From: Apoderus coryli
Taxonomy: Eukaryota; Arthropoda; Insecta; Coleoptera; Attelabidae
Reading direction: 5' to 3'
NCBI GenBank assembly: GCA_911728435.2
Contig: OU452201.1
Span: 19,158,001 to 19,222,000, forward strand
DNA: 64,000 bases
The notes under the pieces are model-generated. The model saw nothing but the letters and a program-made list of their open reading frames with translations. It did no database searches and had not been told where the DNA came from. The number at the start of each line of letters is the position of its first letter. Positions within the stretch are counted from its first letter, which is position 1. The translations under genes and the position numbers were made by a program. Of this stretch, positions 1 to 64,000 are shown one piece after another.

Positions 1-1049
1 AACACGCATTTTCAATTCAGTAGGAAAAGTTTTTAAAAAGAATATAATATATTGAAACTTTTGGCATAGTTTTACAAGAATTTCTTCCAACCCCTGCATC
101 TAAAATAGACTTTTACTGTGTCTCTTGTGCATACCTACATAATATAAATAAGTATATTCTCATCTAGATTCCAAACCTTTAACTAACTCTATGTCCTCAT
201 TGTAAGGACAGAAAATGCAACAGATGGTACACTTCTCTCGTTCATAAGCTCCTTCCTAATGAAACCATAATGCTGGTGTTCCCGTATACCTGAGATATAT
301 CTCAAAATGAGCCATATCGAAAAGTTTTGAGAGGTGTCTCGTTCGAAAATGAGCTTCGTGATCATTAAACCATAAGACACAGGCACACAGGATAATTGAA
401 ATGCTTTTTCATAAAAAGCTTATGTTATTCACGTCGTCAAAGTCATGCTGCGAGATCGGAACACATCTCAAATAGGTGTACTCATAGTCTCGTTTTTGCA
501 ACTTTCAATTACAACCGTCACAGGCAATCAGTCGAGAATATCATTGCTATGGGAAATTCAAACATAAATGGGTGCGTCAGAAAAAGCAATCACCTAGAAA
601 AACGTCGACGCTATAAACAAGATTAAGGCATCATTTGCGGTTTCATAGCATCCATTGAAAAAAAAAAAGATTTTTTGTAAACAAATAGTTTTACATCGAT
701 AAGTTTACGTATAAATTAGGAAAAGATCGAAAACTTCTCTTTTTAGTCACACTTATTTGAATTAAAAACATCAAACGACCGAATCAACCACGATTCATTA
801 AACGCACGCCAGGTCGTTGTCTTTGATCACTCGTTCAAAAAACGACTTTTTGGAGGATTAATATGAATGAATTGGCGAATAAACGTATCGTACCCACTAA
901 CAACATACTTATTCATTGATTTAAAGAACCTTGATTCAAATGAACACATCAACAAATAATATAGATACCTATCTAATAGGTGGTAGGTATAATAAAAAAA
1001 TGAGTTCTATCTACTATTATACGCAAAGAAGTTGCAAATACTTTCTTAC
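1..1049. other. Intron sequence, no feature identified
   Basis: AT-rich intron of the otopetrin gene. Short open frames on both strands (for example at 189-386 minus and 396-626 plus) have no recognised motif and do not continue the otopetrin protein. Confidence 0.6.
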
Positions 1050-1221
1050 CTGAAAAAGGCAATTTTGGAGTTGGATTTGTCACATCAATAAAATCTCTGT
1101 AATAAATTGTGATCTCTTTGATATATTCGAGCACTAATGTCCTAATCCATACGCAAATATTTGTTGCCACTACGTGCATCAAACCGAAGCGGGCTATTAC
1201 TTTAAAGCGATGAATATTCAG
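1050..1221 (-). CDS. Otop: Otopetrin exon with membrane segment 5
   Basis: The 172-base exon (57 codons plus one base) has acceptor TTTTTTAG and donor GTAAGAAAG. It begins LNIHRFKVIARFGLMHVVAT, runs through the helix NICVWIRTLVLE and ends with a polar loop TNPTPKLPFSG. This joins MNSR of the previous exon to LNIHRF, exactly as in other insect otopetrins. The next exon must enter in phase 1; I find no convincing candidate between base 1 and 1049. Confidence 0.95.
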
Positions 1222-1605
1222 CTAAAAAATAATTACAAAATTTTTATTTCCTTTGGTTCATAAAGATTATATTAATCTCAATGATTGATTCTGTTATAAA
1301 ATTTGCGGATATACATACTAGCTCGATCGACATAACGACATTATTTAAATTTTGAAAAGTTGAAACGTGTTTTTTTTTTTGTAATAAACAAGGCTTTTTA
1401 TGAGCAGACGTAAAATTTTTTTAATTGATTTTGAAATCCAAGAATATTAAAACGCAAACATACTAATTTTGAAAAAAAAAATCAAATGTAATTTAATAGT
1501 GTTACTATGTATTCTAAAACTAGAAACGCTTCCCAAAAGCAAAAGCCTAGACATCTAATCCATTTAAAAGCTTATTTGTATATATACATAATATAACATC
1601 CTTAC

Positions 1606-1766
1606 TCGTGAGTTCATAAAGATGAAATACATTTGCATAAATGTGAATATCATTTGCAACACTGGATTAATGCCTTTGAGAATCATATAACATGGTGATG
1701 TTAGCGGAACTTCAAAAAATGTTCCAAATTCCAAACCATTATAGATCATTGTACCGAGACCAAAAG
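1606..1766 (-). CDS. Otop: Otopetrin exon with membrane segments 3-4
   Basis: The 161-base exon follows acceptor TTGTTTTAG and ends at donor GTAAGG. It encodes AFGLGTMIYNGLEFGTFFEV, a short loop, then a segment that ends QMIFTFMQMYFIFMNSR. These are the most conserved otopetrin motifs (the GTMIY..LEFG helix and the MQMYFIF helix). It leaves in phase 0 and continues directly into 1221. The neighbouring open frame to 1824 merely extends into the intron. Confidence 0.95.
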
Positions 1767-1860
1767 CTAAAACAAAATCAATTAATAGAAAATAATCAAC
1801 TGTAAATGTGAATTGTTTTAACATTACTATAAAGTCCTATACCTAAACAATGGACAATAT

Positions 1861-2060
1861 TGGGATATTCCAATTACTTACTGATAAGACGTAGTAAACA
1901 GAGCATTGTAAATGTCAGTCATAATGAACTGAACAATTCTCAATGGGTTTCTCCGCACTAAATAGGTTACACGGTATAGTTTTCCACAGTTAAAATAATA
2001 GACAGTTACTTCACCTCGTGTCGGCACGTCTGATGTCCATGGATTAAAGCCTTGTTGAAA
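1861..2060. repeat. Interspersed repeat, second copy near 54400-54500
   Basis: A segment with GTTAAAATAATAGACAGTT followed by TCGGCACGTCTGATG at 1993-2036 has a diverged match at 54414-54475 (GTTAAAATAATATACAGTT and TCGGTACGTCTCAT). Unclassified. Confidence 0.45.
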
Positions 2061-2285
2061 ACAATAAAAGGCAGGTGAAAAGTAAAATTTACTATAATCT
2101 TACTAATAATACCTTAATAAGATAATATAGCATCGCAAATATGTCTGAAAAAAGGGAAGTGCAGCAAACACCGCAAAGACCACAAATATTTCAAATTCAC
2201 GGCTACGGCTACCTGACGTATCCTTCTGAAACGGGAGTTTACGTCATATTGCATATCAAAATATGGTTTATCTATCTATGTTAAT

Positions 2286-2660
2286 TATATGAACTGATGT
2301 CAGTTAAAATGTACTTTAAGTCAACGGCAACGTTATAATGCCCTTTAGTACCGGTATCGTCTCTAAATTAGTACTTTGAAAATGAAAACAAATGAAAAAT
2401 TTAAGTATGTTAGATTGAGAATGCTTTTAGATGAACCGATGTCAGGTAAAATGCACTTTACATCAATGGCAACGTTATGTTATATAATATGGGCTTTGTA
2501 TACTTGTACCGTTATCGTCTCTAAATTATTTTTGCTCTGAAAATGAAAATAAAGGAGAACCTTAATTATGTTAGATTGAGAGTGCTTTTATTTATATATA
2601 TGTCTTGTAACATGGCTTAATGAAGTGCATTTTAACTACAGGGAGGTCACTAGGGTGCTA
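2286..2660. repeat. Diverged tandem duplication, unit about 142-150 bp
   Basis: GAACTGATGTCAGTTAAAATG-like sequence at 2291 recurs at 2433 as GAACCGATGTCAGGTAAAATG, each followed by CAACGGCAACGTTAT/CAATGGCAACGTTAT, then TATCGTCTCTAAATTA, then TATGTTAGATTGAGA. A third partial copy follows at about 2600. Origin unknown. Confidence 0.7.
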
Positions 2661-3039
2661 ATAAATAGTCCTCATCCTTATACCGACTCCCCGATCAATA
2701 GAATCGTCTCTCGAGTAGTTTCCAGCATTTTTCTTCAGTTCATGAGTTTGCACTGACATAGGATGTTTTATCCGTACCTACTTAACACGTATAATAGTTT
2801 TATTTTTAATTTGAAGGAGAGTTAAACCAAACGCACCCGTCTGGGCAAACAAAAGAAAATGTATAGCTAAGATATACTACTGAAATTGTAGTTAAACGCA
2901 CTGATCATATTTCTTCTAGAAAATATGCTAGCTTAGTTCACTTTGAATTTTATAACACACATTGATACAAACGAAAATATAGGGAAGAAGATTACAATCT
3001 ACACCGATATTAGTGTTAACCCTGAAGCCGCAAAAATAT

Positions 3040-3063
3040 ACCACACTCACTAGTGAGTGTGGT
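3040..3063. repeat. Perfect 24-bp palindrome
   Basis: Two 12-base arms ACCACACTCACT and AGTGAGTGTGGT meet with no spacer. It could be a fold-back remnant or a binding site for a dimeric factor; the sequence does not decide. Confidence 0.8.
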
Positions 3064-3556
3064 CTATAGGAACAGGATTTCTAAGGCATGCTTTGATAAA
3101 TCAACAAACCAACAAATTGATTAAGCAGGCGTTGCGTCGACTATCACGGAATATAGCCGTCACGCATGTATTTATGATTAATATGAACTTAAAAATCATC
3201 ACCTTCTCAGGCTTCTTATAAGCTATTTCAACGAGGATACTGCAAAAATGTTTCTAGTAATAACCAGATGGAAGGCTCAAAATTATTAATGGACACGGCA
3301 AACTACAGAAACATCTCCAACTCAAAGTTTGTGATTCATCTCTTATAGAGTGTGAGGACAAAATCGCAGCACTTAACACGATTCTTCGTTTTTAAAAAAT
3401 GATGCATAAGGTGCTTCCCAACCAAATAAAAAAACTGTCTTAGAGTCATGAACGCTCTTTTCGCCTATTTTATTTAAGCAAGTCTAATTGAATTAAGCAA
3501 GTCTAATTGAATATCCCAACACTGTTCTGATCATTAATTTATTAAGAATTATTTAC

Positions 3557-3887
3557 CAATAGCTCCAATACGCAGGAAAAAGCTGCCATGACTTTGATCA
3601 TTTTGGGTTGTCTTCCTCTTCCTACATCCTCCACTAGAAGTTGATTGCTGCTTTGCGGGCACCACTGCACCACTCTCTACATCAATGCTGTTGTTGATTA
3701 GGGCTGCTGGAGCTGAGGCTGGCACAATGGGCATTGGAGGTGCTTGTGGGGGTCTTCCTCCAGCTGCCGGGGTAGGTTGTTCCTGTGATACAGCGGAAGA
3801 TTGTGAAATTTCGGCGACCGGCACAGGGACCGTGTCAACGAGCACGGCGTCGACAACACTTTCGCTGTTGCGTCGATATGTGCTCTG
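3557..3887 (-). CDS. Otop: Otopetrin exon, disordered linker and start of membrane segment 3
   Basis: The 331-base exon (110 codons plus one base) begins QSTYRRNSESVVDAVLVDTV, continues through a Pro/Ala/Gln-rich disordered stretch (residues about 37-63, including GGRPPQAPPMPIVPASAPAA), a basic patch GGCRKRK, and ends QSHGSFFLRIGAI, the conserved lead into membrane segment 3. The donor is GTAAAT. The acceptor is a tandem NAGNAG (ACAGCAG), so the first Gln may be present or absent. The leftover base joins 1766 to make the Ala codon of GAIAFGLGTM. The other reading frames over this exon are shadows. Confidence 0.88.
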
Positions 3888-4039
3888 CTGTACGCACCAT
3901 AGCGAGAAAACGGGAAAAGAAACAAACGAAAAAAATAATAGCAGACGAAACGGAAAACATAACTGAAATCATATATCTGCGAGTATGGAAGGTAAGTGGT
4001 TGTGCGTGTACCTTTTGTTCATCTATATTTTAAGCTGTG

Positions 4040-6830
4040 CAATTTATTTCCAACTGGACAAGAAGAAGTATACGAGAATGGTTTATTACAGATTTGTCGT
4101 CGAAATGATGATACATTCTTGACCATAGAGCAGAAGAATGTCTTCCTGGATTAATTATTTAATTGCTTTTAAATAAGAATTGAGACTATTTTTTTCAATT
4201 TAAAACCATTGAGGTTTTAAAGTAGCACCTACCTACTTAATACAAATTTGAGATTCAAACAAGCAGAACATCATTAAATTCATCAAAAAACTTGCGTCTA
4301 TTTCTGTTTCGTTTTTAATTTATATTCCATATTTGTAATGAACTATGTTAATTTAAATCGATACGTGATCTTATTTTCATACTGAAATATCGTATTTTGA
4401 GTTGTCCTTATTTCGTTGCCTGATATATTTATAGTGAAAAATTACTCCGAATATGACCGATTACTTATTAGATAATACTTTTTACTTAGGCTTTTTCCGA
4501 TAAAGACACGAAAGTTTATTTATTTTCATATTATATTATAACTCAACAAAAAACGCGAAAATTATTTTTTATCAGTTTTAATCGAATGAATACAACTCTA
4601 TAGCTACTCGGCAATAAGGAAAACAAAGTTGACGATGGCTTTCGGAAGACGATACGTCAGCGACAAGCGGTAATGGTAAATTTACTTTAAAAATGCGATT
4701 TTTTTTTGGAACAGGTTTTGAAATTTTGAGTATGCTCTTTGCTTCCAATTTCAATAATTTTATATAATTATTTGAAGAATTTGTTATTTTCATTTGGCTT
4801 TGTCACAATTTTAAAGTTTTTTAAAATATTTTTATTTTTAAGTATAGGGTAATGATGAAATTCTGATGGTTATAGACAGAAACTTTGTTGTGTTAGACTT
4901 GTGGGTGTTATTTATGGTTTTCTTAATATCCATCATTTATGAAAAATGTCACAATCCATTGAAGGTCTTCTGCATTTATACTTTGAAGATTTTTGTTCCT
5001 GGAATCACACAACTTTACCAAATTTAATCTGCCATCAACATTTTCCTTTTTTCGTGATTCCGATAGGTAGTTGGCCTCGCATTTCAATTAATAAATTGCT
5101 TTCTCATTCTATATATTTTTTTAATGATTTGTGGTTATTTTATTTGAACTTCGCATATATAAATAAATATTTGTTGGTTTCAATCCTTTAAAAGTTACTC
5201 TATTTTTTCTTAAGCTTAAACAAAATAAGATTTAACTTCAACTCGACATTTAATGTTGTGGCTAAACTTAAATTAAAAAAAAATAGTTGATGGGTTTATA
5301 AAATTGTTAAACTTTTTTAAAATTTATTGATTCAATAAATTTTAAACCAATCAGTATAGGCACCTATTCAAAACTACATGCTTTTATGTTTGGAACACCC
5401 TGTGCATACAATTAACGTTTTCAAAATGTAAATAATTATAAATATTTGTTTTAATTGGCCATATTTAGAAGAGTCTATATCTAACCTGTGATACCATTCT
5501 CGTATTCCTATGCGCTATATTTTATATTTAATGAAATATGCCAAGAAATTAATTCAAATAATAGAAAAATATATGAAATTATTTAAATCATAAACACAGA
5601 GAGAAATAATGATAAATAAAATATAATAATCATCAAAATAAGACAGCAAACTTATGAAATGAATGAATTTAAATGAAAATAAAATGTAAATGATGACGAT
5701 GACACAATGCAGTAATTGGGTAATTAGCAGGAGTAATTTTGCCTAATGATCTATCTAGCTATTATGAAAATAAGTAGTAAAAGCAGTATAAATAATTAAT
5801 TAATTTGATTAGACGCTAGGTTAATTGTACTTAGCAGCTGGTATTAAGGATAATGATATAGGGGAATGGTTGGCTGAAAATTGAAATCTACGAAAATTCG
5901 TAGAATATAGAATAGAATGTCAATAGCAAATTTAGAATAACTGAGCATAAACACCTACATCTAATAATCGAGAATCACTTTTTTGATTTCTGACATTTTA
6001 CTATTCTTCTTTAAATATTTAAATTTTAATGTTAACATCTAAATTGTAAAGCATAATCAAGAAACAAGACACACATTAACTACAGAAAAGCTATCCTACC
6101 TAACACTGTCACAATTCACTATTTTTGAACTGGAAATTCTTGCCCTAGTTTGTCGTACACTTTCAAAATGTCAAAGGAATTTCTAATATCTAGTAAACCG
6201 ATATAATTGAATTAGATTGAGGTAAAAATCATCATTCGATTTCATTTTGACACAAAATAAATAAAGCGCCTCAAAGAGTGTTTATTGAAATTTACTAGGT
6301 AAAAGTAAGAGAATAAGATTTAGGATAAATGCTTCAAAAATGAACTGGTGCACTAGAGGTCTCTATACAACAACATAACTAATCCCTCAGCTCTATCTTG
6401 ATTAAAACTAAATTTCTAAAATTATGTATGTCGTATCTTACCTACATAAAAATAAATCAATGAATTTAAATTCACCATTTTTTATTAAATCTTTAAATGC
6501 CAGCGGGTATCATAGACAATTACTTCGACGAAGTACCTTACTATAGGTTTCGGAGCCTACTCATCTACACATAGAAGATCACTGTAGTGAGCAAAATAAA
6601 AGTAATCACGATAGATATAGTCACAATAAAGCAATATTTCAAAGAGTTTTACATACAATTTATATTTGCAAAATTAAGTTCTCAAAAAGTGTAATTTTGA
6701 AGCCGCAAAAAATTTACTAACCAAAACTTCAAGAGTCGTTGTATTAAAAAAAATACTGATTCATTAAATTACAACAATTATTACTTTTCTGAAGTAATCC
6801 ATTAAGCAAGGAGTGAATGATATTGATTTG
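4040..6830. other. Intron sequence, no feature identified
   Basis: AT-rich intron between otopetrin exons 7551 and 3887. The open frames here are short and low in complexity, with no domain that I recognise. Confidence 0.5.
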
Positions 6831-6831
6831 A

Positions 6832-7215
6832 ATAAAACACGTCTACTCCACAAAATGATTTATATCGAAATTTACTAATCACGTATAACTATGGTTCCAA
6901 TTTATTTTATTTAATTTAAATTAACAATTAACCTAATTTCGACAAAATGGTAAGATTTTCATATGATAATGTAGTACAGTATCTATAATTATCTCAAAAT
7001 AAGTAGGTAATTTTTTACAGATATGTATAAATGTTAAACAAAAACAAAAAATAAATTAAACAAACGTAAATACACAACCCTCACATTTACGTATTTAAAC
7101 TAAGTTTCTTTAAGCCACTGATGATGGATATATGCTCCGAAACATGTCTGTCTAATATTACAAGATTTCAATATATTAATCATTTTGTGGAGTAGACGTG
7201 TTATATTCAAATCAA
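6832..7215. mobile_element. Penelope-like repeat remnant with inverted ends
   Basis: The left end ACACGTCTACTCCACAAAATGA (around 6837-6858) is the reverse complement of the right end TCATTTTGTGGAGTAGACGTGT (around 7180-7201). Between them, near the right end, is a hammerhead-like motif. The same TTTTGTGGAG tail follows other hammerhead-like motifs in the window (38036, 56295, 40695, and TTTCGTGGAG at 16121), so this is one repeat family. Hammerheads in Penelope-like elements are established; the family assignment here is inference. Confidence 0.5.
7113..7154 (+). ncRNA. Hammerhead-like ribozyme motif a
   Basis: CTGATGA at 7118-7124, a bulged T, stem II GGA/TCC with a 7-base loop, GAA at 7139-7141, mini stem III ACATGT at 7142-7147 and C17 at 7148. 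Stem I (AGCCA with TGTCT) pairs only two bases. The extra T between CTGATGA and stem II departs from the textbook core but is shared by the whole family. Confidence 0.4.
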
Positions 7216-7550
7216 TAATTATTACTGTTTAATTTTGTGCTATCACGAGATTAACATTCATAGTTATTTCGTTCTCAGAATGGACGAATCAAGCACCAAT
7301 TTTCAATTAGTTCTATATGGCTAATATTTAAAATTCTGTTATATTTCAGTAGGTACCGTAACTTAACCGGCACAAGGATTTATAATTTTGAGAAATTTAC
7401 TTCTGAACACCACGTATATTATTAAAAAATCTCTCTTGAAATGTATCCATATTGCAAATAATAATTAGCTACATATGTATTTTCAAAATTTCAGCCAACG
7501 TATCTATTTTAGCATAGCTAGGAAACAGTAGGGCACCAACCTGCTCTCAC

Positions 7551-7622
7551 CTTGACAGCTAGGACGTCCACCCTGTTATTCTCTTGGACAACGTCGCGCA
7601 TCTTGCGCGGGAATACCTCCCT
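7551..7622 (-). CDS. Otop: Otopetrin small exon (REVFPRKMRDVVQENN...)
   Basis: The 72-base exon encodes 24 residues, REVFPRKMRDVVQENNRVDV followed by LAVK. Acceptor is GCGTGTAG and donor GTGAGAG. Both ends are phase 0 and the length is a multiple of three, so it is also a possible cassette exon. It is clearly richer in GC than its introns. The peptide is amphipathic and charged, part of the cytoplasmic linker before membrane segment 3. Confidence 0.75.
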
Positions 7623-7916
7623 CTACACGCACAACAACACAGAAAAACAAAAGAAAAACAAAACAAAATAAATCACAAAATAAAATTAAATAAATAAAAT
7701 AAAAAATAGAATAAGAAAGTGGGGAAATAGAAACGGAAAAGGTTAGTTTCAAAGGCAAGTATGAGCGCACATTGTTTAAAAAAAAATTAGTATCGAAAAT
7801 ATATATGTTGTATTACAAATTGTATTTAATTGCATAAATAACCAATAAAGGCATTATTAAGTACAATTATTTTAGTTTAAACAGCTGTAAGTGTTAAATA
7901 TAAGCTGATTTTATTG

Positions 7917-7937
7917 ATATATATATATATATATATA
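7917..7937. repeat. (AT)n microsatellite
   Basis: About ten AT dinucleotides, lying just downstream of the donor of otopetrin exon 7955-8122. Confidence 0.9.
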
Positions 7938-7954
7938 AGGTACAACATTCTTAC

Positions 7955-8122
7955 CTTATCTTGCTTCTTGTTCTTCTTATTTTTATCTTTGTCCTTTTCC
8001 TTCTGATCCTTTTCCTTTTTCTCTCTTTTCTCCTTTTCCTTTTCATCCTTTTTCTTTTTTTCCTCCTCAAGCTTTCTTTCTTTTTCTTTATCTTTCGTTT
8101 TTTGTTTAGGTGGGGGTTTAAC
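7955..8122 (-). CDS. Otop: Otopetrin exon, Lys/Glu-rich cytoplasmic linker
   Basis: The 168-base exon (56 codons, phase 0 both ends) has acceptor ATCAAG (no strong pyrimidine run) and donor GTAAGAAT. It starts VKPPPKQKTKDKEK and is otherwise almost entirely Lys, Glu, Asp and Arg, so it probably forms a single charged helix or disordered linker between membrane segments 2 and 3, on the cytoplasmic side. Being phase 0 at both ends and a multiple of three, it could be skipped without breaking the frame. A lysine-rich insert here fits my recollection of insect OtopLa proteins, which I cannot check. Confidence 0.75.
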
Positions 8123-8129
8123 CTTGATT

Positions 8130-11100
8130 GAAATATAAAATATTAATTATATTCCTGAATGTTAAAATGTCAGATATTTACATTTTAGGACTTTCAGACC
8201 AACATATTATATCCCTATAGTTGTAGGTACAGGATAATTCAGTATTAACCTTTTATAGCTTGAGAAATAATAGAATTTAAAAAAAATGATTATGTTTTTT
8301 TCCTGTACACTTTTCCTATGAGAATTACTATAAAAAATTCTTCGATCCTATACTATCTTATCTTATACGTCAAAAAATCAAAATTTTCAAATTGAAACCC
8401 CACTTCTTTATAGTAGCAACTTTGCGTTTAGTTCCCTATACCTACTAAATATTATCGTTTTCGATTTACCTCCAAAACAACTAGTTTTCGACCTCACTAT
8501 CAAGCGGGCGTCTTGAGTCTAAGTTTGATAAATCTAGTTAACTCTGGCTGATTATACGACTGTCAGTTAATGATTATTATCATTTAGTTTAAAATTATTG
8601 TAAACACGCGTACATTATACATAAAGAATATTTCATTTTATTCTTTATCATGAACGTGATACATTTGCTGCTTGATATCTGGAAACAGACACTGTTAAGC
8701 TACCAATACAAATTTTTCAACATTTTGGATGCATCAGGCCAACAATTGAAAAGAATAAGCCAATGTAAACAACACAGATAATTAAATTCCCGTTTAGGGA
8801 TTGTTCGGGATATATCCAAATAAATACGAAGATAGTGTTGTGTAGAATCAAGAATATTGTTAAATGATAATTTTAATTTTTGGAAATCTTTGAATGAGTA
8901 GAACCTTTGACGTAGTAATATTGAAAAACTCGTTTTACCACTACACCATAACACTTTTGTAAGTCTTGACGCTAACATGAACAGTGTTATCGAAACGCGC
9001 TGTCTCAGGAAGGAATGAAAACCATCGAAATTTAAAAAAGTGTTTGGTGAAGTGGTTAAACCAGTTTTTCAATATGATATACAAAATACAATAATATATT
9101 AGCCAAATTAAAAATGTAAATCTGCAGTAAAATCACCACATGTGTCTTTCAAAATTTCGAAAACTTTCCTTGAAGTACAAACTTACGCTTATTTCTTTTG
9201 CTAAACAAGATAAATTCATAACATTTGGGAGTTTTCATTAAATACAAATTTTTTTTGATAGTTTTCTTAATTTCATGTTTAATATTAGGCGAAACAATAA
9301 CAAAAATCTAAAAAAATTAATATTATTTGTAAACAATAACTTCCACTCAAATTAATTAATAAAGGTATCGTCATACGAAAAATTTATAATTATTTTAGAG
9401 CTCGCATATATTGTGCAACGCACATGAAATGACATTATATGTATGATTGTTTCATATCAATCAATCATTCGAGAAACTTACCTATACACGCCCTGTTGAC
9501 GTAAGCCTAAATACGATAATACGATATTCACTACCACTGTTTTTCATTATAGGTATAAATAGCTTTGAAACCTTAGAAATTAGCCAAATAATTTAAACTG
9601 TCAATTTGGTTTAATTGTATTGTCTGCATTGCTATGGTGATTATCATAACCGATGCTACCTTTGTCATTACCAGGAAATTTACCCCTGCATTTTTAAATA
9701 TTTCCCACTAGTTGCTTAACGACAAACAGCTTTACAATGTACTACATTTTCAAATTATGATTGAACATATAATAAAGGCATTTAAAGACGTAGAAAAACG
9801 TCATTTTTGACATAAAACATTTAATGCCATTGAATAGTAAGACTTAAGTATATGACATGGTCTAAACATTTTTAACTGTAATAATATAAGAATGTTGATA
9901 CCTAATTTGTATTGGTTGATTGCTGATTTATAATTTTCCATAAATATATGCGTTTTCCCTTTGAACACACTAAAAATCTGTTAGTTTTATGTTTTGTTCC
10001 TTTAATTTTCTTTAAAAAAAATATTGTTGTCTTTTTCAACTACATAATGCTTACCTTTTTTTCTTTTTCTGCTCCCGAACAACATGAACTTTCCTGCAGT
10101 AAAAAGCAGAAAACGTAGAGCAGGAATAGTATGCTCATTCCATATAAGTATGTAAAGAATCCTTCGTAGTAATAGAGGGGAATGTTATGGGTGACTACAT
10201 CTGAGACTACGTACGCTATGCACACAACGATGAGCAATTTTGCATAAACGAAGCTCATTATTATAAAAAGGGACGTTCTGAAAAGAAAATAAATAACAGA
10301 TTTAACACTCTATGGAAATGTATTTAAAATATTTTTTTTATTATTTACAGAAAATACACAGGCTGTACATAAAAAATAGCCATAAAGAAAGGCAAAAATA
10401 AGATCATTTGCGATAAAATAGGTATTCTTATAAACTCCTAGGAACCCAACAAGTAGCCACATAAAGCTCTTTTTACTAAATCTCAAAACCATCAACCGTG
10501 CGAAGACTGTTTATATTTTATCGAATTAAATTAATTTCGATAAATGAATACACTCGTTTTTTAAAAACTCTAGACACGCAGTTCTTTAAAAATTTAAAAT
10601 ATGTTTCTTTTCATTACAGTAATTAATAATTTATTATAATAATATAATATTCGATCACTGTTATATTCCTTATTTTTGGAAATGATGACATCAGTAGGTA
10701 TGAACAAGGGTATGACTTTATTTTTTCTTCCAGTTATGTCTAATAATTTTCCAGGATGATGTTTGCTTCAAGTGTGCAATTTAAAACGATTAATTAAATT
10801 AATCATATTTTGATTGATCTTGTCAAAAAATGTATGTAAAAATAATTACTAAAATGATGATATTCAAAATGTGTGTACAATTTCAACATTCAAGTTTAAA
10901 AAATTTGTTTTATATTCCCTATAAGTATTACAAACCTGGGGATATTAGAGACGCAAAACATCCGCAACAAGTCCTCACCAATCATATTTTTTTATTATTA
11001 TTTTTAATAATTTAATATTACTTTATTATTATTTTTTGCACATAAGCACACCACCAAAATAAAGTGAAAATTTTCAATACTACTTCGAGGCCACACTATA

Positions 11101-13700
11101 ATATTATGAACTAATTTTCTAAAAATAATTTGCTTTAGGTTAGATTATTATTCTGTTTGCTAAATATTCAGCTCTGTATAACATAATAAAATAAATTTCA
11201 GGGTTCCCCCATCCATGTGGAGTTTTACATACTGAAATTATACCGGGCAGTTTAATTATTGATGTAGCTATATACTATTCCATATTTATGATGAAAAGTA
11301 TTACGAGTATATCCTAAATTTTTCAGTTTCAGAAGTTGAAAGACGTTGATTTAAAGGTACAAAATTACCATTTTTGCTAACACACTTCGTTGTCTGTTTT
11401 TTCCATAGCCCATAAGAATTTTTGCCTCAGAGAGATATCTCAATTTAGAGTAAAAACAAGACAAAAAAAATCCCGATGGCAGCCAGTCGGAAAAGTAGAT
11501 TTTCGATTTATATATTTTTTATTTATACTTAGTGTACCACTGACACCCACTATTACTAAACAAATAATAGAATATTCTGACAGTCGCCAAATATAACCAA
11601 AGTCTCATATTGACTGCTATTTTAACTGAAATACCCATTATACTATAATACATACGTAAGCACAGTCTTATTGTTATTTCACAGGTGTTTATTTGTCAAA
11701 AATAATTACAGGCGTAGCGGGTGATGATATTTTTTTATTTTTTGTTACTTTATATTGACTTACATTTACTTAAATATGCCAGCGATGAAAAAACTCTCCA
11801 ATTTAACATTGTAGAGAGTTAAGTGCTCTATCATTTGATATGTAACATCGGTATTTTCTATTAACAATGACAAAAATAGGATTTTTTTAAAACTTTGAGA
11901 GGCCGCTATTTTGAAGTTAGCTCTCCGATTTCAATCGCCAACGAACTCATGCGATTCCATGACGTAGCCGATTTTTGAACCAAATTTTGTTTCGATTGGT
12001 CAAAAAAATATTTCGTTGTAGTTACATAAAATAACATCAATTCCATCTAGATGTATTAGATACATACAACAACAACAAAATAGAAGAAATCTGAGGCTGT
12101 AGAAGGCAACGTAAATGAAACTAAACTAGGGATGACATACCTACTTAATATAAAATCTCTACAATTACTGAATCGCTTTGAATATTCATGGGAAACTGCT
12201 GCTTATTATGCCCTAATTTTGGTTATTTTGCATATTTATCGATTTTGCTCGTTAACATCTAGGTAACAGGACTTTTCAGATTGATTAATTGGGTGACCTA
12301 AATAATGCACTTCTTATGGCATAAAGTGTATAGTAGTACAATTTACCATTTGCGAAATTAGAGTGACAACAATTAATGAAATATACATTTACGTTTCATT
12401 AATCATTTAGGTAGGTATATGTTTAAAATTTGACTTCTAAAGTCAAAATTTTAATTTAAACTCTCTATATATAGTTTTTGGTTCACTTTCGCTATACAAA
12501 TTTGCTGAAAAAATAAACGAACCGATTTGTCTGTAGTTAATTATTTACATTTAAAGCATGATGTAAAAGTTTTCAAAACAAATTTAAGATACATATAAGT
12601 GTACACAACTTATGTAAACGGTTTGTTAAATACTTTGGCATAAGTTTAATTAATTTTGAGCAAATTATAATTATGTTCCTTTTGTTTACAAGTCAACGAA
12701 CGAAAATCTAAAAATATATTATGAATATACTCGTTATATTGCGGAATTAAATTTTGACAGAGGATGGGTTAGATAAGAATAAAAAAGCAGTTGGAAAACA
12801 ATATTATTATGGTTTGACGAGAAAAAATAAATAAGCTAAAGAATATAGGTAAAAAAGTAGTTAACGCGGGTTTAGCCAACTAATAATGGATAGTGATAAT
12901 ACAGGTCAAAACAAGAGCAAAATACCAAACTAACGCCAGTGCCAATAAAAAAAAGAAGCAAAAGATCAAACTAATAATTTTTTTATTTTCCAAAGATGAT
13001 AATTCAGACTTGTAATTGTATTTTCGTAAATATTTTCCTGGAACACCCTGTATTTTCAGCGATTTTTAAGTTCGGTATGGAAATACGGATAAAGTTTCCG
13101 GTCTCTCAGTTTGGGTTATGTAATAATTTTCGTGTGTGTTTTTAACCATTTTCTTATTTAAGAAAAACAATGCATAATATTTACCAAGTATACTTACATC
13201 CATTATACTAAGATAATGTAAGTAATTTCAGCGTAAAAATAATTAAAATTATATTTACGCTGGTAATGTGCAACATATCAAATGATTTTAGCTACCTACT
13301 AATGAATTTTGAACATTATTGTAAATTCTCAACCCTATCTAATCACAATTCACCTCTATCTAATTGTTCATAAATAATTCAAAAATCCAACAAAATACAG
13401 GAAGTTCAATAAAAAAAGATTATTGCGTTTGATATATGTTCCAATTTTCTGGAACACACTGTATAATTAAAAATAAGCTATTATCGACCTGTAAACACGC
13501 TTTTTACTGAATATAGGTATATTTTCTGAAAAATTACAATTCTAACACCAAATCATCAGTCTGATCAATCTGATTCCAAATTTAGATTTTTAAACAAGGT
13601 AGTTCACATAAACACCAACCAAAAAAAAAAGACTAACTAGGTAGCAGCTATTCGAATTCAGTGTTAACATATTTTTTCGCAACCACATTTTTTAATAATT
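8130..13700. other. Otopetrin introns, no further feature identified
   Basis: Apart from exon 10055-10277 this stretch is plain AT-rich sequence. A small hairpin (AACTCTC/GAGAGTT, about 11789-11820) is the only structure I noted. Confidence 0.5.
10055..10277 (-). CDS. Otop: Otopetrin exon with membrane segments 1 and 2
   Basis: The 223-base exon (one base plus 74 codons) has acceptor CTTTTCAG and donor GTAAGC. It encodes two hydrophobic stretches: about residues 10-27 (YAKLLIVVCIAYVVSDVV) and 39-61 (FFTYLYGMSILFLLYVFCFLL), separated by a short outside loop THNIPLYYYEG. After the second segment come QESSCCSGAE and KEKK. This is the N-terminal transmembrane pair of otopetrins, and the loop is strongly diagnostic. 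Two alternative upstream exons can join it in the same phase. Confidence 0.93.
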
Positions 13701-13706
13701 ATATAC

Positions 13707-13861
13707 CTCTTATCTGGTTTTTCTTGTACAAACTTCAACTCCAAATCCCTGTTAACATCCGATTTTTCCGTGTTACTTCTAGCCCGCGAAACAGGAAGTG
13801 TCGCCATATTGTTTTCAGACTCCACCTCAACGGTGGCTATTTTAACTTCTCCACTCGTCAT
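13707..13861 (-). CDS. Otop: Otopetrin alternative first coding exon C (MTSGEVKIATV...)
   Basis: Fifty-one codons begin MTSGEVKIATVEVESENNMA and end ...VQEKPDK plus two bases, at donor GTATAT. The phase (2) is the same as that of exon 18614, so either exon can join the acceptor at 10277; here the junction gives Arg-Thr-Ser-Leu-Phe. This would make a shorter isoform lacking the 22122 and 18614 exons. The donor is weaker than the others (GTATAT, not GTAAGT). The region just upstream (14100-14340) is GC-rich and looks like a promoter. The frame stays open for 15 codons above this ATG, but with no other ATG. Confidence 0.75.
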
Positions 13862-14099
13862 AATTTTCCAAAATGTGCTTTGTAAAAATATGTATTCTAT
13901 AATCACAATTCGTTGACAAGTACTAAATTATCTTTCTTCTATTGTTTTAATCACATTATATTTCAGTTCGATGCAAATAAGGTCGGAATGGAACAAGAAC
14001 TTTAATTAAATACTTATATGAACAATTACATTTTTGGGGTAATTTTATATAGACAAAATTAATAATAAAACTCATCCACGAACACGTTAAAAATATGAT

Positions 14100-14340
14100 T
14101 TTTCGCGGTATTATTTTATACGGCCAAATTTTCGCCAAACACAACGTATCGAGATCCCGTAGAATCACACTCCTGAAAACGGGAGAGATCGGGAGAAGAA
14201 GGGATGCTGCCTGCAGTCACGTGCTCATCCATAAGGGCTGCTCATTGGCTGAAATAGCAGCAGCCGCTTCCCCGGGATATTTCGACCTAGTGACCCTGTG
14301 TGACCTCACCAGAAGACACACTGTGGAATATTGTATGGGC
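14100..14340 (-). promoter_or_regulatory. GC-rich island, likely promoter and 5' leader of isoform C
   Basis: This stretch is far richer in G and C than anything within several kb, with several CpGs. On the minus strand it contains CAGCCAATGAGC (about 14241-14252), a good CCAAT box, and it ends about 240 bases upstream of the exon C start codon. The plus-strand open frame across it (14095-14529) has no recognisable domain and I take it to be a by-product of base composition. The promoter role is inference. Confidence 0.5.
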
Positions 14341-14344
14341 TCTT

Positions 14345-15480
14345 TTTGGAGGTATTTATTTTATACAGTTTTTACAAATAGGATTTACTACAAATACATG
14401 ATATATTCGAATGGATTTTTGATGTATCTTCTGTCGATATATTTTGGATTATATTGCGGGCTGGTGTTAAAACAGCAGACAAAAACTACATGTACAACGC
14501 GTTCCACTGAACAAAGGGTTTATTTGTAGTTAAGAAAATTTGTTAACATTAAATCAATTGTTGATTCGTATATGGCGGAACGAATATTTATTTGTGAGAA
14601 ATTAATTATTTATTTAAATGATTCAAATAAGCCTTATTTATACTAAATTAATATATACCAAATATTAGTAAAGCCTTACTCATTGTAAATATTGCATTTA
14701 TTTATAATTAAAAAACTTATTTTAAAAATATGAAAACTGTGTCTATAAAAAACAAATTTATATTACTGGCAAACAAATCATTATTTTTAGTAAACTCCTG
14801 AATTATTATTTATAAATCTTCCTTATTTATAAAAAATGTGAGTAATTTTACGAAAAGCTTACTGCATTGTGATTTTTTAAAATATCTTAAGTTTATATTA
14901 TAAGGGAAAATGTATTAATTTCATTACGTCGATTTTTTATTTTTATTTTGTAGTTTAGAATGTATTAAATATTTCAAACGAAATTACTCAACATTAAAAT
15001 TACTCATTTGTTTGAGTTCCACTTTTCTTATTATTTTCTTTATATAAATCATTTAGAATTGAATTACAGGAAAAAAGTGTAAATGCTTTTTTTTGGTGTG
15101 TGAATGGCGTTATAATGAAATCTTTAAAATGTAGATTATTTATAAATAAAGTATATTTGTGGTAACCTCCTCATATATTCTTCTCTTATTTGGGTTTTTG
15201 CTTTCAATTTGCAATAAGAATACAATTTATCAATAAAAATACACAAAATTCAAGTAAATGGGTGATTGATTAAGAGGAAATAAAAATAGTTAATTATTAG
15301 TAAATTTACTTGGAATAAACCATTTATTTCCGCGAAATAACAAATTTATAGGCGTTTGTTTAATATTAATAAAAAACATGCCTCATTTACAATTAATAAA
15401 ATTTACCCAAATTTTTTTCAGTGACGTAAAAATAATGTATTAGTTTATTGATTCAAAATTAACCAGTTGAAGTATAGGAC
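14345..15480. other. AT-rich intergenic or intron sequence, nothing identified
   Basis: Very AT-rich with no coding, repeat or RNA feature that I can support. Confidence 0.5.
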
Positions 15481-15528
15481 TTATTTAATTTTAAGGAAAT
15501 AGTCCATATTACTGTGGACGTCCAATAG

Positions 15529-15593
15529 TTAGGAAATAAAATGCTGTCGCATCGACTAAATTTTAGTGGATGCGACAGCATTTTATTTCCTAA
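15529..15593. repeat. Near-perfect 65-base hairpin
   Basis: Arms of 25 bases (15529-15553 and 15569-15593, TTAGGAAATAAAATGCTGTC... and its complement) pair perfectly. Inside, one G/G mismatch is followed by six more pairs (ACTAAA/TTTAGT) around a single central base, so almost the whole 65 bases is self-complementary. It is flanked by similar direct sequences (TTAATTTTAAGGAAATAGT at 15486 and TTAATTTTAAAGAAATAGT at 15691), which suggests a small fold-back insertion inside another repeat. Confidence 0.85.
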
Positions 15594-15642
15594 TTTATTT
15601 AATTTATATGCATTTTTGTAATTTCCACATCAAAATGAAAAT

Positions 15643-15681
15643 AATATTAATTTTACGTAGCCTTCTCGTAAAATTAATATT
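15643..15681. repeat. 15-bp inverted repeat with 9-base loop
   Basis: AATATTAATTTTACG (15643-15657) pairs with CGTAAAATTAATATT (15667-15681). It lies between the 65-base hairpin and the Penelope-like inverted pair. Confidence 0.75.
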
Positions 15682-15804
15682 AATTAATTTAATTTTAAAG
15701 AAATAGTTAATACTGAAGCGGAGTCAATGTATTATTTGAAGTCAACGAAAGTCGAACCTCCACGAAATAAGTTCAATATATTACTTAATGATTACTAAAA
15801 TTAA

Positions 15805-15844
15805 AATCAAACAAGTTTCGATTCGAGCTTCATCATCAGTGGTT
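15805..15844 (-). ncRNA. Hammerhead-like ribozyme motif c (degenerate)
   Basis: On the minus strand: CTGATGA at 15839-15833, GAA at 15819-15817, stem III ACTTGT, H17 = T at 15810, stem I AACCA with TGATT (four of five pairs). Stem II pairs only at its base. It is the partner of motif b and lies upstream of exon C, in the sense orientation for the otopetrin long-isoform transcript. Confidence 0.4.
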
Positions 15845-16031
15845 AAATATAAATGTTAAAGAAAAGCTATAGGTATACATAGTGTAAAAGTTTTATAGTA
15901 TACTAGGAGAAATGCATCGAAATCATTTCGGGCAAAATTTAAATTAAAATAATAGACTTGGGTTGGGTTTCTTCTAAATTACAATACAATTTTTACACTA
16001 TGCATATAGCTTTTCTTTAACATTCACATTT

Positions 16032-16074
16032 GACCACTGATGATGAAGCTCGAAGCTTCGAAATATGTTTGGTT
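16032..16074 (+). ncRNA. Hammerhead-like ribozyme motif b
   Basis: CTGATGA at 16037-16043, bulged T, stem II GAAGC/GCTTC (five pairs), GAA at 16060-16062, stem III ATATGT, H17 = T at 16069, and stem I GACCA/TGGTT (five pairs including one G-T). All three stems can form, making this one of the better preserved copies of the family. Confidence 0.5.
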
Positions 16075-16448
16075 TTAATTTTAATATTCATTGAATAATA
16101 TATCAAACTTATTTCGTGGAGTTTCGACTTTCATTCACTTTTAATAATTAGCATTTAATCTAGAAATAGTGTTGTGATATATATCGAACACAATCACTGT
16201 CTTTAACTCAACAGTTAATTGCGCGATAGAACTCAGAACCCAGGTTGTTCGTGTGACTGAATTGTTTCATTTAAGAATGATAAGGTATCTTCAGATGTAC
16301 TACAAGCATCACACTTGGGGCCGTTTGTATTTAATGAATTTATAAATGATATATGCAGTTTTTTAAACTTTAAATGTTACTAATTTTTTAGACTGAATTC
16401 AGAATTTATGAGAACTTCATCAAAATACTTATAACCTAATTAAGCAGA

Positions 16449-16520
16449 GCTAGGTGGTCTAGTTGGCTAAGGGCGCTAGACTTGAGTAAACTGTCCCGGT
16501 ATGTAGCGGGTTAGTTAATA
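16449..16520 (+). repeat. tRNA-like segment, possible SINE head
   Basis: TGGTCTAGTTGGCTAA at 16455-16470 resembles a tRNA D-arm (A box), but there is no clear B box downstream. I read it as a decayed tRNA-derived repeat, not a working tRNA gene. Confidence 0.35.
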
Positions 16521-17199
16521 ACTTGATGATGGCTAAATTGCCTGAGCTGCCATATAAAAAAATAACCTAATTAAACATTGTTGTTTATTTGATGGAATGT
16601 TATATATCTTATTGTTCTCTGTGTTCTCAATGTTTCTTTTAAATCCCTTGTATTCAGCTACTGCGTATATATGGCCACATTTTTTTCACGTTTCAGCGTT
16701 ACGCTTTAGCTCTATAGCACACTTCAACCTCCCTCTAACAATAGCGCTAATTATTTAGCGCTCTTATCTTGCATAAAAACTCTTTCTCTACATTTGCTGA
16801 ACATCAAACATGCCACGTTAAAAGCGTATCATACTATATAAAACCTCCATCCTCCTTTTTCTTTCTACCGATCCTTTCTTGTACTTGGCATGCCATCACA
16901 CAATTCGAATATTTATTTATAAGTACCTATATTTTTTATTTTAAAAAGATATAAAATGAGCATGCAGACTATTGATATTTCTGTTAATATTTTAATAGTT
17001 TTGCGCGTTTTGTCCACAAAATTGGTAGACACTAGTGTGTGGCCCTAAAATAAAGCTTCTGTGAAACTTATCTACCCTCAATATAAAATACTACTCTTGT
17101 GGTCTACCTGTGATCCTTCAAAAAACAAACCCATGGTTTTGTGGGAAAAACCATCTAAACTCTCAATATTTTGAAAAGCGATTAGATTAGATTATCCGA

Positions 17200-18290
17200 C
17201 CACTTGTCATCACATACATACATGACTTATACAGATATTGACAGGGTGGATCATGGCGTTCTGGTGGATAAGCTTGGAGGATTTGGTTTTGTGGGAAGCC
17301 TAACTGAGTTTTTAATTCACATTTATTAAACATGAATTTTATAATGGATTCAAGTCGTCTTTATGCGGAGCTAGTTCTGGGGTCCCACAGGGTTCTAAGT
17401 TACGGTCTTTGCTCTTTCTATTGTTCATAAATGATTTGGATACAAAACTTTTATATAACTCGTTATTGTTTGCGGGTGACTGTAAAATTTTAGACCTCTA
17501 TGTAACCATCTCACTGAATCTGAATCTGAATGACTGATTTAGGAATTATATTTGATTCGAAATTTACGTTTACTGAGCATATCAATTATAAGAGGCAGGT
17601 AGGACATACGGTTTTCTGGTTAGGAATTGCAGGGGATTTAGAAACACAGATACCCTTAAAACGCTGTACTTTAGCTACGTGCGCTCTAAACTGGAATATG
17701 GGTCACTGATATGGTATCCATATTATGTGACTCATCAAAATACGGTCGAAAAAGTGCAACGTAGATTTTTGAAGTACTTAATGTATAAAGAGGTTGGTCC
17801 TTATCCTCCAAGGGGTACTGACTACCAATTAATGACAGATCGATTTGAGATACCAAGTCTTGAACTTAGAAGGAAAATAAATTCTTTGCGATTTCTTTAC
17901 AGTTTCTCCAATATAGATTGTTCCCACTTGCTTTCAAGAATTAATTTCAACGTTCCAAGGCAGCATATAAGGTCCAGTACAACATTTTATTCTGGTTATG
18001 CTAGGACGAATCTTATGTTGGGATCTCCTATTTCTATTTGTACCAGAAATTACAATCTTATGTGTAAATATTGTGATATTTTTTCGTGTAGTGTTAAAGA
18101 AATTATGGATTGTGCCATGTCTCATGTTACTGATTAGTATTACCATTAAGAGCTAGTTTTCTTTTTATTTTAATTTAAGTTTATTTTTTTGTGGTTTCAC
18201 CGTTTGGAATTAATATTATTTTGTCCTGTAATTGGCTTCGCTGTTGGACAATAAATGATATGATTATTATTATTATTATCTCACCACACT
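17200..18290 (+). mobile_element. Non-LTR retrotransposon fragment, reverse transcriptase C-terminal half
   Basis: Broken frames read YTDIDRVDHGVLVDKLGGFG (about 17228-17290), SSGVPQGSK (about 17372-17398, reverse transcriptase motif), LFINDL and LLFAGDCK, where the catalytic FADD has become FAGD. A 152-codon frame (17679-18137) then gives the post-catalytic part with MRSKLEYGSLIWYPYY and VEKVQRRFLKYL. The 3' end is an (ATT)n tail near 18265. Several frameshifts and the mutated catalytic Asp show it is dead. Jockey-like clade is likely. Parts of the middle (17290-17560) are deleted relative to a full enzyme. Confidence 0.85.
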
Positions 18291-18613
18291 ACAAAAGTAA
18301 GCAAGTAATAAATAAGCGTTTTCCCACCTCACTCAATAACACTTTCGTTTTACACCAACTTAATTGACAAATAAGAGAGAAATTGTACATCCCCATGAGT
18401 TGGTTGCTACGCAATATTCTTGAAAGTATTTTTATATTTTACAACACCATCAGAAATGCGGTTTCCTCGAAGATATTAAAGCACCTTCACTGACAAGTAC
18501 CATCCCTTCTGATTACTTTACCATATAGAATCATGCGTAGCTTATCATACTATAATTTGAAACTACATATTTTCAAATAAATTAATATGTTAAAATTAAA
18601 ATTTTAGACTTAC

Positions 18614-18744
18614 TTGGAATTTTTTGGATACATTTTCCTATTAACATAATGATACGTATCTTCTGGCCCCTTGGGCATTAATGGCGTCCTGTCGGCTAGT
18701 TGATGAGTCGGTGATGTATGAGATCCATAACCATCAGAATTTAA
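18614..18744 (-). CDS. Otop: Otopetrin exon, cytoplasmic N-terminal region 2
   Basis: The 131-base exon lies between the acceptor TGTTTGCAG and the donor GTAAGTCT. It encodes LNSDGYGSHTSPTHQLADRT, then PLMPKGPEDTYHYVNRKMYP and KNS, ending with two bases of the next codon. Joining to 10277 completes a Lys codon and leads straight into the first membrane segment. The peptide is polar and Ser/Thr/Pro-rich, consistent with a cytoplasmic tail. It enters in phase 0, matching 22122. Confidence 0.8.
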
Positions 18745-19289
18745 CTGCAAACAGTATAATTACCATTTGAATATATCTAATAATGCTCAATAATTGAAAA
18801 TAAAATGTCCCTATCAAAAATTAATGTTTAACTAGGAATGATGTTGTCTGTGAAAGAATTATTTGGAACACAATATAAATGTATAATATACCCCATTTAT
18901 AATAGGTCTGTATTTAAATCTCAACGTTTTGCCTTATAGCACTGTTGGCATTTAGTTCTAAAGCACTTGCTGCTTGAAGTAATTTGCATGCGACTTTGTT
19001 AGATGTATAACTAAAGCTGCATGACGTATCTATTATTTCAATTTAATTTTAGTTAATTGCTTAAAATAAGATGCGAGGAATTATGTCCAACTGTAAGAAA
19101 TAGTATGTATTATAGTAAAATTAAAGTGGCGAAAAGCGAAAACAATATAAAGTAATTAATACATATTGGTAAAAGTTTATTGGTAAAATACCTACATACA
19201 AGATCTTTTGGTTACTTTTTTTAATTGGTACTAAAATAAGATCTAGGAGAATAAAAAGAATAATAAATATCATGCTCATAATAAAATAA

Positions 19290-20250
19290 TTGCTGTTTAT
19301 CGGTCGCCCTGAGTTGATCCTTACGAATATAATTTAAGTTTATTTATTTTTGCCGGTGACATTAATATTGATTTGATTTCAGAGGGTGCTGACTTTAGAG
19401 AGGAGTATTTAAACATTTTTTCTCAGTATCGATTTATCTCCCAAATAAATCAGGTTATACTCCATCGTCGGGAACATGTTTGGATCATGTGTTTTTTAGA
19501 ACCAAAACAGGCGAAGAAAGGGACACGGTGTCCGCAGTAATAACAATTAGTATAACAGATCACTACTCAATTGCGCTTTTGTGTAAGAACATGTTAAATA
19601 AGCACGATCGAAAAAATAAAGGACAGTTCACTCTATGAGAGCATCTTTCTCAATTTAATTAGTTCCACCAATTGATTTGAAATCTACAATACAATTGATG
19701 TTATTGAGGGGAATGGTATATTAACAGAGAAACTCAAATACTGTATCAAAGCCTAAAGAGAAAGCGCTGGATTACATTTGGTCTTGTAAATTCAATTAAA
19801 ACCAGAGATAAACTGTTTCAACAACATAACAAGGATCCGACAAACGAATGTAAGAGATTGGCATATGTTGGCTTTCACAGTAAAGTGATTCAATTAATAA
19901 ATAAAACAAAACATGAATATTTTAAAAATAAAATCAGTAACTGTAATAGCCCCAAAGACTTTTGGAAGGTAATTAAAGAATTTACTGGAACACTAAAAAG
20001 AGAAGAAGTTACATCGCAAATATTATCTTTGAGTAACGGAGACATACTGACAGAAAGAGAATTTCCGACGAATTCCACACATTCTCTTCAACAATTGGAA
20101 ATCAGCGTGCAACCCAAATTGATGATAGTCAATGCATTGAATTATCGGGGGGTCTCTGTTCAGGCTCGATATTTTTAGAGGAAACAGATCCGGAGGAAAT
20201 TAAAAATATTATTGAAAAATTAAAGCCTGGATATATCTAATATATATATC
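19290..20250 (+). mobile_element. Non-LTR retrotransposon fragment, endonuclease C-terminus and linker
   Basis: Frames read IIAVYRSP, GDINIDL (19355-19375), SGTCLDHVF (about 19468-19494) and TDHYSIALL, which are endonuclease motifs including the conserved Asp and His. A linker follows, with YFKNKISNCNSPKDFWKVIK inside the 19858-20178 frame, of the type that precedes the reverse transcriptase. The order relative to the 17.2-18.3 kb piece is wrong for one element (endonuclease should come first), so these are two separate copies, both broken by frameshifts and stops. Confidence 0.8.
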
Positions 20251-20259
20251 TAATGAAAT

Positions 20260-22110
20260 TTGAAAACTTGCTTGCGATTTTAATTTAATTTTGATTTGAT
20301 TTGATTAAAGAATTATATAATTATATTTGGTTGGATAGAATGGATTTTCATTCAGTAGCGATCTATATATTGCGCATTACACGTTTTTGTATGATATCGT
20401 GACTTCATCTCCTTAAATGCGTGTGTGGGATCATAGAAGTCTCATAAATATTGAGCTTGCATTGTAGTTTGAGTGCTTAGTTTGGATAGACTACTTAATT
20501 TGCTTATTTCTATTGTATATGTATATTATATATGAACACAAACATATCTTTTGTAACATTTTTAATGTATGTCTGTTTATGCTGTGTAATATGTTTGTTT
20601 GTCTGTTTGATTAGCTGAAATGTGTATTTGTGTATTTAATGTAGAGAGGAAGGAATGATATAGATGGGAAGGTTCTTAAATGAACTTACATAGAGGTTTC
20701 TCGTCTGTTTGGTCGTTCAGGCTTGAATTTTGTAATTTTGTTAAAATTTGTTTTACCTGTTTGTATAAATTAATAAAAATAAATAAATAAGTTTTGGTCA
20801 GCTTTTTGTATCAAATACCCCACTGTGCAACCTTTGGATAGCTGGATTCACACAGTCGAATCGTGTGGTCCGTGTGAAAGTAACTGTGGGATGAATCATC
20901 ATCAAAAATTTCTTCAGAAAGAACCACTGCCTCTGTCGTTTGTTATACATACTTTGCTGCCACAAACATCGGCAAAGGCAGATGTAGATTATGATCATAC
21001 AATTCTCATCGATGTAAATTTAAACTAGATAAGTTGCGGAGGGTAATCAATAACTGTACAGCAGAAAAAAGTTCAAGATGAAAGTGAAATTGCATTGATA
21101 GTTTATGTCAAACTCGAAGTCATTAGGCAGAGGCTAAGAGGAAATCCATATTATTGTATTTTCATTAAGAATAAACTATACTACCAAGCACATAAAAAAC
21201 CTTCGATATATCTAAAGTGCAACTCTAGTGTCGCTGAGTATTGCTGATTTCCACAAATATGTCACGTATGACGAAAGATCAGCAAACGATTACAGATATT
21301 ATAGATAAAGGGCGATAATTGCTATAACAATTTTCCTTTTCTGTGCTTAAATAGATTGCACTTTATCAGACTTTCATTTATTGGAAAATCTCCCCCTGTT
21401 TATTGGAAGCGTGAAGATCTTGAACACTACCGGTGACGGGCGGTTAATTTAGGTGCGCACATTTTTAATACAATCACATAATTTCATTTGTTACTGTGGA
21501 TAACTTATACCATACATACATAGTAGGTATGCAAAAGCTAAATGAGTTTCATAATACGTGTTTTGGTTTCTATTTTTAAAGATGATATCCGGAAAATATT
21601 TATATTTTATTTTTGTATGACATCTTTTCAATGTTTAATTGGAATACCAGTACCAGGGTTATAGATACAATATTGTATAGGGTGTGTGTTCCGGTTTGGA
21701 TTTTAAATAAAACATAATATATTGGTGGCATAAATTTTGGAACTCCTCACAGCTTTGCTGGCACACACGTGCTCTTTTCATGAAATTGTCAAAGACTGTT
21801 GCGCATACCATTTACCATTTACGTTTACCGCGCATGCTAAATGTTACAACAATAAAGTTTACAACAACAAAAACCTTAAACGTATAGTAATCCTACAACC
21901 TATGATAATCGAAACAAAACTTAAAATTCAAGGAGACAAAAAATGAAAAATATGTCAAATTACAAATAATGAGGTCCAACGGATAGACAGGTCCTGATTC
22001 TGTGACTGAAGGAAGAAGACAGCTTTCCAGAAAACGAGGATAAAGATACTCTTGATTTATTGGTTTTACACATTAACAATTTCAAATGTATATATGGATA
22101 TTTTTTTCTA
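20260..22110. other. Intron sequence, few features
   Basis: No gene identified. A short motif TCAAATACCCCACTG at about 20812 recurs at 44714, indicating an unclassified interspersed repeat. Confidence 0.45.
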
Positions 22111-22121
22111 TTGAAACTTAC

Positions 22122-22304
22122 TTTAACTACGGTGGCTACAGGCTGTTGTGGCAGTAACTGTTGTTGGTCCATATTGTTAAAGGGCTGTGGTGAAGGTGCT
22201 TTATTATTGCCAGTCGGGAGCGGTTCCAAGGGAATTTGTTCTCCTAGAAGACGCTCCTTCATCTCGTGTATGTACGGACAACGCTGCATGTTGGTAATTT
22301 TGTA
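22122..22304 (-). CDS. Otop: Otopetrin exon, cytoplasmic N-terminal region 1
   Basis: The 183-base exon (61 codons, phase 0 at both ends) lies between the acceptor TTTTTACAG and the donor GTAAGTTTC. It begins YKITNMQRCPYIHEMKERLL, followed by a Pro/Gln/Asn-rich stretch with QQQLLPQQP near its end, and has no hydrophobic segment. The internal ATG at 22289 could serve as a start if it is joined to a noncoding 5' exon. Codon use is more GC-rich than the flanking intron. Both ends join in frame with exons A or B upstream and with 18744 downstream. Confidence 0.8.
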
Positions 22305-22594
22305 CTGTAAAAATAACAAATTGCATTTATTATTTATAGGAAAATTTTAGCATGTACTGTAATGAAGTTAAGTTAGTGCAAAAATCTGATGTGTTATATG
22401 TACGTAACCTCCCATGTAGTTACGTACGGCTGTAAAATATTTTGTTCCAAAAGATATCAAAGTCAATATTATGTTTTTTTATGATATAGTCCATGATTGC
22501 GAGGTGTACTTACATATTATATGAAATGAAATATGTCAACTCCACAAATATAATTCATAATTATTGTTCTCGGTTTCTTTTTTCATTTTTATAG

Positions 22595-23067
22595 TATGTT
22601 GGGCTAGTCAACAACATTATATGTTGCGACATCTAAGATGATCAGTGACATAAAATATATGAGAAATCTCTGATTAAATGAAACAGTTTTAAACCACATT
22701 ATGTGGAAAAAAATATCTAATTTAATTTTTACTGATAAAATGAAATTAAATTGGCATTATAAATCTTTAAAAATTAAATAAAACAAATTAATTAAAAGAT
22801 TCTACATTGTTTTAAGTTTTTTCTTTTTGTTATCCTTTTTACATCAAAAATATATACTGCGTAATTCCTCAAAAAAATTTTTGCTCTAAAAATTAAATTG
22901 TATTATTTCATTTTTAAAATTCATTATGTAAATTTAATTTCATTTAATAAATAAATAATTTTTTACTACTGTGGTTCAAAACTTTTTTGATTTAATCAGA
23001 GATTTCTAATATATTATATTACATCTTAGATGTCGATACATGTATCGTTGTTGACTAGCTCAACATA
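22595..23067. mobile_element. Fold-back element, about 473 bp
   Basis: The left arm begins TATGTTGGGCTAGTCAACAA and the right arm ends TTGTTGACTAGCTCAACATA. Matching continues inward through GACATCTAAGATG / CATCTTAGATGTC and AATCTCTGATTAAAT / ATTTAATCAGAGATT. The centre is AT-rich and noncoding, so it is a non-autonomous DNA element. Confidence 0.75.
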
Positions 23068-24966
23068 CAAAAAAAGAAAAAAGCCAATGAAATCAATCAG
23101 CCTTATGCGGTAAAAACATTGACTTCAATGTGAATATTGACATAATTTCAATAAATGTTGCCTTTCATTTCAATATTGAGCTTGATAGTATATGCTGTGG
23201 CGACAATTGACTACAACTTATTGAAATTTTATTTTGTTGAAATTAATGTCAAGTTTACATTTGACAACATTGTTTTTCGGGGTGATTTATAAAAATATAT
23301 TTTCTTTTTCTGCAATTCTTACCTCTAAATTTTAAAAACGTAAAAAACGAGGAAGCAGAAGCCCCTCTATAAACATTATTCTATGGGCGGGAGCCTTAGG
23401 ATATTTGTGTGCTCAACTTAACGGAGAAGAAAACTTTGTAAGAAGATCCTCAGTTCATTGGAAGAGGGCAAAACGATATGTCATCTTTTATGGCCAATAA
23501 CAATACCTAATATATTTTAAAAGATTTTTAATGAATGCGAGGTAAAACCCAGGAGAATCTACTTTAAACAGGAGCAGACGGGGGTGGAATACCTGTAATA
23601 GAGATTTTAAGAAATTTGAAAAAAAAACTTTTAGCCGTTTTATGAAAGATCTTAATTTATAGATAGTGGAACTTGGATAGTACTAATAATCCTAAACTAA
23701 AATACTATAAATATATATTATACAGGGTGAGTCACGAGGAACTGTACATACTTTTACCATAAGTAGAGGCACATTAGGGGATCATCAAATGACCATTAAA
23801 AACTGTCTCCTTGTTTTCATTATTAATATACAGGGTGAATTATGCACAGAAAAAAAAACTTGGTTTATCCAAATTAAAAATATTATTTAGAGGTGAATTT
23901 GCTAGTTTTCGCAAAATTTTTGTTAAAGTAGTAAATGTAGTTATCAAGTATGAGTAACTACATTATCTAAAAACGACAATTTTTCCTGCTAAGCTGATAT
24001 CTTCTCATCTAAACGAGACTTGTATGTGCATTAGTTAAATAAGATTTCAAATTGTGAACCTATATAAAATTTTATTTGCGCTAAATGAGTTCGGTATTCT
24101 GTTTGAATTAGGTATTGTACACCTACAGATTTCCATACGTACCCACTTAGGTGTAGCTATTATTATTAAGAAAATACTTAATGAGGTAATTAGGTAGGTA
24201 CCTATACGTACCTAACTATTCTCAAAAATCGTTTTATGAAACCCAAAACTAAATTAGTTCTAATAGGAACATATACCTACCTACCTATAAATTTTATTTA
24301 TCTGCTTTAGTATATTAATGGACCTAGGTATGTGCATTATAATATTTAAGTATAAATAAGATTTTAACAACTAAGTACATAGCTAAAATAGGCACTGATT
24401 TAATTAAATCTGTGTAATAGTTATTTTACCTAATACTTCTCAATTACGAAATTTCTATCCTCCAAAATATCGAATTATTTTATCTGGTAGAGATAGGAAC
24501 CTATAGTTGTCTACATAAGTCGTCATTCTATTCCAGCCAACGGTTATTCCCCGTTCTACCTAATGTGTTTGTCCCCGCTGCTAGTCGACGTACCTAAAAC
24601 CCTTTGTAGAGCGGGTGCCGAAAACAACATCTTCTATGTGTACCGGCTTGTACCTAGCCCGTCTCGCTTGGTGTAGAGGGGGGGGGTTTCATTTTGGTAT
24701 TTTTTGATTAGAGTCTTGGCGTCGCTCTAACTAGGCTTTAGTTATTTTGCGTTTTGTGTTCTAATCTGAAGATATTTCAATTTCAAAATTTGATCTATTG
24801 ATAGTATATACCTAGGTATTGATCTCCCAATTTCTACAAGTGGTGAGGACGGACTATACAGATACAGTAACAGATATTAACCAATGTGCATCCAACATAA
24901 TTAAGTGTAGTGATTAGTGATTAGTTTGGCGTGTTGAGTTTTGTTAAATATATATTATTAATATCT

Positions 24967-25030
24967 ATGGAGGAAACAAAAGAAATATTAATTAGCTGGA
25001 ATCTGGGGGAGCTCGTTGACACTTTTCTCG
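24967..25030 (+). CDS. Probable first coding exon of an unidentified gene (MEETKEILISWNL...)
   Basis: ATG at 24967 opens 21 codons, MEETKEILISWNLGELVDTF then L, and one base before a consensus donor GTAAGTAA. The peptide resembles the start of a SAM-like domain (acidic MEE, a Trp-Asn-Leu helix), a common N-terminus in insect hypothetical and transposon-derived proteins. About 400 bases upstream are richer in GC than the surroundings, which could be promoter and leader. I found no convincing second exon in phase 1. It lies inside the CACAG-ended element, so it may be an element gene or a captured host exon. It runs antisense to the otopetrin gene. Confidence 0.45.
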
Positions 25031-25719
25031 GTAAGTAAATTATTATTGTTTAATTATTTATTTTTATAATTTTACGACCAATGCAAACAATGTTATTTCA
25101 TAGCAATAGCAAATATTATAACTTTTGGCAATAGATACCTATCTACAGACGTATTATTTAGTGGTTAGTTAATCATAATTTAAAATACTTTTTCTAATTT
25201 AATCATTTTTAATATGGTGGAGGCAAAATTCCTTATCATTTATAGCAACTAAACAATAGTTTAGATGGGTTCACGATAATATATTTAATTTGCCAGGGAC
25301 GGATTAATTTTTAGCAAATTAATGCAGTTTTTCAAAAGAAGTTACATAAATATTTTAGCTAGGTATGACTTTTTTCTTTCTTTTGTAAAGGTAGGTATGT
25401 ATTTATTTGTTTACCATTTTACCAATGTCTGTAAATTAGGAGTTGTGGATTGGAATTGTCTTATCATTCCTCGTACGTACCGGTAGAATCTGTTATTTTA
25501 CTTAGTTTCCTCATAAGGAATCTAAAGTTTCTTTGATCATTTTTTTTTTTGTTTCAGCGTCATTGTTTTTCGGAAAAACTCGATTTTTTTTTAAATAGCC
25601 AATACATTTTAGGTTTATTTGTCCCCAAATTAGATAACTACCTAGTACCTAGTTAGTAGATCTTGAAATGTATAATATTTATAGTAGAAAATGAATTAGG
25701 TATAAACTATATTTTACAA

Positions 25720-26555
25720 GGCCGTATTTTTTTTTTAAGAAAATGCAATTTTTTTGCGATTTTAGTTTTTATTGATTTCTGACATTATTTTTACTGATAT
25801 AAAAAACTTAAAAGCTCTCATTGTTACTTTTTTATGAGAAAAATATAGCGTTTACAAATTTTCATTACGACGTTTCGTTTTTGAAAAACCATCAACTTCG
25901 ATTTTTTAAATACGGCCCTCGATTTTTTATTGTTAAATTTAAAGCCATTTTCAAAACAAAAATAGATGTAACGGAATGGTTTCAACAAGTTTTCAGTATT
26001 TTTAGCTGTTATTTAAACTTCCAGAAAAATCGCCATAGTTTGGCACTTATTTTGCGTAAAAGAAAGAAAGGCGTTTCTTGAATAATTTCAAAAAGCACAA
26101 AAATTTTAACTAAATTTAAAAAACTGCGTACAGAATAAAATGTGCTGACAGAAATAAATTGGCAAATAATAATAAATAATTTTGATTAACGTCGAAAGAA
26201 TTTTATTGCAAAAATTACTAATTAGGTATATACTCTGCATTCAGTCAGTTAAGTCCCAAACTATGGCAATTTTTCTTGAATAAGTTTAAATATCAACTAA
26301 AAATATTGAAAAGTTGTTTAAACCACCTATTTTTGAATTGAAAATGGCTTTAAATTTAACAATAGAAAATCAAGGGCCGTATTTAAAAAATCGAAGTTGA
26401 TGTTTTTTCGAAAACGAAACGTCGAGTCTCCTCAAAAAGCAACAATGAGAAAGTGCTTTTCATTTTTTTATATATCTGTAAAAATAATGTCTGAAATCAA
26501 TAAAAACTAATATCGCAAAAAATTGATTTTTAAGAAATTCTCGAAAACTGCTAAA
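25720..26555. repeat. Inverted repeat pair inside the CACAG element
   Basis: 25725-25960 and 26310-26550 match in opposite orientation, for example ACATCAACTTCGATTTTTTA-like sequence and AATACGGCCCTCGATTTT against AAAATCAAGGGCCGTATT. The arms are about 230 bases and diverged. No coding capacity; the plus-strand frame at 25821-26081 is accidental. Confidence 0.65.
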
Positions 26556-26869
26556 TTTACTTTACTTTTGAAAACACCATTTAAAAGGTGTTTAAATTGT
26601 ACAACTTTTCTCTAAGTTAACCGACATTGTCACTCCGACCGTTTCCAAGATCAACCAACCCTAGTTGTTTATGTGCTGAGCAATATTCTCAGGAATTCCG
26701 GCAAAGGATTCAGCCGCATTATACCTACCCACTTTAACATGTGTAGATTGAAGTTTGACTATATATACCTAGCTTATATTATACCTAATACAAGATTTTC
26801 AGTAGGCTTAAGTTTATTTTAAAAAAATAAATAAATAAGAGTCGCACTAAAAACCTGATGGTGGTTCAG

Positions 26870-27424
26870 ATAAAAAAAAACGTAAGCACCACAGGAACCC
26901 TCAAATCTTGTCTACCCCTTCTAGAAAAAAATAGTAGAAGAGAGAGCCAAACACTATTTGTCATTTAAATAAAAATATATTGTATGTTAGCAAAGTTTAT
27001 TAGTTATTTTAGTAATGTAGAAAAATTTACTGGATAGACATTAAACGAATATCATCACTAAAATAACTAGTAAACTTTGCTAGCATACAATATACTTTTC
27101 TTTAAATGACAAATAGTGTTTGTCTCTCCCAGACAAGGAGCATATGTAAACTATTCAAGAATATTATCTAAATGACATAATGTCTATCCAGTAAATTTTT
27201 CTACATTACTAAAATTACTAATAAACTTTGCTGGCATACAATATATTTTTATTTAAATGACAAAAAGTGTTTGTCTCTTTTAGACAAGAAGCATATGTAA
27301 ACTATTCAAGAATATTATCTAAATGACATAATGTCTATCCAGTAAATTTTTCTAGAAGGGGTAGACAAGGTTTTGGCTGTCCCTGTGGTGCTTACGTTTT
27401 TTATCTATCTGAACCAAGGTTTTT
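26870..27424. repeat. Subterminal inverted repeats flanking tandem copies
   Basis: GGTTCAGATAAAAAAAAACG (26870) and its complement (to 27417) bracket repeats of about 190 bases that share GACAATATTCAAG-type blocks: AAACTATTCAAGAATATTAT occurs at 27148 and 27300, and ACTGGATAGACATTA / TAATGTCTATCCAGT occurs in both orientations at 27030, 27178 and 27331. This gives strong self-complementarity at the 3' end of the element. Confidence 0.65.
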
Positions 27425-28165
27425 TTTTCTGTGTGGATCTTCACCAAAACTATGTTTCGTCATATCTTTTCAATGATTAAGTCGATTTATCTCATTTTTT
27501 TATAAAAGTGTGTATTGGTGCCTGGCAACTAACTGACATATTCAGAAATGAGAAAATCCAGGTCCATCTTTGAGAAAAATTGTGGGACTGCTTCATATTC
27601 AACACTTCACCCTGTCTATGATTTTTCAAAAATCTGATATAATTTTTTCAGAGGGCATAAATAGACAGTTAGACTTGGGTATTTGAATTTTTTGTTACAC
27701 TCACCTCACATTTCCAATTAAAGATTCATTTTAGAGCCAAATTGAAAATTGACAATAATGAAATATCTTACTGTATAATAATGTTTAGTTATTAAAAAGA
27801 AATATTTAAAATACACAGAAACGACATACACTGTGCTCCAGTATGGTAAATACCATAATTTGATTTGATTTACAGGGCCGGATTTAAAAATCTGGCATAT
27901 CTGGTTCATCCCAATAATTCACCCTGTATGTAACTTTTTCCACCCGTAATAGACAGAAAACAGATAAAGAATGTTTGTAATAACATAGTTTTCTTATTTG
28001 TTTGAGGAAAACTCATGTGTCTAATTATTTTAATCGGAATGAAATGAACAAGCTAGGGAAATGTTTATTCATAAATTAAGAAATAAAACAAAAAACAATA
28101 ACCAAACAATAAAACAGTTTTAACAATGTGGAACAAAGTAAAAAACAAATTAATAAACGTTATGA

Positions 28166-28357
28166 TTATAAAAGATGTTCAAAATGAAATCCATCTGCCT
28201 CAATACACTTTTCTTGACGAATGTTGAAATGGGTAATGGACTTTCTGATTGTCAGTGGGTCATTTCTGATAATATTGCAACAATTAATAATTCTGTTAAT
28301 GAGCTGTTGTGTTTTATAATCGTAATGTTTATTAAATTGTTTTTTACTTTTTTCCAC
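28166..28357 (-). pseudogene. Mariner-type transposase C-terminal remnant
   Basis: The frame ends NIRQEKCIEADGFHFEHLL and then a stop. This is the well-known C-terminus (CIEANGGHFEHLL) of insect mariner-related transposases with the DUF4817-type N-terminus. The catalytic domain is missing, and the upstream part of the frame is arm sequence of the host element. Confidence 0.75.
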
Positions 28358-29179
28358 ATTGTTAAAACTGTTTTATTGTTTGGTTATTATTTTTTATTTT
28401 ATTTCTTAATTTATGAATAAACATTTTCTTGACTTATTCATTTCATTCCGATTAAAATAATTAGTCACATGAGTTTTCCTCAAACAAATAAGAAAACTAG
28501 GTTATTACAAACATTTTTTATCTGTATTCTGTCTATTACAAGTGGAAAAAGTTACATACAGGGTGAATTATTGGAATGAACCAGATATGCCAGATATTTA
28601 AATGCGGCCCTGTAAATCAATTCAAATTATGGTATTTACCATACTGGAGCACAGTGTGTGTCGTTTCTATTTATTTTGAGGATTTATTTTTAATAACTAA
28701 ACGTTATTATACAGTAAGATACTTCATTATTGCCAATTTTCAATTTGGCTCTAAAATGAATCTTTAATTGGAAATGTGAGGTGAGTGTAACAAAAAATTC
28801 AAATACCCAGGTCCGACTGTCTATTTATGCTCTCTGAAAAAATTATATCAGATTTCCGAAAAATTATATACAGGGTGAAGTGTTGAATATGAAGCATTCC
28901 CACAAATTTTCTCGAAGACGGACCTGGATTTGTTCAATTCTGAGTATGTCAGTTAGTTGCCAGACACCAATACACACTTTTATAAAAAAAAAATGAGATA
29001 AATCGACTTAATCATTGAAAAGATATGACGAAACATTGTTTTGGTGAAGATCCATAATTCACCCTGTATATTAATAATCAAAACAAGGAGACATTTTTTA
29101 ATGGTCATTTGATAATCCCCTAACGTGCCTCTACTTATGGTAGAAGTATGTACAGTTCCTAGTGACTCACCCTGTATAT

Positions 29180-31700
29180 ATACTAAAATTGGATTTCCAA
29201 AAACAAAGTATTTTATATAAAAGTTGTAAAAATATCAAAACTTTTCGAAGAAATACTTTACTTTTAAATTTACTGTTTCAGAGACATCGGCAGTTTGATG
29301 AATAAGGTATTTAAATATGACGACGAAACAAAACTGATTATATCAATTTATATAGAAATTATGCTAATAAATTTCCGTAGCAAAAATATTTTCTGTCAAA
29401 CAGAAGATAATTTATTGATAACATTTGAGAAACTCAGCCTGATTTTTTACACAAACTATACAATTACATTATTAAAATTAATATTTAAACATTATGCATA
29501 CGTTTTAAAGTTTATTAAGTAGGTATATACCCATCTAAACACCAGGAAATTATGCGTTTAGTATGTATAGTCCGTACTATGTTGTCTATCTATAATAATG
29601 CAGAGAAAATAGATAAATAATAACAGTTTCTGGACGTTTTGCAGGCACAAGTTTGATTTATTACCTTTTTTTTTTTGTCAAAAACCGTTCGCAGTATATA
29701 ATTTGTAATACCGTTTATGTGATACCTAATTAAAATAATTACAAAAATGTAGCTGATCTACAAAGAGATATCCTGTTTTGCAATACGGAAATTAATATTT
29801 ATACCTATACTATATTGATGTAGACGGAATGCAAAGGATTTAAAGAATTCAACAGACCGATTGCGATTTTTTCAATATTAGCAAACACCACGATATATAA
29901 ACTAATGAAAGAGGTACCTACTATAATTGTTAGCTGCGTACTTTACATAGCAAAACCGTAAATTCCTCAATTATATAATTAATAAAATATAGTTTTAGGG
30001 TGTGCTAATATTATAAATATTTTAACTATTTCGATATTGGTAAAAATACGTTAAAATATATCTACTAACTAATAAATTTACATTATTCTATAAAATTTTG
30101 TATTTAAATCTGTAAAAATAGTGTGAGAAATCTATACCCAGTTGAAATTGAACTATCATATTTTAATAATTTCTTTTTGTAAAATTCGCTATTATATTTG
30201 CGATGCACCTGGAAATTTGATAACTTAGGGATCAAACTATGTCGGATTGAGGTCAAAACCGCAACAGAACATTTCTTTTCCACTGAAACTAGGTCGACTT
30301 TGCTATACTAATGAATTAATGAAAAAGAAACTTCTAAAGCAGATTCAAAATAGTACTTTTTTCGAATAAAATACCCAATTTCGACTTCGATTCGTCTCTT
30401 AAGTTACGGATGCACCTTAACGAGTACCTACTGCAATTAAAAATCATAAATATTATTATCTACATAAGACCACATGATTCACAATACGAGAACTAAAGTC
30501 TCTTTGCGATCAGAGCATGTGTCTATGGTATAGACAGCCCTAAAAATGGGGACCCATACATACAAATGTTTAAGGATTTTTGTTTATTATTTAACTTTGT
30601 CTGATTCTGCCAGAATATTCAATTATTGTCTAAATATTATTTATTATGTTTAAGTTTTGTTGACCCGATTTATAACTAAGAGTAGTTTCGACGTTAGTAA
30701 TATACAGTGTGTGAACTGTGAAATGCGTTATAATAGCAAAACATAATTTTAAGATACATAGAAGTAAATCAGTCATTAGTTGTGGGTGCGATTTATAAAT
30801 TATAATTCAATAAATATTCTCTCGTTTGATTGTAAAAGTAAACATTTTCAGTTGTACGTGTAGAAATACTCGTATGTGTTTCACATGCATTAAGGGCAAC
30901 ATGCATTCTCTGTTATACAATCCATGATCCACGAAGATTTAAAATTTGTAAAAAGTAAGTTTCTTCTAATGTTGATAGAGGCAGGTAGTTGTAGATTGAG
31001 AGACGGTATCAGGCCTGGATTCTAATGTCTATATGTGGCTGACAATTATGTCTTTAGCAATTTGATTTCGCATTTAGGTGTTCTATGATATGTAGGTTTA
31101 GGTTAACCAGGTTGTATTAATGTGTGTGTGTTACTTACCTAGTTTATTAATTTATAGAATACACTCAACACAGAGCAATTCTGAGAAATATGAGAGACGT
31201 ATTTATTTTTTTTAAATCGGTAAGCGCTGAGCTCTAATTGTGTATGGTTTCTCTATTTATATTTTTTTTATAAAAGAAAAAAAACTGGTATTGATGAGAC
31301 CATTTGTTGCGCTCTGTTACTATAACATCATTCTGAAATTAACTTCGAACCGTTCAGTATTAACTGATTTCATTTGTGCACAATAATTGTGTCTCAAAAT
31401 TAATAAAATCTAAAAACTTCCTTCCTATTGCAGATATCCAATATCTGCAATTAACAATTACACTGAGGTATTTTATTAATTCAGAATGTCTCATTAACAT
31501 AAAATATAAGTTTAAAGAATATCCGTTGTCCTTAAATGGATTAATTAATAGGTATTAAAAGAAACGGCATATTTCTAATGCAATAAACGATATAAAGTGT
31601 AATTATTTTTTCTGCATTGGTGTCGAACCAGATCCTATAGATTTAAATAAAGAATGTGGCATACGTTGTATAATTTTGATGTACCAATCTTACTTAAATA
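29180..31700. other. Intron sequence, no feature identified
   Basis: AT-rich sequence without recognised genes or repeats. The plus frame at 29295-29522 lacks any motif. Confidence 0.45.
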
Positions 31701-32835
31701 GGGTTCAAGAAAATACCATTCATCACAAGAAACTTCAATTTAGTTGTACAGGGTTGGTCAAAAATATAGAAATATTATTATGTTAAAAACTAAAGATTTT
31801 GCAATATAGGGAAGTCATTCTTGATAAGAGTTTTTGCTTGAATAGTGAGTACAATTCACGTTATCAAATTTTCATTTATACAAGAAACATAAAGTAGGGA
31901 CTACTACTACTAAAGTATTATTTTCAAGTTTAATTTTTAAATACATAATACGAAGATAATTACAACAATTTCGTTAAAAAAAATAAACGGGTGAGCAATA
32001 TGATGAAGATATCAAATTTCAAAAAAGCACCCCTATATTCATCAAATTTTTCTAATTGCCTTAAATATTTGAAGGAATGCCTGTTTTCTTCCTGGGGTAT
32101 TGAACGGATAGCCTGAGTAATTTTGTCTTTTAACACATCAATATTATTTGGTATTGGAATAGCATAAACAATTTTTTTATACGGTCCCATATATACATGT
32201 CGGTGATTGTTAAGAGCTTCTTAGCGTCCACAAAATTGGACAAATTCGACCAATCCATTTTGGGCCAAATTTATGATTCAGCCATTCCGTAACCTGAAGA
32301 GCATAATTTGCCGGACAACCATCCTGTGGATAGATATCGCGCACCACACGTTCACTGTTTAAAATATTGCCTTCGATTCATTATTCAAAATCCCGGGTTT
32401 TCTGGAGACTAATACCTGACGTGCTACAGTCCTATTAGTGGAAAAAGATTTCCACTAATGGGCATTAAGTTACTTAATCCACTTAAAATTTGTCTTTTTC
32501 TTTTTGATGTTTAAAACCGAACCAGTTCTTTGGAACTTGTTTATTACTTTGCACATTAAATTTTTGATAGCTTGAATGAATTAATTATTGAAGCAAAAAC
32601 TTTTATCAAGAATTACTTTTTTCCGTATATTGCAAAATAAGGTATGTTTACTCTTACGCAAAATAACATTTTTATATTTTTCACCAACCATGTACCACTC
32701 AATTGAAGTTTCTTGATGATGAATGCTATTTTCTAAACAATCAAAAACTTTTATCAAGAATGACTTTTTTTCGTATCTTTCACTTTTTGATTCATTGGCC
32801 CTCTTGTATAATGAATCTGCAGACATACTGTATGT
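31700..32835. mobile_element. Mariner-like element remnant with inverted flanks
   Basis: 31715-31845 and 32580-32740 match in opposite orientation (for example TCTTGATAAGAGTTTTTGCTTG against CAAAAACTTTTATCAAGA, and GAAACTTCAATT against AATTGAAGTTTC). The left copy carries TA-CAGGGTTGGTCA at about 31748, a mariner-style end. A transposase fragment lies between. Confidence 0.6.
31960..32385 (-). pseudogene. Mariner-type transposase fragment, catalytic C-terminal part
   Basis: On the minus strand the frames read DGCPANYALQVTEWLN, KWIGRICPILW, TITDMYIWDRIKKIVYAIPI and ITQAIRSIPQE. This matches the DDE end of IS630/Tc1-mariner transposases (QQDGAPPHYA...WPPRSPDLTPLDFFLWG). The hallmark WPPRSPDL is mutated to LWTLRSS with a stop, and frame changes occur between 32190 and 32220. 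It is inactive. Confidence 0.8.
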
Positions 32836-32899
32836 AAATATTTTGTGGAGCAGACACCTTTTATTAATTATTCTTTTTTGATTATTCAACAAACAAAAC

Positions 32900-34400
32900 T
32901 AAACCTCCATTATTTTTGGCTTTTAAAATATGTTTTAATGAATATTTGTTTCAAAACAATTACATTTACAACGTAGCTTTTGCGTATAATTTCGCCTTTT
33001 TATGTTTAATTTGATTTATGAATAAATAAACACTTAAAAACTATGAACATTCACCGTTAAAGAATTAATTGTTTCCATTGTTTCAGAATTTTCTAAGGGC
33101 CTATTTATTCATAAATTAAAATACATCTGAAGAACGGGGTTTGGAACCTGTTAGTCAAAAAATAATAATAATAATCAAAAAGAAAATAAAGTCAAACTTC
33201 TATAACTCGAATCTCAAAGAATACTTAAAACACGATTTTTTTTATTAGACTTGGAGAGAAATTCGAGTTATAGCAATTCGAGTCCTAGAGAAAAAAAGAC
33301 CTTCGAGTTCGAGAGTTTCGTCTGTAAATACTATTACACGGTAAATATATATAACTAAGTATCTAACTATACCCTTTGTGTCACTCCTTCTTATTTAGGT
33401 CACACCTGGCTAGCAGGCTACTATCGATCAGAACTGCATAATAAAGCTCTTTTATAGGATATAATAAATACACAAGTGTTGACACTTTAAAATACCTTAA
33501 TAGCCTGTTTATATACATATAATATATGCAGACCGCCTATAGTGTAACATGAAAAGAACCAGACAACTGTTTCTACTTTGAAGTGCTTTAAAATCAACCC
33601 TTAAAGTCTTTAAGTGATAGCTGATATTTAGATTATAAATTAATTAATAAATAAAGTACTTACTGCTATATATTATATAAATCTTTAATAGAATTGTTAT
33701 TTTCTTACCTAATATAAAAGATATAAAACAATTCACAAAATACAAAACAAAAAACACATGAAGTAGTTTATATTTAAAGATATGATTGAACGATATGTGC
33801 AAAATAAATTTCTAAGTCATAATCCCGACAAAATATAAATTCCTGATGTGTGTTTACTGATCGCGACACGCGTCAATTTGTGGCAATAAACTATTATTGC
33901 ACGTCGCCACCATGGCAATGATTTTTTAACTGTTTGCAACAAGGTACAATAAGTTTATTTACCGGAAAAGGGCATGCCGCGAACACAATAATATACCGGA
34001 AATAAGGAAAGTTTTAAAAATCATATTTTACTATAAATCGGGATATTATTATTATTGTGAATTTGTGCGTTTTATATGGAAGCTCACAGCCTACTTTAAT
34101 GCAGATTTAGTGTATTATACCTACAGGATTCTACTCTGGGTATATTTTTGTTGAATTGTTGTGTAGGAGCACAGCGTCGTTGGCGTTGGAGTTGCGCGTG
34201 AGTTAGATAAGAGTTGAAAATACTTCAATGACGATAAAGATTAACATGGAAATAGTAAAGATATGTATGGAAACAACAATTTATTAAAATTATAAAACAA
34301 TAAAATATTTCAAAAAGCCCACACTAAATTAAAATATAAAACCAAGCATGGTATAGATTCATGTCACTATAGTATGGACATATTATAATGTTTCTACCCA
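32900..34400. other. Intron sequence, no firm feature
   Basis: A fragment of the Penelope-like tail (TTTTGTGGAGCAGACACC) sits at 32842. A somewhat GC-richer patch at 33855-33980 contains GCCACCATGG on the plus strand, but that frame stops after five codons. Confidence 0.4.
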
Positions 34401-34403
34401 CGC

Positions 34404-34870
34404 GCTAAAAATTGAGATAAAAACGGAAATAACAATTTTGAAGTCCCCTGAGACGAATAAGACCATTTCTCAGAAGGAAGTCTGTCTGTCTGTCTGTATG
34501 TCTGTTTGTATTCTTCCATGGTAACGCCAAAACGCTTCAAACGAATTGAGCTAAATTTTCGTATATGAATTTGGGTGATTCACAGCATGAACCCATTAGT
34601 TAAAATCGCTATGATTCTTAAATAGCAGTAGCGGTCGACAGGTCATTTAAAAGCACTTTTTATGGTCTTTACAGCAATAGCTGAAGTTGTTTTGAAATTT
34701 ACCTCCTTAGTTCTCGAGGAAATTGCTTTTAAAATTAAAAAAAAGTTAGGTTAATCGTAATAATAATAATGGGTATGGTATAGGTATGGCTGTAGCTCAG
34801 TGCTAAAATGTCCGTTTTGTATGCATGCATGCGGAAAGTCCTGGGTTCTAATTCCAACTCTTGTAAATTT
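34404..34870 (+). repeat. GTCTGTC-type interspersed repeat with tRNA-like 3' part
   Basis: This copy runs from TTGAGATAAAAACGGAAATA through GTCTGTCTGTCTGTATG and AAACGAATTGAGCTAAATTTT to a tRNA-like segment at 34788-34860. Related copies lie at 35085-35210, 43360-43812 (minus), 50930-51005, 56572-57265 (minus) and 61185-61565. Members also share ATTGTAAACGCTC and GGGAAAGTA at the outer end. Confidence 0.7.
34788..34860 (+). repeat. tRNA-like segment of the GTCTGTC repeat
   Basis: An A-box-like TGTAGCTCAGTG (34791-34802) and a B-box-like GGTTCTAATTCC (34844-34855) are spaced as in a tRNA gene. The TTC of the B box and the acceptor stem are degraded, so it is a tRNA-derived repeat and not a functional tRNA. 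Confidence 0.55.
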
Positions 34871-35084
34871 TTTATTTCTAAATTTTAAATAAAGTCGTTA
34901 GTTTGTTAGGTTAGGTTGTAAAAATAATACAATTATAACAATTACGGGTTGCCTGAAACACAAAAAGGTCACACAATTTGGCGCTTCGTTGCTGTTTCAG
35001 TTGTTGTGTTAACATATTGGCACCGTGAGAAGTCATGGTGGTACATTTATATTTTTACTTTAGCGACCCAGGGAAAGTATTGTT

Positions 35085-35210
35085 AACGCTCTAAAAAAAA
35101 ATTGAGATGAAGACGGATATAACCATTTAGAGGTCCCTTGAGATGACTGAGGCCATTTCCAGATTCTGTTTCGTTACCCACGTCATATATTTTAGATTGT
35201 ATTAGGTACA
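35085..35210 (+). repeat. GTCTGTC-type repeat, fragment
   Basis: TTGAGATGAAGACGGATATAACC then GTCCCTTGAGATGACT, followed by ACGTCATATATTTTAGATTGTATTAG. The latter part matches 50975-51010, so the two fragments share a second module. Confidence 0.6.
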
Positions 35211-35621
35211 TTTTGCCGGGAAACTTTTGGGGTGACTAAACTGTGAGTGAAATTAAAAGAACATATTCTAAAAATAATAATAATAACTAACTTAAATTTA
35301 GGCATATAGAGTTGTAATAACAATTAAATAACCTGCATGGCAAATGTAAAAATATGAGTGTTACGTTTGAAATAAGATTTATCACAAAGTTTGAATCTAG
35401 AAATAATAGACTCAAAATCCAGTAAAGTACATTATTAGCTTGTAATGCAAGTAACAAAACAGTATATTTCTGAACTCAACAGCAGTTTTGCCGAAATTAG
35501 TTTTATTAATTTACCATTACTATATTTTTTTTCAAAACTAGGCAAGTTAAAACATCCTGAATGCCCTTATTTCTCATACAAAATTTAAAAATGCAATAAA
35601 ATATAGGGCTTTGCCATTGAG

Positions 35622-35678
35622 ACATTGACAGTTAGCTTGGCCAACTTGTTATAGAATGGCCTAGCTAACTCTCAATGT
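35622..35678. repeat. Imperfect hairpin
   Basis: ACATTGACAGTTAGCTTGGCC pairs, with few mismatches, to GGCCTAGCTAACTCTCAATGT across a 15-base loop. Probably a small fold-back remnant. Confidence 0.6.
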
Positions 35679-35699
35679 GAGTTTTGGTTTTTTGTATTT

Positions 35700-37940
35700 T
35701 TATTGCTGACTTACCGCAAGACAACTTGACATTCATGCGAAGTTTATACCGAAATATTGTAAACCAACCAGTTTAATCCGTGCACAATTAGTGCAAGAAA
35801 TATATACAATATTATAAGTACGGTCGAGAAATAATAATAGTTATACTATTTATTTTAAGTATTTAAACTACTAGGTAATTCACTGTATAATATTCTTTTC
35901 CGTAGATTTTCTGCTACTTGTATATAACTTAATCTTATCCCTGTACAAAAAGCACATATATTATGCTTGAAATTCTATAATTCCTCTAGGAAATACATAA
36001 AACGTTTCGGATAAATATAGGGTAACCACAAAACTGATACCGGGTTTTATTATGGTGTAAGAACATGTGTTTCTTTAGTAATAAAAATAAATGCACTTAA
36101 CTAATACATAACTTAGACTAGAAAAACAAGGAACAAATGCTTTTGGAAAATATTGCTCATATCAATCATGAAATGTTAATTTTACATGGAAGATATAGTA
36201 TTTTTAGAATAATGGGAAACACAAGTGTTTTCAATGTTAATTTAAGTGGTTATATACAGTTTTCATTTTAATTACTAAAAACCCATAACATTCAACATTT
36301 CTATTGGCCAACATAGCTGCGATATCTTTAATATATTATTATTTTAAATATAATCCGAATTCGATAAGGAAAGATAAGAATCAGATTCCAATTCTAAACC
36401 ATTTTAAGAAGGACCGAAATCTCAATATTCCCCATTTTTTTTTAATAAAATAAAAATAATTCCAGTTTCTAAGCTGGTGTTTTGTCCCATTTTTTTACGT
36501 TCTATGCCGTCCTGATTTTATTCTGGAATTTTACATCAGCTTTGATTTTGTGATAGGTTTTGTTCAGGATTTTGATTCAAACACAATTTTATGCCATTTA
36601 TTTTATTTCAAAGTTACATTTCGAAATTAAGACGCTTATTTTCATAATTTGTGTCCCTTAATTATCCCAGAATTAAATGAATTTAGTGAAAATCTGTTCA
36701 CTGCCTAGAGACTGATATTTTAAATGTAGTTATGAGACTTGTACGAACAATCGATGTTCATTACTCGGAATCATTCATCTATTATAGTAACAGATATGCT
36801 TATGGATATGTTTCGGCAAAAGTTTTATACAACCAGACTAAGCAGGTGATTTATTCAGACTAGAACTATGAATCTGGCAATTACTAATTTTGTGTAAAAA
36901 CCAATAAGTATGAAAATTTGTAACGACTCAAAAATTGTCCAGAAAAATTGCCATGCTATCAGACTGAACTATGTTGATTTTATGTAAATAAATGAAGTTT
37001 GAAATTTACAAAAGCTCCACAATAAAAGACGACTCATATACAACACAGCTTCCCGTCATTTAGGCTTCAAAAATATTCAAAAGAGTATCAAAGCGCTTGA
37101 TTAAATATCTGTAATACCTTATCTTAAGTTGCCGTCCAAAATATTAACATTTTTTAGCCTTAAACTTTTGAACAATAATTTGAAACTACCAATTAAAGTT
37201 CCAGCAAAATTAGTATCTACATATATTAAAATTGTATACTTTGGTAAAGAAACTTAAAAATGGTAGGTACCTAGTGTTACTTAAGATTTAAAAAAATAAT
37301 GCACACGGAAATAAATTAAAATATTTACTTGATACTAGCATAGCAAAGAAAATTCATATTACACAACAGCTTTCAAACAAGATAGTCACAAACCTCAAAC
37401 TTCCATACAACAGCGTCTCGTAGCAGAGAAAAACTGATTTACAAATATTTTAAAAACTACTAAGCTGATTTTCATACAATTTGAGACAGTTTATTTATTT
37501 TTATTTGTTTGTTTAGAAATCTTTGTACGTAATGAAAAAACTGACATTCCACAATTTTTTTACTTCTTTACTTACTTCAATGTCGTGTTTTGGCCAATAC
37601 CTATACGTATTAATAAATTTAAAGATATTTTACAGACTCGGCAGAACTTCACCTTCATTTACAGGAGGAGACATTTACTAATAAACGTTAAGAAACATTT
37701 AGGACTATGTTTGGGCTATAAATGCAGCAAAAACTTTACGTTACATTACAGTAAAAATTGCGTATTGAACTTCCTGTAGAATCTCAGGTACAACCGTGTT
37801 CTGCAGGCGCCATTATTTGATTTGAGAAGGGCATAAATATGAAAAAAATATGTTTAGTGTGTGTCACCGTAAAACACCCTGTATATTAAAATAAGGACGT
37901 CTACATTTATAGCCTTAGCTCCATTGAAACAATGTAGATT
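35700..37940. other. Intron sequence, no gene identified
   Basis: AT-rich. AGCTCCACAATAAAAGACGAC at about 37012 looks like an inverted copy of the Penelope-like tail that recurs at 38036. Confidence 0.4.
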
Positions 37941-37953
37941 TGTGTTATAATAA

Positions 37954-37997
37954 TGCCACTGATGATGGAATTATAAGATTCCGAAACATATCTGGCA
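37954..37997 (+). ncRNA. Hammerhead-like ribozyme motif d
   Basis: CTGATGA at 37959-37965, bulged T, stem II GGAAT/ATTCC (five pairs, 6-base loop), GAA at 37983-37985, stem III ACATAT with one mismatched pair, C17 at 37992, and stem I TGCCA/TGGCA (five perfect pairs). The Penelope-like tail TTTTGTGGAG follows at about 38036. Confidence 0.5.
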
Positions 37998-38465
37998 ACA
38001 TCTCCCCCACCTGAAACTGAACATGTATATAAAGAATTTTGTGGAGATGACGTCGTTTGAGTTATAAATTTTCTTTATATGCTCAAAAATAATTTATCAC
38101 ACGAATTAAAAAATAAGTTGATAACAAGCCATCTCTCATCTCTTACATCTTTCCATTTGGGGACTAATCAAACAGCCTTAATAGTGATCCTTTCTAAAAA
38201 ATCTCCTAACATTTTTTTGAAAGTCATTTGTTAGGTGACTTTATTATTATATTTTGATTATAACACATTTTTAGCAAATAAGTTAGGTATAACTATTTCA
38301 ATATTAAAAAGTTTGTAACTTTTGACATCTTTTTTTTATTTTGGCCCTTTCAATTCCTTTATGGATGGCACATCTATACAAATTTAAGATCGGATATCAT
38401 TCGAACCAAATTCTATACCCTGAATTTAATATAATCTTTTTGACAGCTGATTAATTTTATATATA

Positions 38466-39468
38466 CAGGGTGTTGCTATATTGGACCGACAACGCTCCAC
38501 CATAGAAAGCTCTCGCTAATTCATTTATTCTGATATAGGGACATATACCCTATAAAGCGCTTAGTTGTCTAGATGGGTGCCAAAGGTTCAAATTTAAAAT
38601 CGAAAATATGTCATAATTCAAAAACGCCTTTAAATATTTTTTTCAAATTTAGTGTTCGCTATTTTCTTTAAAAAAGTCATATTTTGAGATAAACAATATT
38701 TTTTACGCCACTGGAATAAATATATTTTTTTATTTTTTTTAAATTGCCTGTTAATTTTTGCTTGAAACAGTAATAACATAACTTTTTATTTTATGGGTCT
38801 AAAGTGAACAGTTTTGCAGGAATTTGCCTCTATCCAAAGTCTGCAAATAAAGGGTGCGGATGGATTAAAAAAAGTTAAAAAGTTCCTACTTTCAACTTTA
38901 CTTTCAGACTTTTGTTTAGAGGAAAATTCTTGCAAAACTGTTCACATATGAGTTTTTTAAAGATCATATCGGGCACGAAATAAAAAAAAATTATAGGCGT
39001 TTTTGAATTATGGCAAATTTTCGAAATTTATGTAATGTTACGCAGTATCTCAGGGACTTGCAGACTTTAGTTTAGAGGCAAATTCCTGCAAAACCGTTCA
39101 CTTTACACCCATACAAAGTTATTACGTTTTTAAGCAAAATTGAACAGGGAATTAAAAAAAATATAGAGATATATTTATTCCAGTAGCCTAAGAAAAATGT
39201 GGGAATAAAAAGTAAAAAGTGTCAGTAACCCCTATAGCATGCCACTAGTTAATTTTTTAAAAAGACTGTTTATGTCAAAATATGACTTTTTTAAAGATCA
39301 TATCAGTCACTAATTTTGAAAAAAAATATTTAGAGGACTTTTTGAATCATGGCAAATTTTCGAATTTAAATTTGTATCTAGGCAACTAAGCCCTTTAAGG
39401 GTATATGTCCCAATATCAATTCTGTTACCACAGAACAACCGTTGTCGGTCGAATATAGAAACATCCTG
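38466..39468. mobile_element. Fold-back mariner-type MITE, 1.0 kb
   Basis: Ends CAGGGTGTTGCTATATTGGACC and (complement) GGTCGAATATAGAAACATCCTG are flanked by TA on both sides (38464-38465 and 39469-39470). Arms match inward through ATATACCCTATAAAGCGCTTA against the 39390-39410 region, and AACAGTTTTGCAGGAATTTGCC occurs in both orientations. No transposase. Confidence 0.75.
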
Positions 39469-40024
39469 TATATATTTATATTTTGTCCCTTTAATTTTAA
39501 TTAATAAAATCAATTACGCTCACCCTGTTTACTTTAATTATATATATTATGACAAATATATTTACGCTAAGCTCTGTCGGCAAAAGGAAAAATTACGTCG
39601 TTTTTCCATTTAGTTTAGGAAATATCATATTATGTTTCAGTTTTGTCCCTGTAATATGCAATAAGTGTATTGTATGGTATGTAATGCTAAAAATTTAGCT
39701 TATATGTCAATTTTACCAAATAATTACAAGCTATGCTAAATAGTCCTTTTGCATGAAACATACATTCTTCAAAAAGTTAGGGGTGTTTCACAGAGATAAA
39801 GCTCTTTCAACAAGTTCCCTAAGTGTGTGGTCATGTCTTGGACATGGAGGTTGGAATCAAAATAGTTTTTAAGAACAATACATATTTCCTCAAATATCTT
39901 AACCATTTGAGTTCCCTTGTTTATAAAATATTTTGAAAAGTACCACTTAGCATCGCCTATAAAGAAATGTTTGCACAACAGAAAGAAGCAAAATATTGAT
40001 TGAATAAATAATAAGCCAACTTAC

Positions 40025-40105
40025 AATTTTAACTTTGCACTTGATTAGGTCCTGATATCTATCGTCGTTTACATTTTTCTCTAGCGAATTGTCTTTCTGC
40101 ATCAT
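40025..40105 (-). CDS. Otop: Otopetrin alternative first coding exon B (MMQKDNSLEKN...)
   Basis: Twenty-seven codons begin at two adjacent ATGs (40105 and 40102) with an in-frame TGA three codons upstream, and end ...LIKCKVKI at a consensus donor GTAAGTTGG in phase 0. This fits the acceptor at 22304, giving ...KVKI joined to YKITNMQRC. The peptide is hydrophilic with no membrane segment, as expected of an otopetrin cytoplasmic N-terminus. With exon A and exon C it would provide a third alternative N-terminus. Assignment rests on strand, phase, start-codon context and donor quality, not on similarity I can recall. Confidence 0.55.
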
Positions 40106-40114
40106 TGCACTTCA

Positions 40115-41540
40115 TAACGTTCACTACTCGTTGAAAAAATTTTCAACCGGAAATAGAAACAAAAGTGTAATCACGAGTATTTACTAAATATTACGAATCA
40201 TATAGTAAAATAACGAATATAACTTTTTCCGAATGTGAAAAACTAAAAACGTGTTGCTCTCATTGCATATACTCCAGATGAGAGTCCCACAGCCAACTAA
40301 GTTGGATAGATCTGGACCGAATTGAAAGAAAGTAGGTCAATGTGATTTGGCTACAACTATACAGGATGCGTTATCCAAACCTCAGTACAAACCCATAGTT
40401 CTTTTACACAATTAATTAATTGTCGTTGGTATCAAAAATTAGTTGGCGATATCTTAATGAAAAAACTTCAAGCTTCATCCTTCATTTTTAAAAATCGGAT
40501 ATATTTATATGGAATTAGTTTTGATGAAAATTGAGAATGATTCTTTAAACAACTAGAATCAATAATACCTGTTCTTTGTAATGTTCAAGTTCATAGATAT
40601 TAATTTAATGAAAGATTGATGGATCTGGCAAGATGGAATGTTGTTGATTCCGATACTTGTTAAAATAGTTTGAATATACCTACATAGAATCTAATTTTGT
40701 GGAGAAAACGTATTTGATTTCACATATATTTCAAAAAATTACCCTTTTTTGTTCCAAAAACAATTTGAGTGTCTTTTGTTTGTTCTTGATAACTGTTTTT
40801 TTAAATAGATTAAAACTATTTAATAACAATGTTGAAAATGAAAAAAAAAGACTTCATGCCTAGGCACAAAAACAAGTACCACAATAATCAGGTCACTGCA
40901 CCATAATATTTCGATATCTTGAGTTATATCTCCACATATACGCACGTTAAAATAATTATATTTTCTACAAAATGTTTATATTTATTCCCATGTTGACCCG
41001 TAGTATCCGATTACATAATAATGTTATAACATAAACTCAAACCGGCCTATTATTCGTAGAAGCCTTGTGCTTTAATACAGGTTTCCACCGTTTTGATCTC
41101 TTGCGTCGCCACTAGCGCTATTGCTCTATTTTAGAGCGTCAAGCAGTCTGTTTCACTTTTCGTGCTTTTAGTTACGGTCATCTACAACGTAGCCGAAATA
41201 GCATCGAGTAGAAATGTTTCAGGAGCGTGGAGTACATGAAGTATAAAATGATTTTCTTCTATTAGAAATATATGATTATTATTTACGATTGCAAAATTGA
41301 TTTTCGGAGGGATAAATATGTTTCATTGAACACACACAGTTCTCTTAAAGATAATGCTTGTAACGTAGATGTTTTTGTACAGACAATGCAAATAATCCAT
41401 CATTTTTTTCTCATGATCAAACGCTCCACACAGACGTCTGTCATATATTCGTGTTTCATGGACATTTATCTATCAAAAGGCATTGATTAGTTCTAGTTAT
41501 CAACGCCAAATACTTTTAAGAACAACTTCGTTGGACTATC
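40115..41540. other. Intron sequence with one degenerate repeat tail
   Basis: Besides the motif at 40620-40662 and its tail (TTTTGTGGAG, about 40695), nothing is recognised. 41060-41260 is less AT-rich but has no open frame of note. Confidence 0.4.
40620..40662 (+). ncRNA. Hammerhead-like motif g (core lost)
   Basis: Stem II GGAAT/ATTCC (40635-40651) and GATACTTGTT remain, but CTGATGA has decayed to CTGGCAAGA. Followed by the family tail at about 40695. Certainly inactive. Confidence 0.35.
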
Positions 41541-41828
41541 CCACTGGTGAGTGGTAGTGTGAAAAAAAAAATCCAACATAACCTTTAAATCTTGTTACAT
41601 TATGTAACAAGCAATTCATTAATAAGCCTCCCGCCAGGGAATTCGGGCGTATCCAGTGTTGGCAATAAAATAGATTTAATGAAGTTGATACTTCTCGACC
41701 GGCCATCGTTTGTGAACTTTGTTTCACCGGGCATATTGCCTGCTCACACTAGATGTCGCCAAAACATCTCTCATGCTAGTATAAGTTCTTCGTAAATGTT
41801 GGAAATTTGGGTCACACTGCCTGCCGAT

Positions 41829-41871
41829 CACCACTGATGAGTTGTGGATCAACAAAACGGCCCGTCTGGTG
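41829..41871 (+). ncRNA. Type I hammerhead ribozyme, mutated core (G12 to A)
   Basis: Stem I CACCA (41829-41833) with TGGTG (41867-41871); CTGATGA 41834-41840; stem II GTTG/CAAC with TGGAT loop; then AAAA where GAAA is required (position 41854, the catalytic G12, is A); stem III ACG/CGT with GCC loop; C17 at 41866. Apart from G12 the structure is perfect. Loss of G12 is expected to abolish or nearly abolish cleavage. Confidence 0.85.
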
Positions 41872-41928
41872 AAAGCATGGTAGTGTGAAACAAATTTCCA
41901 ACATAACTTTAAGTCTTTTATTATGTTG

Positions 41929-42404
41929 TTAGTATTTTAATTTTAATTAACTTTTCCTTTTTCACCAAAATGGTAAGAATTTTTTATATAAGAATGTACA
42001 TTGTATCTGAAGATATTATGTTAAATAGTAATTCAAATCGCAACTACAATATCTCGCATAAGGTTCCTTAATTCACTGATGATAGATGTGTAGTCCGAAA
42101 CATGTCTCTCTTGTGTTAAAAAGAAAAAGGTTTTAACACGTGTGGTCGACACGTTCAGAAGAGGTCGCAGACAGCTATGTGATGACCGGATGCGCGTAAG
42201 GTTTTTATTTTCTGTGGTAACATCTAACGGTTTGTTTTTGAGTTCTATACTACGGTTAAGTCTGAGGGTTTCTTCAGTTCTATTTATATTGTTTTATGCT
42301 TGTGAATCTCGGGTAGTACTTGGATTCTATGATAAAGTTGGATATTTCCAAAATTATTTTGTAATTTTGTTAAATATGTTTCCACATGAAAACTAGAACA
42401 AATA
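41929..42404 (+). mobile_element. Penelope-like repeat inserted into retrozyme unit 2
   Basis: The retrozyme match stops near 41928 and resumes near 42405. The insert contains hammerhead-like motif f and a following GTGTGGTCGACAC, which resembles the family tail. Boundaries are good to about ten bases. Confidence 0.55.
42071..42112 (+). ncRNA. Hammerhead-like ribozyme motif f
   Basis: CTGATGA at 42076-42082, bulged T, partly paired stem II (GA/TC with a mismatched closing pair), GAA at 42097-42099, stem III ACATGT (42100-42105), C17 at 42106. Stem I is poor. Probably inactive. Confidence 0.4.
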
Positions 42405-42622
42405 CATGCCTCCCGCCAGGGAATTCGGGCGCATGTTATGTTGCCAATAGGATATGATGGAGTTGTTGCTTCTCGTCCGGCCATCGTCTGTGAACTGTGT
42501 TTCACCGGGCATATTGCCTGCTCACACTAGATGTCGCCAAAAACATCTTGTTGTCTTTCTTCTCTCGTGCTAGTATAAGCTCTTCGAAAATGTTGGAAAT
42601 TTGAGTCACACTGCCTGCCAAT

Positions 42623-42665
42623 CACCACTGATGAGTTGTGGATCAACGAAACGGCCCGTCTGGTG
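42623..42665 (+). ncRNA. Type I hammerhead ribozyme, intact core
   Basis: Every required element is present: stem I CACCA (42623-42627) with TGGTG (42661-42665); CTGATGA 42628-42634; stem II GTTG (42635-42638) with CAAC (42644-42647), loop TGGAT; GAAA 42648-42651; stem III ACG/CGT with GCC loop (42651-42659); cleavage expected after C at 42660. The GTC cleavage triplet is the preferred one. Together with the copy at 41829 this shows a conserved structure inside a tandem repeat. Confidence 0.88.
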
Positions 42666-43359
42666 AATACGTGGTGGTGTGACCAAATTTCCGACATAAC
42701 TAAAAGTCTTGTTACTTTATGTAACAAGTAATTCACGCCAGGGAATTTGGGCGCATCTAGTGTAGGCAATAGGATATGATGGAGTTGTTGTTTATCGTCC
42801 GACCATCGTTTGTGAACTGTGTTTCACCGGGCATATTGCCTGAGCACACTAGATGTCGCCAAAAACATCTTGTTGAAATACAATTATGTTTTATAACAAA
42901 GCATGCAGTTTTCTAATTCGTTGTAACTGAACAAACATTATTTGTATAATATACTTTGAATATTTCTTATATGGAAATAAACTGAAGAGACGGTAGAGAC
43001 CTTTCCATATCTATACATATGAGAATAAATAATGTCGCAAAAATCTTATAAACCGCATGTGGCACAAACCATAGTTGTTACTGTTATCTCAATACACATT
43101 TTGACGGTATATCTATGTGAATCATGAACTTAAACGTGAAGTTTATACTAATGCATGTAACGTTACAACCTGTTTCCGGCATCTTCTTTATTCAATCTAA
43201 TACAACAGTGGCATCATTGATGCAATTAAGTTTGCGAGGAATTCAGAAACATATATTTTCAAGAATTTTAAATACAATTAAATTATTTTTCTTTATTCCA
43301 CGAAAGCTAAATGCAGCAATGTAATTTAAATTTGCCATTGTAAAAAAATGAATGTTTTA

Positions 43360-43812
43360 CTTTCCCGCACTGGGAAAGTATTGTAAACGCTCTATCAATG
43401 ACGCCAAAAACCCTTTATCAAATTACTTTATTATATTATAACACTCTTATAAGTTTCAACTATCTAACTGGTGAAATTTTAAACGCAATTTTCTCTAGAA
43501 TTATGGGAGCAAATATCAAAAGTAACCTATCGCTGTAAAGCAGATAAAAAATGCTTTAAAACGATGTATCACTCGACCCCTACTGATATATGAAAATTTA
43601 GCCGTAGTGTCCACCCCTATCACAGGGCTTAAGCGATTTCAACCAAAATCTAATGGCTTCATCCTAGGACTGCCCCAAACTCATACGCCAAAATTTAGTT
43701 CAATTGGTTAAAGCGTTCCGGTGCTATCGTGGGAGAATACATACAGACACACATACATACAGACAGAGAGACAGACTTCCTTCCATCTGGAAATGGTCTT
43801 CATAGTTTTTGA
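43360..43812 (-). repeat. GTCTGTC-type interspersed repeat, minus copy
   Basis: Contains the same modules in reverse: GACAGACTTCC at about 43782, AGGGCTTAAGCGATTTCAACC, TCACTCGACCCCTACTG, and GGGAAAGTATTGTAAACGCTC at the outer end. This is the longest copy and a good template for a consensus. Confidence 0.75.
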
Positions 43813-43814
43813 AT

Positions 43815-45980
43815 CATTTATTTATTTTTTTGGTCCAAAAAAGATCTTTGGAAAATATTCGTCATTCCCCAACTGAATATACAATCTCTTGAAATTTTGA
43901 TGGTGGGTCAACAATATCTTAGAAAAATCAATTATCTCGAAAGATTCACCCATCAGGTTACAGGGTAGTCGCAAACTACTGTAGTGTGATCTACTAATAA
44001 AAATAGGCATAAATAAATAAGGTTTCCAAAATAAAAGGAAGTTTGATGGAAATTGGATTATTTCATTGTCCATTTTTACATTTATGAAAACCAATAAATA
44101 TTTATTTAAAAAATACATAATAATAAAGCCTTTATTGCAAAATAATAAAAGATTTTACAATCGGCGAAATTGAAGTATAGAGTTCCTCACTTTCTCACTT
44201 AACCCTTTCATAATTTCATTTTGACGATAGAATAGTTTCTTTTGATAATTGCTAACTATGTTACTTTATTGAATAACACTAAAAAATTATCCTGTAAGTT
44301 TTGAAAACTTACTTGAAATTTAAAAAGGCGATGAAGAAATGTAAAAAGATGTCACAACACAATGTTTCCATATAAAAATTGAATTCTCATATAAATGCCC
44401 ACCTACACACTGCACAGTATGTATACGCATATTGAAAGTCTTCTAAAAGTAACGAGCTGTCGATAAAGGAGTTGCAAAAATACCCATTTGACAAAAAAAA
44501 GTCAGCAATCTTTGGTAAATTTCGAAAAATAGAGTTCCTAGTTCGCGTTCGCGTACAGATGCTCTGAAGAAGCTGACAGGATGATTAGCGAACCGTTAGC
44601 TAGCTTAAATTTGACTCAGGGTTTAATCAAAATTATTGGTTCTATAAGCTGAGGTGTCTGTAGAAATTTTCTCATATTATTATTTTTCAGTCATTTTCGA
44701 CATATTTTTGTGTCAAATACCCCACTGAGCGCCGCTGACAATATATCGTACAATAATAATGTACGACCAAAGTTGACTTGTTCCAAAACAGATAACATCA
44801 AAGGCAAATAATTGTAAAAGGAATTTTTTCATATAGCTACGTGGATCTATTTTTGGTTTAAGCCGCGACGGATAAAATACAGAATATAACCCCTGTTATA
44901 TAACAGCTGATATTTTAACACATCGACATTTACCTACATAAAAGAAGTCATCATTTTGAAAACAAATAATACAGGTATAACATTGTTTTTTAATATACAT
45001 ATATTAAGAAATCGGTTGTGTCGCCCCAAAACTTTCCCGACAAGATATAATATATTCTAAAATATATGAGCTACGTATCGAAACAGAATTTTATTAATTA
45101 TTATTATAATTTTATTATTTTTATTATGCCCAATAAACTAACCTAACAAGCTCACTACTTTATTCAAAAATTAGGGTCACGCAATCCCTCCGTGGGGCGC
45201 TAGCGTTAACCTGGTCTCACCCGAATTCAGAATCATTTTGGTTCTAAACTGTTGGTGTGCCATCTTGAAAATAAATTTAGTGTGCTAGGTGGCCCTTCTC
45301 GGCAGCAAATAGCAGCAAATAGCAAATTTAATTGTCTTTTAGAATATTTGATAATATATAGGGTATTCCATTTAAGAAAATTCACTTATGCCTATGCATA
45401 ATCATACTACCGGGAAGGGATTCGATCGATTATGGAGAAACTACAATTTTGAACAATCTGAAAATCTGGCGTAGTACGTAGGTCGATGAGACCAATTCGG
45501 CTAAAATGCTTTCAAGGATCTACTACTTCCGGTTATACCGAAAATAGGTGTCAACTTCCTTATTTCAAATACGATCCTATATAAATTATATATTTTTGCA
45601 TTCTCCTTGTAATTCTTAAGATATTCCATGCATAATAAGTTATACCCATGGCGTTTTCAGAATAAAGAATAATAACAATTTTGTATTATATGAAAGCTTT
45701 AATAATTTAATTCGTTAGAATATCCTAGGAGCTATAGACCTACTTTAGTCGCCTACGTATATTTTTTTTTTAGTAAATATTAATACAATAAAATTTGAAA
45801 AAAAAAACGGTGAAAAATCAAATTGGAAAAACTGTCAAAAATTTTAAACGGCAACCCCCAATATTATATATTTTTTATTTTTTTTGCATCATGAAATAAG
45901 GGCATGTTTAGGAAAGGATATCTACTCCAAAACTTGATAGTTTTCAAAATATTGACAATTTCACATTTTTCTATTACAAT
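43815..45980. other. Mixed repeat debris
   Basis: TTGTGTCGCCCCAAAACTTTCC and GACAAGATATAATATA at about 45015 recur at 56585 (TTGTATCGCTCCAAATCTTTCC), another shared module. The minus frame at 43822-44118 (98 codons, IQLGNDEYFPKIFFG near its end) has no domain I recognise. Confidence 0.45.
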
Positions 45981-45984
45981 AATG

Positions 45985-46575
45985 ATATTGTGTACAACAA
46001 AGCGGCGACCTCGTTTGGAGATGAGAAATAAATATTTGACCATATACGTAGGTCATTGCAATTGATAAAATCAACAAAATTAAGATTGAATTTTTCCCCC
46101 TTCCACCATATACGAACCATATATGAAAATAAAAACATCTTAACAGTCATAGCAAAATATATATTTGAATGTCTCATTTTTAATTTTAAACATAAAGAAA
46201 AATACGATAGATATATTATCAACCACTCACATTATACAAGAGGAAATACTATCGAATATAATCTTCCTGCCCATAGGCTAAGTTTGTTTGAAAAGAATAC
46301 CCTATATCAAAGTATTAGGTTTTTCAACGCATTACCAAATAAATTCAAACGAATAAGTAATTTTAAAGTATTTAGAAGAGAAATATATAATATTTTAATT
46401 AAATTGGAACCATATGGTATAGGCGATTTTTTTGTAAGTAATTTGGATCTACTATAGAATTTATTTTCGGTTTTTATGTGCCGTTTTTCAACCCTTTCAA
46501 TATTGTTACATATTTATATGTAGTATGTATTGTAAATTGGCTGTTTGAAATAAATATTATTATTATTATTATACA
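45985..46575 (+). mobile_element. Non-LTR retrotransposon 3' end
   Basis: The 133-codon frame (46056-46457) is the region after the reverse transcriptase: RHIRTIYENKNILTV-like start, NTIEYNLPAHRLSLFEKNTL, SIRFFNALPNKFKRI and FKVFRREIYNILI. A short 3' UTR and an (ATT)n tail follow at 46553-46571, the typical end of a target-primed insertion. The piece is 5'-truncated, as is usual. Confidence 0.8.
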
Positions 46576-46579
46576 CGAG

Positions 46580-48110
46580 ATTTGGTCTCTATCACTATCA
46601 TTTGTTTCGTAATTTAAAACAATGATTTGAGGGTATCAACAAATATTAAGGATATCGCATAAAAGCACCGTTACGAAAAAATGGAAAAAATCATGAAATA
46701 AATGTTAATATAAATAAATGTCCACCGTATTATGACGACTAAGTTGCAAAAATTTTTAATTTAATTTTCGATATAATACTAATTTTAAAAGTTGAAGATT
46801 ATCATGCCATAACTTTACAGATATATAAAGACCGCTTAAAGTGAGTGAAGATGATTAAATCCGAAAACTATAAATTCAAGAAAACGGAAGCGAAACTTAA
46901 GTTACAAAATCGAGTTTGGGCTACGCTGACAACTTGAATCGGAATTTAACTATTAATGAAAATGGAATTTTGAACAAAGTGGATAAACTGCCATTATACA
47001 TGTTTATTTTCGTGCACACATTCAGTGTTCTTCGCTATTAAATAAGTGACTGGGATTCATCCAACATAACGTAACTTAATTACTTCTTAAAAATATATGT
47101 TTATATTCTTTATACATACTTATTATATGTCTGCTATAATTTTATATTATTTTTAATATATTGTGATATTTTATGTCATACTTTTGCCTTTAGACAAGGA
47201 AAGATTCCTTGTGTAAGCTTTTGCCACTTCACCATTGCATTGATTATGATGGTGAAGTGGTAAAATATATTTGTTAAACGATTAACACACGTTTGACTTG
47301 TGAAAAACAATCAACATTGCTTTGAGGTGACCTTTTATTGATCCGTTTGCAGGCTACTATAGTTCAGAATTTATTTATATACCTACATTCTCGCAAACAA
47401 TCGAGTGAACTTCACTGTATATAAAAAAAGTCACGTGGCCTATATATTACATTATGCTATTGAATGCAGCTCAGTACGCTACTGCATTTTTTATTATCTA
47501 CATTTATTACACGTCCAAACCAGCTATTGAATGAAAATATAGTGACCAACTTACAATAATTATTGCAAGACATAAAACAACGGATGTACTTTATTCTGAC
47601 ACAAGACAGACGGTAGGCTTCCATAAGCGTATCAAAATAATTTACTTTTACCAAATATCTCTATTCCATATGCCATAATATTATGTCAAGACACAACATA
47701 TAAGTCATATCATCGTACAACTGTAGTTCAAACGCCACAAAACATCAGTATTTAAAATCCCCAGGTTCGTTTTAACGCAGAAATTATGAAATTAACAAGT
47801 GGATTTCAAGAACAGCATCTAACTAAAATCGGGGATACGAGTATAACAACGGTTATTTTTATTAAACTCCACGCATTGAATATTATATTTAGCCTAAAGA
47901 CATCGAGTTCGAATCCTCTTCGACAAAGTCCTTTGTATTTTATGTGTAATTAATTAATAAGTCTTTGTCTGGTATTGATTATGATATATATATACTAATT
48001 CTCTAACGAATACTCATATGCAAGTGTAAATTTTTGTTGTTTCTTATGTTATGAAAATATTATTTTATCTATACTGTAATTAACCGTAAATTTGTATATT
48101 TTTTGCGTTT
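46580..48110. other. Sequence without genes; two hairpins
   Basis: Contains the paired hairpins at 47194-47260 and a B-box-like GAGTTCGAATCC at 47905-47916 (possible decayed SINE). No coding feature. Confidence 0.45.
47194..47260. repeat. Two adjacent perfect hairpins
   Basis: First: ACAAGGAA (47194-47201), loop AGA, TTCCTTGT (47205-47212). Second: CCACTTCACCAT (47224-47235), 13-base loop, ATGGTGAAGTGG (47249-47260). The second arms are twelve perfect pairs. No T tract or gene adjoins them. Confidence 0.8.
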
Positions 48111-48113
48111 TTT

Positions 48114-48658
48114 TTTTGAGGTGTACAACTTTGAGTTGGCACCACTGCTTTATTGGATAACACATTTGTTTAGCTTGGTTTGGCATTTCATTATGGTTAG
48201 ACTTACATCAGAGCAACGTTTGCAAATTGTTGAATTCTTTTTATCAAAATAATGGTTCTGTTCGTCAAACTTATCGTGCACTTCGTCCATTTTATGGCGT
48301 ACATAATCGTCCTTCAGAACGGCTAATTTGAATAACCATGGATCGTTTTCGGAGAATGTATACTCTTAATGATACTGTGCATCCCGTGAGATGCCGAACA
48401 GTGCGCACTGAAAAATCTGTATCCGCTGTACTGGAAAGCATTGAAGAAGATCCAAATCCACCAATTGGTCGCCGTTCTCAGCAACTGCGGTTGGGTCCGT
48501 CCACTTTATGGAAGATTTTACGAAAGGATCTTGGGTTAAAAGCTTTCAAAATTCAACTTGTGCAGGAATTAAAGCCAAATGACCATCGTATGCAAACATA
48601 CAATATCTTTATTTTGTGTAGCAAACGTTTTGTTTATCTAAATAAAGATTATCATTAA
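48114..48658 (+). pseudogene. Mariner-type transposase, N-terminal half, broken
   Basis: Starts at ATG 48193: MVRLTSEQRLQIVEF, then one extra T in the run at 48235-48240 shifts the frame (expected YQNNGSVRQTYRALR), then an in-frame TGA at 48329-48331. The frame from 48338 reads MDRFRRMYTLNDTV, RTEKSVSAVLESIEEDPN, SQQLRLGPSTLWKIL and FKIQLVQELKPNDH. This is the DUF4817-type helix-turn-helix half of insect mariner-related transposases. The catalytic half is deleted after DHRMQTYN. The 5' leader GAGGTGTACAACTTTGAGTTGG probably contains the element end. Confidence 0.85.
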
Positions 48659-48664
48659 AAGTAA

Positions 48665-50650
48665 TATTTTCAATAGATTCTACTTATCTTCTAATTATTA
48701 TTAACAAAATAAGAAGCATATATAACATTGAAATGCATTTCCGCATGTAGTATTAAAAGAAAAAGCTTTATGAGAAAATAGTGACAAATATAGGGTAAAA
48801 TAGTCACAACATTCAATTAAAAGTTCGCAACGTTTCGTGATTTTATTATAACTTTTTCAAGTTAAAACAGTTTGAAATAATATGTCAGACACATAATCAG
48901 AACATGACTAGCGTTCAGTTAAACTTCAATTAATCAATTAATTAAAGTATTCACTTCAAGGGCACGAGAAACCGCTTGAAAATAATGTGAACTATCATTT
49001 GTTCGACTTAAAACTCGTTGTAAAAATGACGCTTTATTTACAACAGTAAAATCGAACAATTTTTACGTATTGAAAAGTCAATTTTACCATGCAATGCCCA
49101 CAAACAATTCGTTAAACTTAATAATATGTCGCGTTGCAGTCATTGTTGTACTAAACCAAATTCATAACAACCGTAAAACACAATGAAAATCAGTCAATTT
49201 GTCCTCCAATTAATAATCTAAACTGCGCTTCGCTGTCCATCGCTGCTTTGCAGACTCTGATATTTATTAAATTGTTTTGCATTCAACTATATTATATGTG
49301 GATAGTTCAATCGATTTTGAATTTTATTTTCCACAGAGCAAGTATTGGTAATTTATTTAAAAACTAACCCGAACCGAACTTGGTGTAAATTCTTATTTGT
49401 ATCCAGTTTATCTGGTCTTTGTATATTTTCGCAAACATCGATGAAATGGATCTAAGCCTTCAGCGTGTTCGTGCCGTCATTCAATATAATCCCGTTGGTA
49501 GCAAATCAAGTTTGTCAGTTTACTACTTTAATATCCAATTAGAAATACTCCGAATGTCCAAGTTGTATTTTAAATTAATAACGTATTCCCTGAAAACCAC
49601 GCCTATGGTAAATCTCATTGTATTGTATTGTCATCAATAAATAAATGAATCAGACGAGACAAGTTAATGCTCTTTTATTTTTTGTACCAGTAACTAATAC
49701 ACATTAAGTAACAAGAACCGCCTCATTTTTTTCTGTCGGATCTATCTTAAGAGGCTTGCAACTCATTTCTGGTGTGTTATTGAAAAAACCCTAATTGCGT
49801 GTAAATCAAATTCATGTCAGTGTTATTATTTAATCGGTGTTCTCTGACTTGTATAAATGAACTGGATATGATAATATGTATGTTAGTTTTTTTACTCAAG
49901 TAGGACTTGATGCAAGGCTATAAGATTTTATTACGTTTTAGTTCATTTGATGAAGGAACTTAAATAATGTAAATAAATAATTTCCATAACAGAGTACTTT
50001 AATGCGTATATAAGCTTTTAAGTACTTTTGTGATAATATACAAATTTAATAAGTCATGGTTTTTGAATAAAACTTAACTCATTTCGATACTGACAGACAT
50101 GTTACTAATCAAGGATCTGAATTTGTCTCATTTTAGATTTTTTCACATTATTTATACACCATCGAATATATAAGTACTTACTTTTAACATTGTATATCAT
50201 AAGGTAGATAGAAGGGTTTTCTATACATAAATTAAATGGTTTATTCCGTTTTTGTAATGTAAGATTTTAGAAAAAAATTAATAATTGTCATAAAATGATT
50301 CAATTTCCACGAATTAGCATAAAGAGCAAAGTACACAATTTCTTTAAATTATGTTACGGTTTATTTCCAACTCTAGCCATTTTATATAACTGTTTAAAGA
50401 GAATTGTGGGTTAGAGGCAATAATTTAGGAACAGCACTATATAAGAGTTGCCGGCGTCTCGTGGTTTCTATTTTCCGCTTTTTCGAGCAAAACCCATTTC
50501 GAGAAATAAATTAGAATATGGATACTAAGTTACATGTCGTCAGCTTCCTCAGAGCAACAATTTAGCGCACATTGTTATACTAATTAAAGAAAGTCTTTGT
50601 AGCTTCCATTATGCGGTAATACTTTTTGCAAGACTGAATAAGCATTTTAC
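48665..50650. other. Sequence without recognised features
   Basis: AT-rich, several short accidental frames, no repeat that I could match elsewhere in the window. Confidence 0.45.
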
Positions 50651-50654
50651 TTTC

Positions 50655-50935
50655 CCGCACAGGGTCTCCTAAATCTCATAAATTCTGTTAGTGCAGTGGG
50701 ACAAGAAATGGGACTGAATATATATGTTGCTAAGACAAAGTTTATGTTCTTTAGCCGTCAACCATACTTCAACATGTCACTAATAAATGGACAGAACAAT
50801 GAGAGGGTATCCAATTTTAAATACCTCGGATACTAGCAACTCGGCCCGGATAAGGAAATTAGATGCAGAATTGAATCGGCCCGTACAACGTTCCAGAAGA
50901 TGAGATCACTGGCTAAAAAAATGTAAGTTAAAGAC
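50655..50935 (+). mobile_element. RTE/Jockey-type reverse transcriptase fragment
   Basis: An open stretch reads LINSVSAVGQEMGLNIYVAK, KFMFFSRQP, INGQNNERVSNFKYLGY, then a stop and PDKEIRCRIESARTTFQKMR. This is the part of a non-LTR reverse transcriptase just after the catalytic motif (GL.IN..KTK...FKYLG). Both ends are truncated; the left end abuts ACTTTCCCGCAC of the GTCTGTC repeat. Confidence 0.8.
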
Positions 50936-51013
50936 GGATATAACCATTTTGAAGTCCCTGAGACGACTAAGACCATTTCGTTGTCTAGGTCATAATATAT
51001 TTTAGATTATATA

Positions 51014-52185
51014 CAGGTTGTTCCGGACTGAAATAGACATACGGTAACTATAGATTGGGGACACCGAAATGGTTCTAAAAATGCTCAGTTTTATAGGTTT
51101 AGCTGCTTTAATAAGAAAGATACATGGTGTTTTCGCATTTATAATGTATTTAAATATAGAGCAAAGTTTTTCGGAAAATTCTTAATCCACCGATGCACTA
51201 GCGACTTAAAAAATCCAGGTCCGGAAAATGTGTATCTTCATTAGGTTTCCACCTTGTATATCAAAATTTTCAATTTAATTTAACATAAAACTATATAAAA
51301 AAATTAAATAAACTAGTGTAACTTTTGATTTTCCTCATATAATTTAGCTTAGCAAATTTTAAATCGAATTTAAATAAATCTATGTATATTCAAACCTATA
51401 AACTTCAATAACTATTTATTATTAACGTTCTTAAAAATATCTAAGTGACATTTTGCAATTTTTATGATGTTCGCACAAATTATATCGCATACATAACATT
51501 TAACTTTCTGAAAGATAAATAGAAAGAATTTTCCACGCATGTCTGGAAATTAATACTCGTCCAGAGACAATTAAATACGTTCTAAAAAGAGCAAGAAAAT
51601 GTATTTAGCAAAATGTTGGACATTTTGAACATTTATTGTGAATTTCTTACTTTTCTTTTGATGAGTTGCCTTGTATGCTTGTTAATTTGATATTTTTGAG
51701 ATTTTCTTTTTACTTAGCTTAGGTACTTTGGTATATTTACAAAAATTATACTTTTCTCTTGATTTGCTTATTTAGTTTTGAAAAAGAAAATAAATTTATT
51801 TTTTTAGTTTAATGTTAAGTATAGGTACGTTATAATTTGTGTCGATATAATAAAAATAACACTTAGTTCTGTTTGATAACGTTAATAATAAATAATTATT
51901 ATAGTTTCTAGCGTTACATGTAGACTTCTTTCAATTCAATTTAAAATACGGTAAACTAAATTGTATGCGGAACAACAAAAGTTTCAGTAGTTACTTTGAT
52001 TTTTTTTTCTAGTTTTCAATCCTGTTAAAATAAATAGAAAATTTTGATATACAGTTGCTTGGAAACCTAAAGATGATGGTACATTTTTTTAAGTCCGAAG
52101 CTGGATTCTTTGAGTCGCTAGTATGGTTTAAAAATGTTCAGAAAAATCATTGTTCCAAATTTCAATAAATTATACAGGGTATATA
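51014..52185. mobile_element. Pair of inverted MITE-like copies
   Basis: 51155-51275 and 52035-52155 match in opposite orientation (GACTTAAAAAATCCAGGTCCGG against TCCGAAGCTGGATTCTTTGAGTC; TAGGTTTCCACC against GGAAACCTA). CAGGTTGTTCC at 51014 follows TA. They may be the two arms of a diverged 1.17-kb fold-back element. Confidence 0.55.
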
Positions 52186-52189
52186 TCTC

Positions 52190-54730
52190 TTTTAGAAGCT
52201 ATTCACAAACCAAAATAAATTAATTTTTCCATTTGGTGTAATTCGATTTTTTTAATGTTACACTTTTTCAACTCCACTTACTATGAATGCGTCTCAGGGA
52301 TCCTGCAATGAGACAAAAAAAAAATACCAATAAACGCAATAGTAATACACAACAATAGCTTCAGTGTGTTGATAAACAAGAAAAAAGTTAATTCACAACT
52401 AATTATATCATGACTTAGAACGCAAATACTATAAATCTTACAATTTGGAATACAAAAATCTTCAAAGACACATCAGAGAGAATTCTGTATTGTGTTAGGG
52501 TAGATTAAATCGTCACTCCACAAAATATTTTACCATATTTTCCAATGACAGGAATATGTTTTGTTTTGGATATCATAAAAGTTATAAGTTACAGGTTATA
52601 GTTTTCTTGAACATAAAACTAATATTTTATATAGGAAATTGCCAATTAGCACCCGATTTGTTCCTTTATACACCTACAAAAAGTAAGAGAAAAAATTCAA
52701 TGGCTATCAAACAGTTCAAGAGGTCTTTTACGATCCCCTGGCGCAATGTGTTCTAACACCGTATAGTTGATGAGTAATACGGCAATAGAGGCTCTTATCA
52801 GGATTATTTAGGGGTGCATAATATCAAGGTAGCTTTGAAAATAAATGTATATATGGAATTCGGAGATAGAGAAAGACTAGTACTAAAAGTGAATAATACA
52901 ATTATATATCTAAAAATTAGAAATAAGTCCTGGAGATTAAGAGTATTAAGTAGTGAAATGAAAATTATACCCTATGACACTATCCGAAGAAATCAATATT
53001 CAGTAAAACTTTGACATTTATTAAAATGCTGCATTACAAATCTAAAAACATTAATTGTGAAAAGTTATTACAAAAATGGGGAACATTTTATTGTGACAAT
53101 TCTAAGTCATAATTTCAGCGTGCATAATCGACTGTGGCGGCCTGCAATTGATGTTTTCATTAAAAGATGCCCATAGATCGGCATATAACATCGCAATTGA
53201 GTGTCAATGTGGCAGAATGACTAAAAAGCTCCATTCGAAAGCATTTACAAAAATTAAACTTCGCCGCACGATTCAACGAATGTAGGCAGGTACTTACACA
53301 TTCCTTCGTACCCGTTGACGGCAATCCACGCCATGTTGAGAGACATTCTGAGACAACTGAAGAACTCAAAGAAGAAATTGACTTTTTAAATTCGATTTGT
53401 TGCAAGAAACCTTTTACATTAAAATTTGTAACTGTCTCGGTATAAAAGAAGGCGTCATTTGGTGTGGTAATTGGTACTTTGTAAATTCAAATCATTAGTG
53501 TAATGATATACACCAAAACCAAGGAGTACTGATGACGATTTGACCCAAAATATACGAAAATTGTTTCAAAGTTCCTGATTTAGGTACCTATGCAGTAAAG
53601 TTTTAATATAACTAACATATTTCGATACATCTAGTGAAAATGTATACACCCTGTGGAAACTGCATATAAAAACTGGCTTCATAATAGGTATATGTATGTT
53701 TTCAGTACAGTTAGTAGACATATTCGATCGACGCCTCACACAACTGCACAACATCGACGCCGCGTGACGCAAGCGTCAGAACGTTTCTTTGTTCATAACA
53801 GGTTGATGTAGCAGTGGGGGATGAGGGCAGCACTTACCCCTTTCATCCCTTTGGGGGATGTGTTTAATGACATACTTGACTGACGGATAATGAGTTGTTA
53901 TTAAAATTTGAATAAAAAAAAAAATTATGTGACTTTATAGAAAATTGCATTTGTCATTAAAACAGTTACGTACAAAGGGCAAATTCTACATGAGGTTTAG
54001 AACAAAATAAAAAACTACTATTAAACTTGCCTAGTAATTTTACTGTTTTGAATAAATATTGGTCCTTCGTTTTTGCTTTTCCGAAGTATGCCGTATACAT
54101 AATGGTTAAATTTCTAAACAAAACAAATAAGTATAGGTACGTACATTTAAATTTTAAACATATAACAAGATATCAAACGAAGTCAATTGATTTGATAGAG
54201 AAGTCGTATCAGTTCAACAGTTACGATTGTGAAAAATAATGTTTTGGTACCTATATCAATATTCTCATTCGGACGAAATTAAGTATAAGGCGATACTCCG
54301 TTTTGTTCATGTGATCTTCACTTTTAGATGATTCATCCAATTATAATAATCAATATTATTTTTATTTTTTTTGAGACTGTAAAAGTTAAATTTACCTGAG
54401 TAACGTTAAACCACAGTTAAAATAATATACAGTTGGTTCTCAGCGTGTCGGTACGTCTCATCTTCATGTCTATAAGCAATTCGCCGCCCGTATAGTTATA
54501 GTAGGTATAGTATCTTAGAGTATATATAGATATAGAATAACATAGTAGCGGGCCAGAAATGTAGCTGGGAATGCGACGAGTCGATGCCGTTTTCAGCGTC
54601 TAGTAGACCTTCGTGGCTATAGATATTATTCTATGGTTAAACTGTAATTTTTACTTTTCAAAAAGCCTTCATATGTTTACGGATAGTCTGAAACTCTCCA
54701 AATATATATAATTCAATCGTCGATTACTCT
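52190..54730. other. Sequence without genes; repeat fragments
   Basis: Holds an inverted Penelope-like tail (TCACTCCACAAAATATTTTACC, about 52513) and a copy of the 1861-2060 repeat at 54400-54500. The 81-codon minus frame at 53160-53405 is Ser/Cys-rich but unidentified. Confidence 0.4.
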
Positions 54731-54734
54731 GACT

Positions 54735-55250
54735 GAAACGAAACGGCTGACCAACTTGCAAAACAAGAGCCCAACGCTTCATTCTGCCTTTCGTGGGGAC
54801 CTAGTTTCGCCATTATAAAAGGCCAGATGATAGAAGGCGTGCACAAATCGTAAAAATGGCAATTAGATTACAACTGAAAGAATACTCCTGCCTTGAGATC
54901 AACATTCAGATTCAAAAATCAAAAATTCAAAGCTCATCGAACTGAATAGAAAAGAGTTAAGGCGCATTACAGGTCTTTTTTACAGAATACTATCTATGGG
55001 TCTAAGCGAAGACGCCAAATGTCTATTGATGCTTTGATACTGTATGGCACTATTCCTTGAAAAGGTCAGTTTGCGATCGACGAAAAGAAATTGTCCATGG
55101 AAATTGCCCCCCAGAGCACATCAACTTCATGAAAAGTTTGTGGCGATCACAAAATATCTGTTTAGGTCTAAGTGAAGAGGGGCTAAAGGACCTAGACAAC
55201 AATCTCCAATTGTCGGTAACTATTAATTTAATTTATTTTTCAACCTATAA
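54735..55250 (+). mobile_element. Non-LTR retrotransposon fragment, RNase H to C-terminus
   Basis: In broken frames: ETADQLAKQEPNASF-like start, IIKGQMIEGVHKS, LNRKELRRITGLFYRILSMG, then LSEDAKC and CPPEHINFMKSLWR. This is the typical RNase H tail and C-terminal region of Jockey/R1/I-type elements (NRKDLRILTGLLTGH...GLSEDADC). Several frameshifts and stops. Confidence 0.7.
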
Positions 55251-55259
55251 ATAAGTTGG

Positions 55260-56230
55260 AAACCACTATAAATATTCCAGATATTATCGCGTTGAAGTAA
55301 ACACCTTTCAGCGGAGTATAATGTTAACAAATAATGCAGTATTTGAGCTTGCTTTTTGGGTTACAATATGCGTTAGGAATAATTGTAAAACAATAGGTAG
55401 AATAACATTGTTTTATGATTTGTATTGTCAGATCTCGCACACGATGAAGAATTCCTTGCCAAAAAAAAAATAGAAATCTTTGTTCAGCAAATAATCCAGG
55501 TTAAAACATAATTAAATACTAAATCAACTTTTCATGTTAACACCTATGTCACAACCCATAATTAGGTCACAATTAATAATATAAAATATATTATAGAAAA
55601 TTAAATGCTGCATTTAAGACAAATATGGTAATTCTAGAGAATTTTCATGACAAATTTACATATTTTCTACTACAAAAACTATTTTTCAATGGAAAACATT
55701 ATTATACTTAAAACATTCGAAATACGCTCTTTTTTAGATTTAGACAATTCCTCACCCAACTGTTAAGTATATTTTTTTACGTATGAACATGAACGCATAT
55801 TATAGGAATGTTAATGGAATTTCTTTTCATAGCATTATGCTATGGGTCTATTCAAACATGATGTCTTTATGGGATATTATAGACCAATTATTTTTACATA
55901 AGACACCGGAAATGCATGTGTGAATGTAGATGAATGCTGTTAGGGGATTATTAAAAAATTATGCTGGGTGATAAGAAAACGGAATGATTATTCTTTAATA
56001 TGTTGAGAGTGGTTACTCTTTTCAATACAGTAATAAAATCATTCACTTTACAAACGAAATAATTCCTCAAATTATTGCCTCTAGCTATATGTAACGTAAA
56101 GATAATGTAAATAATATGTATACAGTGGGAAACTTTCTTATTATGAATTGATAAATGAGTAAAAGTTAGCCTAAACTGGAAAATCCTAATTGTTATTAAA
56201 ATTACATTTCAATGTAGATTAAAACGCTTT
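55260..56230. other. Sequence without recognised features
   Basis: AT-rich; nothing supported. Confidence 0.45.
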
Positions 56231-56235
56231 CAAAC

Positions 56236-56305
56236 GAAATAACTGATGATGGCTTGTTGAGCCGAAACTAGTTTCCTTTTTCATAACTAAATTAAAGATT
56301 TTGTG
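56236..56305 (+). ncRNA. Hammerhead-like ribozyme motif e with family tail
   Basis: CTGATGA at 56243-56249, bulged T, stem II GGCT/AGCC (four pairs), GAA at 56264-56266, stem III ACTAGT (56267-56272), H17 = T at 56273. Stem I needs a bulge (GAAA with TTTC). The tail TTTTGTGGAGTTGAC follows at about 56297. Confidence 0.45.
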
Positions 56306-56571
56306 GAGTTGACTTTGAAAGTTTTTGTTTGTTTTCTTTTATTTAAAACGTTTTACTCATTTTTTTTTTATTTTACATATTATGTTTCTTTGAGCTTTAT
56401 GTGTGATTAAATATGTTTATTTTTTTAATAATATATTAACTGGAAACAACCAATTAAACATGGGGTCACTATTGTCATTACACAGCGAAAACAAATGTTA
56501 AGTAACAGATTTTCGGTAATCGTGAATCATTCACCTTTTGGGTCCGTTTAAGCCAAGAGAGTGTACCTTTA

Positions 56572-57265
56572 AATAAAAAAATCGGTTGTATCGCTCCAAA
56601 TCTTTCCCGACAAGATATAATATAATCAAAAATATATGACCTGCGTAACAAACCAGAATTTTAATAATTAATATTATTCAAATTGTATTGTTCATGAAAA
56701 CTTTTATGGAAAATAATGATATTTCCAATAAAATATCGTAAAAAACGAACTAATTTATTCAAAAAATTAGAAAAAAGATATTGCTAGCGCTGGATTCGAA
56801 CCCAGAATCTTCCGCATGCGAAGTGCACGCTCTATCAATGACGCTAAAAACTCTTTATCAAATTACTTTATTACTTTCTATAATAGAGAGAATTATAAGT
56901 GCAAATATCAAAAGAAACCTCTCGATGTAAAGCAGATAAAAATTGCTTTAAAATTAAATTGTCCACCCCTATCACAAAACTAAAGCCATTTCAACCAAAA
57001 GTGATGGGTTCATCCTAGGACTCCCCCAAACTCATACAACAAAACTTAGCTCAATTCAAGCATGGTTATATCCGTCTTTATCTCATTTTTTTATGGCGTT
57101 CACAATACTTTCCATTAGCGGGAAAGTAATATATGAGATACGTAACGAAACAGAATTGTAATTATAATTATTATTATTGTATATCACTCAACCCCTACTG
57201 CTATTTGACAATTTAGTGGTTGTGTCCACCTCGATCACAGGGCTTAAGCGATTTCAACCAAAAAC
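56572..57265 (-). repeat. GTCTGTC-type interspersed repeat, minus copy with tRNA-like part
   Basis: The minus strand carries a B box GGGTTCGAATCC (56792-56803) preceded by GAGCGTGCACTTCGCATGCG, and downstream modules shared with the copies at 43360 and 61185. This copy has the best tRNA-like segment of the family. It is internally rearranged near 57110 (GGGAAAGTA followed by a second partial copy). Confidence 0.7.
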
Positions 57266-57269
57266 TAAA

Positions 57270-58400
57270 AATTTATTTCATGCAAAATTTATATGAAATA
57301 TTTTTGAATCCTTTGAAATCAGAACTTTCAGCCAATCCAAATCTATAATCTTTCACCGCATCTTTAAATGCTTACAAAAGTGTTTATTAATATTCGAAAA
57401 ATATGCGGCATGTCACTATTTTTATTATTCTTGTATTAAATGTGAAGTAGGCATAATATCAAATCATTTAAAGTGTATACAAATACCTGATTGATCTTAT
57501 AAGGGTTTTTTTTTTCCTGTTAACGTGCTTAAACTTAAAAACGCCAATAAGTTATTTAGATCTATCTACCGCATAGTGCCATCAATTACCAATAAAATAG
57601 TTGTAAACACTTCACTTTATTACTAATGCCGTACTTCTGAATACACTGGTAGATATATTTAAGTCTAGGTAACTTTTAAGGAAACGTCCTTGATGTTAAA
57701 ATTTTATTAGGTATATCTAATGTTTTAAATAAAAATGTATATAATATAATTAATTCAAACTTGAGTGAACCTCCTTTAAGACCGGTTTTATTGTTTTATT
57801 TATATAATACATAAATATGTGTTTTATAGACGCCAATAATATATCTTTAAAATACGTTACTAATTTTCTAGGTAAAGGTAATTTTATATGCTGATATACT
57901 TCATCATCCAAAATTGAATATAGCGTGGGTCCGTCCTATATAGGGTATACATAATGTTGTGTCATAATATAGGAAACAAAAAGCGTGTAAACAATATCAA
58001 CTGTTTGCTCGAATGTAACGTTTCGCTCATTTATAAAGGGTTTTTCATTAGACTATATTTTTTTTATTGTATTAATTTATTAATATTAAATGTGTTGTTA
58101 TATATATGCGTAATTTAATTGGCAATTGGATATTTGACTTTACCACTTGCCTATGATTCTTCGACGCCTTTTGTTTTCCATAACAACTAAAATCTTTTAT
58201 TCCTTGAATACACTTTAAAAAAGAGCGAAACGTTGTATTTATATAATATAGACAAAAAATAAAGACCTAATTTGATTTAAATATTTGATTAAGAAATGTT
58301 ATTTGAATTAATTATTAGCTCTGACTATAATAAGGGTCGATGAATAAAAAAGACAGTATGTAAATCAAACAAAACAACGTAATTTTACTTTGAGTTACTT
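57270..58400. other. Intron sequence downstream of exon A, no feature identified
   Basis: AT-rich, no gene or repeat recognised. Confidence 0.45.
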
Positions 58401-58402
58401 AC

Positions 58403-58426
58403 CTCATCATTGCCATCGCTTTGCAT
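58403..58426 (-). CDS. Otop: Otopetrin alternative first coding exon A (MQSDGNDE)
   Basis: The minus strand reads ATG CAA AGC GAT GGC AAT GAT GAG followed by a consensus donor GTAAGT. The two codons just before the ATG are in-frame stops (TGA TAA), so this is a true start and not an internal exon. The donor leaves phase 0, which fits the acceptor at 22304. A TATAAAAA sequence lies about 100 bases upstream. If spliced to 22304 the intron is about 36 kb. The peptide is too short to identify alone, so assignment to the otopetrin gene rests on strand, phase and position; it could instead belong to an unrelated gene. Confidence 0.5.
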
Positions 58427-58523
58427 TTATCAAAAAAGCCGAAACAGCACAAAACAACAGTATATTGCAGTCAGTCCAAAGTTTAAAACTCAAAAACCGA
58501 ACATGGGGTTAACTTTAGAGTTA

Positions 58524-58531
58524 TTTTTATA
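58524..58531 (-). promoter_or_regulatory. Possible TATA box of first exon A
   Basis: TATAAAAA on the minus strand, about 100 bases upstream of the exon A start codon. A start site near 58500 would give a 5' leader of roughly 70 bases. In sequence this AT-rich such a match is common, so it is weak evidence by itself. Confidence 0.3.
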
Positions 58532-58539
58532 ACGCAACT

Positions 58540-59620
58540 CTAAAATAATGAGATAGACACGCTAATGTGTTCATAGGTTCGCGGAATTATTATTTTAATT
58601 ATGTATTTTCCAACCATTCAAATGCAACTTTTATGGAAAATAATAACCACAAAAAAAACACAATATTTTATTTTTTTACTCAGAAAAAAATACAGTAGTA
58701 TTACACTCGATACTTCGTAGTATACAGTAGATATATAGAATATCCTTTCAAAACATTTAATCTTTGTGTACGCGGAGGTTTCGATACTACATGCGTTTGT
58801 AGCAGTGTTGTCAGACTTCTAATTAAAAGTCGCTGTATTAGTGGACATTATTTATTGTATAATTCTAATTCTCAAATTAAGTTTCATTAATTATAATTAA
58901 TTTTATATATTTCGATTATGGATAAATAATACACATTCCAACTCTTCCTGAACTTTCAACGCTAGAGTGAGTTATACGAGTATTACAGATAACTTATGAA
59001 CACGCCTTATCTATTATCTAAACTTACAGTACTAACTGGATCTTTTATCTTAAATTGCTAACTCCATTAAAATTGTGTATATGCTGATCACAGTTAATTT
59101 ATATTTGGAAGAAAACTGCTATCATATTTATCATAGTGACCTTTTATTTATTTGTTAAACACCAAAGGATAAAACTAATTTAATTATATATTATTATTAG
59201 AGGAATGCTAATAGACATCAGCAGAAGTCGACCTCAATTACTCATTTGGTGACTTCAGGGAGTTAAAATTTACATATTGACAGAAGAAATTAAAATGAAT
59301 ATTAATTTTCACACAATTATAAATTCAATTGGTGTGGTTTTAAGGAACTAAACTTGACAGATTTACAGCAACAAAAAATTCTTTTTACGAATCACTTTGA
59401 TAACAGGATCATACTTTTTCAAGAAATAATTCCTGTTCTGTTCTCGACCCAATCTAGGTACTTTAACTTGGCACTAAAACATGGAAACAATTACGACTTG
59501 ACCTCTGATATGCTGGAAGAAATAGTAAAGTGTTATTTGTTAGTCTCGGCGTTAGCGACGTTTAACTTTATGGTGAAGATTCCTGTCTATTTGGAAACTT
59601 TATAATGTTTTGAAACTATA
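58540..59620. other. Sequence upstream of exon A, no feature identified
   Basis: The plus frame at 59354-59605 (83 codons) has no start context or motif that I recognise. Confidence 0.4.
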
Positions 59621-59626
59621 CAATGT

Positions 59627-60565
59627 TAGGAAAAAGTATGGAAACCTCTCAATATATCACGAACGGTAAATTATATGAAAAAAAGTTTTGCATGAAACTT
59701 GTAGGTTTTTTTAGGAGCATGTACTGGCAGTAGTAGTAAAGTATACCAGGTAGCCCAACAAAGCGCAGTTGATCAAAGTTGTGATTTTGTAAATGGAACA
59801 CCCTATATTTGACTTCATTTTTGCATTGTTTGGAGATTTTGAAACTAACTTTATGAAGAACTTCCTATCTCTAAACTAATAAGTATGGAAATAACAAAAT
59901 ATCAAAAACAATTGTTTAATCAAAAACATTCCAACAGAAATAATTATAAACTAAAACAACTTAAAACACACCAATAAAACAAACAAAAAACAAGAATTTT
60001 GTCAAATCGCTAGTGGTATGCATTTTGGAATATTTGCTTTGAATTGATTTTCTTGTTTTTTGTTTCTATTTTGTTGGTGCGTTTTAAGTTGTTTTAGTTT
60101 ATAATTATTTCTGTTGCAATGTTTTTTGAATAACCAATTGTTTTTTATATTTTGTTCTTTCCATACTCTCATCATCTTGTTTGATTTCAAGTGTCGATAA
60201 CTCAGTAGCGAGTCAGTTTAGAGATACGAAGTTCGTCATAAAGTTAGTTTCAAATTGTCCAACTGCGCTTTGTTAGGCCACCCGGTATATTTTAAATTAA
60301 AGTTTTAAAAGAAAAGTAGCAAGTTTGAAGAAACAAAAAATATGCATAAATATAGAAGTGGGTCAAAATTGCACAATATTATGTCAAATATAGCGTGTTC
60401 GATTTAAAAAATCACAACTTTGATCAACTGCGCTTTGTTGGGCCACCCGGTATATTTTAATGTACTGTCAGTACATGCTCCTAAGAAAACTACAAGTTTT
60501 GTAAGAACCTTTTTTTCATATCATTTACAGTTCGTGATATATTGGGAAGTTCCATACTTTTTATA
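59627..60565. mobile_element. Fold-back element with a nested element, about 0.94 kb
   Basis: The ends GGAAAAAGTATGGAAACCTC and GAAGTTCCATACTTTTT are inverted. An inner pair, CCAGGTAGCCCAACAAAGCGC next to TA at 59748 and GCGCTTTGTTGGGCCACCCGG next to TA at 60450, marks a second element; another copy of that end lies at 60288. The centre (59880-60180) is also self-complementary: AACTAAAACAACTTAAAAC against its complement. No transposase. Confidence 0.7.
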
Positions 60566-60569
60566 ACCC

Positions 60570-61180
60570 GGTATATATTAAACCAGTAAAATCCCAAAGA
60601 GGGTAAGTTTTTCACTTCATCTGCGAGTTAAAAAATAAAGAAGATTCTGACTTAAACTAAATTATTTTAATATCTTTGTTGAGTGGAGTATCCTATGAGT
60701 CCCATTCACCGATGGAAACCGATATCATTATTTTAGCGACCAGTTAATTTAGTAAATAATTATCAGTTTTGGACTAAAAATCCAGAAAGCATCACTTTTA
60801 TTATTAAATTTCTATAAATGATAAACAATAGTAATATCTTAGAATATGGATATTTTAAAATGTTGAATCATTTAGATTTATTTTGTTTGTACCTACCTAA
60901 ATGATGATTGTTTGAGGTTTTAACTTAATAATCCTACTATTTTATTTTTGTTTCTGATAAAAGTTAGAAGAGGTCGACAATATTGTAAAAATCGACACGC
61001 ATGTTGTTTTTGGAATGTTTAATTAAATAAAAGTAAGGCAACAAGAACACTCCATCGGCAAAGTTATAAGAATAACAACAATCTTTATTTCAAAATTGTG
61101 TTACACATAAAATGAAATAATAATAATACATACATTGTGCAGTTTTACATTGCATTATATTCTGACACATTATACGGAAA
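60570..61180. other. Sequence without recognised features
   Basis: AT-rich; nothing supported. Confidence 0.45.
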
Positions 61181-61184
61181 TACG

Positions 61185-61565
61185 GATAGTATTGTGAACG
61201 TGCTAAAAAAATTGAGATAAAGACCATTCTAAAGTTCCCTGAGACGATTAAGACCATTTCCAGATGGAAGTCTGTCTGTGTGTGTATGTCTTCTTCTACG
61301 ATTGCGCAAAAACTTCAACGAATTGAGCTAAATTTTGGTATATGAGTTTGGGAGTGTCCTAGGAAGAACCCATTAGTTTTTGGTTGAAATCGCTTAAGCC
61401 CTGTCATAGAGGTGGATACAACCGCTAAATTTTTTTCAAATAGCGGTTGGGGTCGAGTGATACATCATTTTAAAGCATTTTTTATCTGCTTTGATATTCT
61501 CGAGAAAATTGCGTTTGAAATTTCCCCAGTTATGCTTATGTATATGCTCGCGATTATTGGTTAAA
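61185..61565 (+). repeat. GTCTGTC-type interspersed repeat, plus copy
   Basis: Reads TTGTGAACGTGCTAAAAAA, TTGAGATAAAGACC, GTCTGTCTGTGTGTATGTC, ATTGAGCTAAATTTTGG and CGCTTAAGCCCTGTCATAG, the same order as at 34404 and the reverse of 43360. Confidence 0.75.
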
Positions 61566-61657
61566 TACAGAACAATAATCTCAATCTTTCGTAATAATAA
61601 TTTCCGGCGAACATAATTACGTAAAACAATTATTATAACCCAATGTAATCATCAGCT

Positions 61658-62010
61658 AACATTGGATTAACGTACAAAAGTCATAGATTCATGTTTATCG
61701 TTCGTAACATTGATAACCAGCTGACATCGGTTTAATGTACAAAAATCATAGATTAATGTTCATCGTTCGTAACATTAATAACCAGCTGACATCGGTTTAA
61801 TGTACAAAAATCATAGATTAATGTTCATCGTTCGTAACATTAATAACCAGCTAACATCGGTTTTACGTATTGGAGACATAAACTAATCTTCATCGTTCGT
61901 AACCTTAACAACCTGCTAACATCGGTTTAACGTACAGAGGTTATAAATTAATGTCCATCATTCGTAAGATCAATAACCGGCGAGCATAAATTTATGTTCT
62001 TTATTTATTA
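61658..62010. repeat. Tandem array, 65-bp unit
   Basis: Unit starts at 61658, 61723, 61788, 61853 and 61918 are exactly 65 bases apart, each opening (G/A)ACATCGGTTTAA and containing TTCATCGTTCGTAAC; a sixth, degraded unit begins at 61982. Units 2 and 3 are nearly identical, the outer ones more diverged. Fainter copies may extend from 61600 to 62110. Confidence 0.9.
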
Positions 62011-62216
62011 AATCAACGTACATAATTCGCTACCGAATTAATGTACGAACGGTTATTGTATTAATGTCACCCATCATCGGCTCAAATTTAATGTTGACGT
62101 TCATTGATTTGAAGCACTTTTTTATTAATATCACGTACCTTTTCGGTTCAGTGTAGCCACATTAAAATACGAAGTACTTATAGCTTCCTTCTTTTTATCC
62201 AACAAACAATACCTAA

Positions 62217-62388
62217 TTGTTGAATTAACAATTTAACAGTAATATATTAATTAATTTAATTATAAAAAATTGTCAATAATATAAAAGAATATAAATATGG
62301 AATCAGTATTACACGAACGTTTCAATAAAGAAGTTTATTATTGAAACGTTCCTGCAATACTGATTCCAACTTTATCTAAACTACTATC
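62217..62388 (+). mobile_element. Copia-type 5' LTR remnant with a long hairpin
   Basis: Starts TGTTGAATTAACAATTTAAC and shares AATTGTCAATAATATAAAAG and GATTCCAACTTTATCTAAAC with the sequence at 62661-62840. Compared with that copy it lacks about 50 bases and holds an extra inverted segment. Coding sequence begins immediately after it with no primer-binding site, so the interior is deleted. Confidence 0.65.
62299..62367. repeat. 69-base hairpin inside the LTR remnant
   Basis: GGAATCAGTATT (from 62299) pairs with AATACTGATTCC (to 62367), and GAACGTTTCAATAA with TTATTGAAACGTTC, leaving a loop of a few bases. The right arm is normal LTR sequence (compare 62785-62817); the left arm is an inverted copy of it. 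Confidence 0.8.
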
Positions 62389-62621
62389 AGGTTCTGAAGA
62401 TAATCAACCTTCTATTAAAACGTTAGAGAAATGGGAACACAAAAGACTAAAGCATTTGAATGTGAATGTGAAGTATAATGTTGTTAAAAATCTAGGGAAT
62501 GAAAAGAAAATACGAGTGGAGTATATACCTTAATACAAATAGACAGTTAGCAGATGTTTTTACTAAAAGTTTACCATATTCAAAATTTATTGAATGTGTA
62601 ATTGGTTTGAGTTATTGTTAA
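62389..62621 (+). pseudogene. Copia retrotransposon RNase H C-terminus
   Basis: Reads EDNQPSIKTLEKW, KHLNVNVKYNVVKNLGNEKK, IRVEYIP, then a frame break and NRQLADVFTKSLPYSKFIE, ending at a stop at 62619-62621. The pattern EDNQ...KH.(D/N)V.YN.V...EYIPT..Q.ADVFTK.LP is characteristic of Ty1/Copia RNase H. All upstream domains are absent. Confidence 0.85.
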
Positions 62622-62660
62622 TTTATTATTTAGTTACATTTATAAATTTGTATGCTAATT

Positions 62661-62840
62661 ATTTGAATTAACAATTTCACAGCAATCTCTGTAGGTATGA
62701 CTTGACACTGCCTGTCGTATTAAATAATTTAATTTTAAAAAATTGTCGATAATATAAAAGAATATATTAATATCATAAACTCATTTATTGAAAAGTTCCT
62801 GCAGTACCTATTGATTCCAACTTATCTAAACTAATATCAC
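62661..62840 (+). mobile_element. Copia-type 3' LTR remnant
   Basis: Begins TTTGAATTAACAATTTCACAG about 40 bases after the coding stop and matches the left copy through AATTGTCGATAATATAAAAG and GATTCCAACTTATCTAAACTA. The right boundary is not sharp because the termini have diverged. Confidence 0.65.
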
Positions 62841-62844
62841 TAAT

Positions 62845-64000
62845 AACCTGTTAAAATTTTCGATTTTTAGTTAGCATCATTTTTGTCTTATGACCCATTA
62901 ATAATAACTGATATTATTATGACAAAAGGCATATTTGACAAATTTGTCAAATTGACACTTATAACAATATTAAAAACAGTGCGGAAAAGTGCACTTTACC
63001 GCACGCTCGTAGAAAAATATTTTTAATATGCAAAATATGTATATGATTACTAGTTTTGAATTTAGTAGTCATGAAAAAAATATATGGTCGAAAAACATAT
63101 ATTTTTAGAATGGTTAACACATAGTATTAAAATATAGGGTATGTTTAGCAAAAATCGTTGTATGCAATAGGTGTTAAGGGATTAAGAAAAATAGTTTTTC
63201 CATGGACATTAAAACAGCATTGCATTACTAAAATCTCGTATCGATTTACCATATTGTGGGTCGGTGTGAAAATATTTCTGCAGTATGCGAATATCTTTCA
63301 GACATTGTTAGCATTTGAAAGGTAGAACCCTCAAATTCTATTTAGTACATTATGATAAGAATACACCTACCAGAAAATAATTATTTTTCTAAAATATAAT
63401 ACTATTCAAAAATCATAATTATTTTCATTAACTGATAATAGTAATTTGGTAGGCAATAGTTTTTGTACATATCCTATATAGGGTGCCTGGATTTATATTA
63501 ATAATAAAAATCTTTATTAGCCATGATAAATACAGATACAGTAAATAATCGATCATATTGATATTGTCAAATATTTTTAGGTATGATTATTGGAAGTCTC
63601 TTTTAAATCCTATAAAAACATATATTTGGCAACACGTTACGCATTGAATCGTTCACCACGCTTTTCCTTTGTTTACATCACGTGACTTACGTATTAGGGG
63701 ATTGTCATGATGGGAGATGTAAGATGTAAGTAAATTGAAGGAAGGGAGATCGGAGCTGTAGCAACCCTCACCCTTCTGTAGTGCGAATAAAGCCTTCACC
63801 CCCGCAATATACATTCCAGAATATTAGGTGCAATGCAATAATTAGATTCTTTTAGAACAGGATTTTGTGACGCACTTTAACAGTTATATACAAGTCAATA
63901 AAATCCGCTAATAGCTGAAGAAGTCATCACTACCAGATATTTATTTTTTTAAAACCATATCCAATATCCCAAGTTTTATGTCGCCCCTAAAAATTAAATA
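62845..64000. other. Sequence without firm features
   Basis: Contains a hairpin GTGCGGAA...TACCGCAC at about 62979-63004 and, at 63679-63686, TCACGTGA (an E-box-type palindrome) in a less AT-rich patch. No gene can be supported. Confidence 0.4.

What the first reader, a model, noticed from the sequence alone, without database searches (positions are those of the whole stretch)
41545..42875. Retrozyme-like tandem array with type I hammerhead ribozymes
A noncoding unit of about 322 bases repeats head to tail, and each complete unit boundary coincides with the predicted cleavage site of a hammerhead whose three stems all form. Animal retrozymes (small non-autonomous retroelements that spread as ribozyme-made circular RNAs) have this layout. 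The unit sequence itself does not match any family I can name, so it may be undescribed. The observed facts are the repeat period and the ribozyme fold; mobility is inference.
Basis: partly seen in the sequence, partly recalled or inferred. Interest (0 to 1): 0.92.

Follow-up and report, generated by a model that had tools for sequence, protein, structure and literature searches.

The report
Weevil retrozyme with two-ended insertion
A leaf-rolling weevil carries over a thousand copies of a tiny selfish RNA element built around a self-cutting ribozyme, and the way its copies end and face each other in the genome suggests that a ring of RNA is copied into both sides of a DNA break from two fixed starting points.

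Summary
The window lies in a weevil genome (COX1 99% identical to Apoderus jekelii). The 322-nt unit and type I hammerhead are real, but the reported array is probably two insertions with other DNA between. The only complete unit has A at hammerhead position G12; the second core is intact. The genome holds 1,337 such cores (up to 3 mismatches; control 0). This is a retrozyme, a known class. What looks new is the insertion anatomy. In 70 clusters, 67 of 90 outer 3' ends fall at two places, A (~80 nt past cleavage) and B (~230 nt); 5' ends scatter. Twenty-one clusters are head to head, one tail to tail. All 11 head-to-head clusters with both ends classifiable pair A with B; outside the sample one exception is B/B. 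Ten of the 11 share 7 nt or more at their flanks, against 8 of 110 in controls. L091 has an exact 16-nt flanking repeat around two opposed arms of nearly identical units. Penelope-like elements here also have sharp 3' ends past a hammerhead and head-to-head pairs. Best reading: a circular RNA is reverse-transcribed from both DNA ends by a Penelope-type enzyme. No RNA was examined.

The parts
41545..41866 (+). Complete 322-nt retrozyme unit; begins and ends at predicted hammerhead cleavage sites
   Evidence: genome search (itself, then 82-87% long copies on other contigs)
41591..41611 (+). Perfect hairpin CTTGTTAC-ATTAT-GTAACAAG just upstream of 3'-end site A
   Evidence: read; hairpin in circular folds; site A defined
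41797..41903 (+). Type I hammerhead with long stem I (arms 41797-41833 and 41867-41903); core 41834-41866, cleavage after GTC at 41866; position G12 is A, so probably weak or dead
   Evidence: pairs counted; effect of a G12 change is general knowledge of the ribozyme, not tested
41867..41926 (+). Start of a following unit; this insertion ends here, inside hairpin A rather than cleanly at site A
41935..42139 (+). Different dispersed repeat lying between the two retrozyme pieces, with a minimal hammerhead-like motif at 42076-42106 and a recurrent 3' end at about 42139
   Evidence: 33 of 42 non-self matches end at query 202-205, my count
42400..42406 (+). Probable target site duplication, left copy (AAATACA)
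   Evidence: found; placed
42407..42875 (+). Second, probably separate retrozyme insertion: 5'-truncated unit 42407-42660 followed by partial unit 42661-42875 ending at site B
42591..42697 (+). Second type I hammerhead (core 42628-42660, cleavage after 42660), core intact
42876..42882 (+). Probable target site duplication, right copy (AAATACA)
   Evidence: found; placed

Best explanation
This is a family of animal non-LTR retrozymes in an Attelabid weevil. Inferred cycle: genomic copies are transcribed; the hammerhead trims transcripts to ~322-336 nt monomers; these are ligated into circles; a reverse transcriptase of Penelope-like type, supplied in trans, opens a target with a stagger of roughly 7-16 nt and uses the broken DNA ends as primers. 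It starts inside the circle at one of two fixed, mostly unpaired stretches, A (~r72-84, directly after a hairpin) or B (~r222-236, after the long arm), and runs round the circle, sometimes several times. One primed end gives a 5'-truncated copy. When both ends are primed, one usually starts at A and the other at B; the two cDNAs join head to head and the insert is flanked by a target duplication. Shown from sequence: the ribozyme fold, copy number, fixed 3' ends, head-to-head structure, A/B pairing, target duplications in part of the loci, near-identical units inside two young inserts, and the same head-to-head layout with sharp 3' ends in Penelope-like elements of the same genome. Inferred: transcription, cleavage, circularisation, and which enzyme does it.
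For: Copy number: 404 exact cores, 1,337 with up to 3 mismatches, controls 0. Ends: of 70 hammerhead-containing clusters (first 60 loci's list, plus L002-L008 and the window, duplicates removed), 67 of 90 outer 3' ends lie in two windows making up 17% of the unit; 5' ends 7 of 50 (14%). Layout: 48 one-sided, 21 head to head, 1 tail to tail. Pairing: 11 of 11 head-to-head clusters with both ends classifiable are A/B (permutation p 0.003); the other 10 have one (9) or two (1) unclassified ends. Flank sharing in those 11: 7 nt or more in 10, against 8 of 110 mismatched flank pairs. L091: TCAAAAATATATATAA at both edges, left arm ends at A, right arm of 5.4 units ends at B; one period apart the right arm has 2 mismatches in 1,481 (both by the junction), the left arm 3 in 247; arms 1 mismatch in 578; median identity between loci 89%. 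L092: AAAAAGTTATAT at both edges, left B, right A, 4 mismatches in 700 positions one period apart, the stretch next to the junction left out. Penelope-like elements: 150 GIY-YIG matches scored of 1,260 candidates. PLE1 has reverse transcriptase (RVT_1, E 2e-15) and GIY-YIG; 36 of 40 non-self copies, 97-100% identical, end within 4 nt, 50-53 nt past the hammerhead cleavage point, the other 4 within 15 nt. PLE2 (GIY-YIG): 45 of 45 non-self matches end within 13 nt, 36 of them 112-116 nt past it. Head-to-head pairs, counted by me: 16 among 46 PLE2 matches, 7 among 41 PLE1 matches. A purified lizard PLE cuts and extends both strands and starts inside the RNA at two sites downstream of its hammerhead (PMC11167929, parts 1-3 of 4 read).
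Against: No RNA evidence. A multimeric linear transcript of a homogeneous array would also give near-identical units, so the circle is not proven. No clear shared sequence links retrozyme ends to PLE ends (only TTGTCAGT near B and near the PLE1 end, perhaps chance). PLE1 and PLE2 use one end site each, not two. Pfam found no reverse transcriptase in the 590-aa PLE2 frame. The A/B rule is not absolute: among loci outside the sample I could read both ends of only two, one A/B (C21:5148979-5149388) and one B/B (C14:19055839-19056724); cannot test it because its query ends at A. 23 of 90 3' ends lie elsewhere. Target duplications of 9 nt or more were found in only 6 of 70 clusters, against about 1.1 expected. 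Covariation did not exceed shuffles (2 pairs with a two-sided change, 332 of 500 shuffles as high), though 93.3% of cells pair against 32-42% when slid. Sampling required an intact core, and the end windows were set after seeing the data. In older loci within-locus identity is little above between-locus.
Confidence: 0.72

Rival explanations
1. Same retrozyme family, but the template is a linear multimeric transcript (read through from an existing array) rather than a circle, with the same two-sided priming.
For: Multi-unit loci exist as possible sources. In vitro a PLE used unprocessed RNA and did not need its hammerhead (PMC11167929).
Against: L091 has five-plus units with no mismatch away from the junction and an opposed arm that matches at 577 of 578; that needs an already homogeneous source array. 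In the sample 39 of 70 clusters span at most 336 nt and none exceeds 669, so such sources look scarce, though the two young loci and others are longer.
Confidence: 0.22
2. A LINE (non-LTR) reverse transcriptase mobilises it, and the head-to-head copies are L1-style twin priming.
For: Runs of 6-9 A follow the 3' end in 7 of 44 A-type ends, which could be a tail or A-rich target. Twin priming makes inversions with target duplications (general knowledge). A frame at 17592-18137 looks LINE-like to my eye, but Pfam found nothing there.
Against: In L1 twin priming, as generally described, the inverted piece starts at varied internal points and does not overlap the direct piece; here its outer end is again often at A or B and the arms overlap (L030, L035, L050, L091). 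37 of 44 A-type ends have no such A run.
Confidence: 0.13
3. It is ordinary satellite DNA that spreads by unequal crossing-over, with a relict hammerhead.
For: Tandem units and local homogeneity.
Against: Copies are dispersed over many contigs, mostly short, with fixed 3' ends, variable 5' ends, target duplications and head-to-head joins.
Confidence: 0.03

Closest known systems
Animal non-LTR retrozymes (Cervera and de la Pena 2020, PMC7229834; parts 1-3 of 6 and discussion read)
   Same: Type I hammerhead with short stem III, 170-400 nt low-GC tandem unit, dispersed, target duplications longer than 4 bp when present, co-existing PLEs; insects named among hosts
   Different: Unit sequence is species-specific there too. 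Fixed A and B 3' ends, head-to-head inserts and A/B pairing are not described in the parts I read; the 2020 review (PMC7761336, passages only) says no conserved motif points to the helper element
Penelope-like elements with minimal hammerheads (PMC11167929, parts 1-3 of 4; PMC3846280, passages only)
   Same: 3' ends at internal start sites downstream of a hammerhead and both strands cut and extended in vitro (first paper); head-to-head inverted copies and 8-10 bp target duplications (second paper)
   Different: PLEs encode RT and GIY-YIG; here no protein, a canonical rather than minimal hammerhead, and two start sites ~150 nt apart instead of adjacent
Plant LTR retrozymes (PMC4918200, search listing with the start of the abstract only)
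   Same: Hammerhead-bounded non-autonomous retroelement with circular RNA
   Different: Type III hammerhead, LTRs, 4-bp target duplications, probable Gypsy helper (as told in PMC7229834)

Membership tests
Animal non-LTR retrozyme | Canonical type I hammerhead in each unit | tested here: met
   Folds and core; RF00163 at E 1.5e-5 to 4.8e-5 in all 12 hammerheads of L091/L092, below the gathering score; no Rfam hammerhead in L080 or in the window
Animal non-LTR retrozyme | Unit of ~170-400 nt, GC under 50%, cut at the ribozyme site | tested here: met
   Four units measured: 322-336 nt, GC 0.42-0.45
Animal non-LTR retrozyme | Tandem copies, dimers to multimers, dispersed | tested here: met
   L091 with ~5.4 + 1.7 units, L092, others by coordinates; 1,337 cores. 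Most sampled copies are shorter: 39 of 70 span at most one unit
Animal non-LTR retrozyme | Target duplications longer than the 4 bp of plant retrozymes | tested here: met
   In part of the loci only: 7-13 nt in 10 of 11 A/B clusters, 16 and 12 nt in L091 and L092; 6 of 70 clusters at 9 nt or more against about 1.1 expected
Animal non-LTR retrozyme | Self-cleavage and circular RNA in vivo | not testable with these tools
   No RNA data or bench work
Penelope-like element | ORF with reverse transcriptase and GIY-YIG nuclease | tested here: not met
   Inserts consist of 322-336 nt units; in the window the only stop-to-stop frame of 90 aa or more inside them is 98 aa on the minus strand (42527-42823), not searched further
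Penelope-like element | Head-to-head copies with fixed 3' ends downstream of a hammerhead | tested here: met
   retrozyme; PLE1, PLE2
Satellite DNA | Long head-to-tail arrays at few places | tested here: not met
   Mostly short dispersed inserts

The most novel reading that the evidence does not exclude
Animal retrozymes carry two different start sites for one helper reverse transcriptase, and a two-sided insertion uses one of each: one enzyme subunit starts at A and serves one DNA end, the other starts at B and serves the other end, possibly on the same RNA ring. In the predicted circular fold both sites are mostly unpaired stretches in the same multi-branch region. The ribozyme unit would then be a compact two-handed cassette for inserting RNA rings.
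Probability: 0.35. Interest if true: 0.78.

Novelty: new variant of a known kind. Interest (0 to 1): 0.62.

Why it matters
The 2020 review states that animal retrozymes show no conserved motif that would reveal their helper element (PMC7761336, passage). Fixed 3' ends, head-to-head joins and target duplications give such a signature and point to Penelope-like enzymes. L091 and L092 are insertions in which near-identical units in two opposed arms record repeated copying of one template, so the question whether the RNA circle is the transposition intermediate becomes testable, with named loci and an enzyme class that has been purified from another animal.

Tried and rejected
Rfam gathering search of the window found nothing; the two E-value matches in 41200-43300 are snoRNA-like and weak. 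Tandem Repeats Finder did not list this locus. Covariation counting gave no support beyond pairing; a two-sided change exists in stem II of the L091/L092 subfamily (TCG/CGA for TTG/CAA) but was not counted formally. Identity could not decide between one and two insertions in the window. Within-locus against between-locus identity did not separate old loci. The 3-mismatch pattern search could not show where mutations fall, since only exact copies were listed. Query L090:300-900 hit another repeat rather than PLE1, so L087 was used. Satellite DNA and LINE twin priming were put aside for the reasons given under the rivals. Searches for prior description; the 2014 PLE-hammerhead paper is not held. 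The weevil identity rests on COX1 similarity only.

On checking, I dropped five 'clear A/B loci' that I had read (one was L091 itself; for the rest the query ends at A), an identity argument for two insertions, and a statement that no A-rich tails occur. I therefore lowered the novel case from 0.40 to 0.35, the best explanation from 0.75 to 0.72, and raised two rivals slightly.

Full report
What was checked. The 322-nt unit is there: cleavage would fall after GTC at 41866, and 41545 is the homologous first base of the preceding unit. Two later copies are again 322 apart. The stretches 41797-41906 and 42591-42700 fold at -55.9 and -52.3 kcal/mol, with 0 of 200 shuffles folding as well. The structure that I drew has an inner stem I of 6 pairs, an extended stem I, stem II GTTG/CAAC with loop TGGAT and a 3-pair stem III; the core assignments come from general knowledge of hammerheads.

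The locus itself. The stretch is better read as two insertions, though this is not certain. Left piece: 41545 to about 41926. Right piece: 42407-42875, flanked by AAATACA on both sides (coordinates read). Some 20 nt that a simple interruption should preserve are absent. Between the pieces lies another dispersed repeat (41935-42139) with a minimal hammerhead-like motif and its own recurrent 3' end. Identity does not help: left and right pieces are 86-90% alike and the two consecutive copies in the right piece 89%. The complete unit has A in place of the catalytic G12; the second core is intact. That this change disables the ribozyme is general knowledge, not a test here.

Organism and copy number. 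The window is part of a 428-Mb genome. Its mitochondrial COX1 is 99% identical to Apoderus jekelii and 94% to another Apoderinae species, so the host is very probably a leaf-rolling weevil of or near Apoderus (Attelabidae). The core pattern occurs 404 times with 0 in the reversed control; a 33-base core with up to 3 mismatches occurs 1,337 times with 0 in the control. RF00163 matches all 12 hammerheads of L091 and L092 just below its gathering score, but not those of L080.

Insertion anatomy. I fetched the first 60 loci in the order listed; that list was cut by the tool and my loci lie on contigs C1 and C5 only. With L002-L008 and the window, mapping to a 335-nt reference unit (r1 = first base after cleavage) gave 73 hammerhead-containing clusters, 70 after removing copies that share flanks. 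Outer 3' ends pile up at A, mostly r72-84, directly after the hairpin CTTGTTAC..GTAACAAG, and at B, mostly r222-236: 44 and 23 of 90, with 23 elsewhere. Outer 5' ends are spread: 2 and 5 of 50 in the same windows. Forty-eight clusters are one-sided (28 A, 8 B, 12 other), 21 head to head, one tail to tail (L067). The windows were chosen after looking, ends are good to several bases, and requiring the core hides copies that lack it. Thirty-nine of 70 clusters span at most 336 nt and none exceeds 669. Runs of 6 or more A stand at 7 of 44 A-type ends.

A and B together. Of the 21 head-to-head clusters, 11 have both ends classifiable, and all 11 are one A and one B; none is A/A, although one-sided copies are mostly A. 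Random pairing of those 22 ends gives this with p about 0.003. Ten of the 11 share 7 nt or more between their two flanks, against 8 of 110 mismatched pairs, so most are single insertion events. Outside the sample, among the loci I could read both ends of two: one A/B (C21:5148979-5149388) and one B/B (C14:19055839-19056724). cannot test the rule, since its query ends at A. The rule is strong in the sample but not absolute.

Two young insertions, chosen for their structure. L091 has TCAAAAATATATATAA at both edges. Its left arm of 583 nt ends at A; its right arm of 1,817 nt, 5.4 units, ends at B. Comparing positions one period (336) apart gives 2 mismatches in 1,481 in the right arm, both next to the head-to-head junction, and 3 in 247 in the left arm; the arms match at 577 of 578. 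L092 has AAAAAGTTATAT at both edges, with B on the left and A on the right; 700 positions one period apart differ at 4, while the stretch next to the junction carries a 1-nt shift and was left out. Both belong to a subfamily with TCG/CGA in stem II, a two-sided change that keeps the pairing, and an AC-GGCC-GT stem III. Repeated near-identical units in two opposed arms are what repeated travel round one RNA circle would leave; a homogeneous linear multimer is the alternative.

The helper. The genome is rich in GIY-YIG elements (150 scored of 1,260 candidates). PLE1 carries both a reverse transcriptase domain (RVT_1, E 2e-15) and GIY-YIG; its copies are 97-100% identical and 36 of 40 non-self matches end within 4 nt, 50-53 nt past the hammerhead-like cleavage point. 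PLE2 has GIY-YIG, but Pfam found no reverse transcriptase in its 590-aa upstream frame; its matches end within 13 nt in 45 of 45 non-self cases, 36 of them 112-116 nt past the cleavage point (cleavage position). Counting by eye, 16 head-to-head pairs occur among 46 PLE2 matches and 7 among 41 PLE1 matches. Published work shows the head-to-head layout with target duplications in rotifer PLEs (PMC3846280, passages) and, for a purified lizard PLE, internal start sites downstream of the hammerhead with extension of both strands (PMC11167929, parts 1-3 of 4). The retrozyme thus carries the insertion signature of a PLE, but no clear shared end sequence ties it to one PLE family.

Fold. Circular folding of four units gives z from -3.2 (window) to -8.4 (L091) against 60 shuffles each. 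In L080, L091 and L092, A and B are mostly unpaired and lie in the same multi-branch region, A after its hairpin and B after the long arm; small local stems are predicted in parts of B in L080.

What is known and what is new. Retrozymes of this general kind are known in animals, insects included (PMC7229834). My searches found no paper in the held library on beetle retrozymes, and I saw none on fixed start sites in retrozymes among the papers and passages that I opened; subscription papers are mostly not held. The element is therefore a new family of a known class; the two fixed starts, the head-to-head layout and the A/B pairing are the new part.

Noticed in passing
window 7118-7142, 15816-15839 (-), 16037-16063, 37959-37986, 42076-42100, 56243-56267: Minimal hammerhead-like cores (CTGATGAT...CGAAA); with the two retrozyme copies and 53529-53559 there are 9 matches against 0.56 expected. 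Probably one or more further families of hammerhead-bearing elements.
   Followed up: partly
L091 (G000:C11:18937380-18939960) and L092 (G000:C7:20964760-20966500): Young multi-unit head-to-head insertions with exact 16- and 12-nt flanking repeats; good test loci.
   Followed up: yes
L023, L033, L038, L045: Retrozyme copies sharing much of the same downstream flank, so apparently carried along inside another repeat.
   Followed up: no
L024 1156-1537: Hammerhead-like stretches spaced 315 nt with a mostly different unit sequence, perhaps a second retrozyme family.
   Followed up: no
L090 from about 573; query: A ~322-nt repeat, 95-98% identical at the 39 other places scored, several of them near contig ends, perhaps subtelomeric.
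   Followed up: no
G000 genome-wide: Many COX1 fragments on nuclear contigs (93 matches in all, the mitochondrial one included), i.e. abundant nuclear copies of mitochondrial DNA.
   Followed up: no
window 27053-27354 and 61646-61978: Tandem repeats of 151 bp (2.0 copies) and 65 bp (5.1 copies), not compared with the retrozyme.
   Followed up: no
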